A stretch of DNA of 64,000 bases from Kroppenstedtia eburnea (GTDB lineage: Bacteria; Bacillota; Bacilli; Thermoactinomycetales; DSM-45169): NCBI RefSeq assembly GCF_013282215.1, contig NZ_CP048103.1:1798001-1862000 (forward strand), written 5' to 3'. Each line of letters begins with the position of its first letter. Within the stretch, counting starts at the first letter, position 1. The translations under genes were made by a program, and so were the position numbers. Shown here in pieces: positions 1 to 64,000 of the stretch. Under the pieces are notes generated by a model, which did not search any database, was not told where the DNA came from, and saw nothing but the letters and a program-made list of their open reading frames with translations.

Positions 1-6
1 TGGAGA

Positions 7-660
7 ATGGCCACGTATCAAAAAACCCGCCATCCCGCCGTGGTGGAGTCCATCGCCCGTCACTTTGAGGAGCGGGGAGAACCCCGACAAGCGATCCAAT
101 GGTACCGGAAATTGATCCAAGCGGACCCCCAAAGGGTGGGAGCCTATCACGGGTTAAGCTGGAACTTGTGGGTGTCGGGGAAAAATGAAGAGGCCATGTC
201 CAGCCTGAAAAAGGGTTTGACATTGGAAGGGGAGAATCGGGACCTCCTGTTTACTTATGTCTGGTATCTTTTACAGATCGGCGACGCCGATCAGGTGAAA
301 AAAGTGTTGTCCCGCCTTCCTCAAGGTCTGATTGAACATCCCTTGTGGCTGGTCCTCCGTTCCCGACTGTCCGTCCATTGCGGAGATGTTGACGGGGCGG
401 AAACCATCGCCCGCCAAGCGATTGAAACCCGGGATGCCGTGGCCCGTTCCCTGGGATACTACCAGTTGGGGCGGGTTCTCCTGGAAAAACGGGATCCCGA
501 GCAAGCGACGATCGCCTTTCAGAACGCCCGGGAGCTTTCACCAAAGTGGGAAGAACCTGTTTTTTTTGAGGGTCTCTGTCATCTGTTGAAGGGGCGGAGA
601 GAACAGTCCCGTCAATGTTGGGAAGGAATTTTATCGAAGGCCGATCCCATCGGTCCGTAA
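7..660 (+). CDS. TPR-repeat protein
   Basis: A 217-residue soluble protein made of helical pairs with the tetratricopeptide pattern. One clear unit lies around residues 25-75 (EPRQAIQWYRKLIQADP onward) and another around 145-205 (LGYYQLGRVLLEKRDPEQA onward). There is no signal peptide or catalytic motif, so it probably acts as a protein-interaction scaffold in the cytoplasm. A GGAG lies just before the ATG. The ku gene follows after 13 bases on the same strand, so the two may be co-transcribed, but nothing shows a direct role in DNA repair. The specific partner is unknown. Confidence 0.75.
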   Translation: MATYQKTRHPAVVESIARHFEERGEPRQAIQWYRKLIQADPQRVGAYHGLSWNLWVSGKNEEAMSSLKKGLTLEGENRDLLFTYVWYLLQIGDADQVKKVLSRLPQGLIEHPLWLVLRSRLSVHCGDVDGAETIARQAIETRDAVARSLGYYQLGRVLLEKRDPEQATIAFQNARELSPKWEEPVFFEGLCHLLKGRREQSRQCWEGILSKADPIGP

Positions 661-673
661 GGAGGGATCACCC

Positions 674-1486
674 ATGCACACCATCTGGAAAGGATCCATC
701 AGTTTCGGTCTGGTCCATATTCCCATCCGCATGTTTTCGGCCACTCAGGATAAAAGCATCTCCTTTCGCAGTCTCCATGAGAAATGCAAAACCCCGATCA
801 AGTATTCCCGCTATTGTCCCACCTGTGATACCGAAGTCCCCTGGGAGGAAGTGGTCAAGGGGTATGAATACGCCGATAACCAGTTTGTTTTGATGAAAAA
901 AGAGGAGTTGGAGGCGATCCTCCCGGAAAACCGGAAGGCGATTGAGATTCTGGATTTTGTCAAATTGGAGGAGATCGATCCCATCTATTATGACAAATCC
1001 TATTATCTCGGCCCCGGGGAACATGGGAATCACGCGTATTCCCTGTTGCGGGATGCGATGGCCGAAACGGGCAAGATCGGAGTGGCCAAAATCACGATCC
1101 GATCGAAACAGTCGCTGGCGGTGGTGCGTGTCCATCAGAGCTGCCTGGTGATGGAAACCATCTTTTACCCTGATGAGGTCCGGGATGTGGCCCAGGTTCC
1201 GGAGGTTCCCGCAAAAGTGGAGTTGCCGGAAAAGGAGATGGCAATGGCCAAACAGCTGATTGATCAATTGACCACCGCATTTCACCCTGAAAAATACCAG
1301 GATGAGTATCGGCAGGCAGTGGAAGAGGCGATCGGGAAGAAAGTCAAAGGTGAGGAAGTCGTGGAAGCTCCCGAGCGTCAACCGGAGCGGGTGGTGGATC
1401 TGATGGAGGCCTTGAAGGCCAGTCTGGAACAATCCGGGGGAAAGAAAAAGAAACCGACGAGAAAAAAGAAAACAGCCGCGAGATAA
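674..1486 (+). CDS. ku: Ku, DNA end-binding protein of non-homologous end joining
   Basis: The bacterial Ku homodimer forms a ring around double-strand DNA ends and recruits LigD. The start MHTIWKGSISFGLVHIPIR is the classic N-terminus of this family, and the 270-residue length is normal. The core Ku fold fills about residues 1-230 and includes the family's YYLGP-like segment. The tail is very lysine-rich (GGKKKKPTRKKK), as expected for DNA binding. AAGGAGG precedes the ATG. Both halves of LigD lie within 3 kb downstream, which confirms the pathway. In Bacillus this system protects germinating spores; that role is inferred here. Confidence 0.97.
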   Translation: MHTIWKGSISFGLVHIPIRMFSATQDKSISFRSLHEKCKTPIKYSRYCPTCDTEVPWEEVVKGYEYADNQFVLMKKEELEAILPENRKAIEILDFVKLEEIDPIYYDKSYYLGPGEHGNHAYSLLRDAMAETGKIGVAKITIRSKQSLAVVRVHQSCLVMETIFYPDEVRDVAQVPEVPAKVELPEKEMAMAKQLIDQLTTAFHPEKYQDEYRQAVEEAIGKKVKGEEVVEAPERQPERVVDLMEALKASLEQSGGKKKKPTRKKKTAAR

Positions 1487-1500
1487 CAGCGGCTGTCAGG
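1470..1500 (-). terminator. Terminator for the minus-strand gene at 1496-1816
   Basis: On the minus strand the sequence forms a stem ACAGCCGCTG / CGCGGCTGT followed by a T-rich run (TTTTCTTTTTT). It overlaps the last codons of ku, so the lysine codons of Ku double as the U-tract of the opposing terminator. Confidence 0.6.
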
Positions 1501-1816
1501 AGCGATCCCCTTTCCAATAGCGGAGGTGGGTCTCCTCACCGGTGGGACGCGACTGGATTTCACGCCCCTTTTCATCCCGGAGGATTTCGATCGTCCGGTA
1601 GTGCTCCACCTCCCACTCTCCTTCACTGGTAACCCCTTCATACTGCAGACGCACCTCTTTTTGTGACGCCGGAGTACCGGGTCGGCCCATGACAGGTGCC
1701 GTCCCGGCGGGCTCCAATCGGTTGCGGGCCACCAACAACCCGATCCACATCATGTTCACCGCAATCACCGTCACCAGCAGCGTCTGGATCAGGGTTTGTT
1801 TCCATGATTGCTCCAT
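1496..1816 (-). CDS. Small membrane-anchored protein, unknown function
   Basis: A 106-residue protein with one N-terminal hydrophobic segment (about residues 9-29, IQTLLVTVIAVNMMWIGLLV) and a polar C-terminal part rich in Glu and Arg. This suggests a single-pass protein with an external or cytoplasmic hydrophilic domain. GGGAGAAAC precedes the ATG. It points away from the ligase gene and towards ku. I do not recognise a family. The coding character is supported by a good ribosome site and a matching terminator. Confidence 0.6.
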   Translation of the reverse strand: MEQSWKQTLIQTLLVTVIAVNMMWIGLLVARNRLEPAGTAPVMGRPGTPASQKEVRLQYEGVTSEGEWEVEHYRTIEILRDEKGREIQSRPTGEETHLRYWKGDRS

Positions 1817-1909
1817 GTTTCTCCCGCCTCCCGGATACTACATGTCTATGTCCCGCTGGCCGCTTCATGCGTGGTGAACGGAGATCCGAGAGTGAACATG
1901 AGGCACACC

Positions 1910-2080
1910 CTAAAAGAAATCGATCAACCACCACAAAGAGATGACCGCCACTGCCAGTTGAAATGCCACCTCCAACCAATCGGGTTTGGATGCCTGAAAG
2001 AAACGGATCACCCGGTATACCGACCGGACCAAAATCACGATCAGGGCAATCTGAACCAGAAGTGTTGGCATACTTTTCAT
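1910..2080 (-). CDS. Small two-helix membrane protein, unknown
   Basis: A 56-residue protein starting MKSMPTLLVQIALIV, with two hydrophobic stretches (about residues 5-22 and 37-55). GGAG lies seven bases before the chosen ATG at 2080; an upstream extension lacks a ribosome site. It is transcribed divergently from the ligase gene at 2166. No family recognised. It resembles the many small sporulation or envelope membrane proteins of Bacillales only in general form. Confidence 0.5.
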   Translation of the reverse strand: MKSMPTLLVQIALIVILVRSVYRVIRFFQASKPDWLEVAFQLAVAVISLWWLIDFF

Positions 2081-2165
2081 CCCCCCACTCCAAATCCTAT
2101 TCGGTGAGGGGGTTTTTCCATGCCGATGAGGCATACTGAAAATCAAAAAGGCGGGTGATCCCATC

Positions 2166-3077
2166 GTGAAGTTTATCGCTCCCATGGAACCTGTTCCCCG
2201 ACAAGAAGTGTTCGCATCCGAAGACTGGCTGTATCAGGTGAAATGGGATGGGATCCGCATGCTGGCCTTTTTGGAACGGGGTCAGGTGGAGCTTTTCAAT
2301 CGGAAGCAAAGGCGCCGGACTCTCTGGTACCCCGAACTGACCGATGAAGTGGCCGGGCTTGCTTGCACATCGGCTGTCTTGGACGGAGAAGTGATCGTAC
2401 TTCATGAGGGGCGACCGGATTTTTTCCGGGTGTTAAAGCGGGAACTCTTGTCGGATCCGAACAGGCTCCCCTCCATCCTGGGCCGGATTCCCGTTCAATA
2501 TACGGTTTTTGATCTGTTGTCTCTGGACGGACGCAATCTGATGAAAGAGCCTTTGACCCATCGATTGGAGACCCTGACCCGGTTGCTCCCCCCGGCGTCA
2601 TCCGTCCTCCATCTTTGTGACAGCTTTGATGACGGTCCGGGTTTATGGGAAGCCACCCGGCAGCAGCAGTTGGAAGGGATTGTGATGAAGGAACGGAAGA
2701 GTCCCTACCATTCCGGGCAGAAGCACCCCTCTTGGCAAAAGGTGAAACACTTTCAAACTCTGACAGCCACAGCTGTGGGAGTGTTCACCCGCGGCAGTCT
2801 GGTACAGTCCATTCTGTTGGGACTGGAGGGGGAGGACGGGTGGACCTATATCGGTCGGGCGGGCTCCGGGTTGAGTGAGCGGGAGCGGAGGTTGTTGACC
2901 GAAGCCGTCCCCGGCTTGAAGCGTGGGTCTCCGGTTGTGCTCAATCCGCCATCCGCCCGCCTCCCCACCATTTGGTTGGAGCCGGTATTGCGGGTGGAAG
3001 TGCGTTACTTGGAATGGACCCCCCAGGGAACATTGCGCTCCCCCACGGTGATCGGATTCCGTCTTCCCGGTTCATGA
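2166..3077 (+). CDS. ligD: ATP-dependent DNA ligase (stand-alone LigD ligase domain)
   Basis: Seals double-strand breaks during Ku-dependent end joining. Adenylation motif I is YQVKWDGIR, with Lys26 as the AMP acceptor. The other nucleotidyltransferase motifs follow: VLDGEVIVL (motif III, about residue 80), EGIVMKE (motif IV) and WQKVK (motif V). An OB-fold region fills the last 100 residues. At 303 residues it carries only the ligase part of LigD; Bacillus LigD usually fuses ligase and polymerase. The start is GTG at 2166. The polymerase half is a separate gene at 3493, with an oppositely oriented small gene in between. Role in NHEJ is inferred from the neighbourhood. Confidence 0.93.
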   Translation: MKFIAPMEPVPRQEVFASEDWLYQVKWDGIRMLAFLERGQVELFNRKQRRRTLWYPELTDEVAGLACTSAVLDGEVIVLHEGRPDFFRVLKRELLSDPNRLPSILGRIPVQYTVFDLLSLDGRNLMKEPLTHRLETLTRLLPPASSVLHLCDSFDDGPGLWEATRQQQLEGIVMKERKSPYHSGQKHPSWQKVKHFQTLTATAVGVFTRGSLVQSILLGLEGEDGWTYIGRAGSGLSERERRLLTEAVPGLKRGSPVVLNPPSARLPTIWLEPVLRVEVRYLEWTPQGTLRSPTVIGFRLPGS

Positions 3078-3078
3078 G

Positions 3079-3104
3079 GAAAACCCGGCGAAAACCGGGT
3101 TTTC
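3079..3104 (+). terminator. Terminator after the ligase gene
   Basis: Stem AAAACCCGG / CCGGGTTTT with a short loop directly after the ligase stop codon and before the convergent gene at 3112. It can serve both strands. Confidence 0.75.
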
Positions 3105-3111
3105 TCACCAT

Positions 3112-3381
3112 TCACCAGAAGAAGGGACGATAGGGAAAGGGACGGAAAAAGGGAAACGGGCGGTAGAAGGGGCCAAATCCACCATAAGGAAATCCGAAAA
3201 AGGGGAAAAACTGGCTGGTCTGCGGATCCCCTCCACCATAGACCGGAAGCGTGGGCGAATAACTGTAGGCATCGGCGGGAGCCCCGTAAGTGCCGTAAAA
3301 CCCGCCCGGATCTCCATTGGAAACATAAGGCGACAAGGGGGATGGAGTCCCCTCCAATTGTGGTTGCTCTTCAGACATCAT
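3112..3381 (-). CDS. Pro/Phe/Gly/Tyr-rich small protein, spore-coat-like
   Basis: An 89-residue low-complexity protein. The second half is almost entirely Phe, Pro, Tyr, Gly and Arg (FFPFFGFPYGGFGPFYRPF and similar). It has no signal peptide. Such composition is typical of small spore coat or exosporium proteins in Bacillales, but no specific family could be named. AAGGAGG precedes a tandem ATGATG (3381 or 3378). It sits between the two LigD genes on the opposite strand. A spore role would agree with the germination role of NHEJ in Bacillus, but this is inference. Confidence 0.6.
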   Translation of the reverse strand: MMSEEQPQLEGTPSPLSPYVSNGDPGGFYGTYGAPADAYSYSPTLPVYGGGDPQTSQFFPFFGFPYGGFGPFYRPFPFFRPFPYRPFFW

Positions 3382-3492
3382 GATGTTTCCTCCTTGATTG
3401 ATTTTTCTTCTCTGCAAACACTATATGTCCGAAGTGGATTTCTGGTCATTTGTCCCAGATAATTTGGGCTGACCTCGATGAGGAGAGTGACA

Positions 3493-4380
3493 ATGAACCG
3501 GATTGTGCAAGTCGAAGGAAAGGAGATCCAAATCTCCAACCCGGACAAAAAGTTGTTTCCCGGAATCAGCAAATGGGACTGGATTTTGCACTTGAGCCGT
3601 TTGGCGCCCCGGATCCTCTCCTATGCCCGGGGAAGGTATTTGACGACGATCCGTTATCCGGACGGTGTGGAGGGAAAATCCTTTTATCAAAAAAATGTTC
3701 CGGATCATGCGCCCCGATGGATTCAGACCGCCCGCTCCGGGGAGGTGAATCATATCCTGCTGCAGGATGCCCCGACCCTGATCTGGCTGGGAAACCTGGC
3801 CTGTCTGGAATTTCATGTCTCCTTCGATCGGGCGGACCGACCGGGTTATCCAACAGAGCTGGTCTTTGATCTGGATCCGTCGGTGGAGGGCTTTGAAGCG
3901 GTGATGGAGACGGCACTTCTCACCCGGGAGGTGCTGAACTCCCTGGGTCTGGACGGAGTGGTCAAAACATCGGGCGCGACGGGACTTCAGCTGTATGTCC
4001 CGATCCAGCCCAAGTATCCCTTTGCAGAGACCCGCATCATCAGCCAATTTGTGGCAAGTTATCTGCAGGAAAAGAATCCGCGCCTGATCACGATCGAGCG
4101 TCAGGTGAAGAAACGGGGGAGTCGGGTCTACTTTGATTACTTGCAACATTGGAAGGGGAAGTCCCTGATCACCGTATATTCTCCGCGTGCCCGGCGGGAG
4201 GCCACCCTATCCGTTCCCCTTCGGTGGGAAGAGTTGAAACCGGGATTGACACCGGAGCGGTTTACATTGGAGACAGTCCACCGTCGTCTGGAGGAGGAGG
4301 GAGATCTTTTTGCACCGATCACCCGCCCCGCCGGACCCCATGACCTGTCAGAAATCCTGACCTTTATCTCCCGCCATTAG
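3493..4380 (+). CDS. ligD: LigD polymerase domain (NHEJ primase-polymerase), stand-alone
   Basis: Fills gaps and adds ribonucleotides at broken ends before ligation. The AEP-type catalytic DxD is in FDLDPS (about residue 127). The following motif is KTSGATGLQLYVPI; the position that is often His in PolDom enzymes reads Gln here. At 295 residues it matches a complete PolDom and carries no ligase or nuclease part. GAGGAG lies seven bases before the chosen ATG at 3493; a start at 3478 would overlap that site. The stop codon TAG coincides with the left end of a degenerate MITE-like repeat. It works with the ligase at 2166 and Ku at 674. Confidence 0.93.
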   Translation: MNRIVQVEGKEIQISNPDKKLFPGISKWDWILHLSRLAPRILSYARGRYLTTIRYPDGVEGKSFYQKNVPDHAPRWIQTARSGEVNHILLQDAPTLIWLGNLACLEFHVSFDRADRPGYPTELVFDLDPSVEGFEAVMETALLTREVLNSLGLDGVVKTSGATGLQLYVPIQPKYPFAETRIISQFVASYLQEKNPRLITIERQVKKRGSRVYFDYLQHWKGKSLITVYSPRARREATLSVPLRWEELKPGLTPERFTLETVHRRLEEEGDLFAPITRPAGPHDLSEILTFISRH

Positions 4381-4482
4381 AAACGTTGATTTAGTGCATT
4401 CTTGTCCTTCCGTTGTTCTGACGAGCCAAAGTCACTCCATGTGAAACCCACCCTCCCTCTGTTGTTCTCACAACGCGTCTCA
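4378..4482 (+). repeat. Degenerate MITE-like repeat, copy 3 (internally deleted)
   Basis: About 100 bases resembling the elements at 32021 and 40719. The left end is TAGAAACGTTGATTTAGTGC, the core contains GTTGTTCTGACGAGCC and CACTCCATGTGAAACCCA, and the right end is CTCACAACGCGTCT. The hairpin section and part of the left arm are missing. The element begins at the TAG stop of the polymerase gene. Confidence 0.65.
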
Positions 4483-4572
4483 TATTCCTAAGGTTCGTCC
4501 TCCCGACCCTTGTCCGAAAAAAAGAAGTGGGGTATGTTGAGGGGTGAGGATACAAGACGAAGGAGGAAAGAC

Positions 4573-5868
4573 ATGAAACGGCTCTTAACCCAGGCCCGCA
4601 TCCTGACGATGAAAGAAGGGGAATCCCGGCCATTGGAAAACGCCTGGTTGCTGATTGACGGGGAAACCATCGCCCAGGTGGGTACGGGAAATCCGAAGAT
4701 CGATGCGGATGAAGTGATCCCTATGCAGGGAAGATTGCTTCTTCCCGGATGGATCAATACCCATGGGCATGCAGCGATGACCCTGCTCAGGGGGTTCGCC
4801 GATGATCTGCCCCTGAAAGTCTGGTTGGAAGAAAAGATGTGGCCCATGGAAGAGAGATTCGGCCCCCGACAGGTACGATGGGGAACCTCCCTGGCGGTGG
4901 TGGAGATGATCCGCGGCGGCACCACCTGTTTTACCGATATGTATGATCATATGGATGAAGTGGCCGGGGTGGTCGAACAATCCGGCATCCGGGCCAGCCT
5001 GTGCCGGGGAGTGATCGGATTGGGCTCCCGGGAGGAGCGGGAGGCGAAGCGCCAGGAAGCCGTGCGCTTTGTCCGGGATTGGAAAGGGGGCGCCGGGGGG
5101 CGCATTTCGGTGATGATGGCACCCCATGCTCCCTACACCTGTCCGCCGGATTATATAGAAGAGTTGGTTGCCGACTCCGCAGAGCTGGGGGTTCCCATCC
5201 ATATCCATATGTCTGAAACGGAGGCGGAGGTGGAGCAAAATCAGCGGGACTACCATGCCCGGCCGGTGGCTCACCTTCTGAAATTGGGGGTGTTTGACCG
5301 TCCCTGCCTGGTGGCCCACGGGGTCCACCTGACGCCCGAGGAGATCGGCATTCTGGCCGAAAAGGATGTGAAAGTATCCCATAATCCGGGGAGCAACCTG
5401 AAGTTGGGGAGCGGGATTGCCCCCATTCCCGAAATGCTGAAAGCGGGAATCCGCCCTTCCCTGGGAACGGACGGGGCGGCCAGCAACAATAACCTGGATC
5501 TGATGGAGGAAGTCCGTCTGGCCGCACTGATCCATAAAGGGGTCCGGCGGGACCCGGAGGCAGTCCCCGCTGAAACCGCACTGCGCATGGGAACTCTCTA
5601 CGGGGCAGAAGCTCTGTTTTTGGAGGATCAAATCGGCACACTGGAGGCGGGCAAACAGGCGGATCTGATCTCGATCGACGTGAACGGTGCCCATCTTCAG
5701 CCCTTGCATGACCCGGTTTCCCATCTGGTGTATGCGGCAAGCCGGGATGATGTGCAGGATGTCTATGTGGCGGGTCGTCCCTTGATGCGCAACCGGGAAC
5801 TTCTCACTTTGGATGAAGAAAAAATCCGGTTTGAAGCCAACCGCGCTTTTACAGAAGTGGCCCCTTAA
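4573..5868 (+). CDS. mtaD: 5'-methylthioadenosine / S-adenosylhomocysteine deaminase family amidohydrolase
   Basis: A zinc-dependent amidohydrolase that deaminates MTA, SAH or related adenosines and so links methionine salvage to purine turnover. Metal ligands and active-site motifs are visible: NTHGHAAMTLLRG, HIHMSETEAEVEQ, VAHGVHL and LGTDGAASNNNLDLM. The 431-residue length is standard. The start is ATG 4573 behind a perfect AAGGAGGAAAGAC; an upstream in-frame extension lacks a ribosome site. It stands alone between a repeat relic and a small opposite-strand gene. The exact substrate cannot be fixed from sequence. Confidence 0.9.
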   Translation: MKRLLTQARILTMKEGESRPLENAWLLIDGETIAQVGTGNPKIDADEVIPMQGRLLLPGWINTHGHAAMTLLRGFADDLPLKVWLEEKMWPMEERFGPRQVRWGTSLAVVEMIRGGTTCFTDMYDHMDEVAGVVEQSGIRASLCRGVIGLGSREEREAKRQEAVRFVRDWKGGAGGRISVMMAPHAPYTCPPDYIEELVADSAELGVPIHIHMSETEAEVEQNQRDYHARPVAHLLKLGVFDRPCLVAHGVHLTPEEIGILAEKDVKVSHNPGSNLKLGSGIAPIPEMLKAGIRPSLGTDGAASNNNLDLMEEVRLAALIHKGVRRDPEAVPAETALRMGTLYGAEALFLEDQIGTLEAGKQADLISIDVNGAHLQPLHDPVSHLVYAASRDDVQDVYVAGRPLMRNRELLTLDEEKIRFEANRAFTEVAP

Positions 5869-5892
5869 AAAAAAGCCGCCAACCGGCGGCAG
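5862..5892 (-). terminator. Terminator for the small minus-strand gene at 5948
   Basis: Read on the minus strand, GCCGCC-ggtt-GGCGGC is followed by eight T. The U-tract points leftwards, so it fits a transcript of the 5948-6145 gene. In the plus direction the stem lacks a T-run. Confidence 0.7.
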
Positions 5893-5947
5893 GGAAATCA
5901 TGGAAAGGGGTATAGGCAGGAGAAAATTCGTTAAAATACTGGATAGG

Positions 5948-6145
5948 TTACATTTTCAAATCGATTTCCAGATGGAATCGCAAAGGAATCCCGGACTCCT
6001 CTTCAACGGAACCGTTCCTTCTCCTGAAGGCGGGAGAGGCCCAAGACTCCGCTTGCATGCAAGCTTGAATCTTCTCCAGCTCTTCACCGGTCACTTGGTG
6101 TTGCAAGCAATCGCAGATCCATCCGGAAGGAAGGAAAGCCTCCAA
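5948..6145 (-). CDS. Small hypothetical protein (65 aa)
   Basis: A TTG start at 6145 lies eight bases behind a perfect AAGGAGG. The product has 65 residues, with three cysteines in the first half and no membrane segment. The properly oriented terminator at 5862-5892 supports transcription. No family recognised. It could be one of the small, poorly conserved sporulation genes; nothing in the sequence proves this. Confidence 0.45.
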   Translation of the reverse strand: MEAFLPSGWICDCLQHQVTGEELEKIQACMQAESWASPAFRRRNGSVEEESGIPLRFHLEIDLKM

Positions 6146-6255
6146 TTGGCTCACCTCCTTGTGTAAGCATAGTATCACCCCGGTGAAACCGGTTATGTTA
6201 ACACATTTTTTCACGTATCACACCTAAAAGCCGTTGGTTTCATGCAGTTTTTGCC

Positions 6256-6307
6256 GTGCCCGTTGCGTGTTTTGCAAACAAAATGCAAACACGCGGCGGT
6301 TTTTTTA
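6256..6307 (+). terminator. Rho-independent terminator in the leader of the lipoprotein gene
   Basis: Stem GCGTGTTTTGC / GCAAACACGC, extended by CCG/CGG pairs, followed by seven T on the plus strand. No plus-strand gene ends nearby, since the gene ending at 5868 is 390 bases upstream. It may therefore end a small RNA or act as an attenuator about 120 bases before the gene at 6426. The rest of 6146-6425 shows nothing else. Confidence 0.5.
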
Positions 6308-6425
6308 TCTCCGGGGCTTGTCGGGATGCCCAGGGAGAAGATCCCGGCCCGACTGCAGAGGAAACCAGTGCATAATCCACATCGGTGGCAAGTAAAATGA
6401 CAAAAAGGGCGGAGGAGGAAGCCAC

Positions 6426-7079
6426 TTGCATCTTCGCAACCGGACCGGGAGGTGGCTGTTGACTGCGACCCTGATTTTGCTATCCGGGTGTATTCACGGA
6501 GACGCTGGAAAAACAGGAAATGAGAGTGGGGTCCACTCCCGTTTGTTCCGGCACATCGATGCTCAATTGCATCAGTCGCACTATCCCTTTACCCTGTCTG
6601 TCCCTCCCTTGCGATTTGACGGACAGCAACAAGGTGAGGACTGGCTCCTGGAAAGCCGGGAGCCGGTGGGAGGGAAAAGGATTCGTGTGCGGAAAGAAGG
6701 GGATACCCTCTTTCTGACCCGGGGGGAGCAAGCGGAAAAACTGAAAACCCGTCAATTCGGTCTCTTATCCCCCCGGGATCATCTCCTGCTGGTCAAATCC
6801 ACGGTGCTGCGGATTCAGCCGTTACCGGAGAACCAAAAGGGATCCATAGGAGCACAAGCGGTTTTGTCCAGTGAGGAGATCGGCGATCGGCTGGGGGAGT
6901 GGATGGGAGAAGCCTTTGAACAGGGGCCGGCCAACCAGGCAAGCCGGAAGTTCCGGATCCGATACCAACTGTGGTATCGCCCCGATCAAGAAGGGCTTTC
7001 CGTCCTGAGGATGGAGATTCGCCCGCAAGTGAAGGATCAGCCCAGTGAGAAGATGGTTTATCGCTTCGGAAAACCATAA
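6426..7079 (+). CDS. Putative lipoprotein, unknown function
   Basis: A 217-residue protein with a clear lipoprotein signal. After charged N-terminal residues comes LLTATLILLSGC, with the lipobox Cys near residue 22, so it should be anchored on the outer face of the membrane. The TTG start at 6426 is preceded by GGAGGAGG. The mature part is a beta-rich hydrophilic domain with no motif I recognise. It is followed on the same strand by a membrane-anchored protein and an FtsH-like protease, so an envelope quality-control role is possible but unproven. Confidence 0.7.
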   Translation: MHLRNRTGRWLLTATLILLSGCIHGDAGKTGNESGVHSRLFRHIDAQLHQSHYPFTLSVPPLRFDGQQQGEDWLLESREPVGGKRIRVRKEGDTLFLTRGEQAEKLKTRQFGLLSPRDHLLLVKSTVLRIQPLPENQKGSIGAQAVLSSEEIGDRLGEWMGEAFEQGPANQASRKFRIRYQLWYRPDQEGLSVLRMEIRPQVKDQPSEKMVYRFGKP

Positions 7080-7195
7080 AGAATTCATGGTTTTCTTTTT
7101 TATTACCATTTCCATCCTTATCATCGCTGGTATATATATTATGATATACTATGATCAATACGATAAGAAGCTGGTAGAAAGGGGGTTGGCGAAGG

Positions 7196-7726
7196 ATGCA
7201 GATCCGATGGCCCATTGCAGTGTTGGCATTGTTTGTCAGCCTCTTGGTATTATTTGGTGGATACTTCGGTTTTCAATGGCTTCAGGTGGAAAAACCGATT
7301 CGCGATACAGTTCAACAGACGGCTCATGTGAAATTGGAGAAGATGCAAGTGACTCCGGACCGCATCACCATCCAACTTCGGCCCGATGCCAAGTTTTCGC
7401 TGGTTTCAGACTACATTTCGTTGCGGGAAGCCATTCAGATCCATGGGGGCAACCGAAAGTTGGAGATCCGGTTTTCCGACCGACCGGACCCCACCTTGAA
7501 CCATGCATGGAATCGGATGGTCTTCGGTGTGCGGGAAGGGATGGCTCGCGGACGGTTCACCATGATTCCCAAAACTGTGAAACAGGTGGCCGAGGGGGAA
7601 GGGATTCAATACCGTCTCGGGATGGATAAAAAATTTGTCTATGTGGAACTTCATCGGGGCGATCATTATCTGTATCAGGTTCTGCCCCTGCGTCAACCGG
7701 AAAGAGAGGTGAAGGATCATGGGTAA
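7196..7726 (+). CDS. Membrane-anchored hypothetical protein upstream of the FtsH-like protease
   Basis: A 176-residue protein with one N-terminal transmembrane helix (IAVLALFVSLLVLFGGYFGF) and an extracytoplasmic domain. It overlaps the start of the next gene by eight bases, so translation of the two is probably coupled. This suggests the protein is a partner, adaptor or substrate of the FtsH-like protease. No family could be named. The start is the ATG at 7196, which has a GAAGG/GGGGG region upstream. Confidence 0.65.
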   Translation: MQIRWPIAVLALFVSLLVLFGGYFGFQWLQVEKPIRDTVQQTAHVKLEKMQVTPDRITIQLRPDAKFSLVSDYISLREAIQIHGGNRKLEIRFSDRPDPTLNHAWNRMVFGVREGMARGRFTMIPKTVKQVAEGEGIQYRLGMDKKFVYVELHRGDHYLYQVLPLRQPEREVKDHG

Positions 7727-9233
7727 AGGAATCGCGATCGGTGCCACCCCGGCGATTCTCCTTTTCCTTCTCTATCTGGGATTCAGTCCCCTTCCGCTGT
7801 TGGTTTTGGCTGCAATTGTCGGGATGGCCTGGTATTTCTTTCAGTCCCGTTCAGGTGCGCAGATCGGAGTGGGTCGCAACAAAGGGGTGCAACGCAAGGG
7901 TTCGGTTCCCGATATTTCCTTTGAAGACATCGGAGGGCATGCCCGTTCCAAAAAAGAACTGAAAGAGGCTTTGGATTTTCTGATCCACCGGGATCAGATC
8001 AAGCAGTACGGGATCCGTCCGATCAAGGGCATTCTTTTGTCCGGTCCTCCCGGAACCGGGAAAACCCTGATGGCGAAAGCGGCGGCTCATTACACTGATT
8101 CTGTGTTTGCGGCCACCAGCGGAAGCGAATTTGTGGAGATGTATGTGGGAGTGGGGGCACAACGGATCCGGGAATTGTTTCGGGATGCGCGCACCCAGGC
8201 ACGGAAGAATCAGAAGAACAGCGCCATTATCTTCATCGATGAAATCGATGTGATCGGCGGTCAGCGGGAAGGCTCCCAGCATCGGGAATATGACCAGACC
8301 CTCAACCAATTGCTGACGGAGATGGACGGAATCACCACGGATCAGGAGGTCCAGGTGTTGGTGGTTGCAGCCACCAACCGCAAGGATATGCTGGATTCCG
8401 CCTTGTTGCGCCCGGGTCGCTTCGATCGTCACATTTCGGTGGATTTGCCGGATAAACAGGCAAGAGTCTCCATATTGAAGATGCATACCCGGAACAAGCC
8501 TTTGGCTGAGGATGCCGATATTGAACGAATCGCCTTGGAGACCTTCGGATTTTCCGGAGCCCAATTGGAAAGCTTGACCAACGAAGGGGCGATCTATGCC
8601 TTGCGGGATGACAGCCCTTTGATCGGTCACGAACACTTGTCCCGGGCGATCGACAAAGTGATGATGGGGGAGAAAACGGATCGGGAGACCACCCGGGAAG
8701 AACGGGAACGGGTGGCCATCCATGAACTGGGCCATGCAGTGGTTTCCGAATGGGTTCGCTCCGGCTCTGTCTCCCAAGTCTCTCTGTCACCCAGAGGGAA
8801 AGCGTTGGGCTATGTGCGGCATCATCCGGGGCCGGATCGTTATCTGTACACCCGGAAACAGTTGGAGGATCAGGTGATGATCTGTCTGGCCGGTGCCGCG
8901 GCGGAACAGATGATTTACAAAAACCGCTCCACCGGTGCCCAAAATGATTACGAACAGGCCACCCGCTATATCCGGACCCTGATGGAAGCGGGATTATCCG
9001 ATCTGGGGATCATCGACAAAGACTTGGTGGGCAAAGAGATGTTACATGCCGAATCGGTCAAGATCCTGAAAGATCTGTATGAACGGACAGAGAATCTTCT
9101 GCAACAGTATCCCCATGTGTTTGAAGAAGCTTTGGATGTGTTGCTGAAGGAAGAAGTCTTGTCCGGGGATCAGTTCCGTCAACTCCTCAAGTATAGGGTC
9201 CCATCGTCAGATGCGGTACACATCGGGGGTTGA
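7719..9233 (+). CDS. FtsH-like AAA+ zinc metalloprotease (M41)
   Basis: A membrane-bound ATP-dependent protease. Two close hydrophobic segments occupy residues 1-45 with no extracytoplasmic domain between them, so it is a short version of FtsH (504 residues against about 630). Walker A is GPPGTGKT, Walker B IIFIDEID, and the second region of homology ends LLRPGRFDRH. The protease site is HELGH, with the third metal ligand probably in GAQNDYEQAT. All key residues are intact, so it should be active. It is unlikely to be the main housekeeping FtsH, which normally sits next to tilS/hpt. It follows a small membrane protein with an eight-base overlap. Confidence 0.9.
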   Translation: MGKGIAIGATPAILLFLLYLGFSPLPLLVLAAIVGMAWYFFQSRSGAQIGVGRNKGVQRKGSVPDISFEDIGGHARSKKELKEALDFLIHRDQIKQYGIRPIKGILLSGPPGTGKTLMAKAAAHYTDSVFAATSGSEFVEMYVGVGAQRIRELFRDARTQARKNQKNSAIIFIDEIDVIGGQREGSQHREYDQTLNQLLTEMDGITTDQEVQVLVVAATNRKDMLDSALLRPGRFDRHISVDLPDKQARVSILKMHTRNKPLAEDADIERIALETFGFSGAQLESLTNEGAIYALRDDSPLIGHEHLSRAIDKVMMGEKTDRETTREERERVAIHELGHAVVSEWVRSGSVSQVSLSPRGKALGYVRHHPGPDRYLYTRKQLEDQVMICLAGAAAEQMIYKNRSTGAQNDYEQATRYIRTLMEAGLSDLGIIDKDLVGKEMLHAESVKILKDLYERTENLLQQYPHVFEEALDVLLKEEVLSGDQFRQLLKYRVPSSDAVHIGG

Positions 9234-9246
9234 ACGGAGGATTTCC

Positions 9247-9300
9247 AATCCAAAGAAGCAGCCGTCTTTTGGTCGGCTGCTTCTTTGGATTGTTTTCTTT
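9247..9300 (+). terminator. Strong terminator after the protease gene
   Basis: A 17-bp stem (AATCCAAAGAAGCAGCC and its complement) followed by TGTTTTCTTTT. Confidence 0.9.
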
Positions 9301-9411
9301 TGAGTCGTCTATTCCAGAGGATCCATCGGGTGCTGATTGAATGTAAGCAAACCTGTTGGGGCTGTGTTAAAATGAGGATGAAACGGAAGGAAGAGAGGAG
9401 CAACGACCAGG

Positions 9412-10590
9412 ATGAAACTGTCCCAACGGGTTCAACAGTTAACCCCTTCAAAAACCATCGAAATTACAAGTATGGCCAATGAATTGAAAAAGCAGGGGCA
9501 CGATGTGATCGTGCTGGGAGCCGGGGAGCCGGATTTCAATACACCTGAGCACATCCTGGACGCTGCTGCAGAGGCGATGAACCAAGGGTTGACCAAATAT
9601 ACCCCCGCCGGTGGAGTGGTGGAATTGAAGGATGCCATCCGGGCCAAGTTCCAACGGGATAACCGTCTCGACTACAAGCGGGAGGAGATCGTGGTGACCG
9701 TGGGTGCCAAACACGCCCTGTACAATCTGTTCCAAGTCATTCTCGATCCCGGTGATGAAGTGATCATCCCCTCCCCTTACTGGGTCAGCTATATCGAGCA
9801 GGTGAAGCTGGCCGGAGGAACTCCGGTGATCATTGAAGGCAAAGAGGAGACGGGCTTCAAGGTGACACCGGAACAATTGAAGGCCGCCGTTACGGAGAAC
9901 ACCGTCGCCTTTTTGATCAACAGCCCCTCCAATCCCACCGGTGCCATGTACACCCGACAAGAGCTCCAAGCATTGGGTGACATCTGTGTGGAGCACGACC
10001 TGACGGTCATTTCTGATGAAATTTACGAGCACCTGATCTACGGAGACGAAAAGCATGTCAGCATCGCTTCCTTGAGCCCCGAACTGAAAGCCCGGACGGT
10101 GGTGATCAACGGGGTTTCCAAAACCTACTCCATGACCGGTTGGCGAATCGGCTACGCGGCGGGGGATGCCCGGATCATCAAGGCGATGTCCGGGTTGTCC
10201 AGTCACAGTACCTCCAACCCGACGTCAGTGGCCCAGTATGCCGCCCTGGAGGCTCTGACCGGCACCCAGGAGCCGGTGGAGAGAATGTTGTCGGCATTCA
10301 AGGAACGACGGGATTACGTGGTGGATCGTCTGCAAAGAATACCCGGCATTCGCTGTGATGTGCCCCAAGGCGCCTTTTATGTTTTCGCCAATGTGGAAGA
10401 AGCAGTGCAAAGCGGCGGCTACGAAGATGCAGATGCATGGGGGAAGGCTCTTCTGGAACAGGAAAAGGTGGCATTGGTTCCGGGAGCCGCCTTCGGTTCC
10501 TCCGCTCATGTTCGTCTCTCCTATGCCACTTCCATGGATCAACTGCAACAAGCGATGGATCGGATCGAAAAGTTTGTGACCCGGTCCTGA
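9412..10590 (+). CDS. aspC: Aspartate aminotransferase, class I PLP enzyme
   Basis: Interconverts aspartate and 2-oxoglutarate with oxaloacetate and glutamate. At 392 residues it is typical of subgroup Ib aminotransferases. PLP-binding motifs are NSPSNPTGAMY, SDEIYEH and SKTYSMTGWRIGY, where the Lys forms the internal aldimine; the substrate Arg is in HVRLSYAT near the C-terminus. GAGAGGAG lies upstream of the ATG. It is a single-gene unit between two terminators. Confidence 0.93.
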   Translation: MKLSQRVQQLTPSKTIEITSMANELKKQGHDVIVLGAGEPDFNTPEHILDAAAEAMNQGLTKYTPAGGVVELKDAIRAKFQRDNRLDYKREEIVVTVGAKHALYNLFQVILDPGDEVIIPSPYWVSYIEQVKLAGGTPVIIEGKEETGFKVTPEQLKAAVTENTVAFLINSPSNPTGAMYTRQELQALGDICVEHDLTVISDEIYEHLIYGDEKHVSIASLSPELKARTVVINGVSKTYSMTGWRIGYAAGDARIIKAMSGLSSHSTSNPTSVAQYAALEALTGTQEPVERMLSAFKERRDYVVDRLQRIPGIRCDVPQGAFYVFANVEEAVQSGGYEDADAWGKALLEQEKVALVPGAAFGSSAHVRLSYATSMDQLQQAMDRIEKFVTRS

Positions 10591-10598
10591 ACGCCCAA

Positions 10599-10626
10599 CC
10601 CTCTGTCTGTGAGACAGGGGGTTTAA
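10599..10626 (+). terminator. Terminator after the aminotransferase gene
   Basis: CCCTCTGTCT-gtg-AGACAGGGGG followed by TTTAATATT. Confidence 0.8.
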
Positions 10627-10639
10627 TATTTATGTATAG

Positions 10640-10676
10640 TTACTTGACAAAAGTAAGTTGGTTTAATTATTATAGT
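10640..10676 (+). promoter_or_regulatory. Promoter with overlapping inverted repeat (possible MarR/DUF24-type operator)
   Basis: A -35 box TTGACA (10644-10649) and a -10-like TATTAT (10668-10673) are 18 bases apart. The -35 box lies inside the inverted repeat TTACTT-gacaa-AAGTAA, which resembles the TTACT...AGTAA operators of YodB/CatR-type thiol-sensing repressors as I recall them. The genes downstream are quinone-detoxification types, which fits. Confidence 0.5.
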
Positions 10677-10720
10677 TTCGTAAGCAGGTGAAAAATTGAA
10701 TTTAAAAGGAGGTGAAGTCA

Positions 10721-11713
10721 TTGGAATTGACAGGAATTCACCATGTCTCCGCACTCACCGCGCAAGCGGCCCGAAACGTCGATTTTTACACGAGCACCCT
10801 GGGGATGCGTCTGGTTAAAAAAACCGTCAACCAGGATGATACATCCTCTTATCACTTGTATTACGGAGACGAATTGGGCAATCCGGGTACTGGCTTGACC
10901 TTCTTTGACATTCCACATCTGGCACCCAATCATCCCGGTGTAAGCAGCATTTCCACGGTTTCACTGCGGGTGTCGGACCGGGAAGCTCTCCGCTATTGGG
11001 AGAATCGGTTTCATGAGTTGCAAGTGGATCACGACGGGATTCTTCGATCCGATGCAGGTCGCGATTCCCTCCCCTTTCGTGATTTCGAAGGGCAGCGCCT
11101 CCAACTCGTGGCAGATGATGATCCGCCGGGAGTGCCCGGGGGAACACCGTGGGAGAAGAGCCCGGTGCCGGTGCGGTGGGGAATTCGCGGCTTGGGGCCG
11201 GTCACGTTGACGGTGCGAGACGCGGAACCGACAGCGCGGGTGTTGGTCGATGTGCTGGGGTTCCGGGAGGCGGGACAAATCCCGTCACCGATCGAGTCGC
11301 GGCCGGATCTGCTCGTTTTTGCCACCGGAGCCGGGGGCGCCGGCGCCGAAGTGCACGTGGAAGAACGGCCCGATCTTCCTCCGGAGCGTTTGGGTCGCGG
11401 GGGAGTGCATCATGTGGCGTTCCGGGTTCCTGATCAACGGGAGTATGAAGAGTGGTATCAACATCTTGAGGCGGCCGGTTTTCGTACATCGGGGTTGGTG
11501 GATCGCTATTATTTCCAATCCATCTACTTCCGGGAGCCCAACGGGATTCTGTTTGAATTGGCCACCGACGAACCCGGGTTTGCGACAGATGAGGATCCGG
11601 ACCAACTGGGGCAAACACTGGCATTGCCTCCTTTCCTGGAACCCCATCGGGAAAGCATCGAGGCGAAGTTACATCCATTGGAGACGGATCAAAAGGATCC
11701 AAGCTCCAGATGA
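10721..11713 (+). CDS. Ring-cleaving dioxygenase, MhqA/MhqO-type glyoxalase-fold protein
   Basis: Two vicinal-oxygen-chelate domains (about residues 4-130 and 150-290) as in the hydroquinone-specific dioxygenases of Bacillus. Metal ligands are visible in GIHHVSA, GVHHVAF and LFELATDEPGF. AAGGAGG lies eight bases before TTG 10721. A GTG at 10712 would overlap that site, so TTG is the better start. A WrbA-like flavoprotein follows, and together they form a quinone-stress set like mhqO with azoR. The natural substrate is not known. Confidence 0.88.
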   Translation: MELTGIHHVSALTAQAARNVDFYTSTLGMRLVKKTVNQDDTSSYHLYYGDELGNPGTGLTFFDIPHLAPNHPGVSSISTVSLRVSDREALRYWENRFHELQVDHDGILRSDAGRDSLPFRDFEGQRLQLVADDDPPGVPGGTPWEKSPVPVRWGIRGLGPVTLTVRDAEPTARVLVDVLGFREAGQIPSPIESRPDLLVFATGAGGAGAEVHVEERPDLPPERLGRGGVHHVAFRVPDQREYEEWYQHLEAAGFRTSGLVDRYYFQSIYFREPNGILFELATDEPGFATDEDPDQLGQTLALPPFLEPHRESIEAKLHPLETDQKDPSSR

Positions 11714-11770
11714 ATTTGACTGAAAACCGGGTAACCTAAGAACATCATCACGCGAAAAGGGGCGTCTCAC

Positions 11771-12385
11771 ATGGCAAACGTAAAATTGGCGATTATTTAT
11801 TACAGCTCCACCGGAACCAACCACCAGCTGGCCCAATGGGCAGAAGAGGGGGCCAAACAGGCAGGTGCCGAAGTGAAAGTTTTAAAGGTTCCGGAACTCG
11901 CACCTATGGCTGCGATTGAATCCAATCCTGCCTGGAAAGCGCATTATGAGGCAACCCAAGATGTGCCGGAAGTCTCCCTGGATGACCTGGAGTGGGCGGA
12001 TGCGATCATCTTCAGCGTCCCGACCCGATTTGGAAACGTCCCTTCTCAGATGAAGCAATTTTTGGATACAACCGGAGGTCTTTGGGCCCAAGGGAAACTT
12101 GCCAACAAGGCGGTCAGTGCCATGGTCTCGGCCAACAACGCCCATGGCGGACAGGAACAGACCGTCCTGTCCCTGTATACCACCATGTATCACTGGGGAG
12201 CGATCGTGGTGGCGCCGGGGTACACAGATGAGTCGGCTTACAAGGGCGGCGGCAATCCCTACGGAACCAGTGTCACGGTGGATTCAGAAGGAAAGATCGT
12301 GGAAGATGCAAAGGACGCGGTGATGCATCAGGCCAAACGGACGGTCACGGTTGCAGGTTGGATCAAACAAGGAATGCAAGGATAA
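11771..12385 (+). CDS. NAD(P)H:quinone oxidoreductase, WrbA-like flavoprotein
   Basis: A flavodoxin-fold FMN protein that reduces quinones by two electrons and avoids semiquinone radicals. The N-terminal FMN phosphate loop is YYSSTGTNHQLA, followed by the WrbA signatures PTRFGNVPSQMKQFLD and HGGQEQT. The 204-residue length is standard. It lies 57 bases after the dioxygenase gene with no terminator between, so it is probably in the same transcript under the operator-like promoter at 10640. Confidence 0.9.
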   Translation: MANVKLAIIYYSSTGTNHQLAQWAEEGAKQAGAEVKVLKVPELAPMAAIESNPAWKAHYEATQDVPEVSLDDLEWADAIIFSVPTRFGNVPSQMKQFLDTTGGLWAQGKLANKAVSAMVSANNAHGGQEQTVLSLYTTMYHWGAIVVAPGYTDESAYKGGGNPYGTSVTVDSEGKIVEDAKDAVMHQAKRTVTVAGWIKQGMQG

Positions 12386-12396
12386 TACGGATCAGC

Positions 12397-12432
12397 AAAA
12401 ACCCGGAAACGACACAAGCGTTTCCGGGTTTT
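12397..12432 (+). terminator. Terminator between convergent genes
   Basis: AAAACCCGGAAACG / CGTTTCCGGGTTTT with a short loop; usable by both strands. Confidence 0.85.
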
Positions 12433-12437
12433 CCTCA

Positions 12438-13313
12438 TCATCTCAGGTTGTAATCTCCCAGTTTGACAAACCGATAGCCCTGTTTGCGCAAGATGGGGAT
12501 CGCCTCTTGAACCCCTGCGCAGGTTCCGCTTCCGGGGCGGTTCATATGGAGAAGGGCGATCGAGCCGGGACGGGAGTGGAGGAGAGCCTGTTTCACTTGA
12601 TATGAGTTATAAGTGCCCCCGGCATCACCCAAAATGTCATAATTAACCGCTTGGATTCCCAGTTCTGCGGCCGCTTGGACCGCCACGTCATCATAGTAGG
12701 CGGTGCCGGAGCGGAAAAATTTCGGTTGCTTGCCGGTGATCGCCCTGATTTTGCGTTGGTTCTCCAGAATCTCATCCAGGGCTTCCTCCAGATTGGCTGT
12801 TCCCCGGATGCCGTAAACCGAACGGCCGTTGACCGACAGAGGACGATGCTGAGTGCCATGATTGGCGATTTCAAACAAGGGATTGGCCGCCAGTTCCCGG
12901 AACAGGGAGGGGTGGTCATCGATCCAGCGTCCATTGATAAAGAGAGTGGCTGGAATCTGTTCCTGTTCCAGATAGCGGATCAGTTCTTGGTCCACCCCGC
13001 TTCCCCGGGTGCCGCCGCAAGCATCGAAGGTGAGGGCGATCACCTTTTCCCCGGTGTCCAGCCGCTGTTTCACACCGGGAGTATTTTCACCCCAGTGCTT
13101 CGGTTTCCGGTTTTGGTATGTGGAGATCACCCGACGGATTTCTTCCGGGGACAGGGGGTCCATCTTGGGCTCCCCGCTTTTTTGCTTGTCCGGGGTTCGA
13201 CTCTCCTTGGCTTCGGTTTTGGAAGCATCCGGCGTCTGTGCCTGCGGCATGGTGCAGGCAACGCATATGATCAGGACGGCTAAAATCAGTCCTGCCCGGA
13301 TCCATGATTTCAT
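12438..13313 (-). CDS. Polysaccharide deacetylase, secreted or lipid-anchored
   Basis: A 291-residue carbohydrate esterase family 4 protein, probably acting on cell-wall glycan. The N-terminal hydrophobic segment ends with Cys (LIICVAC), a slightly atypical lipobox. A Lys/Glu/Pro-rich linker follows, and the NodB domain starts near residue 95. Motif 1 is TFDACGG, where the second Asp of the usual TFDDG is replaced, as in one known subgroup. The metal-binding HxxxH is NHGTQH, and later motifs RSGTAYYDD and LLHMNRPG are present. The start MKSWIRAG at 13313 was chosen because a longer version would place a charged stretch before the signal. Confidence 0.85.
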   Translation of the reverse strand: MKSWIRAGLILAVLIICVACTMPQAQTPDASKTEAKESRTPDKQKSGEPKMDPLSPEEIRRVISTYQNRKPKHWGENTPGVKQRLDTGEKVIALTFDACGGTRGSGVDQELIRYLEQEQIPATLFINGRWIDDHPSLFRELAANPLFEIANHGTQHRPLSVNGRSVYGIRGTANLEEALDEILENQRKIRAITGKQPKFFRSGTAYYDDVAVQAAAELGIQAVNYDILGDAGGTYNSYQVKQALLHSRPGSIALLHMNRPGSGTCAGVQEAIPILRKQGYRFVKLGDYNLR

Positions 13314-13456
13314 CTTTTCACCCCATCTGAATGGCGATTGCACATGGATATCATATCGGGTCCAATCCGGGCGGGCAACCACTTGAAGTGAATCGGGGGT
13401 GATTTACAACAAGCGGATTTCTCCTGTATATTAAAATCTGAACAAGTAAAGGACGT

Positions 13457-13495
13457 CATACCGAGGGATGCCCGGCGACGGCATCCCTCGGTATG
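13457..13495. repeat. Perfect 16-bp inverted repeat in a divergent promoter region
   Basis: CATACCGAGGGATGCC and its exact complement are separated by a seven-base loop (cggcgac). No T-run follows in either direction, so it is not a plain terminator. It lies 23 bases before the symporter start and would sit in the 5' leader of that mRNA. Confidence 0.8.
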
Positions 13496-13517
13496 TTGTG
13501 AAAAAGGGGAGAGATCA

Positions 13518-14756
13518 ATGAAGCGATTGAAACCCTACCGGTTTCCATTGCTATTGTTGGCTTCCGTGGTTACAGGCAGTGTGGCGGGATGGTTTTTGGG
13601 GCCCCAATCCGCTGTCTTGAAACCCTTGGGAGACATATTTCTCAATCTGTTGTTCACGGTGGTGGTGCCGCTGGTGTTTGTCACGATCAGCAGTTCCATT
13701 GCCAATATGGGGACATTGAAACGATTGGGACGGATTATGGGTACTCTGCTGGTGGTGTTCACCCTGACCGGAATCATCGCTTCCGTGGTGATGCTGTTCA
13801 GTGTTCAGTGGTTCAATCCCGGGGAAGGTGTATCGGTGTCATTGGGCGAAGAGAAGAGTCCCGAAGAGCCACTGACTTTGTCCGAACAGATTGTTCAGGC
13901 AGTGACTGCCCCTGATTTCAAAGACCTTTTGTCCAAGGAGAACATGCTGGCCTTGATCCTGTTTGCGATGCTCTTCGGAACGGCAGTCAGTATGTCGGGG
14001 GAGAGCGGAAAGACCGTCGCCCGGGGGCTGGCGGCCTTGTCTGATGTTCTGGTCAAGTTGATCGGGGTGATCATGTGGTTTGCCCCGGTGGGGCTGGCAT
14101 CCTACTTTGCTTCCCTGGTGGGGGAATTCGGCCCGAGTCTGGTGGGTTCCTATTTAAAAGCAGTGGTCATCTATTACCCTGTGGCCATTCTGTATTTCCT
14201 GGTTTTTTTCAGTTTGTATGCCTGGGTGGCGGCGGGCAGAACCGGTTTCCGGAAATTCTGGGCCAATATTTTTCCGGCTGCGGTGACCTCACTGGCCACC
14301 GGCAGCAGCGTGGCATCCATTCCTGTGAACTTGGAAGTGTCACGGAAAATCGGGGTTCCCCCGGACATCCGGGAGATGGTGATCCCGATGGGAGCCACCA
14401 TCCATATGGATGGCTCCTGTCTGAGTGCCATTCTGAAGATCTCGTTTCTGTTCGGTTTGTTCCAGATGCCTTTCCATGATATGGAGGACTTCCTGACGGC
14501 GATCCTGGTTGCCATTCTTTCCGGAATGGTGATGTCGGGGGTTCCCGGCGGGGGATTCACCGGGGAACTCCTCATTGTCACCCTGTATGGATTTCCCCCG
14601 GAAGCTCTTCCGATCCTGGCAGTGCTGGGTACGGTGGTGGATCCGGTGGCCACTATGGTGAACAGTACCGGGGATACTGTCGCCGGCATGCTGGTCGCCC
14701 GCTTTGTGGAGGGGAAAGAGTGGATCCGGAAAAAATGGGAGAACGCTCTTGCGTGA
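13518..14756 (+). CDS. Glutamate/aspartate (dicarboxylate):cation symporter
   Basis: A 412-residue DAACS-family transporter with eight membrane helices and two re-entrant loops. The family signatures are present: the serine-rich loop at TGSSVASIPVNLEVS, and the region GATIHMDGSC and DTVAGMLVARF that forms the substrate and Na+/H+ sites. It imports acidic amino acids or C4-dicarboxylates. AAAGGGGAGAG precedes the ATG. A large hairpin sits between its promoter region and the start codon and may control its expression. Specificity (glutamate against dicarboxylate) cannot be fixed by eye. Confidence 0.9.
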   Translation: MKRLKPYRFPLLLLASVVTGSVAGWFLGPQSAVLKPLGDIFLNLLFTVVVPLVFVTISSSIANMGTLKRLGRIMGTLLVVFTLTGIIASVVMLFSVQWFNPGEGVSVSLGEEKSPEEPLTLSEQIVQAVTAPDFKDLLSKENMLALILFAMLFGTAVSMSGESGKTVARGLAALSDVLVKLIGVIMWFAPVGLASYFASLVGEFGPSLVGSYLKAVVIYYPVAILYFLVFFSLYAWVAAGRTGFRKFWANIFPAAVTSLATGSSVASIPVNLEVSRKIGVPPDIREMVIPMGATIHMDGSCLSAILKISFLFGLFQMPFHDMEDFLTAILVAILSGMVMSGVPGGGFTGELLIVTLYGFPPEALPILAVLGTVVDPVATMVNSTGDTVAGMLVARFVEGKEWIRKKWENALA

Positions 14757-14760
14757 GCAA

Positions 14761-14796
14761 CAGAAAAGACTCGGCCAAAGGGCGGAGTCTTTTCTG
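14761..14796 (+). terminator. Terminator after the symporter gene
   Basis: CAGAAAAGACTC / GAGTCTTTTCTG stem with a GCC/GGC inner pair. Confidence 0.85.
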
Positions 14797-14843
14797 TGTC
14801 CAACGAGAGGGCTCGGGCCGATCAGTCCCTTGGATGAGCCGCT

Positions 14844-15479
14844 TCATTCCAGCTCCCGGAACACCCCGATCACTTTGCCGAGGATGGTCACCTCCGGTAA
14901 CCAGATCGGATCCATGGTATCGTTTTCAGGCTGCAGTCGGATCATGTTTTTCTCTTTGTAGAAGCGCTTGACAGTGGCTTCGTTCTCGGGGGTCATGGCC
15001 ACAATCATATCTCCGTTGTCCGCCGTTTTTTGTTGGCGGACCACGACATAATCCCCATCCATCACTCCGGCGTTGATCATACTGTTTCCACGAACAGACA
15101 GGATAAACACAGAATCGTCAGGACTGACCATCCGACGGGGAACGGGAAAATATTCTTCCACATTTTCCACGGCGGTGATGGGCTCCCCGGCTGTCACTTT
15201 TCCAACCAAGGGGACCATCATCGTCTGGGAGGAAAGATCGGGAATCAGGTCATGATCTTGATCCAGCACTTCGATGGCCCGGGGTTTGGTTGGATCCCGT
15301 CGGATCAGTCCTTTTTTTTCCAGTCGGTTGAGGTGGCCATGAACGGTGGAACTGGAGGCCAGTCCAACCGCTTCCCCGATTTCGCGGACAGAGGGGGGAT
15401 ATCCCTTCTTCCGCACTTCCTGTTTTATATAGTCCAAGATGGCCTGTTGACGTGAAGATAATTGACTCAAACGACTCAT
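14844..15479 (-). CDS. lexA: LexA, SOS response repressor
   Basis: The 211-residue repressor of DNA-damage genes, cleaved when RecA filaments form. The N-terminal winged helix includes [21 protein letters not shown]. The self-cleavage site is the Ala-Gly in VTAGEPI (near residue 97), the catalytic Ser is in RGNSMINAG and the catalytic Lys in EATVKRF. The divergent yneA-like gene and the SOS boxes between them match the Bacillus arrangement, so both are probably under LexA control. Confidence 0.97.
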
Positions 15480-15523
15480 CCCCTTTCCTAGGCTCCCGGT
15501 CTCGCTGATGAGTTATTTTCTAC

Positions 15524-15563
15524 AGTATACATGATGTTCGGCAAAAGAACAAACATCAGTTCG
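15524..15563 (-). promoter_or_regulatory. lexA promoter with two SOS (Cheo) boxes
   Basis: On the minus strand, -35 TTGTTC (15547-15552) and -10 TATACT (15524-15529) are 17 bases apart. The box CGAACTGATGTTTG (15550-15563) overlaps the -35. A second, weaker CGAACATCATGTAT (15527-15540) lies in the spacer. This fits autorepression. Confidence 0.8.
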
Positions 15564-15572
15564 AATTCCGCC

Positions 15573-15602
15573 TTGACAGAACATATATTCCCATCATAAA
15601 CT
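15573..15602 (+). promoter_or_regulatory. yneA promoter with SOS box
   Basis: TTGACA (15573-15578) and TAAACT (15597-15602) are 18 bases apart. AGAACATATATTCC (15578-15591) differs from the consensus CGAACATATGTTCC only at three positions and covers the spacer. Confidence 0.75.
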
Positions 15603-15650
15603 GATCCTGACTCACATAGCTTGTACCAAATTCCACCGGGGGGCGATCCC

Positions 15651-15947
15651 ATGTCCAGAATCCGTCGATCGGTTTTTGTTGCCGCATCGCTTGTACCCGT
15701 TGTCGCCTTTGGCTTTTGGTTTCAAGGGATGGGGAATGTGGATGGACAGACTCCATACCGCGTGATTCAAGTCCAATCCGGGGATACCTTATGGGAGCTG
15801 GCGGGAAAACACGGGGATCCGGGACGGGATGTGCGGGAGACCATCGAAGTGATCCGGAATGTGAACGGACTGAAGGACAGTCATCTCATGCCCGGTCAGA
15901 AATTGAAGATTCCGGCGAGAGTCAAAGAAGAGGCCCGCAACGATTGA
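15651..15947 (+). CDS. yneA: YneA-like SOS cell-division inhibitor with LysM domain
   Basis: A 98-residue protein with an N-terminal transmembrane helix (about residues 7-25, FVAASLVPVVAFGFWF) and a C-terminal LysM domain (VQSGDTLWELAGKHGD ... LMPGQKLKIPA). In Bacillus YneA delays septation during the SOS response. The divergent position next to lexA and the SOS box in its promoter support the same role. The ribosome site before ATG 15651 is only G-rich; an upstream TTG at 15621 is possible but less likely because it would precede the membrane segment with Pro-rich residues. Confidence 0.88.
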   Translation: MSRIRRSVFVAASLVPVVAFGFWFQGMGNVDGQTPYRVIQVQSGDTLWELAGKHGDPGRDVRETIEVIRNVNGLKDSHLMPGQKLKIPARVKEEARND

Positions 15948-15964
15948 GGGGCCTCTTCTTTGAC
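15925..15964. terminator. Bidirectional terminator between yneA and the gene at 15969
   Basis: AAAGAAGAGGCC / GGCCTCTTCTTT; the left arm is inside the yneA coding end. Confidence 0.8.
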
Positions 15965-15968
15965 AAGG

Positions 15969-16430
15969 TCAACGGTACCGGATATAGGTGATCTCTTTTT
16001 TCAAATCCCCCAATCCTTCCATGGCATGAAGAACGATGACCGGTACGATATCGTCCTTGGTGGAGTCGGATAGGGCCAGTTTCACCAGTTTGATATCATG
16101 ATAGATGAAGGAAAAATCCATTCGATGGACGACGTCTTTCGAATGAATGGATTCGTCCACCCGGTGCAGGTCGTGGCTCAGCTTACTCAACTTGTCGATC
16201 AGACGTTGTTTCATCTCCCGACTCAGCTTGTAATTGGAGTAGTTCTCCATGGTGATCTTGTATGTGTCAGAAATCTCGTCGAGGATCTTCAACCCTTTTT
16301 CTTCTTCAAACCGGTCGATATAGTTTTGTGTCCGAACTTGCTGGTACCAAGAGTTGGATACCAGGGTTGCGAGGATGACGAACAGATAGATCAGTCCCAT
16401 GCGTGAAATGGACTTCCACTTTTCGTTCAC
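15969..16430 (-). CDS. Single-pass membrane protein, unknown function
   Basis: A 153-residue protein with one N-terminal membrane helix (MGLIYLFVILATLVSNSWY) and a mostly helical, charged remainder that looks like an extended or coiled-coil domain. The GTG start at 16430 follows GGGAGGGG. It is convergent with yneA and about 150 bases from the haem operon end. No family recognised. Confidence 0.6.
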   Translation of the reverse strand: MNEKWKSISRMGLIYLFVILATLVSNSWYQQVRTQNYIDRFEEEKGLKILDEISDTYKITMENYSNYKLSREMKQRLIDKLSKLSHDLHRVDESIHSKDVVHRMDFSFIYHDIKLVKLALSDSTKDDIVPVIVLHAMEGLGDLKKEITYIRYR

Positions 16431-16551
16431 ATGGTCCCCTCCCGCTTGCGCTCCTTTGTCCCTATGTATATGGACAGGGGGGGAAGGTTAGCACAAGGGA
16501 AGGGGAAAAGCGCATTTGAAGATCCCCCGCGCGACGGACAGAAGACCACAA

Positions 16552-16576
16552 AACAAGCCCCATGAAGGGGCTTGTC
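16552..16576 (-). terminator. Terminator of the haem operon
   Basis: ACAAGCCCC-atga-aggGGCTTGT stem directly after the hemY stop; read leftwards it is followed by a TTTTGTGG tail. Confidence 0.7.
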
Positions 16577-16578
16577 GT

Positions 16579-17982
16579 TTAGCGGTATCCGAGATAGTGG
16601 AGAGTATCCTGGACCGACTGTTTGCCTTGATCGATGCAATCGGGGATCCCGATCCCTCCATAGGAGGCCCCGACGGGAAAAAATCCGGGCAATTGATGGC
16701 GACAGGTTTCCTCCAACCGCTTTAACCAGTCGGTATGACCCACGGTATACTGAGGCATCGCTTCCCGCCAGCGGGTGATATGGGTGAATGTCGGAGTCGC
16801 TTCGATTCCCTGGATCTTTCGCAAATCAGAGCGAACCCGATCCAGAATTCGAGGATCTGTTTCCTCGACGATGGTGTCGTTTCCAAAACGTCCCACATAA
16901 CAACGGATGAGGGCTTTTCCTTCCGGTGTGGTATGGGGCCATTTTTTATGGGTCCAGGTACATGCGGTGATAGTGGTCTCTTCCTTGCGGGGGATGACAA
17001 AGCCTGTCCCATCGAGACCTTCGGGCAGTGCCTCGCGGTCATACCCCAGGATCACCGTAGCCACTGAAGTGGGGGAGACAGGGTTCGGATGCTCCGGAAG
17101 TTCCCCCGCCGTCGGGAGAAGATGTTTCATCACCGGAAAGGGCACAGCCATGATCACAGCATCGGCCTGGATCACCCGCCCGGAGCGGAGGACGAGCAGA
17201 TATCGGTTGGCTTCTTTGATGATCCGCTGGACCGGGTTTCCTGTAATCACCGTTTCTTCGGGGAGCTTGGCTTGGATCGCTTCCACCAGGCTTTCCAATC
17301 CCCGTTTCAAGGTGAGAAATTGCCCCCGGGGCTGGCCACCTGTTTTGCGCGGGGGCCGGTTCTTCATTGTGGCCAGGATCAGACTGCGGTGCTCCTGTTC
17401 CATTTGAGCGAAGTGGGGGAAGGTGGCCTCCAAGCTGAGTCGGTCGAGATCGCCGGCATAGATCCCGGACAAGAGGGGTTCGATCAGATGATCCACGATT
17501 TCGTCTCCCAGGCGTCGACGAAAGAAGGATCCGACGGACACGTCCTTTTCTTCCTTTTTCTTTGGCAGGATCAAGTCCTGGGCGGCGCGAAGTTTCCCTG
17601 AGGCAGAGAAGAGCCCGGTTTTCAAAAAAGGAGTGAGCCGGGTGGGGATTCCCATGACAGCCCCCTCCGGCATCGGTAACAGGCGACCTTGATGGAGAAT
17701 AAAAGACTGGCCGGTTCGGTTACGGACCAGCTCCTCTTTCAGACCGAGGTCGAGAGCCAGCTGTTTGGCGGAGGTTTTTCGCTCCAGAAAGGAATCCGGT
17801 CCCGTCTCCATGACAAATCCGTCGATCCGCTCTGTTTTCACTTTTCCACCCAAACGTTCTTCCCCTTCGATTAACGCCAGATCGAGGGGGAGGGAGTGCA
17901 TCTCGGCTTCTCTCTGGAGATAGAAGGCGGCGGACAATCCGGTGATGCCGCCGCCAACCACAGCGATTCGCGATCGTTTCAT
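16579..17982 (-). CDS. hemY: Coproporphyrinogen III oxidase (HemY / CgoX)
   Basis: A flavoprotein of the protoporphyrinogen oxidase family. In Firmicutes this enzyme oxidises coproporphyrinogen III to coproporphyrin III. The N-terminal dinucleotide fold is [15 protein letters not shown], followed by [15 protein letters not shown]; the C-terminal FAD motif is [14 protein letters not shown]. The length is 467 residues. ATG 17982 overlaps the hemH stop as ATGA, so translation is coupled. It is the last gene of the hemE-hemH-hemY operon. Confidence 0.95.
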
Positions 17983-18929
17983 AGGCGTCCCCGCTTGATC
18001 TCCGTCCACTTCCGGGTGACGATATCGGCCAGGCACTGGATAAACTCCGGCTTGGCGTCGGGCATCGGCGGCCGGTGGTAATCCGCTCCGATCTCGTCGC
18101 ACACGACTTTGCACTCATAGTCATTGTCATAAAGGACTTCCAGATGTTCTGCCACAAACCCGAGGGGACAGTAGATAAAGGAGGTGTACCCTTTTTCCCG
18201 GTGAAGATCCCGGGTGAGATCCTGAACATCAGGTCCCAGCCAAGGTTCCGGAGTGTTCCCCTCACTTTGCCATCCGATGGCATAGTTGGAAATCCCGGCT
18301 CCTTCAGCGACCAGCCGAGCCGTCTCCTCCAGCTGCTGAGGGTAGGGATCGCCGGCCTTCAATATTTTTTCGGGCAGGGAATGAGCGGAAAAAATCACCA
18401 CGGTTTGGTCATGTTTTTCCTCCGGGATGCGGGCATAGGTGTTCCGGACCTGTTTCACCCAGTAGTCGATAAACAAAGGGTGATCATACCAGCTGTCCAC
18501 AGTGTGAATCCGGGGGCCTCCCAGCTGCTCCGCCCGGTGCTGTGCCCGGCTGTTGTAGGACTTTACGCTGAAGGTGGAGTAATGGGGGGCCAGCACCAGG
18601 CTGATGGCCTCTTGGATACCGTCTTCTTTCATTTTTTGCACCGCATCTTCGATAAAGGGATCGATGTGTTTCAGCCCCAGGTAGCTGCGGAATTCCACAT
18701 CGTCATGGAGTTCGTTCAGTCGCTTCTCCACAGCTTCCACCTGCTGATCGGTGATTTTGGCCAAAGGGGAAATCCCGCCGATCGCTTCATACCGGTCTTT
18801 CAAATCCTCGAGGAGATCAGCGGAAGGTTTTCTGCCGTGGCGTATGTGCGTGTAATAGGGTTCGATCTCATCTGTGCTGCGGGGAGTGCCATAGGCCATC
18901 ATCAGGAGTCCGATTGTCGGTTTCGACAT
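17979..18929 (-). CDS. hemH: Coproporphyrin ferrochelatase (HemH / CpfC)
   Basis: Inserts Fe(II) into coproporphyrin III in the Gram-positive haem pathway. The 316-residue length is usual. The catalytic His is in [11 protein letters not shown] and the catalytic Glu in [16 protein letters not shown]. The start MSKPTIG at 18929 follows GAGGTG; a longer version would run into hemE. It sits between hemE and hemY, and both neighbours are only a few bases away. Confidence 0.96.
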
Positions 18930-18939
18930 GGACAACACC

Positions 18940-19980
18940 TCATTTCTGTGTGTATTCATGGATGAACTGGGTCAGTCGTTGCAGGGTTTCCACCTGGATT
19001 TCAGGGTAGGTTCCATGACCGAGGTTGAATATGTGTCCCGGGGTTTCCATTCCCTGATCCAGAATCTCCCGGGCCTCTTTTTCGATCAGCTCCCAAGGGG
19101 CCAACAACAGGGATGGATCCAGATTTCCCTGGAGGCTTTTCTCTATTCCCAGCTGTCGTGCTTCCCGGATGGATGTTCGCCAGTCCAGACCGATCACATC
19201 CACCGGAAGACGATTCCATTCCCGCAGGAGATGACCGGCTCCGATGCCAAAATAGATGAGGGGAACATCGGTGGATTCTTTCAACCGGGAAAAAATCCGG
19301 TGCATCACCGGAGCCACATAGGTCTGGTAATCGGCGGCGTTCAAGGCGCCAACCCAGGAATCAAAGACTTGTACTGCATGGGCGCCGGCGGAGATTTGAG
19401 CTGTCAGGTAGGTCACAGTGAGATCCGCCAGTTTCTCCATCAGGGCTTCCCAGGCTTCAGGCTGGGAGTACATAAATCCCTTTGTCTGATGATAATTTTT
19501 TGACGGACCCCCTTCGATCAGATAGCTGGCCAGAGTGAAGGGAGCCCCGGCAAATCCAATCAGAGGGACATCCAATTGTTCCGAGGTTAACATATGGATG
19601 GATTCCAGCACGAAGGGAACATCCCGTTGGGGACTCAGGCTCCCGATCCGATTCACATCGGCGGGAGTTCTCACCGGGTTGGAGATGACCGGTCCCACTC
19701 CGGACTTGATCTGCACATCCACTCCGACGGGCTTTAAGGGAGTCATGATATCCGCAAACAGGATGGCGGCATCCACTCCCAGTTGCTCCACAGGCAGGCG
19801 GGTCACTTCCGCACATACTTCCGGTTTTTCGTTCATCTCAAAGAAAGTGTGGCGTTGTCGGATTTCCCGGTACTCCGGTTGGTATCTGCCGGCTTGCCGC
19901 ATGTACCAGACCGGGGTGTATGGAACGGATTCTCCGCGGCATGCCTTGAGGAACGTATCGTTAAAGGATTTTTTTGTCAT
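18940..19980 (-). CDS. hemE: Uroporphyrinogen III decarboxylase
   Basis: Converts uroporphyrinogen III to coproporphyrinogen III in the cytoplasm. The family signature [16 protein letters not shown] lies near residue 22, and the second conserved segment [17 protein letters not shown] follows. The length is 346 residues. AGGAAAGGTGTG precedes the ATG. It is the first gene of the operon; no haem-responsive element was recognised upstream. Confidence 0.96.
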
Positions 19981-20118
19981 AAGGACACACCTTTCCTGTT
20001 AAGAACTATTATAAACTACCTTCATTAATACCATAACGTTTCCCTTCATTACTATACAGGTCCAAAGGCAAAGTGTCATGAAATCTCCCCGGTTTCGCCG
20101 GAAGGAGAGGGAAGAAAC

Positions 20119-20143
20119 AGAAAAACCGGCGCCGTCTCGCCGG
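20119..20143 (-). terminator. Terminator of the acylphosphatase gene
   Basis: On the minus strand ACCGGCG / CGCCGGT is followed by TTTTTCTG. Confidence 0.75.
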
Positions 20144-20144
20144 T

Positions 20145-20417
20145 CTAATCATACCGTATTTCAAAGGTATGGAAGGAAGTGGGCTTCCTCTGTTCGATTT
20201 GGATCCGGTCCACCTTTGAGGCAGGACTTCCTTTTCGGACTGCCTTCAGAAACTGTTCCAACATTTTTGCATTCCCCTGGGCATCGATCTCCACAGTTGC
20301 ATCGGAACGGTTTTTCACCCAACCCAGGATGCCCAGTTTACGTGCCGCTTTCTGGGTGTAAAAACGGAATCCGACCCCCTGTACGCGTCCGTGAACAATG
20401 AGATGAATCCGTTTCAT
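20145..20417 (-). CDS. acyP: Acylphosphatase
   Basis: A 90-residue enzyme that hydrolyses acyl phosphates. The substrate-binding Arg is in HGRVQGVGFRFYTQ and the catalytic Asn in GWVKNRSDATVEI, both in the usual places. AAAGGATGATCGCA lies before ATG 20417. It is 34 bases after the stop of the recombinase gene on the same strand and may share its transcript, although the functions are unrelated. Confidence 0.93.
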   Translation of the reverse strand: MKRIHLIVHGRVQGVGFRFYTQKAARKLGILGWVKNRSDATVEIDAQGNAKMLEQFLKAVRKGSPASKVDRIQIEQRKPTSFHTFEIRYD

Positions 20418-20451
20418 TGCGATCATCCTTTCCGGAATATCCGCCGGCAGT

Positions 20452-21537
20452 CTATACCCATTCGCCCAACCGGTCGAGGGCATCATCCTTTTCCGAGTCG
20501 ATCACATGGGTGTAGATCTGGGTGGTCTGGATACTGGAGTGGCCCAGGATCTCCTGCACCACCCTCAGATTCTCCCCGTTGGAAAGGAGCAGGGTGGCCA
20601 AGGTGTGGCGCAATTTGTGAGGGGAGATGTTGGCGGCTTTGGGAGGAAGGTTGGCCTCCCGGACATATTTTTGCAATGCTTCCGAAACTCCTTTGCGGCT
20701 CATGCGGGTGCGATTTTTATTGAGGAAGAGAGCCTGTTGATGCTCAGGAGGAACTCCTTCTTCGGGCCGCAATTCCATATACCGGCGGAGTCCGGTATAC
20801 GCCGCCGGGTTCAGCTTCAGCATCCGTTCCTTGCCGCCCTTGCCCAGTACGATCACCCGGGCGGAGACCCCATCGGATTGGATATTGTTCAGATTGAGAC
20901 CCACCAATTCAGAGACCCGCATCCCGGTGTTGAGCAGGATCAGGATCATGGCCCGGTCCCGGGCTTCATACCAGGCGAAGCGACGCCTCTTCTGCTTTTG
21001 GTGGTAGGATCCGATGGCCTCGATCAGCCGCAGAGCTTCGTCACGGGTGAGGAAGACGGGGACTCTCTTCCGGTTGCGGGCTTTCAAAGTGGCATCCTCA
21101 TACTCCTGCATCGGATCCTTATCCAGCACATCGTTTTTCACCAGGTAACGAAACAGGGACCGTAAGGAAGAGCGCTTTCTTTCTTTTCCCGCCCGGGTAT
21201 TTTCCCGGAAGTGTTTTCTCGGCACCAGACTCTCCGTGACTTCCCCGGTGGAGGGATCCCGTTTTTTGACGCTCACCCATACGATGCGTTCATAGCCGTT
21301 TTCGATATGGCGAAAAAAGCGGCGCAACATCCGTGGGGTGACCGATTCCAGATCCACCTCTTTTTCCTTCAGAAAGTCAAAGAAGAGGGCGAAGTCATAG
21401 GCATAGTTGGCAATGGTCTGTCGGGAGCGCTCGGCACTGATCATCTCCAGGAAAAATTCCTGTACATCATCGGGAAACTGGATGATGATCCGGTTGATAT
21501 TCTCCGGCAGGCGCCGGGAGAAGGGATGGGAGGACAG
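20452..21537 (-). CDS. Tyrosine site-specific recombinase (XerC/XerS-like)
   Basis: A phage-integrase-family recombinase of about 361 residues. Catalytic residues are visible: Arg in NTGMRVSELVGL, HxLR in SPHKLRHTLATLL, His in LGHSSIQTTQIYTHV and the Tyr nucleophile in the same segment. The N-terminal SAM-like DNA-binding domain fills about residues 20-130. The first in-frame ATG (21444) would cut into that domain. The frame stays open to a CTG at 21537, behind GGGGTGA, so the true start is probably there or nearby. A perfect lox/dif-like palindrome lies 86 bases upstream. It could resolve chromosome dimers or drive a local element. Confidence 0.88.
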   Translation of the reverse strand: MSSHPFSRRLPENINRIIIQFPDDVQEFFLEMISAERSRQTIANYAYDFALFFDFLKEKEVDLESVTPRMLRRFFRHIENGYERIVWVSVKKRDPSTGEVTESLVPRKHFRENTRAGKERKRSSLRSLFRYLVKNDVLDKDPMQEYEDATLKARNRKRVPVFLTRDEALRLIEAIGSYHQKQKRRRFAWYEARDRAMILILLNTGMRVSELVGLNLNNIQSDGVSARVIVLGKGGKERMLKLNPAAYTGLRRYMELRPEEGVPPEHQQALFLNKNRTRMSRKGVSEALQKYVREANLPPKAANISPHKLRHTLATLLLSNGENLRVVQEILGHSSIQTTQIYTHVIDSEKDDALDRLGEWV

Positions 21538-21622
21538 CTGACTTCACCCCTTTATTCGTTACGTCAGTTAAAGGTATATCATATGGTTGCCTGATATGAC
21601 AACCGGGCGGATGCGCGAGTGG

Positions 21623-21669
21623 CCACCCCTAACTTCCGATAGGGTACCATTATCGGAAGTTAGGGGTGG
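21623..21669. repeat. Lox/dif-like perfect inverted repeat upstream of a tyrosine recombinase gene
   Basis: Two exact 19-bp arms (CCACCCCTAACTTCCGATA and its complement) flank a nine-base spacer GGGTACCAT. The inner 13 bases resemble a loxP arm (ATAACTTCGTATA) and the ACTTCC of Bacillus dif. No T-run follows. It could be the recombination site or an operator for the recombinase at 20452-21537. Confidence 0.8.
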
Positions 21670-21976
21670 TGTATCGATTTGGATTGTTTTATAGGGATAG
21701 GGGGGAGAAAATACCGATTCCGGAGCTGCCCCTCCAGTAAACGGGGGGGATTTGGAGACCGCATGAGAACTCAAGTCATTTCCCGTTTATATTGACTTTA
21801 GGAACTGGCAGGTCATCGGAGGAGCATATTTTATTTTTTCCTGCTTGGATAGATCAAGGTCCCGAAATTAAGGCATGTGAGTTTGGATTTCGAATATTGA
21901 GGGATTTCACTCTCTTCATTTCCTGAATATGTCATACTGTTTCTCTGAAGTGGAAATTTACAGGCTATCAATTTCG

Positions 21977-22012
21977 CGTTTTAAGGGGTGTTTATTTTGT
22001 CTCAAGGGTAAT
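21977..22012 (+). repeat. Direct repeat, left copy
   Basis: The sequence runs from CGTTTTAAGGGGTG to TCTCAAGGGTAAT. It matches 28986-29022 in the same orientation with a few changes. The pair brackets rph, the two-component system, small genes and a GNAT gene. Confidence 0.6.
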
Positions 22013-22014
22013 TA

Positions 22015-22102
22015 CAAGCCCTCAGATTGAAGGTCTGAGGGCTTGCCTGATTTACTGATCAATTTTAGAGGAGAATACGCCGCTCCGGTAACCACTGGAG
22101 CG
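22015..22102 (-). terminator. Hairpins downstream of rph
   Basis: CAAGCCCTCAGA / TCTGAGGGCTTG (22015-22045) is a perfect 12-bp stem. CCGCTCC / GGAGCGG (22080-22102) lies closer to the stop codon. Neither has a long T-run; the first is the better terminator candidate. Confidence 0.5.
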
Positions 22103-22113
22103 GTTCCGCCGAT

Positions 22114-25112
<2,999 letters not shown>

Positions 25113-25200
25113 AAAAGTGACTTGAATTCCCGGGTGAATCTCAAGTCACTTTTCCATTTCTTGATCCAGTGGCGGCAAAATCGGCTGATGCTCCCTCTAT
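25113..25200 (-). repeat. Tail-plus-hairpin repeat, copy B (end of the histidine kinase gene)
   Basis: Hairpin AAAAGTGACTTGA / TCAAGTCACTTTT (25113-25153) is followed by CCATTT and the block AAAATCGGCTGATGCTCCCT. The same block occurs near 53765-53853 and 60925-61040. On the minus strand it encodes the last residues of the kinase (EGASADF...NGKVT), and its stop codon lies in the hairpin. Confidence 0.7.
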
Positions 25201-26526
25201 CCCTTGAAAAGGTAACTCCACGATGAAAGTGGTACCCTGATCCGGGGCGCTTTCCACCTCGATGGTTCCGTGATGGGCCAGGACGAACTCTCTGGCAATC
25301 GCAAGTCCCAAGCCCATCCCGCCCCTGTTGCGCGCGCGGGATTCATCGGTTCGGTAAAACCGATTGAAGAGGTGGGGGAGATGCTCAGGTGGAATCCCGA
25401 CTCCCGTATCGGAAACCTGGATTTGCAAACCTTCCTTTTTCTTTGTGATATCAACCTTTACGGATCCACCCGGGGGTGTGTAGCGGAGAGCATTGGTAAG
25501 CAGGTTGAGAAAAACCTGTGTGATCCGGTGGGGGTCCACTGAAATCGGAGGGATTCCGGCGTCACAATGAAGTCTGATTTCCACTCCCTTACGATCTGCA
25601 TCGGGCTGGATCCGATCGATGATTCGTCTGAGCAATACAGGAAGATCCGTCGGTTTTTGATCCAATGGCAATTTTTTTGCCTCAGCAAGGGATAACTGAT
25701 GCAGGTCATCGACGAGACGATTCAGCCGAATCAATTCATCCTGCAAGGGCAACAAATTCTCCGGCCGGACGGGTTGGCCCCTTTGCTGGATCCATTCCAG
25801 TTTGCCCTGAAGGACCGTCAAGGGTGTCCTCAGTTCATGGGCCACATCCGCGACCAAATTTTTCCGGGCTTCCTCAGCCTGTTGCAACTGTTTGGACATC
25901 TGATTGAATGCTTTTGCGGTTTTTCCATATTCATCCCGACTCACTACGGGAGCTTGGATCCCCAGCTCGCCTTTGCCCAAGCGATCGATGGCCGGGATCA
26001 TCAATCGGAGCGGTGCCGTCAACCGTTTGGACAACCAGTAGGCAACCGGGAGAGAGATGAGGAGGAAGATGATTGCACCGGCGATCAACAGAACCGTCGT
26101 GGAATCCCTTATACCCATCCGCAATTTGGAGAGATGGGCGACTTCGGGATCGTAATAATACAGAAAAGCGACTGTTTTCCCTTCCTTCGGGATCCGACTC
26201 CGGATGCCAAACAGGGTGATGGTTTGGTCAGGGACGGACCCTGCGTGATAAAGTCGTTCTCCCTCCCGGGATAACAACAGCAAACCGGCATTCCGATCGA
26301 TGTTTCGGCCGATCTGCAGTTGTTGCACCCCCTCCCAGGAGCCTCCATTTTTCTCGTAATGGTCGACAAACAGACCGGATAAATATTCCACTTTCTCCTT
26401 TCTGCTGGCCTCCACCATCACATCGAGGATATCTTTGAGAACGATCTGTGTGACAAAGGCGAAAACCAGACACATGGCCACGATGAAAGCAGCGATGGTG
26501 ATAAACAGTTTGCGGGTGACACTCAT
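25141..26526 (-). CDS. Sensor histidine kinase of a two-component system
   Basis: A 461-residue membrane kinase. Transmembrane helices lie at about residues 8-28 and 145-168 and enclose an extracellular sensor domain. A HAMP segment follows, then the HisKA box with His in VAHELRTPLTV (about residue 235), then the ATPase boxes NLLTNALRYTPPGG (N), DTGVGIPPEH (G1) and MGLGLAIAREF (G2). Kinases of this type normally end at VELP; here an extra tail of about 20 residues comes from a repeated sequence. Its ATG overlaps the regulator's stop as ATGA. The signal is unknown. Confidence 0.92.
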   Translation of the reverse strand: MSVTRKLFITIAAFIVAMCLVFAFVTQIVLKDILDVMVEASRKEKVEYLSGLFVDHYEKNGGSWEGVQQLQIGRNIDRNAGLLLLSREGERLYHAGSVPDQTITLFGIRSRIPKEGKTVAFLYYYDPEVAHLSKLRMGIRDSTTVLLIAGAIIFLLISLPVAYWLSKRLTAPLRLMIPAIDRLGKGELGIQAPVVSRDEYGKTAKAFNQMSKQLQQAEEARKNLVADVAHELRTPLTVLQGKLEWIQQRGQPVRPENLLPLQDELIRLNRLVDDLHQLSLAEAKKLPLDQKPTDLPVLLRRIIDRIQPDADRKGVEIRLHCDAGIPPISVDPHRITQVFLNLLTNALRYTPPGGSVKVDITKKKEGLQIQVSDTGVGIPPEHLPHLFNRFYRTDESRARNRGGMGLGLAIAREFVLAHHGTIEVESAPDQGTTFIVELPFQGIEGASADFAATGSRNGKVT

Positions 26527-27205
26527 GTCTGATCACCAAATCGATAGCCAAATCCATAGACGGTTTGGATATAGACGGGGTCGGAGGGGGCATCTTCGAT
26601 TTTTTGCGGAGTCGGCTGATATGAGCGTCCACGGTCCGCTCATCATTCAGGAGTTCATCTTCCAGAGCAGCCAAAAGTTGCAGGCGACTGTATACGATGC
26701 CGGGTTTTGCGGCGAGGGTCAGCAAAAGTCTAAACTCCGTCGGGGTGAGTGGGATCTCTTTCCCCTGTTTCCATGCCCGGCATTGGGATTCGGATATCAA
26801 CAGCTCACCCCGTTGCATTTGCTGTTCGGTGAATTCCAGTCCTTCCATGCGCCGCAAGACAGAACGGATGCGGGCGGCCAACTCCCGTAAAGAAAAGGGT
26901 TTGGTGATGTAATCGTCGGCGCCCACTTCCAAGCCGATGATCTTATCCGTCTCTTCCGTCCTGGCTGTCACCATAATAATGCCCATCCGGCTCATTTTGC
27001 GGAGTTCCCGACAGACCTCAATTCCGCTCATCTCCGGGAGCATCCAGTCCAGTACCACGAGGGCCGGCTTTTTCTCTCCGGCTTTTTCGAGAGCCTCAGA
27101 TCCGGTTTGGGCAGTGAGAATTTGAAACCCTTCCTGACGCAAGAAGGGCTCCATAAATTGGAGAACCTGCTCTTCATCATCCACCAATAACAAGGTGTGG
27201 CTCAT
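26523..27205 (-). pseudogene. OmpR-family response regulator with a frameshift near its 3' end
   Basis: The receiver domain is intact: acidic pair DDEE, phospho-acceptor Asp in VVLDWMLPEMSG, Thr in VTART and Lys in YITKPFS. The winged helix runs to AHISRLRKK. At a run of six A (T6 at 26600-26605) the frame is then lost; one extra A would give the normal ending KIEDAPSDPVYIQTVYGFGYRF and a TGA that overlaps the kinase ATG. As written, translation runs on for about 100 unrelated residues into the kinase gene. This may be a real mutation, a sequencing error, or slippage on the A-run. The start is ATG 27205. Confidence 0.85.
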
Positions 27206-27382
27206 CCCGTTCACATCCCTTTCAAAGACCTTCTAACCCCATTATAACCCGCCTTTATCCATTCTCCGGAAATTTCATCGATCCCGTAATGCTTCGTCAA
27301 AAGTTCACAACATCAGGCTGGTAGTATGAATCTCAATCGACAAACAAAAATCCCGGGAATTGAAGCGGAGCAGGGGGATTGA

Positions 27383-27565
27383 ATGAGAACCTTCATTGCG
27401 ATGGTGGTGGCGTGGATCGGCGGCTTTATCCTCGGCATCGCCTGATCCAGCTGGATTGGCATCGTGAGGATGGCGTTGTTTCATCAGCCCGTGGGGATCA
27501 AGTTTCTACCGTATATTTGTTCAGCGGTTTGTGCCGTTCTGGTACCGATTTGGGACCGATCATGA
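27383..27565 (+). pseudogene. Small membrane protein gene with an internal TGA (DUF5957-like)
   Basis: MRTFIAMVVAWIGGFILGIA is followed by TGA (27443-27445). The same frame then continues with SSWIGIVRMALFHQPVG and further hydrophobic residues to a stop at 27565. The two parts together look like one 60-residue two-helix membrane protein, of a type I recall as DUF5957. AGGGGG lies before the ATG. The single stop codon suggests recent inactivation; read-through is a less likely option. Confidence 0.6.
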
Positions 27566-27623
27566 AATGAAGCGGGGAGACAAGTGAAGAAACAGGGGGA
27601 AGGACCGGGGGGAGGGACTTAGG

Positions 27624-27812
27624 ATGAAGAAGCTGATCGTGACGGTGATTTGCCTGTATGGAGGACCCGGGGTCGGCTTGACGTTGATGGATGGTGTTCG
27701 GGCCGTAGTTCCTTCTTCTGATTTTCACATTCCTGTGTGCCGGGGGCGTACTCATGGTGAACAATCGATGCAAGGCGGGATCACAGCCACGGGAAAAACG
27801 ATGATAACTTGA
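27624..27812 (+). pseudogene. Small membrane protein gene, probably frameshifted
   Basis: The ATG at 27624 has a G-rich ribosome site and opens MKKLIVTVICLYGGPGVGLTL, a membrane-like start, but continues with non-hydrophobic residues. From about 27700 another frame reads FLLLIFTFLCAGGVLMVNN, a good second helix, to a TGA near 27800. This points to one lost base or gained base between them. It lies next to another damaged small membrane gene. Confidence 0.4.
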
Positions 27813-27829
27813 AATGGGGAAGTGATAGG

Positions 27830-28363
27830 ATGGCGAAAAAAAGGAGATTGTCCTATACGCAAAAAAATTGGGTGTTGTCCGCGCATATATTATTCGTTGT
27901 CGCCAGGTTTGGCGGAATTTTGTGTATGTTTTCCTTGCTGATCGCATCCCTGTCTGCAAATCACAGCAATGAACTGCACGTGACTTTTATGAATATCAAT
28001 CTCCTCGACGATGTCTTTGTCAAATATCCCGCCCTTGGAACGCTCATCACCGGTTTCTTGCTTTCTGTACTGACAAACTGGGGGCTCACCCGATATTACT
28101 GGATCATCGTCAAGGAGGTTTTGACCCTGGGAGCAATCGGTTTCGGGATCTTCTTTATGAACGGTTGGACTGATCAAGTAACGACAGGAATCTCCAGTGG
28201 CGGCTTCGAAACATTACAACTGTCAGATATCAAACATCTCCTCATCGGGAACCTTGCAAATCTGTTTGCACTGGCCACGATGGTGATCCTCTCCTATGTG
28301 AAACCATGGGGAAGGAGAAAAAACGCCAAAAGACCGAAAGAGGTTCAGCGAACGAAACCATAA
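27830..28363 (+). CDS. Four-helix integral membrane protein, unknown
   Basis: A 177-residue protein with about four membrane helices: around residues 19-42, 70-88, 92-113 and 140-160. The tail is basic (GRRKNAKRPKEVQRTK). The topology recalls DUF2269-type proteins but I cannot confirm a family. The start is ATG 27830 with GGGGAAGTGATAGG upstream. A terminator follows directly. Confidence 0.65.
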   Translation: MAKKRRLSYTQKNWVLSAHILFVVARFGGILCMFSLLIASLSANHSNELHVTFMNINLLDDVFVKYPALGTLITGFLLSVLTNWGLTRYYWIIVKEVLTLGAIGFGIFFMNGWTDQVTTGISSGGFETLQLSDIKHLLIGNLANLFALATMVILSYVKPWGRRKNAKRPKEVQRTKP

Positions 28364-28387
28364 AGGCTCCCCTGATGGGGAGCCTTA
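28361..28387. terminator. Bidirectional terminator
   Basis: AAGGCTCCCC-tgat-GGGGAGCCTT between convergent genes. Confidence 0.8.
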
Positions 28388-28388
28388 T

Positions 28389-28928
28389 TCAATACTTCCA
28401 GTCATCCCATACCACGGGTGTCCGCTTGTGGTGTTCCCAATCTTCCCTTGTGATCGAATAACCCACCGAATCGTACAATTTTCCTTCCGCGGAGGGCCAT
28501 GCCTGACGATGATAAGCCTCTTTTACGAACCCGCATTTGTGAAGCACTTTGCGCATCGGATAGTTATCCTGGCGGGTGTGTCCTTCGAATCGGATCGTGT
28601 GAGGGAATTGTGTGAAAACATAACGGGTCATCCACCGGACGGCTCTCTCTCCGATGCCCCTCTTGCGATACAGGTTGAGGATACGTATATCAAACATGGG
28701 AGTGGAATCTTCCACATCGTAGATTCTGAACAGGCCCATCTTCTCCCTGGAGTCCGACTGAATCCAGAAGGTGATGTTTTTCCGGCTGTGGTAATAACCT
28801 TTTTCCGCAAGCTTCCTGATCTGATCCGCTCCCGGCTTGGGAACCGAGTGGTAATCCCAGGATTGGGATGTAAGGAACCGGACCAGGTGATCCACTTCAC
28901 CCCGGAATTTTTGAAACTGCAAATTCAC
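28389..28928 (-). CDS. GNAT-family N-acetyltransferase (RimJ/RimL-like)
   Basis: A 179-residue acetyl-CoA-dependent transferase. The CoA pyrophosphate loop is LYRKRGIGERAVRWM. Next come HTIRFEGHTRQDNYPMRKVLHKCGFVKE, with the usual Asn and the GF element, and a C-terminal YSITREDW typical of the RimJ-like branch. The start is GTG 28928. The substrate is unknown; members act on protein N-termini, amino acids or antibiotics. Confidence 0.8.
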   Translation of the reverse strand: MNLQFQKFRGEVDHLVRFLTSQSWDYHSVPKPGADQIRKLAEKGYYHSRKNITFWIQSDSREKMGLFRIYDVEDSTPMFDIRILNLYRKRGIGERAVRWMTRYVFTQFPHTIRFEGHTRQDNYPMRKVLHKCGFVKEAYHRQAWPSAEGKLYDSVGYSITREDWEHHKRTPVVWDDWKY

Positions 28929-28985
28929 GAAAATGACCCCCCCTTTTTGTGCTTGATTTTGTAATTTATTAGGCCTTTAAATCTC

Positions 28986-29022
28986 CGTTTTAAAAGGGGT
29001 TTATTTTGTTTCGAGGGGTAAT
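28986..29022 (+). repeat. Direct repeat, right copy
   Basis: The sequence runs from CGTTTTAAAAGGGG to TTTCGAGGGGTAAT and matches 21977-22012. It lies 130 bases before an integrase gene. Confidence 0.6.
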
Positions 29023-29154
29023 GGTACCTGTCCATTTTTCGTTTTTGAGTGGATTGGGGGTACTTGAATTCAGTATACAACAAGAGAGGGAAGAACGTTG
29101 GTTCGAAGGGATGATTATGCTTAAATAATAGAGTAGGGAGTGGGAGGTGAAAGA

Positions 29155-30114
29155 ATGGAAATCACCAGAGTGAAACAAGAAGTTTCCAGCGAGGTTCGGG
29201 AAATCTTACAGAAAGCCAAAGATTACACCCGGCAGTCCAAGGCAGCCAACACGACCCGAAGTTATCGGGCCGATTGGGCAGATTTCACCGCCTGGTGTCA
29301 AGAGCAATCCTTGTCCGCTTTGCCCGCGGATCCGGAGACCGTCGCCCTGTATCTGGCGGATTTGGCGGATCACAGGAGGACCTCCACACTGCAGCGACGT
29401 CTGGCTGCGATCAGTCAGGCTCACCAGGCGGCGGGTTACGATTCCCCGACGACCGGTTATGTGGTGCGAACCGTCTGGGCGGGGATCCGAAGAGCCAAGG
29501 GGACCTATCAGGAAGGGAAGGATCCGATCCTGGTGGAGGATCTCAGACAGATGGTTTGCCAACTCCCGGACACCCTGACCGGAAAAAGAGATCGGGCATT
29601 GCTGTTGGTGGGGTTTGCTGGCGGCTTTCGGCGATCGGAGTTGGTCTCCATCAACCGGGAAGATCTGCAATCGGTTCCCCGGGGATTGGTCATCCACCTG
29701 CGCCGATCCAAAACCGACCAGGAGGGGAGGGGAGAGAAGGTGGGGATTCCCCGGGGATCCCGCCTGGAGACTTGCCCGGTACGGGCTTTGGAAGATTGGT
29801 TGTCTGAGTCCGGGATCACCGAGGGTCCGGTGTTCCGACCCATTAACCGACATGGCCAAGTGCGGGCCCGTCGGCTGAGCGACCGATCTGTGGCGCTGAT
29901 TGTAAAGAAAGCCGTGGAGGCGATCGGTTTGGATCCGAACCGCTTTTCCGGCCACAGCCTGCGTTCCGGGATCGCCACTTCCGCTGCCATGGCAGGGAAA
30001 GATGAACGGGCGATCATGAAACAGACCCGTCACAAATCGACAAACATGGTGCGCCGCTATATCCGCGACGGTGAACTGTTCAACGAAAACGCCGCCTCGG
30101 ATATCGGATTGTGA
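29155..30114 (+). CDS. Tyrosine recombinase / integrase
   Basis: A 319-residue phage-integrase-family protein. The N-terminal core-binding domain spans about residues 15-100. The catalytic domain has Arg in GGFRRSELVSI, HxxR in SGHSLRSGIA, His in TRHKSTNMVRRYI and Tyr in the same segment. GGGAGGTG lies before ATG 29155. It lies just outside the right-hand direct repeat and may be the integrase of the rph-bearing segment. It differs clearly from the recombinase at 20452, so the two are not a simple duplication. Confidence 0.9.
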   Translation: MEITRVKQEVSSEVREILQKAKDYTRQSKAANTTRSYRADWADFTAWCQEQSLSALPADPETVALYLADLADHRRTSTLQRRLAAISQAHQAAGYDSPTTGYVVRTVWAGIRRAKGTYQEGKDPILVEDLRQMVCQLPDTLTGKRDRALLLVGFAGGFRRSELVSINREDLQSVPRGLVIHLRRSKTDQEGRGEKVGIPRGSRLETCPVRALEDWLSESGITEGPVFRPINRHGQVRARRLSDRSVALIVKKAVEAIGLDPNRFSGHSLRSGIATSAAMAGKDERAIMKQTRHKSTNMVRRYIRDGELFNENAASDIGL

Positions 30115-30225
30115 AGCGGACTTGTGCAAGGATTTGAACTTATATTACCGAAGAGAACAGAACTGAGAAACCGGGATCACCTCGACCCGAATGGCTTGAT
30201 TTCGGTAGATGATCGGGGTAAAGAG

Positions 30226-30260
30226 CCAGTGGCCGCCTGCAACAGGCGGCCACTTTTCAT
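30226..30260 (+). terminator. Terminator downstream of the integrase gene
   Basis: AGTGGCCGCCTG / CAGGCGGCCACT followed by TTTTCATAG. Between it and 30114 no gene was seen. Confidence 0.75.
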
Positions 30261-30332
30261 AGAGCCCGCTGAATGATGCCCCTGTCAAAGGCTCACACTA
30301 CCGGTACCGTGAGCTGAGAGGGGGATCGATCA

Positions 30333-31982
30333 GTGGATTACGAGGGAATGCTCTTCCGGTTGGAGGAACTGTCCTCTTCTGAAATGGACCGTCGCCGGTT
30401 TTTGAAAACCACCGCCCAATTTGCTGTCATGGCTCTGGGTTTCACCTTGTTCCATCCATGGCCGGGGTTGCGTGTGGAAGCGGCTCCCCGGTTTCCCCTC
30501 TATCCTTTTACGCTGGGGGTGGCCTCGGGAGATCCCTTATCTGATGGAATCGTGCTGTGGACACGGCTGGCACCGGATCCATTGAATGGCGGCGGGATGC
30601 CCTTCTATCGTGTGCCGGTGCGGTGGGAGGTGGCCACAGATGAAAACTTTCGCCATGTGGTCAAAAAAGGAACCACCTATGCCAGTCCGGAATGGGGGCA
30701 CTCGGTTCATGTGGATGTCAGAGGACTCCGACCTGGTCGCGAATATTGGTACCGGTTTAAATCCGGTTCGGAACTGAGTCCCGTGGGGCGAACCAAAACG
30801 GCTCCGACCCCCCATTCTCTTCAGAGGGAGTTGGTATTCGCCTTCGCTTCCTGCCAAAATTTTGAGCATGGCTATTATACTGCATACCGTCGGATGGCTG
30901 AGGAGGACCTGGATGTGGTGATTCATCTCGGTGACTACATCTATGAAAATGGATCCGGGCAAAATACCGCCCCCGGCGGGAATGTGAGAAAGCATCATGG
31001 GCGGGAGACCCTGACACTGGAAGCCTACCGCAACCGGTACGCCCAGTACCGTACGGATCCGGATCTTCAGTTGGCCCACGCCTCCTTCCCGTGGATGGTC
31101 ACATGGGACGATCATGAGGTGGATAATGATTATGCGGGCTTGATTCCGGAAGATGGAACATCCCGGGAGAAGTTCATTCAACGTCGCATAGCGGCATACC
31201 AAGCCTACTATGAGCATATGCCCCTGCGACGCGACTCGTTGCCGGCGGGACGACATATGCAGATTTTTCGCCGGTTCACTTTCGGGGATTTGGCTCAGTT
31301 TCATCTACTGGACACCCGTCAGTATCGGGATCGCCAAGCAGGGGGAGGGAAGTGGAGGGCGCCCGGTGAGGAAGCTGTTTCCCCCGATCGCACTCTGTTG
31401 GGGGTGGAGCAGGAGACTTGGTTGTTCAGAGAACTGCATCATTCCGAAGCCCGATGGAACATTCTTGCCCAACAGGTCTTTTTTGCACAGCGGGATCTGA
31501 AAAAGGGTTCGGAGAAACTGCAGAGCATGGATGCTTGGGACGGCTATGCCGATTCCAGGCGTCGTGTGTTGGAATACCTCGCACATGATCGTGTCTCCAA
31601 TCCAGTGGTGCTGACAGGGGATGTTCACGCCAACTGGGCTTGCGACCTGTTGGCCGATTTCGACCATCCCACATCCACTGTGGTTGGAACGGAATTTGTC
31701 GGCACCTCGATCTCTTCCGGAGGTGACGGAAGCGATTTTCGCAGGAGCGCGCGGCGGATCCTGGATCACAACCCCCATATCCACTTTCACAATAACCATC
31801 GGGGTTATGTGCGCTGCCGTCTGACCCCCCAGTACTGGCAGACGGATTACCGTGTGGTTCCCTATGTGAGTCGGCCGGGAGCGCCCATCCTCACCCGTGC
31901 CTCCTTTGTGGTGGAGAACGGCCGCCCGGGAATCAGCCAGATCAGTGAGACATCCGTCCCGACCTATAAAGGGGATCGATAG
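30333..31982 (+). CDS. phoD: Alkaline phosphatase D (PhoD), Tat-exported
   Basis: A 549-residue secreted phosphodiesterase/alkaline phosphatase that releases phosphate, probably also from teichoic acids. The twin-arginine signal is MDRRRFLKT followed by a hydrophobic stretch (about residues 19-50). The N-terminal PhoD domain begins LGVASGDPLSDGIVLWTRL. Metal ligands lie in FASCQNFEHGYYTAY, HLGDYIYE, WDDHEVDNDYAG and LTGDVHANWA. The start is GTG 30333 after GAGAGGGGG. It stands alone. Phosphate regulation is expected, but no PHO box was identified. Confidence 0.95.
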   Translation: MDYEGMLFRLEELSSSEMDRRRFLKTTAQFAVMALGFTLFHPWPGLRVEAAPRFPLYPFTLGVASGDPLSDGIVLWTRLAPDPLNGGGMPFYRVPVRWEVATDENFRHVVKKGTTYASPEWGHSVHVDVRGLRPGREYWYRFKSGSELSPVGRTKTAPTPHSLQRELVFAFASCQNFEHGYYTAYRRMAEEDLDVVIHLGDYIYENGSGQNTAPGGNVRKHHGRETLTLEAYRNRYAQYRTDPDLQLAHASFPWMVTWDDHEVDNDYAGLIPEDGTSREKFIQRRIAAYQAYYEHMPLRRDSLPAGRHMQIFRRFTFGDLAQFHLLDTRQYRDRQAGGGKWRAPGEEAVSPDRTLLGVEQETWLFRELHHSEARWNILAQQVFFAQRDLKKGSEKLQSMDAWDGYADSRRRVLEYLAHDRVSNPVVLTGDVHANWACDLLADFDHPTSTVVGTEFVGTSISSGGDGSDFRRSARRILDHNPHIHFHNNHRGYVRCRLTPQYWQTDYRVVPYVSRPGAPILTRASFVVENGRPGISQISETSVPTYKGDR

Positions 31983-32020
31983 AGGGTACAAAAAAGACAC
32001 TGGATTCAACCAGTGCCTGC

Positions 32021-32209
32021 AAGAAGCATTGTGATTTACTGCGTTTGAAGGCAGTCGGGATTGGGTTTCACATGTCGTTTTCGTTGTTCTGACGATCCAA
32101 AATCACTCCATGCAAAACCCAACCCTCCGTGCATAGCGAGACCGGGAACGAAGTGACCTTGGCGAGACTTGTGCCCTATGGGTATGATGGCTTTTTCACA
32201 ACACTTCAA
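32021..32209 (+). mobile_element. MITE-like structured repeat, copy 1
   Basis: About 185 bases bounded by near-perfect terminal inverted repeats: GAAGCATTGTGA on the left and, as its complement, GAAGTGTTGTGA on the right. It is over 90% identical by eye to the element at 40719 (opposite orientation). It contains inverted segments TTGGGTTTCACATG / CATGCAAAACCCAA. The flanks are AA on both sides. The right end provides the TGA stop of gntK. Confidence 0.8.
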
Positions 32210-33728
32210 GGGATTGTTGCAATGCCGAAATGGATGGGTACTCTTCTTCCAACAACCTGGAGACCCTGATAAAGATCGGCATGATCTGTTCATAGACTGC
32301 TGTCGCCTGGGGATCCGGTCGATGGGAGTGAACCGCTCCCACCATGTCCTTGACAGCGGAGAGAGAATCGATTTCGCCCTTTTTGTACAATCCGAGGACC
32401 ACCGCCCCCAGACACGAGCTTTCAAAACTTTCCGGAATCACTAATTCTTTATTGAATACATCTGCCAGCATCTGTCTCCAGAACCCTGAACGGGCGAAAC
32501 CACCTGTTGCCTGGATCCGTGCGGGTTCTCCGGTCAGCTCGGTCAGAGCGAGCAGGACAGTGTACAGGTTCATCGTGATTCCTTCCAAGACCGCACGGAT
32601 CATATGCTCTTTTTTATGGTGCATCGCCAGCCCGAAAAAGGAGCCTCGTGCATGTGCATTCCACAGAGGGGCCCGTTCACCTGACATATAGGGGTGGAAG
32701 ATCAGACCTTCAGACCCTGCAGATACCTTGGAAGCCATTTCCGTCAACAGATCATAAGGATCCTTTCCGAGCCGCTTGGCTGTTTCCGTCTCGGCCGATG
32801 CCAATTCATCCCGCACCCAACGGAAGATCATGCCACCGTTATTTACCGGCCCGCCGATCACCCAGTGTTGATCGGTTAACGCATAACAGAAAATTCTTCC
32901 TTTCGGATCGGTAACCGGCCGATCCGTGACCGTCCGGATGGCGCCACTGGTCCCGATCGTCACAGCCACCACACCGGGGTCGATGGCGTTCACCCCCAGG
33001 TTGGAGAGAACTCCATCGCTGGCTCCGATCACAAAAGGAGTATCCGTGGGAAGTCCCATCTCCTCAGCATACTTGGGCGTCAGACCTTTGAAGGTGGCGG
33101 TGGTTGCAACCGGTTGGGAGAGTTGCCCCTTGGACACACCTGCGAGGCGGAGCGCTCCCTCATCCCAATCCAATCTCTTCAGATGGAACAAACCCGTGGC
33201 AGAAGCGATGGAATAATCGACTACATACTCCCCGAATAAGCGGTGAAATACATACTCTTTGATCGAGATGAACTTTGCCGCCTTGCTGAACAAAGCGGGA
33301 TGTTCATTTTTCAGCCAGACCAGCTTGGCCAGCGGGGACATGGGGTGAATGGGGGTGCCTGTTCGCAGATAAAGATCATGCCCCCGCCATTCATTCTTGA
33401 TTTGAGCGGCCCACCGGGCACTTCGTTGATCCGCCCACGTGATCGACGGAGTCAGCGGGTCTCCTTCCGCATCCACCAGGATCAAACTGTGCATCGCCGA
33501 ACTGAAGGAGACAAAATCAACTTCAGTTACTCCGCTTTCGGTCAAACAGCCTTTGATTGCGTGAATCACAGCCTGAAAAATTTCATCGGGATCTTGTTCA
33601 GCTGTGGCAGGCGTCGGGGTGTGAAGCGGATATTCAATGGCAACCCGCTTGATCAACTCCCCTTTTTTGGAGAAGAGGACCGCTTTTGTACTGGTTGTTC
33701 CTATATCGATGCCCATCATATAGTTCAT
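32196..33728 (-). CDS. gntK: Gluconokinase (FGGY family)
   Basis: Phosphorylates gluconate to 6-phosphogluconate with ATP. The 510-residue FGGY kinase starts YMMGIDIGTTSTKAVLF (phosphate-1 motif). The second domain contains VTIGTSGAIR, and the family signature region GGFARSGFWRQMLADVF lies near residue 430. The length is normal. The final codons GAA GTG TTG TGA belong to the terminal repeat of a MITE-like element, so the native C-terminus may have been slightly changed. It is the last gene of gnd-gntP-gntK. Confidence 0.93.
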   Translation of the reverse strand: MNYMMGIDIGTTSTKAVLFSKKGELIKRVAIEYPLHTPTPATAEQDPDEIFQAVIHAIKGCLTESGVTEVDFVSFSSAMHSLILVDAEGDPLTPSITWADQRSARWAAQIKNEWRGHDLYLRTGTPIHPMSPLAKLVWLKNEHPALFSKAAKFISIKEYVFHRLFGEYVVDYSIASATGLFHLKRLDWDEGALRLAGVSKGQLSQPVATTATFKGLTPKYAEEMGLPTDTPFVIGASDGVLSNLGVNAIDPGVVAVTIGTSGAIRTVTDRPVTDPKGRIFCYALTDQHWVIGGPVNNGGMIFRWVRDELASAETETAKRLGKDPYDLLTEMASKVSAGSEGLIFHPYMSGERAPLWNAHARGSFFGLAMHHKKEHMIRAVLEGITMNLYTVLLALTELTGEPARIQATGGFARSGFWRQMLADVFNKELVIPESFESSCLGAVVLGLYKKGEIDSLSAVKDMVGAVHSHRPDPQATAVYEQIMPIFIRVSRLLEEEYPSISALQQSLEVL

Positions 33729-33747
33729 CTGAGATATCCCTCTGCTT

Positions 33748-35091
33748 TCAAGTGATCACCAAACCGAGCAGGAAGACGACAGCAAATCCGACAAACCCGA
33801 CGATCGTCTCCATCATAGTCCAGGATTTCAGCGTATCCTTCACATCCAGGCCAAAATACCGGTTGACGAGCCAGAACCCTGAATCATTGACATGGGAGAA
33901 GACGGTGGCTCCCGCCGCAATCGCAATCACGATCAGGCCGAGTACCGGACCTTCCAGTCCCAATGTGGCAATCAGGGGGGAGAGCAAGCCGGCAGCCGTG
34001 ACCATGGCCACGGTGGCCGAACCTTGGGCAACCCGGACCACCGTGGCAATCAAGAAGGCCAACAGGATCGGCGGGAGACTGGATCCAGCCATCATTTTTC
34101 CCAAAACATCTCCCACTCCCGAATCAATCAACACTTGTTTGAAGACCCCACCTGCACCTGTGACCAAAATAATAATTCCCGCGGGTTCCAACGCCTTGGT
34201 TGCAATCTCCTGTACATCCTGCCGGGTATAACCCCGACGGGTACCGAGAAAAATGAACGTCAGCAAAGTGGCGATCGTCAATGCGACGAAAGGGTGACCC
34301 AAAAAGGTGAAGAACGCTTTCAGACTGCTTTTTTCCGGGAGAACCACACCTGAAACCGTATTCAAAAGAATCAAGATCAACGGGATGAGGATTAGAGTGG
34401 CAATCAACCCGAACCCAGGCAAGTCGTGATCGTATTTCTTTTCTTCCACATTCATGTATTCAGGAACTGAAGCATCGATCTTCTTTGCTATATATTTCCC
34501 GAACAGGGGGCCTGCCAAGATCGTTGCCGGAATCCCGGCAATCGCTCCAAACAGGATGACCCAACCCAATTCGGCACCGATTAATTCCGCGACAGCAATG
34601 GGTCCGGGTGTCGGCGGAATAAAACTGTGAGTCACCGCCAGCCCCGCCAACAACGGAATTCCGTAATAGAGAAGGGATTTGCCTGTTTTTTTGGCCAAAC
34701 CGTAAACGATCGGCACCAAGATGATAAAACCGACATCAAAGAATACAGGGATGGCCACGATAAATCCGGTAATCCCGAGCGCCCATTGTGTCCGATCCTC
34801 GCCGAATTTTTGGATCATGGTTTGGGCCAGCCGTTCTGCGCCGCCGGATACTTCAAGCATACGCCCGAACATCGCACCCAAGCCGACCACCACGGCGACA
34901 AAGCCCAGAGTACCGCCCATACCGCTTTCGATCGACTTCAATACGTCCCCGAAAGGCATTCCTGCCGCAATCCCGACCAACAGGCTGACGAGGAGCAAGG
35001 AGACGAAGGCGTGCAGCTTGGTACGGATCACCAGAAACAACAATACAAAAATGCTTGCCATCGCAATGATAATCAAGGTTGATCCGGACAC
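33748..35091 (-). CDS. gntP: Gluconate permease (GntP family)
   Basis: A 12- to 14-helix gluconate:H+ symporter of about 447 residues. Family features are SFIPPTPGPIAVAELIGAELG, GAGGVFKQVLIDSGVGD and RVAQGSATVAMVTAAG. GGAGGG lies six bases before GTG 35091; ATG codons at 35112 and 35097 either lack a ribosome site or overlap it. It lies between gnd and gntK in the operon. Confidence 0.93.
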   Translation of the reverse strand: MSGSTLIIIAMASIFVLLFLVIRTKLHAFVSLLLVSLLVGIAAGMPFGDVLKSIESGMGGTLGFVAVVVGLGAMFGRMLEVSGGAERLAQTMIQKFGEDRTQWALGITGFIVAIPVFFDVGFIILVPIVYGLAKKTGKSLLYYGIPLLAGLAVTHSFIPPTPGPIAVAELIGAELGWVILFGAIAGIPATILAGPLFGKYIAKKIDASVPEYMNVEEKKYDHDLPGFGLIATLILIPLILILLNTVSGVVLPEKSSLKAFFTFLGHPFVALTIATLLTFIFLGTRRGYTRQDVQEIATKALEPAGIIILVTGAGGVFKQVLIDSGVGDVLGKMMAGSSLPPILLAFLIATVVRVAQGSATVAMVTAAGLLSPLIATLGLEGPVLGLIVIAIAAGATVFSHVNDSGFWLVNRYFGLDVKDTLKSWTMMETIVGFVGFAVVFLLGLVIT

Positions 35092-35127
35092 TTCCATCCC
35101 TCCAGTAATCATTTTGTATCAATTGAG

Positions 35128-36030
35128 TCACGAATCTGATTTTTCCACTTCATGCCCCCCGAATTCATTCCGCAAGGCAGCCACCACTTTACCGGAAAAG
35201 GTGTCCTGTTCAAAGGATCGGTATCGCATCATCAGGGACATGGCAATCACGGGGGCCGCCGTTTCCAGATCCAACGCCGTTTCCACGGTCCACTTTCCTT
35301 CACCGGAGGAATGCATGACCCCTTTGATCCCGGCTAATTTTTGGTCTTTGGAGAAAGCCGATTCCATCAATTCCATCAGCCAGGAGCGAATCACAGACCC
35401 ATGGTTCCATACGGAAGCGACTCGTTCATAGTCATATTCATAGGGACTTTTCTCCAAAAGATCGAATCCTTCCGCAATCGCCTGCATCATCCCGTACTCA
35501 ATCCCGTTATGAATCATTTTCAGGAAATGCCCGCTCCCGGATTCCCCCGTGTACAAGTAACCGTTTTCAACAGAGATATCACGAAAGATCTTTTCCACTT
35601 TCGAAAAGGCTTGGGCATCTCCGCCGACCATCGCGCAAACCCCGTTTCGGGCACCATCCACACCGCCGCTCGTACCGCAATCCAGGTAGGAAATCCCTTT
35701 TTCCGCAAAGAGTCGGTTGCGGCGTAAGGTATCTTTGTAATGCGCGTTCCCGCCATCGATGACAATATCTCCCTGATCCAGCAAGGGGAGTAAGGATTGC
35801 AGCACATTTTCCGTAATCTCTCCGGCAGGAACCATCAACCAGATGACTCGGGGGGAGTGCAACCGGTCAACCATTTCCTGTAACGTCTCCGTTCCTTGTG
35901 CACCCTGGGCGGAAATTTTTTTCACCATTTCTTTGTCGACATCGTGAGCAACCAGTTGGTAGCCATGATCGAGCAGATTCAAAGAGAGTTGATAACCCAT
36001 TTTTCCTAATCCGACTATGCCGACTTGCAT
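35128..36030 (-). CDS. gnd: 6-phosphogluconate dehydrogenase, short decarboxylating type
   Basis: Oxidatively decarboxylates 6-phosphogluconate to ribulose 5-phosphate. The 300-residue length is that of the short GntZ/YqeC-like class. The NAD(P) loop is GIVGLGKMGYQLSLNL, the substrate signature is LDCGTSGGVDGARNG and the catalytic Lys is in GHFLKMIHNGIEYG. AAGGGGG precedes the ATG. It is the first gene of the gluconate operon and completes the route from gluconate into the pentose phosphate pathway. Confidence 0.93.
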   Translation of the reverse strand: MQVGIVGLGKMGYQLSLNLLDHGYQLVAHDVDKEMVKKISAQGAQGTETLQEMVDRLHSPRVIWLMVPAGEITENVLQSLLPLLDQGDIVIDGGNAHYKDTLRRNRLFAEKGISYLDCGTSGGVDGARNGVCAMVGGDAQAFSKVEKIFRDISVENGYLYTGESGSGHFLKMIHNGIEYGMMQAIAEGFDLLEKSPYEYDYERVASVWNHGSVIRSWLMELMESAFSKDQKLAGIKGVMHSSGEGKWTVETALDLETAAPVIAMSLMMRYRSFEQDTFSGKVVAALRNEFGGHEVEKSDS

Positions 36031-36061
36031 GAGAGTAACCCCCTTCTCGAATTTTTTTTCA

Positions 36062-36134
36062 TCTCAACTCCATTATAGTGAAAAAAATTCCCGATCAACT
36101 CTTTGGATAAGGAAATATTTTTTTGTTGTACAAT
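36062..36134. promoter_or_regulatory. Divergent promoters of the gnd operon and the RpiR regulator gene
   Basis: Leftward: TATAAT with a TTGATC-like -35 about 15-16 bases upstream; the spacer carries GGGAATTTTTTTCAC. Rightward: TACAAT (36129-36134) with TTGGAT (36104-36109). The close divergent layout suggests that the regulator binds here; GAAAAAAATTC is a possible half of its site. Confidence 0.5.
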
Positions 36135-36176
36135 AAAGAACTGAATAGGTTAAAAGGCGGAGGGGAGAAGACGGGG

Positions 36177-37031
36177 ATGAACCAGGAGAAAGGTCACGGT
36201 TTAGCCAGTATCCGTGCCCATTATGTTTATCTGAGTGAAACGGAAAAGAAGGTGGCCGATTTTGTGTTGGACTCTCCTCAGGAGCTGATCCACAGTACGA
36301 TCAACCAACTGGCCGATCGGCTGGGTGTTGCGGAATCCACCATATTCCGGTTTTGCAAGCGGATCGGTTTCAAGGGCTATCAAGCGATGAAAATTGCCCT
36401 TGCATCGGAAGTGGTCACTCCGATAAAAAACATCCATGAACAAATACTGGAGCATGATCCCGCGGAGGTCGTGACGGAAAAAGTGTTCCGTTCCAATATC
36501 AAGACCATAGAAGACACCCTTCAGGTGGTGGATCACGGGAACTTGCAAAAGGCTGTGGATGCCATGCTGACAGCGAATAAAATCGAATTCTTCGGCAGTG
36601 GAGGATCCGGCATTGTCGCTTTGGATGCATATCACAAGCTGCTCCGTTCGGGATTGCAGGTGAGTGCGGCGGGAGACACCCATCTCCAATTGATGTCCGC
36701 TTCCCAATTGAGCGATCGGGATTGTGCTGTTCTCATCTCTCATTCCGGAACAACGAAGGATATTCTGCAAATTTTACAGACTGCCAAGGAGGCGGGGGCT
36801 GTCACTATTGGAATCACCAATTTTGCCAAGTCTCCTCTCAGCCAAGGAGTCGAAATTCCATTGTTCACTCTCTCTGAAGAGACGGACTACCGCTCGGAAG
36901 CGTTGTCATCCCGGATTGCTCAATTGACATTGATTGATGCACTATATGTAAACCTGATGATCCGGAGGAAAGAGGAAGGACAGCGGGCATTGCGGAATAT
37001 GAGAAAAGCGATTTCCAATAAACGTTTATGA
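36177..37031 (+). CDS. RpiR/MurR-family transcriptional regulator of gluconate genes
   Basis: A 284-residue regulator with an N-terminal HTH_6 domain (NQLADRLGVAESTIFRFCKRIGF) and a C-terminal SIS sugar-phosphate-binding domain (FFGSGGSGIVALDAYHKL, LISHSGTTKDILQIL). The ligand is probably 6-phosphogluconate or a related sugar phosphate. GGAGGGGAG precedes ATG 36177. It replaces the GntR-family repressor known from the B. subtilis gnt operon. Control of the divergent gnd operon is inferred. Confidence 0.88.
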   Translation: MNQEKGHGLASIRAHYVYLSETEKKVADFVLDSPQELIHSTINQLADRLGVAESTIFRFCKRIGFKGYQAMKIALASEVVTPIKNIHEQILEHDPAEVVTEKVFRSNIKTIEDTLQVVDHGNLQKAVDAMLTANKIEFFGSGGSGIVALDAYHKLLRSGLQVSAAGDTHLQLMSASQLSDRDCAVLISHSGTTKDILQILQTAKEAGAVTIGITNFAKSPLSQGVEIPLFTLSEETDYRSEALSSRIAQLTLIDALYVNLMIRRKEEGQRALRNMRKAISNKRL

Positions 37032-37038
37032 AACGGAA

Positions 37039-37067
37039 CAAGTCGGCATCTGAACAGATGCCGACTT
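37039..37067 (+). terminator. Terminator of the regulator gene
   Basis: AAGTCGGCATCTG / CAGATGCCGACTT stem followed by GTATTTCT. Confidence 0.75.
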
Positions 37068-37107
37068 GTATTTCTGCAGGATTCCGTCGTCAGGGGAAGG
37101 CCGGTGG

Positions 37108-38454
37108 TCAGCCAGCATTTTTCTGAACCGCAGGTGCTTCTTCGTTGCGGGTGACGGGCTCCATCTTGAAGATATTTCGGATGATGTAGTCCACTTGTTT
37201 TTCAGTGACAGGCTGTTGATTTTCAGTTGAATAAAAGAGGTCCAGGACCCGTTTTCGTTCCTGGCGATACTCACCCCGTTGCTTCACTGTATCCTCCAAT
37301 GCCTGCAAAAATGAAGGGAAGTCTTCAGTTTTCGGACCAGGGGTGACATCCCAGTAGTTGTGGTACATCTCATTGGACTTGGTCAAATACTCATCCAGAT
37401 CGTAACTGTAGAAAATCACCGGCCGGTCCAGCAACAAATAATCCGTGTAGCAACTGGAATAATCGGTCACCAGAATATCGGTGTACTTGAGGAGAAGTTG
37501 GGGATCGATGGACTCCCGACTGATATCGATGACGTGCTTCAGCGCGCGGGAAACCTCTCCGGCACTGAACATATGTCGTTTGATCACAAATTTGTAACCG
37601 GTCTTTTCACAGAAAGCGTTGATCTGGTCCAGATTCATCACCCGGTTGATGTCTTTGTCCAGTTTTCCGAAGTTTCGATGAGTGGGCATATAGGTGATAA
37701 TCTTATGTTCCCGGATCCACTCAGGGACGGTTTCATCTTCTGCTGTTTGTTGGAAGAAGACATCATTTCTCGCCTGGCCCAGCTCCAGGATGTTTTCCTT
37801 CGGAACAAGAAAGGTTTCCGGATAGTAGGAAGAAACCTTTGGGCTGGTGGAGATCATATAGCTCTCACTGGCATTCTGAGTGGTGACGACAAAGCTCTTG
37901 AGAAAACGCATGATCGGGTTGGGATCGTGAATCGCCTTGTAGGTGAATGTGTTCTTGTTTGCGCCCCAAACCTTTTTCAGACCCACACCGTGCCAAGTGT
38001 TGACGGAGACGGCCCCGCCGAGAAAATAGCGGTTAAAATCGTCATGGATCGAGTGGGAGTGGATAAAATATTTTGCGCGAAGTTGACAGCGAATTCCTTG
38101 CCACGAATGGCACAGATACGCTTCATAGCCCAAATCCCGGACCTGTTTCACCGTCTTGGGGTTTTTCAAGATCCAGACACAGCGAAGTCGCGGATCCTTT
38201 TGAATCTGAAGGAAAAGATACTTTGGATTCCCTCGAAACCCATTGCCGCTTTCTGCTCCGAAAACAACCAGGTGAGGATTTCGGGGAAAAAGGCGGGCGA
38301 TGTTATAGATGATCACTCCGATCAGGCGGCGGGTGAACAACTTGGACAGCTTGAAAAGTTTGACGAGAATCCCCCGGTATACCCCGATCAAGATGATCAA
38401 TAAAAGTACCGTATTCGCCGCCAACAGCTGTTGGGTCAGCGTCAGTTTTTCCAC
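37108..38454 (-). CDS. CDP-glycerol/CDP-ribitol glycero(ribitol)phosphotransferase (TagF/TarF/TarL-like)
   Basis: A 448-residue wall polymer synthesis enzyme. It has an N-terminal membrane-associated helix (LLLIILIGVYRGILV) and the Glyphos_transf domain (about residues 65-425). Signature segments are VNTWHGVGLKKVWG, YMPTHRNFG, DYSSCYTDYLLLDRPVIFYSYD and RHMFSAGE. It transfers polyol phosphate from a CDP-polyol to a growing teichoic-acid-like chain at the inner membrane face. The two genes upstream look like CDP-ribitol synthesis, so ribitol phosphate is the more likely donor. The start is GTG 38454 behind AGAGGG. Confidence 0.85.
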   Translation of the reverse strand: MEKLTLTQQLLAANTVLLLIILIGVYRGILVKLFKLSKLFTRRLIGVIIYNIARLFPRNPHLVVFGAESGNGFRGNPKYLFLQIQKDPRLRCVWILKNPKTVKQVRDLGYEAYLCHSWQGIRCQLRAKYFIHSHSIHDDFNRYFLGGAVSVNTWHGVGLKKVWGANKNTFTYKAIHDPNPIMRFLKSFVVTTQNASESYMISTSPKVSSYYPETFLVPKENILELGQARNDVFFQQTAEDETVPEWIREHKIITYMPTHRNFGKLDKDINRVMNLDQINAFCEKTGYKFVIKRHMFSAGEVSRALKHVIDISRESIDPQLLLKYTDILVTDYSSCYTDYLLLDRPVIFYSYDLDEYLTKSNEMYHNYWDVTPGPKTEDFPSFLQALEDTVKQRGEYRQERKRVLDLFYSTENQQPVTEKQVDYIIRNIFKMEPVTRNEEAPAVQKNAG

Positions 38455-38587
38455 GTGGTTTCCCTCTTTCCTCGGTCATTGATAAATCCCATGGCGGGAA
38501 TGAAGGGGGAACTCTTCGAACCTTCATCGATTCTTAACAGTGAGTTGTGGTTCCCGTTGATATACATCCAGTAAAATCAACCCAGAA

Positions 38588-38620
38588 AGATGGGCCGCCC
38601 CGGTAACCCGGGTGGCCCCG
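38588..38620 (-). other. GC-rich hairpin between the SDR and transferase genes
   Basis: GGGCCGCCCCGG / CCCGGGTGGCCC nearly complementary arms around TAA. No T-run in either direction; possibly a transcription attenuator inside the operon. The rest of 38455-38638 shows nothing. Confidence 0.4.
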
Positions 38621-38638
38621 TCAACATGTATTTGACCG

Positions 38639-39397
38639 TCAAGAGGTCGTGGCTGCCGCTTCCGTTTTCACAGGTGCGGTTTTCTTCGGGTTCTGAAGTT
38701 GCGGCTGCTGACGGATGACGATGTTTTGACCGTCCAGGCAGACCCCGCTTTCCGAGAGCAGATTGTTTACGACGTCAGCCACATGTTCGGGTTGCATGAT
38801 TTTGGATTGATCTTCATCAGGGGCCAAGGCTCGACGAAGGTCAGTGGCACAGCGGCCGGGGGAGACGCAGTACACTTTGATTCCGTATTCCGCCAATTCA
38901 TCTGAAAGCGTCTGAGACATGCTGATTACCGCCGCCTTGGAAGAGGCGTAGGCCAGCCATCCCGGCCTGGAGCTCATCCCCGCCGTGGAAGCTACATTAA
39001 GAATCTTTCCGCCGGTCTTTTTCATCCATTTGACCACTTCCCGGGTGATGATAAAGAGGGAATGGACATTGACCCGATAGGTGGTTTCCCAATTGTCCAA
39101 GGTGGTTTCCATCAAGGATTTGGGTTCTGCATACCCGGCGACGTTGAGCAGATAGTCGATGGAGCCAAACTCTTCTCCGGCTTTGCCGATGATTTGCTGG
39201 ATTTCTTCGGAGTGGGTAAGGTCCACATCATAAATGTCAATCCGTTTGTGGGGGTTCATCAACGCCTTGGTTCCTTCCAGTCCTTTCTTGCTCCGGGACA
39301 GCAGAATGAAGTTATCAATATCATCCCGCTTGCTCAATTGAATGGCGATTGCACGGCCGATTCCGCGGCTCGCTCCGCTGATCACGCATGTTTTCAT
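38639..39397 (-). CDS. SDR-family reductase, probable ribulose-5-phosphate reductase for CDP-ribitol
   Basis: A 252-residue short-chain dehydrogenase. The cofactor loop is SGASRGIGRAIAIQL, with NVAGYAEP, active Ser in VASTAGMSS and YASSK as catalytic Tyr/Lys. It starts two bases after the stop of the cytidylyltransferase gene. In Haemophilus Bcs1 a TarI-like cytidylyltransferase is fused to an SDR that makes ribitol 5-phosphate; the pairing here is the same in separate genes. On that basis the substrate is inferred to be D-ribulose 5-phosphate. General SDR chemistry is certain; the substrate is not. Confidence 0.75.
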   Translation of the reverse strand: MKTCVISGASRGIGRAIAIQLSKRDDIDNFILLSRSKKGLEGTKALMNPHKRIDIYDVDLTHSEEIQQIIGKAGEEFGSIDYLLNVAGYAEPKSLMETTLDNWETTYRVNVHSLFIITREVVKWMKKTGGKILNVASTAGMSSRPGWLAYASSKAAVISMSQTLSDELAEYGIKVYCVSPGRCATDLRRALAPDEDQSKIMQPEHVADVVNNLLSESGVCLDGQNIVIRQQPQLQNPKKTAPVKTEAAATTS

Positions 39398-39399
39398 CT

Positions 39400-40086
39400 T
39401 TATTCTCCCCCTAAAATGTAATCTTTGTATATGATTTCACCGATTTTTTGGTCGATGGGCCGAGTGATCTTGATGTTGTATTCGGTTCCCTGGAGAACCT
39501 GAACCCGTTCCTTTTGGTAATGGAACAGAAGACTGACATCCTCGGTGAATATCTCTCCCTCTGCTGCGGCGCGCTCGTGGGCGCTACGCAGTTTCTCTGT
39601 GCTGAACTTTTGCGGTAACTGGATGTTGATGAGACGATCCCGATCCAGATTTTTTTCGACATATTCTTTCCCTTCCAGCACAGTGAAGGGGATTTCAAAG
39701 CCGTAGGTGGCATGGTCGGCTTCGCTGTGGATCAACCTTTCGATCTCTTCCTTCAGGATAAAAGGGCGTACCGCTTCATGGATGATCACAGAGGGGGAAG
39801 TGACCTGCTTTAATGCCTTGAAGGTGGACTCCTGTCGGGTTTGCCCACCTTCAATCACTTGAATGGGTTTTGTAAACTGATTCCGCTGAATGATCTCTTC
39901 TGTCTTTTCGATGAAACCCCGAGGAGAGGGGATGATGATTTCTTGGATTTCTTCAATTTGCTCCACTCTTTCAAGGATATGGACAATCATCGGCTTTCCG
40001 CCGATTTGAAGAAATTGCTTGGGAGTGCTCACTCTCATTCGTGTGCCGATCCCACCGGACAGTAGAATCATGCTGACTCTATTCAT
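39400..40086 (-). CDS. IspD/TarI-family cytidylyltransferase (probable ribitol-5-phosphate cytidylyltransferase)
   Basis: A 228-residue nucleotidyltransferase. The CTP-binding loop is LLSGGIGTRMRVSTPKQFLQIGG, shortened here to its key Gly and Lys-Gln residues; GGQTRQESTFKAL, HEAVRPFI and EDVSLL follow. These are shared by IspD (isoprenoid pathway) and TarI (CDP-ribitol). The context of an SDR and a polyol-phosphate transferase favours TarI. GGAG before ATG 40086 fixes the start; an upstream extension lacks one. It is the first gene of the three-gene wall-polymer set. Confidence 0.8.
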   Translation of the reverse strand: MNRVSMILLSGGIGTRMRVSTPKQFLQIGGKPMIVHILERVEQIEEIQEIIIPSPRGFIEKTEEIIQRNQFTKPIQVIEGGQTRQESTFKALKQVTSPSVIIHEAVRPFILKEEIERLIHSEADHATYGFEIPFTVLEGKEYVEKNLDRDRLINIQLPQKFSTEKLRSAHERAAAEGEIFTEDVSLLFHYQKERVQVLQGTEYNIKITRPIDQKIGEIIYKDYILGGE

Positions 40087-40339
40087 TTGAACCGCTCCGT
40101 TTCCATTGAGTCTCATAATTTACGAATTCCGAAGAACGCGGGAGCTTACGGAATCCATAATCATATTTTATAGGGATGTCACGTAGGAAGCAATAAAAAG
40201 GGAATCTATTTCGGAAGAGATAGGCTAAAGGATATGCAAAAATAGAGATAAAGACGGAGAGGTTGTCAGGAGGTCGGATGTCTTCTGCCGGATGAATTTG
40301 TTCCTGAAAATGGCTTTTTCAGGGGAGAAAACCGACCTG

Positions 40340-40371
40340 TAACGTTACAAAAGAATGATTTTGTAACGTTA
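40340..40371. promoter_or_regulatory. Nested palindrome TAACGTTACAAAA, possible paired operator
   Basis: A perfect 13-bp inverted repeat with a six-base spacer (gaatga). Each arm contains the palindrome TAACGTTA. The 12-mer CTGTAACGTTAC also occurs in the promoter of the epimerase gene at 44294. Confidence 0.55.
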
Positions 40372-40423
40372 TATATTAAAGTGGACGGCGGAGGGTGAAA
40401 TCAGATCTTTTTTGGCTTCTTTT

Positions 40424-40518
<95 letters not shown>

Positions 40519-40718
40519 GTCATACCCGATTTTGAAGTCCGTATTTTTGTAACTTCCTCCATTAAATGAAATCCCGCCGGGAATGGATCGGAAAGATTGT
40601 GAAAAATGAATATTGTGTGGCAAGGTGATTTGAGGAATCGGGTTTGGCCACACAACTTGATCTCCGTTTCCCCTGCGACTGAAAATTCAAGTCGTTTGTA
40701 GTCGAGGAAAAAAGGACC

Positions 40719-40913
40719 TCTAGAAGCGTTGTGAAAAAGCCGTCATACCCATAGGGCACAAGTCTCGCCAGGGGGCTTTCGCCCCTGGTCTCGCTATGCA
40801 CGGAGGGTTGGGTTTCGCATGGAGTGATTTTGGATCGTCAGAACAACGAAAACGACATGTGAAACCCAATCCCGACCGCCTTTAAAGGCAGTAAATCACA
40901 ATGCTTCTAGATC
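40719..40913 (-). mobile_element. MITE-like structured repeat, copy 2
   Basis: 195 bases with perfect ends TCTAGAAGCRTTGTGA in inverted orientation (one ambiguous position). If TA is the duplicated target, the element is TA-GAAGC...GCTTC-TA, as for Tc1/mariner and IS630-type insertions. The interior holds the strong hairpin CCAGGGGGCTTTCGCCCCTGG-like stem near 40773-40793. There is no coding capacity. Confidence 0.85.
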
Positions 40914-41266
40914 GATTTTGCATAAAACCGATAAGACATCCAACGTTGTGGTTGGGGCCCTCCGGGGCCTTACCACTTAACTGTTTATGCCACAAGCTGT
41001 TCAGGGGGAACCTCCCATGTCCATAGTCCATAAAAAATAAAGCTTTCATGTTCATTTTATCCAGTCACTTCCTGCATACAATCAGTGAAGCGCTCTACGA
41101 TTCAGCGATGTCTCTGTTGATCCTGCATGCGACAGGTGCACCATGTATGTGCTAGAGTTTGTTGCGGAATTTTTAGTCGGTTTTTTGGCGGAAGCATCGT
41201 GGACAGTGAACCGCAAGAAAGGGAGAATATAAGCGGGTGATCCACGAATTCCCGGTATAAAATAAG

Positions 41267-41287
41267 CCGCCCTTATAAAAAGGGCGG
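41267..41287 (-). terminator. Terminator of the carbonic anhydrase gene
   Basis: CCGCCCTT-ataaa-AAGGGCGG; read leftwards it is followed by CTTATTTTAT. It lies about 105 bases after the stop codon. Confidence 0.65.
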
Positions 41288-41392
41288 TATCAATTCCAAA
41301 TATTGGGTAGATTGCGAATTCCGTAATGTGCTACCCCCACAGGAAGGAACTCCCGCCCCCGCCTTGCTGAAAGGGGCAACTCTTTTAATATT

Positions 41393-41941
41393 TCAAGTAA
41401 GCAGTTCCAGCCGGCCGGATTCCAGGTGAAACAGGATGCCGTCGACTTTGACACCCCAGCCGTGTTCCCTGTATACCGGGTGCTCTTTCAGACGCTTGAC
41501 TTGATGCAACACATTGAGTCTGGAGAGTTCATCGGGGGTCAGATCCGGCTGTGCCTCGGGATCAGGAAGGCTGTTACGGACTTCCCGGATCCACCCCTCC
41601 ATCTCCGGATCCACCTTCTCTTCCCGGGCGGCGGCGATCCCACCGCATCCGGTGTGACCTTTCACAATGATCTGCTTCACTTTCAGATTCTTTAATGCGA
41701 AATGAAGACTGGCGGTAAAAGCGGGATCCGTCTCCAATGCTTGGTTGGCAATATTTCGATGAACAAACATGTTTCCCGGAGGCATTCCGGTAATGATCGA
41801 AGGACTTACCCGGGAATCGCAACAAGCCAGCAGGAAGATTTCCGGATTCTGACCCTGCCTCAGGCGACTGAAGTAATCGGGATCTTCCTGGAGCATTCGG
41901 TTGACAAACTCTTCATTTCCGCGGATCAATTTCTCTGTCAT
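41393..41941 (-). CDS. Beta-class carbonic anhydrase
   Basis: Interconverts CO2 and bicarbonate using zinc. Ligands are visible: Cys and Asp in LLACCDSRVSPS and His/Cys in VKGHTGCGGIAAA. The 182-residue length fits a small bacterial beta-CA. GGGAGGAG lies before ATG 41941, while the upstream in-frame codons lack a site. Single-gene unit. Confidence 0.93.
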   Translation of the reverse strand: MTEKLIRGNEEFVNRMLQEDPDYFSRLRQGQNPEIFLLACCDSRVSPSIITGMPPGNMFVHRNIANQALETDPAFTASLHFALKNLKVKQIIVKGHTGCGGIAAAREEKVDPEMEGWIREVRNSLPDPEAQPDLTPDELSRLNVLHQVKRLKEHPVYREHGWGVKVDGILFHLESGRLELLT

Positions 41942-42044
41942 GGTCAGACTCCTCCCCATTGCGGCTCGGTATTTATTATTCAATTTCAACCTTCATTCGT
42001 CAATATCCAAATGAACCGGGTCACCGACCTTTTTTAGATCCCCT

Positions 42045-42683
42045 TTACGAAACTTCCGCTACATTCAACGGATACAGATTGCCTTTGAACGCAAATGAGG
42101 CACGCCCCGTTTCTTCGGATACGACGATGATCAGAGCGTCTGTCCGTTCCGACAGGCCCAGGGCTGCCCGATGGCGGGTCCCCAGTTTCCGCTCTTCCGT
42201 TTGCCGGTTGGAAAGAGGAAGTACATTGGATGCTGAGACAATCGTGCTCCCCTCGATCACGACCGCACCATCATGAAGCGGGCTTCCCGGATAGAAGATG
42301 GATTCCAACAACGAACCGCTGAGCTCGGCTCCCACCGGGACCCCCGGTTGAATCCAAAGCTCGAGCGGAGTTTCCCGCCGGACCACCATCAGGGCTCCAT
42401 GTTGCTTTCGGGACAGATTTTGCACACTGTTGCTCAAATCCAGGTATTTATTGGTGTAAGGGGCAAGATAGCATTCCAGATAAAAAGATGCTGCCAAGGA
42501 CTCGATCTGTGCAAAGGTCTCCCGCATGTTTGTGATCTCCCGAAGCAGACAGTACTCCTCCTCCTCATGATCCAAAGCATCCACGATGCGATGGATTTCC
42601 TCAGAAAGTTCCATAAGATTTGCTTTCACTGCGGATTTCATGGGAGAGAAATCGCACTGGGGTTGCAGCAGGTCCTCATTCAT
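42045..42683 (-). CDS. cdaS: Diadenylate cyclase, CdaS type (c-di-AMP synthesis in sporulation)
   Basis: A 212-residue protein with an N-terminal helical domain (about residues 15-75) and a C-terminal DAC domain. Catalytic motifs are LHDGAVVI and GTRHRAALG. This small two-part form is that of B. subtilis CdaS (YojJ), which makes c-di-AMP during spore formation and whose helices hold the enzyme in an inactive hexamer. CdaA would have three membrane helices and DisA a long DNA-binding C-terminus, and neither is present. AAAGGATGAACCCGG precedes the ATG. Confidence 0.9.
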   Translation of the reverse strand: MNEDLLQPQCDFSPMKSAVKANLMELSEEIHRIVDALDHEEEEYCLLREITNMRETFAQIESLAASFYLECYLAPYTNKYLDLSNSVQNLSRKQHGALMVVRRETPLELWIQPGVPVGAELSGSLLESIFYPGSPLHDGAVVIEGSTIVSASNVLPLSNRQTEERKLGTRHRAALGLSERTDALIIVVSEETGRASFAFKGNLYPLNVAEVS

Positions 42684-42874
42684 CCGGGTTCATCCTTTCG
42701 CTGGAATTTCATTGTATAGCTTGCCCACTTCTCTCCCTCCATTCCCGCTCGTATATAAAAAATAGATCCGGGTGCCAGCTGCTCCCTCCATCCCACGGCG
42801 AAATGATTTTAAGCCGATATCAGCCGCATATGATATGGTTGGGATGACGACCAAGTCAAGGAGTGAATGGGAAG

Positions 42875-43336
42875 ATGGATCGTAACCACTGGATGCAGAC
42901 CGCCATTGAATTGGCCTACGAAAACACCAGACGTGAAAAAGGCAGACCCTTCGGGGCGATTATCGTGAAAGACGGGAAAATCGTGGGCAAAGGTGTCAAT
43001 CAGATTCTTGCCACTCATGATCCAACCATGCATGCAGAGTTGGAAGCGATTCGCGAGGCGAGTCGGACTCTTGCAACATCCGACCTTTCAGACTGTGAGC
43101 TCTATGCGAGCGGCAAGCCCTGTCCCATGTGCTTGGCTGCCATCTACTGGGCAAACATCCAGCGGGTATACTATGCTTATACTGAAGAAGAGGCGGCGGA
43201 AGCGGGGTTGAGTGCCCAATATGTCTATGATCAGCTGGCACTTCCGGAGGAGAAACGGGAGATCCAGCTGACACCCATGGAGAAAGACACTTCCGTTAAA
43301 AATCCTTACGCGCTTTGGAAAGAGATCAACAGATAA
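42875..43336 (+). CDS. guaD: Guanine deaminase (CDA-fold)
   Basis: A 153-residue zinc deaminase of the cytidine-deaminase fold. The catalytic HAE is in PTMHAELEAIREA and the zinc Cys pair in CPMC. The C-terminal half resembles Bacillus GuaD (YANxxRVYYAYT, VKNPYALWKEI), so guanine to xanthine is the probable reaction. It could also be an uncharacterised nucleoside deaminase. AAGGAG lies upstream of ATG 42875; a GTG at 42863 is too near it. Confidence 0.85.
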   Translation: MDRNHWMQTAIELAYENTRREKGRPFGAIIVKDGKIVGKGVNQILATHDPTMHAELEAIREASRTLATSDLSDCELYASGKPCPMCLAAIYWANIQRVYYAYTEEEAAEAGLSAQYVYDQLALPEEKREIQLTPMEKDTSVKNPYALWKEINR

Positions 43337-43344
43337 GACCTTAT

Positions 43345-43375
43345 AAAAAAAGAGCCTGCGATGGGCTCTTTTTTT
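43345..43375. terminator. Bidirectional terminator
   Basis: AAAAAAAGAGCC-tgcgat-GGGCTCTTTTTTT between convergent genes. Confidence 0.9.
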
Positions 43376-44294
43376 ATACATGCATGAAGTGGGTGCGGAG
43401 CTCCTCCATCCCCTCCCGAAGAGAGATTCGGGGCTTCCAACCGAGGACTTGCTTCGCCCGGGTGTTGTCCAGACAACAGCGTTTTAAATCCCCGGCACGC
43501 GGTCCCTTTCGGATCAGGGGCAGATCATGTCCCAAAACTTCCTTCATCAACTGATAAACCTCCGCAATATGGATTTCCGTCCCTGAGGAAATGTAAAGGA
43601 TTTCATTTTCACCATGCTCCAAAGCCAGCCGGTTGGCCACGGCAACATCGCGAACGTGGACATAGTCCCGGGTGGTCCCCTCCGGCTGATCCGGATCAGC
43701 CATTAAGACCGAAGGCCGATGGGCCAGATAGTTATTGAAAAAAATCGGAATCACACCGCATTCCCCGTCAGCAACCTGGCGGGTTCCATACACATTGGCA
43801 TAGCGGAGCGCAACAAACTTCAATCCATAGTGGAGGAAATAAAAGCGGAGATACTTTTCCCCGGTATATTTGGATATCGCATAAGGTGAGAGGAGTTGCG
43901 GTTCGTGGTCCTCCCGGGCAGGAATCCGGTCGCCGGCCAGGGCCCCCGTGGATGCATATATGACTTTTTTTACTCCATATTTAACAGATTCCTCCAGTAT
44001 ACTGAGCAAGCCCAGGATATTGATATTTGCATCATAGCGGGGATTCTGCACCGAATCAGGCACAGACTTTTGCGCCGCATGGTGGTTAATTACATCCGGC
44101 CGCTCCTTCTCCACCACGCGTTCAAACTCCTCCGACAGTATGTCCGTTTCATAAAAGACAGCCTGATCATTGAGATTCTCCCGTTGTCCCGAACCCAGAT
44201 GATCCACCACGACCACTTCGTGACCGTCTCTGATATATGTATCCACGAGATGAGAACCGATAAAGCCCGCCCCGCCGGTGACCAATATTTTCAA
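43374..44294 (-). CDS. NAD-dependent sugar-nucleotide epimerase/dehydratase (GalE-like)
   Basis: A 306-residue extended SDR. The NAD loop is VTGGAGFIGSHLVDTY, the catalytic Ser/Thr region YASTGALAGD, and the catalytic Tyr-Lys SPYAISKYTGEKYL. It probably acts on a UDP-sugar for wall or capsule polysaccharide. The start is TTG 44294 behind AAGGAGGAG. A GTAACGTTAC palindrome in its promoter is shared with the region upstream of the CDP-ribitol genes. Confidence 0.88.
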   Translation of the reverse strand: MKILVTGGAGFIGSHLVDTYIRDGHEVVVVDHLGSGQRENLNDQAVFYETDILSEEFERVVEKERPDVINHHAAQKSVPDSVQNPRYDANINILGLLSILEESVKYGVKKVIYASTGALAGDRIPAREDHEPQLLSPYAISKYTGEKYLRFYFLHYGLKFVALRYANVYGTRQVADGECGVIPIFFNNYLAHRPSVLMADPDQPEGTTRDYVHVRDVAVANRLALEHGENEILYISSGTEIHIAEVYQLMKEVLGHDLPLIRKGPRAGDLKRCCLDNTRAKQVLGWKPRISLREGMEELRTHFMHV

Positions 44295-44339
44295 TGAGAT
44301 CTCCTCCTTCGCCTTGGTTGTTACGTTAGTATTACGATA

Positions 44340-44366
44340 GAATTACAGTAACGTTACAGTCAATCA
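44340..44366 (-). promoter_or_regulatory. Epimerase promoter with GTAACGTTAC palindrome
   Basis: On the minus strand a TTGACT -35 box is followed directly by the palindrome (44348-44357), so a bound protein would cover the spacer and repress. The -10 (TATCGT) is weak. Confidence 0.5.
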
Positions 44367-44538
44367 TTCAACCACTGATCACGGATGCTGGGCGCATACA
44401 AGGGACAACCGGTGTTTGCACCCATGTCCCTCTTTGTTTTCCACAGACGCTTTGGGCGAATCATATAGTGCTTCCCCCATTGTTTGCGCATAAGTTAAAC
44501 AGAACGAATACTCGTGGTCAAAAAAGGTGGGATCACTG

Positions 44539-45591
44539 ATGATCGGTATCATCCTTTCCGCAAGATACCTCCGTAACAAAGAGAGGGCAACCAACAATGA
44601 ACACGTTTTGTTTTACATGAAACTAGCCCGCAAAAATCGGGTGGACCTCTGCTTCTACTCCCCCGCAAACGTATCGGCACGGACTCAATCGGTTACAGGC
44701 TATGTTTATTCCCACCAAGACGACTCTTTGACCCGCATTACGGTACCCATCCCCCGGATCAATCTGTATAAAATCAACTCCAGTTTACGCAACAGAAGCT
44801 CCAACCGGCAAATCATACAGGTCAAAGAGAAAAGAGATGTCATTTTTTATAACCTCTGCACAAAGAAAGAACGAAGTAAATACCTGGATTACAACTATCT
44901 GAAGACCTTTAACTCTATTCGTCCTCTTTTGCCAGCAACAGAGACACTACAATATGACACCCTGGTGAATATGTTAAAAAAATATAACACCGTCTTCATC
45001 AAACCCAAACGAGGAGGGCAAGGGAACCGAATCCGCATCATCCGCCAAAAAGGGGATCATTATACCATTACGTATATTAATAAGAAGATTAAGCGGGAGA
45101 AGTCGATCGCCAAGAAAAAGCTGAGCGATCACTTTACACAAGAGTTTACTCATCCATCCAGATTTATCGTTCAGCAAGGTATTTCCCTGAAAAAATATCG
45201 GGGCAACAAATTTGACTTCCGTGTTTCCCCGCAAAAAAACAAAGATGATAAATGGCAAATAACGGGGATGATTGCCAGAGTGGCTTCAGCGGGGTGGGAT
45301 GTGACCAATATCGACCAAGGAGGGAGAGTCGTAGGTAGGGTAAAAAAATTGATCCCTCCGCAAACGAGAAAAGAAATTTACCGCAAGGCGATTTTGGTCG
45401 CCCGGGCACTTGAACAGCGGTTTCCTTATCTCAACGATCTGGGCTTGGATTTTGCAGTGGACAAAGAAGGGAAGGTGTGGTTTTTGGAGGCCAATTTCCG
45501 ACCCAACCGTAAAAAAGCCGCCGTCAAACGTAACCGGATCCCCTTTGAACATGTGTGCGCAGTATATAAAAGTGAGCGGCGGCAAAGGTGA
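44539..45591 (+). CDS. YheC/YheD-family ATP-grasp protein, spore coat-associated
   Basis: A 350-residue protein with an ATP-grasp fold in its C-terminal two thirds: [22 protein letters not shown] and [23 protein letters not shown] (metal and ATP ligands). In Bacillus, YheC and YheD are spore-coat-associated, and the ligase reaction is unknown. AAGGTGG lies before ATG 44539. The gene is richer in A and basic residues than its neighbours. It ends 26 bases before metY. Confidence 0.85.
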
Positions 45592-45617
45592 GAAAAGAAG
45601 CGGGAGGAGAAAATGTT

Positions 45618-46902
45618 ATGAGTGGGCTTGGATTTGAAACGATGGCGATCCACGCCGGAACGCGCCCGGATCCGACTACAGGCTCCAGCACGGTTCCAAT
45701 CTATCAAACGGCGGCTTATCACTTTAAGGATTCCGAACATGCCGCCAAGCTGTTTGCCTTGGAGGAGGATGGCAATATATATACCCGGATTATGAACCCC
45801 ACCCAGGAAGCTTTTGAAGAGAGGATGGCCCGACTGGAAGGAGGAGTGGCTGCTTTGGCGCTCTCTTCCGGACAGGCGGCAACAGCTTATTCCATCCTGA
45901 CCCTGGCCCGATCAGGTGATGAGGTTGTGGCTTCTCCCTCTTTATATGGAGGCACATACACACTCTTCTCCCGGACATTGCCCCGGTTGGGGATCAAGGT
46001 TCGCTGGGCCCGTACCGACCATGTGCCTTCTTTCCGGGAGGCGATCAGCGACAGGACGAAAGCGGTCTTTACGGAATTGATCGGCAACCCGCATATGGAC
46101 ATACCCGATATTGAAGCGATTGCCGCTGTGGCCCACAAAAAAGGTGTCCCCCTGATCGTGGACAGTACCTTTACCACGCCATCCCTTTGCAAACCGATTG
46201 CACATGGGGCGGACATTGTTGTTCATTCGGCGACCAAGTTTATCGGAGGTCATGGAACATCCATCGGCGGAGTGATCGTCGACTCCGGCAACTTTGATTG
46301 GAGTAATTAATGGCCGCTATCCGGAATTTACTGCCCCCAATCCCGCCCGTGACGGCCAGTCGTATATCCAGCTCTTTGGATCAAAAGCCTATATCATCAA
46401 AGCCAGAGTGGAAATGTTGAGCAATCTGGGGGCTGCAATCTCCCCTTTTAATGCCTTCCTGTTTATTCAAGGTTTGGAAATCCTCTCCCTGCGGATGGAG
46501 CGTCACAGTGAAAATGCCCTTCAAGTGGCCCGGTTTTTAAATGTCCACCCCCAAGTGGAGTGGGTCAACTATCCCGGTTTGCGGTCGAATCCATATTACG
46601 GTATGGCTCAAAAATATCTGCCCCATGGACAGGGAGCCATCTTAACCTTTGGTGTCAAAGGGGGCAAACCGGCCGGCCACAGGGTGATCAATCAGGTGAA
46701 GCTCTTCACCCACGCTGCCAACGTGGGCGATGTGAAATCCCTGATCATCCATCCGGCGACGACCACCCATGAGAAATTATCGACAGAAGAACAGATCAAG
46801 GCCGGTGTAGCCCCGGAAATGCTACGCCTGTCCGTGGGGTTGGAAACCGTGGACGATATTATGGACGACCTGGACCAGGCGCTGCAAAAAGCCAAGCTTT
46901 AA
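45618..46902 (+). pseudogene. metY: O-acetylhomoserine sulfhydrylase (MetY), disrupted by a 4-bp duplication
   Basis: A PLP enzyme of methionine synthesis. The N-terminal part ([18 protein letters not shown] to GNFDWSN) contains the PLP lysine in [12 protein letters not shown]. It stops at TAA near 46308. The second part resumes at once in another frame with NGRYPEFTAPNP and runs to 46902, with the usual AEMLRLSVGLETVDDI-type end. The junction reads GTAATTAATGG; removing one TAAT restores a single 427-codon frame. The start is ATG 45618 behind GGGAGGAG. A real mutation or an assembly error are both possible. Confidence 0.9.
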
Positions 46903-46936
46903 AGGGACAACGGGAATCACCCCACCCGTTGTCCTG
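46903..46936 (+). terminator. Terminator after metY
   Basis: GGACAACGGG / CCCGTTGTCC stem; no long T-run. A second stem AGAGCCTGCC / GGCAGGCTCT (47022-47048) serves the opposite gene. Confidence 0.6.
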
Positions 46937-47050
46937 ACTTCGGTTGATCGTGGCTGTTAAACCGCCTTTGTGGGGAAAACCTAGTCCCACGGGATTCACA
47001 CCGGGAATCAAAAACGGAAAAGAGCCTGCCTTGAATCGGCAGGCTCTCTC

Positions 47051-48043
47051 TTATGAAATCTGAAATCCAAGCTTCCCAAACTGCTTTCCTTCCTTCATCC
47101 GGAGAAAAGCAGCCGGGGCTTCTGACAGGGGATAAATTCGGTCCAGGACGGGACGGATTTGATGGGCTGATACGAGGTCAAGCATCTGTCGAAACTCTTC
47201 CGAGCTCCCCATCGTCGAGCCCATCAGGGTGAATTGGCCGAAGAAAAAGGGGCGCAGGGGAACTTCCACATGGGGACCGCTGGTCTCGCCGAAGGTGACC
47301 AGACGGCCGCCGGGCAGGAGTCGGCCCAGGGATTTCTCAAACGTGGCCGGGCCCACACTGTCGATTACCAGATGGACTTTCTCCCCCTTCATCTGTTCCT
47401 GCCAGTCTCCGTCGCTGTCGATGGCGGTGTCCGCCCCCAACTCCAGGGCCCGGCTCCGTTTTTCTTCGCTGCGGGAAGTGACGGTCACCCGTGCACCCGC
47501 CGCTTTGGCCATACTCAGCATAAAGGTGGATACCCCGCTGCCGATCCCGACAATCAGCACATGCTCCCCAGCCTTCAAGCCTCCACGGCTGAACAGGGCC
47601 CGGTATCCGGTCAGAGCCGCCAAGGGAAGGACTCCCGCTTCCTCCCAAGTGAGATGCTCCGGTTTGGGCTCCACATTGCCGGCGGGGATGACAGTGCTGT
47701 GGGCGAAGGTGCCCCGGGTCGGCACTCCCAGGATGTCAAATTCTTCAGGGGGAGCTGCGCTTTGATGAGGCCAGTTGAGGCTGGGATTGATCACCACTTC
47801 GTCTCCCTCTTTAATCCCCGATACCCCGTCTCCGACCGTTTCCACGATCCCTGCCCCGTCGGAACCGAGAATCACCGGATCATCAGTGTCACGGGGTCGG
47901 TTCAGAACCCGGAGATCCCGATGATTGAGACCGGCGGTTTTCAGGCGAATCTTCACTTCCCCCCTTCCGGGAGCCGCTTCCTTCATCTCCGTCACTTTCA
48001 ACCCATCAAACCCCGGGGGTGCATGATGGACTACAGCTTTCAT
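47051..48043 (-). CDS. Medium-chain dehydrogenase/reductase (zinc-binding alcohol dehydrogenase-like)
   Basis: A 330-residue MDR-family oxidoreductase: GroES-like N-terminal domain (GLNHRDLRVL, ILGSDGAGIVETVG) and a Rossmann domain with IVGIGSGVSTFMLSMAKAAGA. The catalytic zinc Cys is absent at the usual place, so it is probably a quinone or enoyl reductase type. GGAGG lies before ATG 48043. The substrate is unknown. Confidence 0.85.
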   Translation of the reverse strand: MKAVVHHAPPGFDGLKVTEMKEAAPGRGEVKIRLKTAGLNHRDLRVLNRPRDTDDPVILGSDGAGIVETVGDGVSGIKEGDEVVINPSLNWPHQSAAPPEEFDILGVPTRGTFAHSTVIPAGNVEPKPEHLTWEEAGVLPLAALTGYRALFSRGGLKAGEHVLIVGIGSGVSTFMLSMAKAAGARVTVTSRSEEKRSRALELGADTAIDSDGDWQEQMKGEKVHLVIDSVGPATFEKSLGRLLPGGRLVTFGETSGPHVEVPLRPFFFGQFTLMGSTMGSSEEFRQMLDLVSAHQIRPVLDRIYPLSEAPAAFLRMKEGKQFGKLGFQIS

Positions 48044-48199
48044 GAAATATACCTCCTTCATCTTCACTGTCCCCATTCCCCTTGCCAAACTCTACCGGAT
48101 CAAGATACAGCATCACATTTTATCCCTGAATGGGGCTCCGGATGTTATAGGCGTTCCCTCTGGATTTGTGGTCGTCTGTTGCCGGATGATACAGGGAAT

Positions 48200-48246
48200 C
48201 CATGATTATCATAACAGACCACCTGCCATCTGAAAATTCAGCAGAG
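48200..48246 (+). repeat. Short repeat left of the Nif3-like gene
   Basis: CCATGATTAT(CA)TAACAGACCA ... CTGAAAATTCAG; a close copy lies at 49475-49518 in the same orientation, so the pair brackets the Nif3-like gene and a small gene. Confidence 0.6.
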
Positions 48247-48252
48247 AAATAC

Positions 48253-49155
48253 TCACATCCACCATTTCACCTGCGGAACCAAGACACATTCCAGTCCATA
48301 ACGATGTTCGAGCCATCCCTTGATCCGGGTTTTCTTCACCAGATATTCAGATGCAGCATGGGAAACACCGATGAGGGACATGGAAGTCTCCCTGATATAA
48401 GCCATCATCTCCCGGTATCGGGTGCGTCCGTATTCATTGTCTATGTGGCAATGAATCTCCCCTGAAAGATAGGCTTGGGCTCCTTTTTTCTCCGCTTCCT
48501 TTAAAGCGGAAACCTTGTCCCCACAACCGGCAACGACGGCAATCCGTCGGATGTTTTCCCGTTTTTGACCCTCAAAATCGACGTACGGTATATCAAAGAT
48601 CTCCTCCGCTTGTTGGATCAGTGAGTCAGTATCGGTTTCATCCAACTCACAAATCAATCCGCATTCATTGAAAAATGAATCGATCACGTTTCCCCCCAGA
48701 GCTTCCACAATGGCGAGGCTTGTGCCCACTTCCCGATGAACATCCAAGGGATGATGACAGGTGTAGATGGAAAGCCCCTTCTCCCGGATCGACCGAATCA
48801 AAGGAGTGGGGATCGGGATAAACCCTCTCCCCCAATCGCCCCGGGGATCACCGCATTCCATCGTGATGGGGTGATGCATAAACAACAGGTCTCCCCTCTT
48901 TCCCTCCTCCAAAAATCGTTCCAGTATCGGTTCGGTGGGAAAAACCGCAAGAAAGATCTTGCCAACTTCAACCCCTCCACGGATCATCAGTCCATTGAAA
49001 CGCTCCGTGAATTCCGGTTCAAACTCCCGTTTCCAATCCAAATCGGTTTTCTCATAAACCGCGGGAATAAACCGGGAAAAGGCCGGATCGGGCCCAAAGT
49101 CGTTCAGACGGAAAAACTTAGACAAATCCTCTTCCAATCGCTCTAACAAAACCAT
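48253..49155 (-). CDS. Nif3-like dinuclear metal centre protein
   Basis: A 300-residue protein of the NIF3/YqfO family, whose members form hexameric rings with a two-metal site. Metal-binding motifs are LLFMHHPI in the first half, HHPLDVHREVGTSLA in the middle and GVSHAASEYLVKK near the end. The biochemical role of the family is not settled; GTP cyclohydrolase-like activity has been proposed. GGAGGGAAGG lies before the ATG. Confidence 0.85.
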   Translation of the reverse strand: MVLLERLEEDLSKFFRLNDFGPDPAFSRFIPAVYEKTDLDWKREFEPEFTERFNGLMIRGGVEVGKIFLAVFPTEPILERFLEEGKRGDLLFMHHPITMECGDPRGDWGRGFIPIPTPLIRSIREKGLSIYTCHHPLDVHREVGTSLAIVEALGGNVIDSFFNECGLICELDETDTDSLIQQAEEIFDIPYVDFEGQKRENIRRIAVVAGCGDKVSALKEAEKKGAQAYLSGEIHCHIDNEYGRTRYREMMAYIRETSMSLIGVSHAASEYLVKKTRIKGWLEHRYGLECVLVPQVKWWM

Positions 49156-49249
49156 TCCCTTCCCTCCTCCCTGATCGGAATATCCCCCCTCCGGGATAAT
49201 TCAATTGGAACATGGAAGATACGATAGAGGGAGGATTGAAGGCGTGTTT

Positions 49250-49399
49250 CTATGTTTTCATCAAAAACCCGGCAATTCCAACAAAAACAGCAGAGAGGAT
49301 AAATGCCGTCAGGCCTTTATCCAAGACGATTGCAAAGATCACCATGGATAAACCGCTTAATACAAATGCAAGTCTGACTAACCATGATCTAAGCTTCAT
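49250..49399 (-). CDS. Small membrane protein (49 aa)
   Basis: MKLRSWLVRLAFVLSGLSM opens a 49-residue protein with two hydrophobic helices (about residues 7-27 and 31-47) and the end FVGIAGFLMKT. GGTGATTGG lies before ATG 49399. Two-helix proteins of this sort are common and poorly characterised in Bacillales. It is too short for routine gene finding, but the alternating polar and membrane pattern and the ribosome site favour a real gene. Confidence 0.5.
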   Translation of the reverse strand: MKLRSWLVRLAFVLSGLSMVIFAIVLDKGLTAFILSAVFVGIAGFLMKT

Positions 49400-49474
49400 C
49401 CAATCACCATATTTCTTAATTTAGCTCGCTTGCGTTTCTCCTTAACATTTCTTTCTGTTCGATAAGAGGCAGTG

Positions 49475-49518
49475 CCATGATTATAACAGACCATCCATCA
49501 ACTGAAAATTCAGTCGGG
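49475..49518 (+). repeat. Short repeat right of the Nif3-like gene
   Basis: Second copy of the element at 48200: CCATGATTATAACAGACCAT ... CTGAAAATTCAG. Confidence 0.6.
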
Positions 49519-49605
49519 GTCGTGTCCGGTAATTCAATAAATCATCGATGGATCGGGATGGAGCTTAACATGGCTTATTACGAGCCAAGATGGAAAAACA
49601 CAAGC

Positions 49606-49646
49606 CGCAAAAAAGCCCGGAACCCTTGATACATCAAGGGTTCCGG
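49606..49646 (-). terminator. Terminator of the SDR/RDD operon
   Basis: AAAAAAGCCCGGAACCCTTG and its complement around ATACAT; strong, T-rich in both directions. Confidence 0.9.
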
Positions 49647-49652
49647 GCTTTT

Positions 49653-50396
49653 TTATCTGTAGAAGCCACCCTCCGAGTGGATCACCTGCCCTGTGATCCA
49701 TCCCGCTTCTTTTCTCGCCAGAAAGGCGACCAGGCGGGCCGCGTCTTCCGGCAGGCCGATCCGTCCCAGCGGAAATCGCGGGAGGAGTTCCCGCCGGATC
49801 TCTTCTGTGATCCAGCCGGTGTCGGTCGGTCCCGGGTTGACTGCATTAACTGTGATCCCCTTGGGGGCCACCTCCGCCGCCAGAGTGCGGGTGAAGGCCT
49901 CAATCCCTCCCTTGGTGGCAACATAAGCCAACTCTCCGGGCATTGCACCCAGGGATTGACCGGAAGTCATACTGATGATTCGCCCATCGCTCCCCGACGG
50001 ACAGCGCCGGGCAAATTGAACACTTAACAGGAGTGAAGCCCGGAGATTGACCGCATAGTGGGCATCCAGACCATCCGCATCCAGTGTCTCAAAGGTGAGA
50101 TCCCGCTCCGAATGGGCGGCATTGTTGACCAGAATCCGGGGAAGATCCCACTCCGCCTCCACTTTCTCCAAGAGTTGACGCGGCGCTTGGGCATCCGCCA
50201 GGTTGATGGGAGAAAAACGAGCCTGTACACCGAAAGAATGTAACTCCTCTGCCAGCCTTCCGGCTTCATCTTCTTCCACTTCGGGAAGACAGGTAAACCA
50301 GACGTGATTTCCCTCCCGGGCCAAGGAACGACAAATGGCCGCCCCGATCCCTTGCCGGCGTCCGGCTCCGGTGATCAAAGCGATGTCACCTTTCAT
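49653..50396 (-). CDS. Short-chain dehydrogenase/reductase (3-oxoacyl-ACP reductase-like)
   Basis: A 247-residue SDR. The cofactor loop is TGAGRRQGIGAAICRSL, with NNAAHSE, catalytic Ser in SMTSGQSL and YVATKGG. The C-terminal GWITGQVIHSEGGFYR is typical of FabG-like enzymes, as is VNAVNPGPTDTGW. It overlaps the RDD gene by 11 bases, so the two are co-translated. The substrate is unknown. Confidence 0.85.
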   Translation of the reverse strand: MKGDIALITGAGRRQGIGAAICRSLAREGNHVWFTCLPEVEEDEAGRLAEELHSFGVQARFSPINLADAQAPRQLLEKVEAEWDLPRILVNNAAHSERDLTFETLDADGLDAHYAVNLRASLLLSVQFARRCPSGSDGRIISMTSGQSLGAMPGELAYVATKGGIEAFTRTLAAEVAPKGITVNAVNPGPTDTGWITEEIRRELLPRFPLGRIGLPEDAARLVAFLARKEAGWITGQVIHSEGGFYR

Positions 50397-51159
50397 GGAA
50401 ACCGCCCTCCCGGTTCATCTGGCGATTGCGCAACTGGAAATAGGCCGCCTCCAGATAAAACTCTTCCCGGCCTGCCACTGTCTTTGCAGGGGGCAACAGG
50501 GAGCGGGCCAATCTTTGCGCCAATTCCTGTCTCACCGCCGGGAACATCTCCTCCCGGCGGGTTAAGAAACGGCCCAAGAGTGCCCAATTCCGATCCGATA
50601 CCCCGACCAATTCCGCCGGGGTCAGGACCGGTTCCCGGTGAGAAAACAACGGTTGCACACGGGGAACCTCCCGCTTTTCCTTCTGTACGACCATGGTCCC
50701 GGCGGCCAAATCTCCCAGCCGCTTTTCCCGGCGGTTGAAAAAGACGCTTATTCCACCCACCAAGTAGAAAAACGGCAAACCGTCCACCATCCGCAACAGA
50801 TTCCGCAGAAATATCGCCAGGAACCCCGGGGCCGTGCCGCGATCCGTCACCACACGCAGGCCGACGGCTCGTTTCCCCACGGTTTGCCCATTCATGAAAT
50901 ATTCCGTGAGGACATAGTAGCACAAGGGAATGAAAAAGAGCAGAAAGAGAAAGATTCCCATCGTCACCGAGGCCCAAAAGGGACTGCCCAGATTGGCCGA
51001 AGCGGCAAAAAACAAGATACCAAAAAAGATAAGGATGAATTGAACAAACCCGAGGATCAGCCAGTCGAGCAACAGGGAGAGCGCCCGGCTCCCAAGTCCC
51101 GCTGTTTCAAACTCCAACTTCACATGCTCAGGGGTGGTGACGGTGACCCGGTTTTCCAT
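50386..51159 (-). CDS. RDD-family membrane protein
   Basis: A 257-residue protein with three to four membrane helices. The RDD signature residues (Arg in AGLGSRALSLLLDWLI with two Asp downstream, and GQTVGKRAVGLRVV) are in place. A soluble C-terminal part of about 100 residues follows (VGVSDRNWALLGRFLTRR). RDD proteins often lie beside SpoIIM-family and MoxR genes, and here the SpoIIM-like gene is divergent. AAAGGAGAG lies before ATG 51159. Some RDD proteins act in Na+ or osmotic stress; the role here is unknown. Confidence 0.85.
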   Translation of the reverse strand: MENRVTVTTPEHVKLEFETAGLGSRALSLLLDWLILGFVQFILIFFGILFFAASANLGSPFWASVTMGIFLFLLFFIPLCYYVLTEYFMNGQTVGKRAVGLRVVTDRGTAPGFLAIFLRNLLRMVDGLPFFYLVGGISVFFNRREKRLGDLAAGTMVVQKEKREVPRVQPLFSHREPVLTPAELVGVSDRNWALLGRFLTRREEMFPAVRQELAQRLARSLLPPAKTVAGREEFYLEAAYFQLRNRQMNREGGFHER

Positions 51160-51221
51160 CGACCTCTCTCCTTTCCGACATACTTCGTGATACAATCATT
51201 TGTGGAGGTGATTTCGGCCCA

Positions 51222-52202
51222 ATGTCGAGCCAATCCGCTTACCGTCTGCCCCATTTTATCCGTAAAAACCAACCGGACTGGGACAGATTGGAGGAACTGA
51301 TCCGAATATTCCGCTCCCGTCAGGCCCGCCGCAAAGAATTGAATGAACTGGGACATACATACCGCCGGGTGGCTGCTCATCTCGCTTATGCTCAGACTTA
51401 TTTTCCCGACCATACCGTCACAGCTTATCTGAACGGATTGGCGGCACAGGCTTACGAAGCGATCTATGCCACCCACGGGAAGGGAGATTTGAGGGAGGGG
51501 CTTCGTTTTTTCACCCGTCGCTTTCCGGCATTGTTTCATGAACGGATTCCCTTTTTTCTGGTCGCTCTTCTTCTGTTTGCTGCGGGAGCCGGGCTCGCCT
51601 TTGGCTATACCTGGGTGAATCCCACGTATTCGGCGGCTTTTCTCCCGCCGGGGTTGGAAGTGGACCCCCATGCCCTCGAGTCGGGAGAACAGTGGGACCA
51701 TGCGATCGTCTCCAGCGAGATTATGACAAACAACATCCAAGTGGCTTTCCTTTGCTTTGCATTGGGAGCCCTTCTGGGTGTGGGCACCCTTTGGGTGTTG
51801 TTTTCAAACGGACTCCTGGTGGGAGCCATCGCCGCCCTCTTCCACCGGGCCGGGGAAGCCTACGCTTTATGGGCGTTCATCTGGCCCCACGGGGTGATTG
51901 AATTGACCGCCATTTTCATCGCCGGTGCCGCCGGGATGTCCCTCGCCTATGCTTTCTGGGTTCCCGGGGAACTGACCCGCGTGGAGGCCTTCAAACGGGA
52001 GGCAAAAGTGACGGTCCAGCTGATCCTGGGTGTGATCCCGATGTTTATCGTGGCTGCCCTGATCGAAGGATTTATCACCCCTGCCCCATGGCCTCATTGG
52101 AGTAAGTACCTGGTGGCCCTCATCACCTTGCTGCTCCTGTTTATTTACTTTGGCGGTCCCGCTTGGCTTCTCCGGCGCCAGCAAGCTTCGGCCACCGACT
52201 GA
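51222..52202 (+). CDS. Stage II sporulation protein M family membrane protein
   Basis: A 326-residue protein of the SpoIIM/DUF95 superfamily. A soluble helical N-terminus (about residues 1-100) precedes six or so membrane helices. The typical core EIMTNNIQVAFLCFALGALLGVGT and HGVIELTAIFIAGAAG is present in full. True SpoIIM acts in forespore engulfment and is about 215 residues, so this longer version with an RDD neighbour is the paralogue found in many bacteria rather than the engulfment protein. GGAGGTG lies before the ATG. Confidence 0.85.
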   Translation: MSSQSAYRLPHFIRKNQPDWDRLEELIRIFRSRQARRKELNELGHTYRRVAAHLAYAQTYFPDHTVTAYLNGLAAQAYEAIYATHGKGDLREGLRFFTRRFPALFHERIPFFLVALLLFAAGAGLAFGYTWVNPTYSAAFLPPGLEVDPHALESGEQWDHAIVSSEIMTNNIQVAFLCFALGALLGVGTLWVLFSNGLLVGAIAALFHRAGEAYALWAFIWPHGVIELTAIFIAGAAGMSLAYAFWVPGELTRVEAFKREAKVTVQLILGVIPMFIVAALIEGFITPAPWPHWSKYLVALITLLLLFIYFGGPAWLLRRQQASATD

Positions 52203-52257
52203 TCGGTTCGTCTCAATTGTACCTGAAATCCGGATGTAAAACAGCGAAAACAAAGAA

Positions 52258-52288
52258 AAACAACCGGCCCTCAACGCCGGTTGTTTTT
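52258..52288. terminator. Bidirectional terminator
   Basis: AACAACCGGC-cctcaac-GCCGGTTGTT followed by TTTCTTTG. Confidence 0.85.
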
Positions 52289-52304
52289 CTTTGTGACAGC
52301 CACA

Positions 52305-53363
52305 TCAATGATGGTACTTTCGATATGCTTTACGGCTCCGTTTGCGTTTCCGTCTCTCTTCCGCCTGCAGGCGTTTATCTTTTTTCAACTCCAGGTGAAA
52401 CAGTTCCCTTTGCAGCTTGCGGTAGTTCTCCAGCCGACCGGGATCCAGAAGGCCTGATTGAATTGCCTTCTCCACAGCACAATCCGGCTCCCCTTCATGG
52501 CGGCAGTCGCGAAAGGTGCATTCTTTGGCCAGGGTTTCAATATCTTGAAAGGTTCCGGCCAACCCGGTATCGGCATCCCACAGTTGCAGTTCCCGAAGTC
52601 CCGGAGTGTCAATCAAGATCCCGCCGCGGGGGAGGATCACCAATTCCCGATGTGTGGTGGTATGACGCCCCCGCCCATCTTTGGCTCTGACTTCACCGGT
52701 CTGCAACAGTGTCTTCCCATACAGAAAGTTCGTCAGGGTCGATTTTCCCGCTCCGGAAGAGCTCATCAGAGCCACTGTTTGTCCCGGTTGCAAATAAGGG
52801 GATAATTCCTCCAATCCCCAACCCTCTTGTGAGCTGATCACATGGATCGGAACCCTAGGGGCGAGAGTTGACGCTTCTGCGGCTTTCTGTTCAGGGTTGG
52901 AACACAGATCCGCCTTTGAAAGCAGAATCACCGGTTCAGCCCCGCTCTCCCATACTGTGGTCAGATACCGTTCCAATCGACGGGGATTGTAATCCCGATC
53001 CAGAGAAAGAATCACGAACACCTGGTCCATATTGGCGGCCACCACCTGTTCGATGGTCTCCACCCCCGCCGCCTTGCGGGCCAAGGTGCTTCGTCTTGGC
53101 AATACCGCCTCGATGATCCCATGGCTATCCTCCGGTGAGTTGCGAAAGATCACCCAGTCTCCCACCGTTGGAAATGCTTCCGGTCCCGTAGCCGAAAATC
53201 GAAAAGTACCGGAGACTGCTCCGGTCATCTCTTCAGTTTCCGTCAGAATCTTGTAGAGTCCCCCTCTGTTCCACCGAAACCCTACCCACTCTTTGGCCTG
53301 GTACAGCCATCTTGCGGTAATGTTCATCAAAAAAGAGGACCATCCCAATGGTTGCAGATCCAA
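52305..53363 (-). CDS. rsgA: Ribosome small-subunit GTPase RsgA (or paralogue)
   Basis: A circularly permuted GTPase that checks 30S maturation. The order is an OB-fold (about residues 45-95), then G4 LLSKADLC, G1 MSSSGAGKSTL and G3 DTPG, and a C-terminal zinc domain CTFRDCRHEGEPDC. The 352 residues include a basic tail (RRKRKRSRKAYRK). The usual rsgA sits next to prkC/rpe; this one is isolated, so it may be a second copy. The start is TTG 53363 behind GGAGGAAAC. Confidence 0.88.
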   Translation of the reverse strand: MDLQPLGWSSFLMNITARWLYQAKEWVGFRWNRGGLYKILTETEEMTGAVSGTFRFSATGPEAFPTVGDWVIFRNSPEDSHGIIEAVLPRRSTLARKAAGVETIEQVVAANMDQVFVILSLDRDYNPRRLERYLTTVWESGAEPVILLSKADLCSNPEQKAAEASTLAPRVPIHVISSQEGWGLEELSPYLQPGQTVALMSSSGAGKSTLTNFLYGKTLLQTGEVRAKDGRGRHTTTHRELVILPRGGILIDTPGLRELQLWDADTGLAGTFQDIETLAKECTFRDCRHEGEPDCAVEKAIQSGLLDPGRLENYRKLQRELFHLELKKDKRLQAEERRKRKRSRKAYRKYHH

Positions 53364-53749
53364 TCTGTTTCCTCCCGGTTACAGACATGACCGGGCCGAT
53401 CCCTGTCCTCCTCGAAAATGCATGGCAAAGGGTGACAACCGACTTTCCAAATGAACTAATCTGACTGAAATCATATGCATCTCCTCCTGAAAAAAGCTGT
53501 TTTCGGCCATGCCTGCTTGTGTGATCGGAATGACAGGTGATTTTATTATAGATCAGATCGGTTTTTGATTTAATCTGTTTGTGATGCAAACTGGTTTGGG
53601 ATTTCGGGGTATGGTTTATGGACGGTTGCTGAATTGAATCTGATGCCGCGAGTGCGCCGGACACTTTACCCTCTCTCGAATAGAATGCGCCAAACGCAAG
53701 GCATCATCGTAATTTTCACGTATGACCTTCATATCAATTTGGCCACGGA
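53364..53749. other. Intergenic region before the transposon
   Basis: No convincing gene. The segment 53634-53822 has an open frame that ends in the repeated peptide tail but lacks any recognised domain or ribosome site, so it reads as a gene remnant. Confidence 0.5.
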
Positions 53750-53853
53750 GAAGATTCTCCAGTTTGGGGGAGAGGGAGCATCGGCCGATTTTGGGGCCAT
53801 TACCCCATTAAATGGGAAATGACTTGAGATCCACTTGGATCTCAAGTCATTTC
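53750..53853 (+). repeat. Tail-plus-hairpin repeat, copy A
   Basis: The plus strand encodes ILQFGGEGASADFGAITP-LNGK followed by a stop. The perfect hairpin AAATGACTTGAGATCC / GGATCTCAAGTCATTT lies at about 53818-53853. It resembles the ends at 25113-25200 and 60925-61040. The hairpin also lies directly after the stop of the recombinase gene at 53858 and can terminate it. Confidence 0.7.
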
Positions 53854-53857
53854 GTGT

Positions 53858-54562
53858 TTATACAGGGAACTCAGGGATGACACGCTCGTATTCATCCTGA
53901 GCATCGGTAATGGTCAATTTAGAATATACCTCAAGGGATTTACGGCTTGCATGTCCAGAATAAGGCTGGATGAGTGCATCGTCAATGCCTTGTTTCTTGA
54001 GCCATGTTAGCAGAAAGTGACGCAACTTATGAGGTGAAATGGATTGGGTCATGCCAGCCTGATCGGAATACTTCTTGAGGATTTTCCGAATGCCGCGGTC
54101 GGTATATTTTTTCTTCCAGGACGATTCAAATAGATAAACGGCACCCTTTTTCTCCGTGCTATCGGCATGCATGGCCAACAGTTCCTTGAAGGCGGTTGGA
54201 AAGGGCACGATCCGATCCTTCTTCCCTTTACCCTCGTTCACTCGGATCTGGCAGCGCTGAAAATCAATGTCGCTCAGCTTGATGTTAATGAGTTCGCTTA
54301 CGCGGACACCCGTATACAGCAGGGTCTTTATGATCATCATGTCCTGGAAGTTCTTTGCCTTCCAGACGGCTTCATAATAGCGCTTAATCTCGTCTTCCGT
54401 GGGCACATAAGGCAATTTCTTATTTGCCCTCGGCACATCAATTTCCAACTCGGCACGCAGGTGCCGGAAAACGGCTTTCAAGTAATCATAATCCGGCCGT
54501 TCTTCGCGAAGGTATTTGGCCAGCTCCCGGGCCTTCTTTTTTGGCGGAGTTCGGTGTTTAAT
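53858..54562 (-). CDS. Transposon-borne tyrosine recombinase (TnpI-like)
   Basis: A 234-residue phage-integrase-family protein. Arg is in [13 protein letters not shown], HxLR in [13 protein letters not shown], His in [13 protein letters not shown], with the Tyr nucleophile there too. It follows tnpA directly: AGGAGG overlaps the tnpA stop, and the only codon at proper distance is ATT (54562). The first TTG in frame (54481) has no ribosome site and would remove 27 residues of a conserved-looking basic N-terminus ([15 protein letters not shown]). It probably resolves cointegrates of the Tn3-family element, as TnpI does in Tn4430. Confidence 0.85.
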
Positions 54563-54574
54563 GGCGATCGCCTC

Positions 54575-57544
54575 CTATATCGGTAGTCGCTTATCCAAAT
54601 CAACATTAAATTTGCCATACCGCGTGATATGGTTGTAAATCAGTGGACTGAGTGCGCGTAAATCTTCAGTTGCCAACTTTTTCAGCCATCCTTGCTCCTT
54701 GATGACCTTTTGAATCTTAATGGTGTTGATATAGACCATGCAGTTTTGAAGCAGGTTAAGGCTCAAAACGGCGATCTCCTGCTCATCCACCTGGTTCTTT
54801 TGGATTTCTCCGTTCCGGCCAAAGAAGATGAAGCTATTGGCCGAGTTCCAGTTCTCAACCACATTGAGGCCCTCGTGAATCTCGCGCCGGATTTCCTCGT
54901 GCTGTAGGTATTCACACAGGAAGATCGTCTTGATCACACGCCCTAGCTCACTCAATGCTTTATAAACGGGATGAGTCCGGTTTTTGCTGAATCGCTTGAG
55001 AATCGCTTCGGTCTCAGCGGTGTTGAATCGCAAGGCCGCAGCGTATTTCACCATTTGGTCGTATTGCTGACGGATCAGATCCCAGTTGATCGGATTCTTG
55101 GCCAGTACCGGTTGCAGGTTCGGATACGCATCTGTCATGCCGTGATCGGGCTTATACAGCTTTTGTGAGCCGATATTTTTGAATCGTGGCATCAACTTAA
55201 AGCCAAGCAGGTGGCAAAAGGCAAAGCCGACTTCGCTTTGGCCATGCGTGTCTACATAGTTCCGATCGACTTCCTTTTCGGTGGCATGCTGGAGCAGCCC
55301 TTTAATCATGGCAGCCACTTCCGAAGACGTGCAGGTCTTTAAATGCGAGTGAATACAAGCAGACTTGTTTTCGACGTGCCAATAAATCATGACACCAGGC
55401 CCGCGGTAACGGGGATGCCATTCGGTCATCAGGTTTTGATCCCAGGAGCCGAATTTCTTGGAATCCGATGCGCAGGATGTAGTGGCTTCCCCCCACACTT
55501 CGGCCAGCCGTTCCTTCAAAATGGCATTCACAACTTGGATATTGGCCGCCTTCAGGTTTTCGGGATGGATAAACTTTCGCTTGATGTAGAGCAGATTTTC
55601 ATAGGTTATATCGGTGTTACCGGTGGCCATTCGCTTTAATCCCATGTTAGTGCCCAATCCATAAAGACACAGAAGCAAACGCTTTTGTATTTCTGAGCGA
55701 TCCAACCGTTCATGAGCGGCCAAGGACTGGAAAGCGTTTGTAAAGTCAATACGGAGGTCAGCTTCCTTGAAGACATCAATTAATTCAATCATCCACCACC
55801 GCTTGGCGATTTCCCTTTTTAACTGAGCCAAGCGCTCTGGTTCCGGTTGTGGATCTAATGGCGTAACCGAAATCCATCCACCCTTGTGATTGGTGATTCT
55901 TACTTTGGGGTTTTGTGGGATAGTTTGATTCAGTTGGTCCAATGCACGATGTAATGACTGCTTGAGTTCGTTGATGACGGAATCTGCATCCAGCCGCAGA
56001 CCAAGGGATTCATAATACTCTTCACGTCGTTCCTCAAAGTCACCCGGCAAATCTTCGTCCGGATTGCGGTAGCGATTGGCACCCACAACCCAAATCTCCT
56101 TGCACTTTAGCTTATCCCGCAGGGTGTAGAGAACGGAAATTTCGTAGTTCATGCGGTTGACGCGTAAATCGCCGTTCTTGTCTGTCTCCACAACCACTTT
56201 CTTGAATTTGGGCGGGATCACATCGTCGATCGGCACGTCATCGGCCACAGCAAAATACTTTTGCCTGGTTCCAATGTGCTTTTTGATCAAGTCCAGCGCT
56301 TCGATAATGGGCTGATACTTGGAGTTGTTTGAACGGAATTTAAGGGTGTTCAGAAGCTCCCCGATCGCGGTGCGGTATGTATTGCTGTAGGAGCTGCGCA
56401 TTTTGTAATAAACCTTTTCGCGGTACACCTCTTTGTTATGGGTCAATTCCCTTAACAAATCACGCAATGTCTCTTCTTCGACCACAGAGAACACAGCGTC
56501 TTCAATCACGTTGTTCCGATTTTCCAACAACGTTTCCAGCAGGGAAACCAAGATACTGTTCTTCCCGCGGACCTTCTTGATCTCCTGCAATATTTCACGG
56601 TCTACCCTACGCTGGGCCTGACCGTTAATGTTTAAAATAATGGTGATGAGCATTTCAACTAAGCTGTCCGTGATCTCCTGATGCCGGGACCAGAAGAACG
56701 TAGACAGTAGCGTATAACGTACCTCTGGAGGATGGCGCCGAATCTCAACCAATTTCTCTGAGACCACGCGCAGTCGGTACTTTCTCAAGATTTTTGGAGG
56801 AACATTCTTAAACAGATCGTTCGGTAACTCCAGCATGCGCAATTCCTTGAGTTTTTTGATTTCGTCCTCCAAGTTCTTTCTGTTGGCGCGGCCGGGACCC
56901 ATGTTGATTTTTCGGAAAGTCATCCGTTCTGGTTCCTCTGATCCTTGCTCCTCTGTCACCTCATCCTCGGCATCGGCCCAGTCGTCGATCATCGCGTCCA
57001 TTCGAGAGATCGAGGTGGAGGAAAGGCTTTGAAGCGTTTGAGCAAAAAATCTCTGTTCATGATTATGTAGAGCCGATCGGATCAGCGTCTCCACCGTATT
57101 GTCCACGGGCGGTTCGATTTTCCGCTGCCGGAGTTCAGCATAAACACGTTCTTTCAACACAGCAATGTCGTGATTGCAGCTTAATACTTTGTCCGTCAGC
57201 CAATGGGAAATTGCTTGGAGATCATCTGCTGTATGTTCACGAAAACCAAAGAATTTCCGGATTTCTGCACGATGCCGTTTAATCGTTCTACCGGTCCAAT
57301 CATATTGATCAAAGCGATCAGTGCTTACTCGGAGATGCTTGGCCAAGAATTCAATGACTGGGAGAGGAACATCATCAGCGCAATCAGGAAACCGGGCCTC
57401 ATGCTGAAAATACTTAAACAAAACAGCAAATGCCAACCGTGTCTCGAATTTCTTACCTTCAAACAATTGCCTTTCCGGTTGCAATAAACTAAAGTGTTCA
57501 ATAAGTTCTTCCTTTGTCCATTGTTGTTTCAACTCATGTGTCAA
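54575..57544 (-). CDS. tnpA: Tn3-family transposase TnpA
   Basis: A 989-residue transposase: the usual length of 950-1010 is kept and no frameshift is seen. An N-terminal DUF4158-type DNA-binding region (about 1-170) is followed by the DDE domain. Catalytic residues are probably Asp in [13 protein letters not shown], Asp in [15 protein letters not shown] and Glu in [19 protein letters not shown]. The first codon is uncertain: TTG at 57544 lies right behind AAAGGA. The 38-bp terminal repeats typical of the family were not found by eye. The gene seems functional. Confidence 0.93.
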
Positions 57545-57550
57545 TCCTTT

Positions 57551-57682
57551 CTAAAGTTCCTAGAATAGCTGGAGTCGGCACTTTTCGTCGGTCTGAGTAT
57601 AACGGGGATGGGTTGATAAAACAAGAAAAAGAACAAAAATACCCAAAGTTCCATTACCAAAACAAAATTAGGAACTTTGGGT
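57551..57682. other. Candidate recombination/resolution site upstream of tnpA
   Basis: CTAAAGTTCCTAG (57551-57563) and the inverted pair ACCCAAAGTTCC (57641-57652) / GGAACTTTGGGT (57671-57682) share the AAAGTTCC motif. Tyrosine-recombinase resolution sites of Tn3-like elements consist of such inverted cores plus direct accessory motifs. A simple hairpin is the alternative. Confidence 0.4.
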
Positions 57683-58067
57683 TTGTTGAAAGGAACAATC
57701 AATATGACACCTGAACCGACTTGGACCGATTGATAACCTTCCTTGTGAAAGATTGGTATCCGAATACTCCCGGATCTTCGCCAAGTGTTCACGCCGAGTG
57801 ATGTCCCAACCGCGGGTGTCCTCTATAACAGCCGGTGAAATCCCCAGTTACGGCCAATATAAGCTAGGATGGGTAAATGGATTTCTTCCCGGGGAAAAAA
57901 CGGCCGACCCGGGAATCGAGAATATCCCAACTGTACGGCAAAATCTAAGCGATTGGCGGTCCCTCTGTGACGATTCACGATTTCGATGGAGAGAGCGTAT
58001 AAAATCGAGTGATTTCCCGGTCCCTATTTCCGTCGGAACTTCACTTGATGAAGAAGGGAGCGATTCA
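57683..58067. other. Intergenic stretch between transposon and AT-rich genes
   Basis: About 385 bases. An open frame runs through it into the gene at 58068 but has no domain, and its composition changes sharply at about 58060. No feature recognised. Confidence 0.4.
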
Positions 58068-58382
58068 ATGTTTATTTTATTACTTACTTGTGTTTTCGTC
58101 AGTTGTTTAATAGTTTATATATGGACATATCGATATAATAACAATTTAATGAAAGATTGGTTAAAACGTTTGAGTTTATTTGTCTTTTTTACCCCTTTAA
58201 TATTAATAATGATTATTTTTTTCATCAAACAGAACTATCAATCATATAATTGGCTAATTAGGCAAGATTGTTGGTTTTGTACTGGAAGCGGTCCAGGATT
58301 GTTATCTGTTTTTCTTAAACTATCATTTATGAGTTTTTTAGGATTAGTTTCATATTGGATAGTAGAAAAAAATACAAAGTGA
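58068..58382 (+). CDS. AT-rich three-helix membrane protein, unknown
   Basis: A 104-residue protein: MFILLLTCVFVSCLIVYIW opens helix 1, a second helix follows around residues 36-53, and a third around 80-98. A conserved-looking WFCTGSG lies between helices 2 and 3. AAGGGAG precedes ATG 58068. The AT content is far above the window average, which marks it as a recent arrival. No family recognised. Confidence 0.6.
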   Translation: MFILLLTCVFVSCLIVYIWTYRYNNNLMKDWLKRLSLFVFFTPLILIMIIFFIKQNYQSYNWLIRQDCWFCTGSGPGLLSVFLKLSFMSFLGLVSYWIVEKNTK

Positions 58383-58477
58383 TCTAAGCTACCTTGGCGA
58401 TGGGTTTCTGTTCGGAACATCCGTATCCATCCTTTGCCATTCGTTTTCCTTCTTTTCTTTCATTGATTTCAACATAA

Positions 58478-58514
58478 AAAGGCTGCTGACCTGCATACTT
58501 TGTCAGCAGCCTTT
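58478..58514 (-). terminator. Terminator of the secreted-protein operon
   Basis: AAAGGCTGCTGAC / GTCAGCAGCCTTT with a short loop, just after the stop at 58538. Confidence 0.85.
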
Positions 58515-58537
58515 GCTACTATATTAGGAGCCGTTTT

Positions 58538-59314
58538 TTATTTTGGTGCACAAGTAATACCTTCACATACTTCGTTATTGTGCTGCGGTGGTGTTAAAGG
58601 ATAATCGTATGATGGATATGACCATTTAACTGATCCTGGTGCACTCCCTGTCCATGATGGTACAACCTTAGCCCCTCCTTTATCTGGATATCCATCTTCA
58701 AATCGACACCAAGGGTCTGCATATTCACCACTACAAATAATAGGCACTCCTTCCCAATCCCAGGTATCATGGAAGTGAGTCCGAGAAACGGTAACTTTAA
58801 AGTCATCCTTCTCTGCAGTATACGGTTCCTTTAAGTAAGAAGTGGCATAATAATAGGTAGAGTGTTGAGCTAGAAACCAGTAACCTGAACCTAGTCCAAT
58901 AGTAGGTTCATCATCGTTATCATCAAATGATGTATCTATATAGCCATAAGGCATATCTGTATACCAAAAATTACTGTCTTGATCTTCTGAATATGCTCCC
59001 TGTCCCCAAACTACATCGTCATATCCGTAGAAATTTAAATCTATCTCCATTCCACTTGGATCAAGACCTTCAAATGCATTTTCTGGCTCATACGCTTCTA
59101 ATCCTTGTTTCTCTTCCCAAACAAAATTATGCTCAATATAACGAGCAGGATCGTTGGTGTATCCTGGTAATTGATAGTCGATCCATGCACCTGTCATCCC
59201 ATAGGTAGGTGCTATTTTATCTGCAGCAAAGTTGGTTACACCATCATGAGCAAGAACACTTGTAGAACAACTAAATATAACAATTACTAAGAGCAATATT
59301 GTCTTTTTGACCAT
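58538..59314 (-). CDS. Secreted protein of unknown function
   Basis: A 258-residue protein with a classical signal peptide (KKTILLLVIVIFSCSTSVLA, cleavage after ALA-type site near residue 22). The mature part is acidic and aromatic, rich in Tyr, Trp, Asp and Gly (YDDVVWGQGAY, GYIDTSFDDNDDEP), with four Cys near the C-terminus that may pair. I do not recognise the family. Its ATG overlaps the stop of the gene before it (TAATG), so both are made together. It is more AT-rich than the chromosome around it. Confidence 0.7.
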   Translation of the reverse strand: MVKKTILLLVIVIFSCSTSVLAHDGVTNFAADKIAPTYGMTGAWIDYQLPGYTNDPARYIEHNFVWEEKQGLEAYEPENAFEGLDPSGMEIDLNFYGYDDVVWGQGAYSEDQDSNFWYTDMPYGYIDTSFDDNDDEPTIGLGSGYWFLAQHSTYYYATSYLKEPYTAEKDDFKVTVSRTHFHDTWDWEGVPIICSGEYADPWCRFEDGYPDKGGAKVVPSWTGSAPGSVKWSYPSYDYPLTPPQHNNEVCEGITCAPK

Positions 59315-60009
59315 TACTTCACAGCTCCTTCCAACCAGTTTTCAGGAATACTTTTATAAAGCGCTGTACTTTCATCATCTTGTTTAGTTGATTTTTTTAG
59401 GGCATGAATCTGTTTTTTATCAAGCAAATTATAAAGGGTTCCAGCTTTTCCTTTAACTTTTATCCCATAAACAATGCGAGCATCATTATTTGAAAGTTCT
59501 CTTAGTTTTGTTTGAAGGGATTGTCGTTTGGCGATAGCACTGTTTCTTATATCCGTAGTTATATCATCTTTTTTTTCCTCTTTTTTTAATATGTCTATTT
59601 GCCTCTTTATAACTGTCTTCAGAGAATGGTTAAACCTTTTTTCCGCCTCAATCATTGATTCATTCGGACTGATAGTATATCCACCGACAGCAGTGTGGTT
59701 TCCAATATTGATCATATAGCTCCAACCTTTAACCTCTAAATTGTGATCTTTAGTTAAATCCCTAATCTCTTTAACTGTTCTTTTATTATTCAGAGTGATT
59801 TGAGCATATATTTCTTTGTTGTTGTCAACTTCACTAATCCATTTTTCACCGTTGCTTTTTGCTTCATCTAGCCCTTTAGCAAGAAACATTTCAACCTTTT
59901 CCGCCTGATCTCGCTTTGTGATTGCCTCTGTTTGATCAACATCAGCAAGTGCAATAGTTGTACCAATGAGGGTTACTCCCACGACAATGGATAAAATCTT
60001 TCTTTTCAA
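59314..60009 (-). CDS. Exported lysine-rich protein of unknown function
   Basis: A 231-residue protein with an N-terminal signal sequence (KRKILSIVVGVTLIGTTIALA). The mature part is helical and strongly charged, with EKVEMFLAKGLDEAKSN and a long Lys/Glu region (ILKKEEKKDD) that may be coiled coil. The start is TTG 60009 behind AGGAGGAGG; a longer frame has no ribosome site. It is the first gene of a two-gene operon with the secreted protein at 58538. The AT-rich composition suggests transfer. No family recognised. Confidence 0.7.
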   Translation of the reverse strand: MKRKILSIVVGVTLIGTTIALADVDQTEAITKRDQAEKVEMFLAKGLDEAKSNGEKWISEVDNNKEIYAQITLNNKRTVKEIRDLTKDHNLEVKGWSYMINIGNHTAVGGYTISPNESMIEAEKRFNHSLKTVIKRQIDILKKEEKKDDITTDIRNSAIAKRQSLQTKLRELSNNDARIVYGIKVKGKAGTLYNLLDKKQIHALKKSTKQDDESTALYKSIPENWLEGAVK

Positions 60010-60099
60010 AATGGTCCTCCTCCTTTTAAATACTCCCACTAAACCATTCTACACAATCGAGTTAAATCCTTGTAACGAAGCTATTTTTTTCAATAAAAG

Positions 60100-60524
60100 A
60101 TTGACGCTAATTATTGTCCTCTACACCAAAGTTGAGAAAAAAGTGCCCCTTCGGACAACCTTGATCTTCTCTCGTTCATTAAAATGCTCCGTCGCCGCTT
60201 CCATCGTTCGGAGCGGATCTACTTGGTGTTGGACAATTTTTCACCCCATAAAACACCGGCAAAGTGCGTCAGTGGGTCAAGAAACATAATATAGAGTTGA
60301 TTTACACTCCCACCTATTCCTCTTGGCTCAACCGGATCGAATGCCATTTTGGTCCTTTGCGTCGATTTGTTCTGAATGGAAGTTATTATACTTCTCATGA
60401 TGATCTCTTTAACCAAATTCGGGCTTACATCCGATGGCGCAACAAAAATAAACGTCATGAACGATCTTACGAGAACAAAAGAAGACCCGGTGCTTCTTGC
60501 TTTGGGATCGATGGTCCGTCTTAA
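60100..60524 (+). pseudogene. IS630-family transposase remnant, C-terminal half
   Basis: LDLLSFIKMLRRRFHRSERI, YLVLDNFSPHKT and, after a one-base frame change near 60255, VRQWVKKHNIELIYTPTYSS and WLNRIECHFGPLRRF belong to the DDE domain of IS630-type transposases (Asp in VLDNFSPH, Glu in NRIEC). It has no start codon or N-terminal part on this strand. Confidence 0.75.
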
Positions 60525-60534
60525 GGTCATAGTG

Positions 60535-60815
60535 ACGAACTCCATAAGGGCGGGATAGGTGGCGTGAAGTGAACGGGCTCTTTCACTGGATACCATCCTT
60601 GACCTCGATGAGGTTGAAGATTAAGGGGTCCAAATTCGTCCAGGCAGATCACCCGACCGTCTTGCGGCGGGTGGTTGTAAAGCTGATCAATTCGTTTTTT
60701 AACCTTATACTCTGGATCGTTAGATTCTTTCCATGTCTTCGTATGTTGGTAGGTAATTTCCGCTTCGTTTAAGATTCCCCGAAGTGTTTCGATGCTGGAG
60801 GAAACAGCCTAACCT
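60535..60815 (-). pseudogene. IS630-family transposase remnant, N-terminal half
   Basis: On the minus strand SSIETLRGILNEAEITYQHT, KTWKESNDPEYKVKKRIDQL and VICLDEFGPLNLQPHRGQGW (first catalytic Asp) are recognisable. The frame then breaks up near 60590 and the rest is missing or inverted; see the plus-strand half at 60100. Confidence 0.7.
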
Positions 60816-60924
60816 AAGCTACAAGGAACAATCCGATGCTTTAAACGTTGATCTGCTAGAAATACAAAGGGCTTGGGGAATATCATTCATTTGATAAAGA
60901 GCAATTTTTGAAAAAGATTATAAG

Positions 60925-61040
60925 AAGACAAAAATGACTTGTGGTTGCTTGTGCAACTCAGGTTATTTTCCATTTGCTGGAGTGATGGCCCCGAAATTAG
61001 CCGATGCTCCCTCTACCCCAAACTGAAGATCCCCAACTCC
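60925..61040 (-). repeat. Tail-plus-hairpin repeat, copy C
   Basis: On the minus strand LQFGVEGASANFGAITPANG-K and a stop, followed by a degenerate hairpin near 60930-60965. It is clearly related to copies A and B. Confidence 0.65.
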
Positions 61041-61060
61041 CCACCGTCGGGGCTGTGGAG

Positions 61061-61276
61061 TTATCCAGTAACCCCTGTTGTCTCTTCGATGCGCACTTCC
61101 TTGCGGCTGTCGCCTTCGTAGTGATACAGATGAGCTTCCTCTTCATCCTTTGTTTTCCCATGATTGCCGTTGCAGAAGGGCTGGTTGTCGGATAAACCGC
61201 ACATGCAGATTTTTTTCTTGTCCCCTTCCTGCAATGTGTAGGGGCCTTTTGCCTCTTTGATGACTACTCGTGCCAT
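61061..61276 (-). CDS. CDGSH iron-sulfur domain protein
   Basis: A 71-residue protein with the CDGSH-type 2Fe-2S motif CMCGLSDNQPFCNGNH, which gives the three Cys and one His cluster ligands. AAAGGAGATCTCACC precedes the ATG. Small proteins of this type act in redox or iron-sulfur handling; the specific role is unknown. Confidence 0.9.
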   Translation of the reverse strand: MARVVIKEAKGPYTLQEGDKKKICMCGLSDNQPFCNGNHGKTKDEEEAHLYHYEGDSRKEVRIEETTGVTG

Positions 61277-61395
61277 GGTGAGATCTCCTTTGATAAGGTT
61301 GCCTGTAGTATGTCTTCAATCAAGGATGTTAAAACAGAATCAGAGAGGATTTGTCGTAAATCCCCTCGCTACCATCCATTGCCGATTCCTAAAGC

Positions 61396-62247
61396 TCATT
61401 CCTGTTCAGGATCGGGTACATGAAAAACCGGGACCTGCCGCCCATCGATGTCCGTAAACCCGTATTCCTTCGCCAACTGCCCCACCGGCCACACCCTTCC
61501 GCCCTTTCGGATCACGTCGGGATCAGCTGCCAAGGCGCAGACAGCGCATCCCACGTAGTGGGGGGATTCTGTCTGTTTCAGTGCCTCCACTTCACGCCAA
61601 CGGTTTTCATCGGTGCCGAAATGTTGCAGGACCAATTCCGTCCTCATCCAGCCGGGTGAAACCGCAAGTACGGCGATCCCGTCTTTTTTCAACTCGATGG
61701 ATAACCCGTAGGCCATCCGGTTCAAGGCGTTTTTGGCCAGATCGTAATAAAAATGGCCGATGTACTTGTTGTCATCCCAGAAAGTCGTGTGCAGGATCAC
61801 TCCTGATTTCTGTTCTCGCATCAGGGGGACAGCGAAACGATTGGTCACCAGCTGTGCCCGCACTCCGGCGGTAAACATGTTGTCCCAATGGCGCAGGGGC
61901 AAGGTCCAAAACGGTTCACCTTCGATCGGCAGCTCATTACCGGCCCATACATTGTTGACCAGGATGTCGAGGCGCCCCTGTTCGTCGTGGATGCGGGCGA
62001 TCAACGCCTCCACTTCTGCATCCCGGGTATGATCACAACGGACCGCCACACCCGTCCCCCCGCAGGATTCAATTTGTGAAAGGGTTTCATCCAGAGTGCC
62101 GGGCCAATCCTGGGTTGACTTCCCTCGCACACTTCTTCCCGTAATATAAACGGTTGCCCCCGCTTTCCCCAACTCCACCGCGATTCCTCGCCCCGCTCCC
62201 CGGCTCGCACCGGCAACCAAAGCGATTTTCCCTTCCAAGGGTCCCAT
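61396..62247 (-). CDS. SDR-family oxidoreductase
   Basis: A 283-residue short-chain dehydrogenase. The cofactor loop is AGASRGAGRGIAVELGKAG, with VNNVWAG and YYDLAKNALNRMAYGL (Tyr and Lys). A C-terminal extension follows (RKGGRVWPVGQLAKEYGFTDIDG). This long type is related to DHRS1-like enzymes. The start at ATG 62247 has GAGAGG nine bases upstream; 62256 is possible. It is divergent from a WYL-domain regulator that probably controls it. Confidence 0.85.
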   Translation of the reverse strand: MGPLEGKIALVAGASRGAGRGIAVELGKAGATVYITGRSVRGKSTQDWPGTLDETLSQIESCGGTGVAVRCDHTRDAEVEALIARIHDEQGRLDILVNNVWAGNELPIEGEPFWTLPLRHWDNMFTAGVRAQLVTNRFAVPLMREQKSGVILHTTFWDDNKYIGHFYYDLAKNALNRMAYGLSIELKKDGIAVLAVSPGWMRTELVLQHFGTDENRWREVEALKQTESPHYVGCAVCALAADPDVIRKGGRVWPVGQLAKEYGFTDIDGRQVPVFHVPDPEQE

Positions 62248-62350
62248 ATTTCTCATCCTCTCTTCTCTTTGATAAGGTAAGGATACAGAGAGATTCATGA
62301 CATCCATTGTCTTGTTTGATAAAAAAGGATTTCACTGAAAGGAGAGCGAT

Positions 62351-63328
62351 ATGCGGGCCGATCGTTTGGTATCCATTCTTTTATTGTTGCAGATACATGG
62401 GCGGATGACGGCAAAATCTCTGTCGGAACGACTGGAGGTCTCGCAACGGACCATCCACAGGGATATGGAAGCACTCAGTGCAGCCGGTGTGCCGGTTGTG
62501 GCTGAACGGGGTGCGGGTGGAGGATGGCGTCTGCTGGAGGGTTACCGGACCAATCTGACCGGTCTGAAAGAGTCGGAACTGCGGGCGCTGTTGGTTTCTC
62601 CCTCTGATCAATTGTTGAGTGATTTGGGCTTGAACCGTACCGCCGAGGACGCCAGAAATAAATTGTTGGCCGCTCTTCCGGCAGTGGATCGCGACGGTGC
62701 AAAAGAGGTCCGGCAACGTATCCATATCGACACAAGTACTTGGAGACAGTCCAAAGAAAAGATGGCTTCCTTTGAGACCTTGCAAGCGGCCATCTGGAAC
62801 GAGAACAAGATTCAGATCCGATATGAACGGGCGGATGGTCAATCTGTGGATCGTTTGATCGAACCCCTTGGCTTGGTGGCAAAGGGAAGCGTCTGGTATC
62901 TGGTTGCCGTGGCGGAGGGCGAGCCTCGAAGTTACAGAGTTTCACGGATTCGATCCGCCGAACTGACAGAGGAAAGATTCAACCGGCCGGATTCATTTGA
63001 TCTGGCCCGGTATTGGAAAATGTCAACCCAAACGTTTCTGGAACGCTTGCCGAATGTGGAAGTTCGGGTGAAGGGACACCCGTCGATACTGTCCCGCCTG
63101 AAGTTCACCTCTCGCTTCCTTCGCATCCTGGAGATCGGTTCACCGGCCTCCGACGGATGGATCCCGATCACTCTCTCCTTCGACACAGAACAAGAAGCAG
63201 CCGAAACGATTCTTGGATTTGGTGACCGGGTGATCGTGACGGAACCTGAATCCCTTCAACACCGGGTGATTGCAATGGCCAAGGCCGTCGTACAACGATA
63301 CGATCAACCGTCAGATTCACCGGATTGA
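62351..63328 (+). CDS. WYL-domain transcriptional regulator (YafY/DeoR type)
   Basis: A 325-residue regulator: N-terminal HTH (RMTAKSLSERLEVSQRTIHRDMEAL), middle WYL domain (about residues 140-215, IQIRYERADG ... SVWYLVAVAEGEPRSYRVSRI) and C-terminal WCX extension. WYL domains bind nucleic acids or ligands. AAAGGAGAGCGAT precedes the ATG. Divergent from the SDR gene, with about 100 bases between the starts. Confidence 0.9.
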   Translation: MRADRLVSILLLLQIHGRMTAKSLSERLEVSQRTIHRDMEALSAAGVPVVAERGAGGGWRLLEGYRTNLTGLKESELRALLVSPSDQLLSDLGLNRTAEDARNKLLAALPAVDRDGAKEVRQRIHIDTSTWRQSKEKMASFETLQAAIWNENKIQIRYERADGQSVDRLIEPLGLVAKGSVWYLVAVAEGEPRSYRVSRIRSAELTEERFNRPDSFDLARYWKMSTQTFLERLPNVEVRVKGHPSILSRLKFTSRFLRILEIGSPASDGWIPITLSFDTEQEAAETILGFGDRVIVTEPESLQHRVIAMAKAVVQRYDQPSDSPD

Positions 63329-63348
63329 AGGGCTGCCCTTGCTTTCAG

Positions 63349-63390
63349 ATGAAAAGGGGGCTGCAGTATGTCGCAGCCCCCTTTTCATCC
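63349..63390. terminator. Bidirectional terminator between convergent genes
   Basis: GATGAAAAGGGGGCTGC and its exact complement around agtatgtc; 17-bp stem. Confidence 0.85.
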
Positions 63391-63394
63391 CATC

Positions 63395-64000
63395 TTATTT
63401 TTCAACGCCTGTATAAATATGGATCGCATCTCTCAGGAATTCCGCCATGCCCGGCTGCTGTTGATCGTAGTACGCTTTGAACCGCTCATCATCCACATAC
63501 ATCCGGGCCAGGCCTGCATGGGCTTCTTTACTGTACTCGCTCCAGTAACAGGTGAGCCACTGCTTGTGCAAATCTGCCGCTTTTTGGGCGAGTTCGCCGG
63601 CGGGATCACCGATTTTGAAGGCTTCGGCCAGAGTGGTCATCACTTGTTTTTCCAATCGTGTGACCTCTTCATATTCCGCTTGGGTCATGTTTTTCAGCTT
63701 TTCATTGGACTTGTTGACCAGATCCTCACCATACTTCTCGCGAATTTCCTTCCCGTACTTTTTCTCATTCTCATCGATCATCCTTTGCTTAAATCCTTCA
63801 AACTTTTCCTGATCGGCCATGGTCATTCTCCCTTCTGTGGAGGCGATGGTTTTTTCCACATTGGCGATCAATGTATCCAATCGCCTTCTTTTGTCGAGGA
63901 GTTGTTCACGATGTTCTTGCAGGGCTTCGTCTCTGTTAAAGGAAGGATCAGTCACGATTTTTTTGATCCGGTCCAGTCTGAGCCCCAGCTCTCTGTAGAA
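63395..64000 (-). CDS. MerR-family regulator with TipAS ligand-binding domain (partial)
   Basis: Only the C-terminal 200 or so residues lie in the window; the gene continues past 64000 with FYRELGLRLDRIKKI in the same frame, so the DNA-binding MerR part is outside. The visible part has a coiled-coil dimerisation helix (ALQEHREQLLDKRRRLDTLI) and a TipAS domain (about the last 120 residues, ADLHKQWLTCYWSEYSKEAHAGL). TipAS domains bind thiopeptide antibiotics or other small molecules. Ligand unknown. Confidence 0.88.
   Translation of the reverse strand, partial: FYRELGLRLDRIKKIVTDPSFNRDEALQEHREQLLDKRRRLDTLIANVEKTIASTEGRMTMADQEKFEGFKQRMIDENEKKYGKEIREKYGEDLVNKSNEKLKNMTQAEYEEVTRLEKQVMTTLAEAFKIGDPAGELAQKAADLHKQWLTCYWSEYSKEAHAGLARMYVDDERFKAYYDQQQPGMAEFLRDAIHIYTGVEK

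What the first reader, a model, noticed from the sequence alone, without database searches (positions are those of the whole stretch)
25113..25200. Repeated C-terminal tail plus hairpin, one copy grafted onto a histidine kinase
Three sites (25113-25200, 53750-53853, 60925-61040) encode nearly the same ending EGASA(D/N)F-A--(P)-NGK-stop, followed by a hairpin with (A)AGTGACTTGA-type arms. In the kinase the tail extends past the normal VELP end. DNA blocks such as CGATGCTCCCTCT are conserved too. It may be the end of an old mobile element or a mobile terminator that adds a peptide tail to genes.
Basis: seen in the sequence. Interest (0 to 1): 0.6.

Follow-up and report, generated by a model that had tools for sequence, protein, structure and literature searches.

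The report
Tn3-type transposon ends read as protein
The repeated protein tail is the end sequence of a jumping gene of the Tn3 family; in one place an old insertion sits at the end of a sensor gene, which now reads through into it, so the tail looks like an accident rather than a conserved peptide.

Summary
In detail: three sites share 54-79 nt plus a hairpin, and the 22-nt core has just three exact matches in the 3.56-Mb genome, all in this window. It is not a protein tail but the terminal inverted repeat (GGGG..GAGGGAGCATC...) of a Tn3-family transposon. Sites 2 and 3 are the two ends of one 7254-bp element (53766-61019) with a 989-aa Tn3 transposase, a tyrosine recombinase and a resolution-like site. 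Four related elements show exact 5-bp target duplications; for one, in a sister species, the empty site is present in this window. Site 1 is one end of an older, transposase-less 3.5-kb element carrying a rifamycin phosphotransferase gene, inserted at the kinase's 3' end. The kinase's terminator now lies beyond the other, degenerate end, and the sister species has the same insertion read in another frame. Substitutions show no codon-position bias, so DNA, not peptide, is conserved. The subterminal hairpin changes sequence with compensatory changes and is most likely a bidirectional terminator (about 0.65). An ordinary kind of object, though the element is not named in the papers I searched.

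The parts
53816..53853 (.). subterminal palindrome, 17-bp stem; likely bidirectional terminator next to the recombinase stop codon
53858..54481 (-). tyrosine recombinase (TnpI-like), 207 aa from the listed start; the open frame is 238 aa
   Evidence: (PF00589, E 2.3e-32)
54575..57544 (-). Tn3-family transposase TnpA, 989 aa, open frame; the only PF01526 match in the genome
   Evidence: Tn4430 TnpA 7qd4 E 1.2e-71
57553..57681 (-). resolution (irs/res)-like site upstream of tnpA: inverted pair CCCAAAGTTCC...GGAACTTTGGG (57642-57681) and a further GGAACTTT (57553-57560)
   Evidence: a GTTCC...GGAAC inverted pair is visible by eye in all 5 upstream regions printed there (the window's included)
57753..60596 (.). 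cargo region: ORFs without a Pfam family above cut-off, then debris that I take for an IS630-type transposase (label recalled; the one piece scanned, 60219-60596, had no family hit)
60969..61019 (-). right terminal inverted repeat of the 7254-bp element
25113..25153 (.). subterminal palindrome at site 1
25141..26526 (-). sensor histidine kinase, 461 aa; the HATPase_c match ends at residue 441; residues 441-461 are read from the presumed target duplication and the TIR
22114..24729 (-). rifamycin-inactivating phosphotransferase (Rph), 871 aa, inside the older element
   Evidence: NF041857, 1523.5 bits, cut-off 999
21694..21790 (+). degenerate other end of the older element
   Evidence: 13.5 bits (hairpin arm) and 9.9 bits (TIR part); best of 123 control stretches of the window 5.3
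21623..21669 (.). displaced terminator hairpin of the kinase gene, just outside the far end of the older element
   Evidence: z -7.8

Best explanation
The repeated 'tail' is the terminal inverted repeat (TIR, about 50 bp, starting GGGG) of a Tn3-family replicative transposon, read by accident as protein; the hairpin is a subterminal palindrome just inside the TIR. Sites 2 and 3 are the two ends of one apparently complete 7254-bp transposon with order TIR - hairpin - tyrosine recombinase - TnpA - resolution-like site - cargo - hairpin - TIR. By the established mechanism of the family, TnpA would pair the two TIRs and insert a copy with a 5-bp target duplication, and the recombinase would resolve the cointegrate at the site upstream of tnpA. 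Site 1 is the end of an older, transposase-less element that carried a rifamycin phosphotransferase gene into the 3' end of a histidine kinase gene before two Kroppenstedtia species split. The kinase lost its own stop (most likely TAA to CAA in the target duplication) and now runs on into the TIR until a stop inside it. The hairpin most likely works as a bidirectional transcription terminator for the tnpA-recombinase operon and against read-in. Shown: TIR identity, element boundaries, target duplications and an empty site for relatives, the frame difference, paired changes in the hairpin. Inferred: transposition activity, the order of events at the kinase, the terminator role.
For: TIRs face each other around a Tn3 TnpA and a tyrosine recombinase. 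Exact 5-bp target duplications at four related elements: TTTGC (13,046 bp, G004, same family), TCGTA (sister species, ends on two contigs; empty site in this window at 61354-61358), TTTTA (3,892 bp, G294), TAGAA (14,413 bp, G031, whose TIR is of the classical type). Element pieces of the two species are 99.0-99.4% identical at different insertion sites, while of the six flanking blocks over 600 nt five are 83.7-88.5% and one 97.0%. Tn3 ends carry a highly conserved GGGGT box (PMC9579193, passage). Kinase orthologues: the sister species reads the same TIR in another frame (AVGEHQPVLPPIDREMEK-stop); a second genus ends VEFPL-stop followed by a hairpin whose close copy in the window lies beyond the far end of the 3.5-kb element; a third genus has an unrelated end. 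No codon-position bias. Hairpin: 7 of 12 pairs show changes on both sides over 14 ends.
Against: The 7254-bp element itself has no direct target duplication (AGTTT / AAACT, inverted), and its left flank resembles debris of another Tn3 transposase (29 aa), so that locus may have been rearranged. The older element's target duplication is imperfect (TTCAA/TTTAA in the sister, TTCAA/TATAA here) and its far end is degenerate. The terminator role is anatomical only: the T-tracts are short, the scan finds 9 terminator-like sites where shuffles give 7.6, several far ends have lost the hairpin, and relatives such as the Paenibacillus ones have no subterminal hairpin of this kind, only an imperfect one inside the TIR. 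The covariation count uses ends chosen because they fold, each with its own best pairing, and 21 of the 23 double-change cells come from one genome (my recount).
Confidence: 0.93

Rival explanations
1. The subterminal palindrome is a binding or recombination site for the tyrosine recombinase (or TnpA), like the extra TnpI-binding DR2 copy reported close to each end of Tn5401, and not a terminator.
For: Tn5401 precedent (PMC7157771, passage). The arm AAATGACTTGAG or a close variant recurs at both ends of several elements, and the arm-loop-arm unit is about 36-37 bp at several ends by eye.
Against: In one genome (G277) both arms of the recombinase-side palindrome are rewritten while the far end keeps a GACTTGA arm. 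Several far ends have lost it. A different inverted pair (GTTCC...GGAAC) lies upstream of tnpA in 5 of 5 upstream regions printed, including P. bovis and Priestia, whose recombinase-side ends lack the hairpin, and looks like the resolution site.
Confidence: 0.22
2. The tail is a selected, mobile C-terminal module that transposon ends graft onto host proteins.
For: All three window copies read as nearly the same peptide to a stop, and one is fused to a kinase.
Against: The sister-species kinase uses another frame; no codon-position bias; related TIRs carry a stop within this frame (Laceyella, recombinase side) or change its residues; the other two window sites are not fused to a recognised gene.
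Confidence: 0.03
3. The site 1 copy is not one end of a 3.5-kb element but a stray TIR; the rph gene arrived separately.
For: The far end at 21.7 kb is degenerate and target duplications are imperfect.
Against: The far end scores 13.5 and 9.9 bits against at most 5.3 in 123 control stretches; the kinase's terminator hairpin lies immediately outside it; the sister species has the same arrangement with a decayed rph between, though only one arm of that terminator is left there.
Confidence: 0.12

Closest known systems
Tn3-family transposons of the TnpI type (Tn4430, Tn5401, TnBth4)
   Same: Large DDE TnpA (PF01526; the two solved sequences matched are both Tn4430 transposase, E 1.2e-71), GGGG-starting TIRs, tyrosine recombinase, an inverted-repeat resolution site (PMC7157771 and PMC9579193, passages).
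   Different: In Tn4430 tnpI and tnpA are colinear with the irs upstream of tnpI (PMC7157771, passage); here the recombinase follows tnpA, the irs-like site precedes tnpA, and a palindrome sits inside the TIR.
TIMEs and mosaic non-autonomous Tn3 elements (PMC4133298, abstract)
   Same: The rph element here and a 2,318-bp element in G004 have Tn3-type ends and no Tn3 transposase between them.
   Different: The ends belong to another TIR type; movement in trans is inferred, not shown.
Tn3 element of Paenibacillus bovis plasmid NZ_CP021170.1
   Same: tnpA then tyrosine recombinase, TnpA 56% and recombinase 81% identical, same irs-like motif.
   Different: Shorter, classical TIR directly after the recombinase stop codon, no subterminal hairpin there.
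Laceyella sacchari plasmid element (NZ_CP103867.1)
   Same: Named relative with like ends: TIR plus hairpin at both ends, recombinase 95% identical.
   Different: Only 1,681 bp, only about the first 161 residues of TnpA left, no direct target duplication.
MITEs overlapping genes, e.g. QMITE1 of Coxiella burnetii (PMC5896051, abstract)
   Same: Short mobile-element DNA that overlaps annotated reading frames.
   Different: Other element family; here the overlap is one Tn3-type end at the 3' end of a kinase gene.

Membership tests
Tn3-family transposon | TnpA of about 1000 aa with Tn3 DDE domain | tested here: met
   989 aa, PF01526 E 1.4e-139, NF033527 881.7 bits over cut-off 500
Tn3-family transposon | terminal inverted repeats starting GGGG at both ends | tested here: met
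   53766(+) and 61019(-); 79-nt inverted match at 82%, which also takes in 10 nt outside and the outer hairpin arm
Tn3-family transposon | 5-bp target duplication | tested here: inconclusive
   exact at four related elements (L015, L067, L071, sister species), 4 of 5 at two (L016, L046); not direct at the window's own copy, nor at L044, L045, L064, L072
Tn3-family transposon | resolvase gene and resolution site | tested here: inconclusive
   tyrosine recombinase present; inverted pair upstream of tnpA in 5 of 5 regions printed; activity untested
Tn3-family transposon | replicative transposition via cointegrate | not testable with these tools
   needs a transposition assay
Tn4430-type (TnpI) layout | tnpI with the irs upstream of it, colinear with tnpA | tested here: not met
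   recombinase lies downstream of tnpA; irs-like site upstream of tnpA
Intrinsic terminator (hairpin) | stem-loop conserved as structure | tested here: met
   7 of 12 pairs with both-side changes over 14 ends chosen because they fold; 3 decayed ends printed but not counted; 8 of 22 ends have no hairpin better than 18 or more of 200 shuffles
Intrinsic terminator (hairpin) | U-tract after a stable stem | tested here: inconclusive
   A-tract and T-tract are part of the stem; one search lists 53816-53853 on + only, and the total of sites is not above shuffles (9 vs 7.6)
Conserved peptide tail | coding constraint on the tail frame | tested here: not met
   variable columns 6/15, 7/15, 5/14 (8 ends) and 8/15, 10/15, 7/14 (14 ends) by codon position; other frame in the sister species

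The most novel reading that the evidence does not exclude
A lineage of Tn3-family transposons in the family of Kroppenstedtia and Laceyella and some relatives has evolved a soft-landing end: a TIR that tends to hold stops in the inward reading frames (all three frames in 8 of 14 ends) followed by a bidirectional terminator, so that insertion at gene ends truncates cleanly and insulates element and host transcription.
Probability: 0.2. Interest if true: 0.5.

Novelty: new member of a known kind. Interest (0 to 1): 0.28.

Why it matters
It turns a puzzling 'repeated protein tail' into a well-understood object and shows how a transposon end can become part of a sensor kinase without sign of selection on the peptide. 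It also documents a Tn3-family lineage with the recombinase behind tnpA and terminator-like hairpins inside the ends, and an old non-autonomous Tn3-type element that carries a rifamycin phosphotransferase gene.

Tried and rejected
Rejected: tail as a normal C-terminus of a kinase or transposase family (orthologues of two other genera end without it). Rejected: the peptide as the conserved unit. Rejected as chance: four of the 14 pattern matches of the family search (L004, L005, L009, L012), each with 3 mismatches; the profile search gives nothing for L004 and L012 and E 0.36 and 0.077 for L005 and L009. L013 matches only the first 28 nt (E 0.0097) and was kept because it faces L014 with 4 of 5 bases of a target duplication.

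Rows dropped before counts: recombinase-side ends at G104, G242 and G251:C67 were not put into the hairpin test, because no TIR was recognised after the recombinase there. In one search three decayed ends were printed but not counted. In one search, 49 of the 80 loci were listed and 2 of those were too short, so 47 were looked at. In one search, 150 control stretches were drawn and 123 used, those near the known ends being left out.

Tried without gain: the Tn5401/TnpI binding papers are not held. Paper searches (listings only) showed nothing that names this element; passages of PMC8407400 concern other elements. Rfam gave no match in the window at gathering scores. The terminator scans found no clear excess over shuffles. 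The inverted 10-nt similarity of the two outer flanks (AAACTG(G/A)AGA) stays unexplained.

Full report
What was checked. The three stretches are at the stated places. They share 54-79 nt at 72-82%, and the core block has exactly three perfect matches in the 3.56-Mb genome, all in this window, plus one 3-mismatch match that is not an end; the reversed control pattern has none. One detail is off: the kinase frame ends NGKVT-stop.

What the block is. Reading the copies outside-in, each starts GGGG followed by (T/G)(A/G)GAGGGAGCATC (GGGATAGAGGGAGCATC at site 1). Copies in related genomes start at the same base while the DNA before that base differs. This is how a transposon end behaves. The window copies at 53766(+) and 61019(-) face each other around a 989-aa Tn3-family transposase frame and a tyrosine recombinase. 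It is the only PF01526 match in the genome. The solved sequences it matches are both Tn4430 transposase. A highly conserved GGGGT box at transposon ends is described in the Tn4430 structure paper (PMC9579193, passage).

Mobility. A 13,046-bp relative in G004 is flanked by TTTGC/TTTGC, a 3,892-bp one in G294 by TTTTA/TTTTA, and a 14,413-bp one in G031, with TIRs of the classical type, by TAGAA/TAGAA. In the sister species G003 the two ends lie on two contigs whose flanks both carry TCGTA; the undisturbed TCGTA site is in this window at 61354-61358, about 335 bp from the right end here. That these two contigs hold one element is inferred. The element pieces of the two species are 99.0-99.4% identical; of the six aligned flanking blocks over 600 nt, five are 83.7-88.5% and one 97.0%; the insertion sites differ. 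This points to recent movement or transfer. Four of five bases agree at L016 and L046. The window's own copy (AGTTT/AAACT), Laceyella L044, P. bovis L045, L064 and L072 show no direct duplication. The window copy's left flank resembles debris of a different Tn3 transposase (29 aa at 55%, E 1e-5), so that locus may have been rearranged.

Host. G003's contig C26 has 20,708 bases and a recombinase identical to the window's; the record NZ_BMEX01000026.1 of Kroppenstedtia guangzhouensis has the same length and a 100% identical recombinase. The window is therefore inferred to come from a Kroppenstedtia species.

The kinase. In the sister species the orthologous kinase (88% identical) ends VELPFQGAVGEHQPVLPPIDREMEK-stop: the same TIR and hairpin DNA in another frame. 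In G004 (72%) it ends VEFPL-stop, followed directly by a hairpin TAACTTCCGAT...ATCGGAAGTTA. In G001 (60%) the end is unrelated. A close copy of that hairpin is in the window at 21623-21669, immediately beyond a degenerate TIR-like end at 21.7 kb (13.5 and 9.9 bits against at most 5.3 in 123 control stretches). Between the two ends lies an open rifamycin phosphotransferase frame; in the sister species the same place holds a decayed rph, and one arm of the kinase terminator beyond it. So a 3.5-kb transposase-less element inserted at the 3' end of the kinase gene in a common ancestor and separated the gene from its terminator. Target duplication: TTCAA on the kinase side in both species, TTTAA (sister) and TATAA (here) on the far side. 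My preferred reading is an ancestral TTTAA containing the TAA stop (VELPF-stop, the same length as the G004 protein), later changed to CAA. A stop a few codons downstream (VELPFQNN-stop) needs as many changes; the G004 length favours the first. Either way the tail comes from running past the gene's own end into the TIR. Counting the bases printed, 8 of 14 ends hold stops in all three inward frames within the first 68 nt; site 1 itself holds them in two of three.

Protein or DNA? In the tail frame, variable columns among 8 close ends fall 6/15, 7/15 and 5/14 on codon positions 1, 2 and 3; among 14 ends, 8/15, 10/15 and 7/14. There is no third-position excess. One Laceyella end has a stop within this frame, and G294 and others change its residues. 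The DNA is conserved, as expected for a transposase binding site.

The hairpin. Of 22 ends tested, all 10 recombinase-side ends of the close group (9 with 12/12, one with 11/12), both copies of the kinase site, and the far ends of Laceyella, G277 and Priestia reach 11-12 of 12 pairs with 0 of 200 shuffles as good. C61 (22 of 200 shuffles as good), G003_R (18), G004_R (118), G004s_R (84), G294_1 (135), G007 (91) and Priestia's recombinase-side end (111) do not. That makes 15 with and 7 without. Over 14 folding ends (three decayed ones printed but not counted), 7 of 12 pairs have changes on both sides, 23 cells in all, and 6 of 168 cells are unpaired; by my recount 21 of the 23 cells come from genome G277, so they are few events, and each end was paired by its own best hairpin, which favours pairing. 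In G277 the arms read AAAACAGACCGA, AAAACATACCGA and AAAAATAGACCG, each with its matching partner, while a far end there keeps the GACTTGA arm. A sequence-specific binding site should not drift like this on one side only; a terminator can. A GTTCC...GGAAC inverted pair lies upstream of tnpA in all 5 upstream regions printed (by eye), including P. bovis and Priestia, whose recombinase-side ends lack the hairpin, and is the better candidate for the recombinase's own site. Against this stands the Tn5401 precedent of an extra TnpI-binding copy near each end (PMC7157771, passage). I put the terminator role at about 0.65 and the protein-site role at about 0.22.

Distribution. The recombinase-after-tnpA layout is seen in the window element, in P. 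bovis and Priestia plasmids and in genomes such as G104 and G031. A scan of named genomes found 95 recombinase loci and kept the best 80: by their titles roughly half Firmicutes, the rest mostly Proteobacteria MAGs with a few cyanobacteria and others. I looked at the stretch after the recombinase in 47 of these 80. Paenibacillus-type loci typically have a classical TIR directly after the stop; the script reports imperfect 9-11 of 11 pairings there, many with G-T pairs, but these lie inside the TIR itself and not next to it. So the subterminal hairpin looks like a feature of one lineage. In one search, 11 of 299 genomes of the class had a recombinase match at E <= 1e-30. In the 190-member library of PMC7157771 (passage) only Tn5401, TnBth4 and Tn4430 encode a TnpI resolvase.

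Verdict. Real, and explained: Tn3-family terminal inverted repeats with subterminal hairpins. The peptide tail is most likely accidental. New element, known kind.

Noticed in passing
window 32022-32210 (+), 40720-40908 (-), part at 4408-4453: A repeat of about 189 nt with 63 BLAST matches in the genome (82-100% identity; 40 of 398 first-look candidates scored, so a lower bound), sometimes in tandem; no Rfam match in the window. Possibly an undescribed high-copy repeat.
   Followed up: partly
window 53660-53765 (-): Left flank of the transposon looks like a fragment of a different Tn3 transposase (29 aa, 55%, E 1e-5).
   Followed up: partly
window 53756-53765 and 61020-61029: Both outer flanks of the element read outward AAACTG(G/A)AGA, i.e. 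inverted rather than a direct target duplication.
   Followed up: no
L018 11187-15483 against window 53766-58746: The sister-species copy of the element lacks about 680 bp of tnpA that the window copy has.
   Followed up: no
window 20452-21444 (-): A XerC/XerD-like tyrosine recombinase gene lies just outside the far end of the rph element.
   Followed up: no
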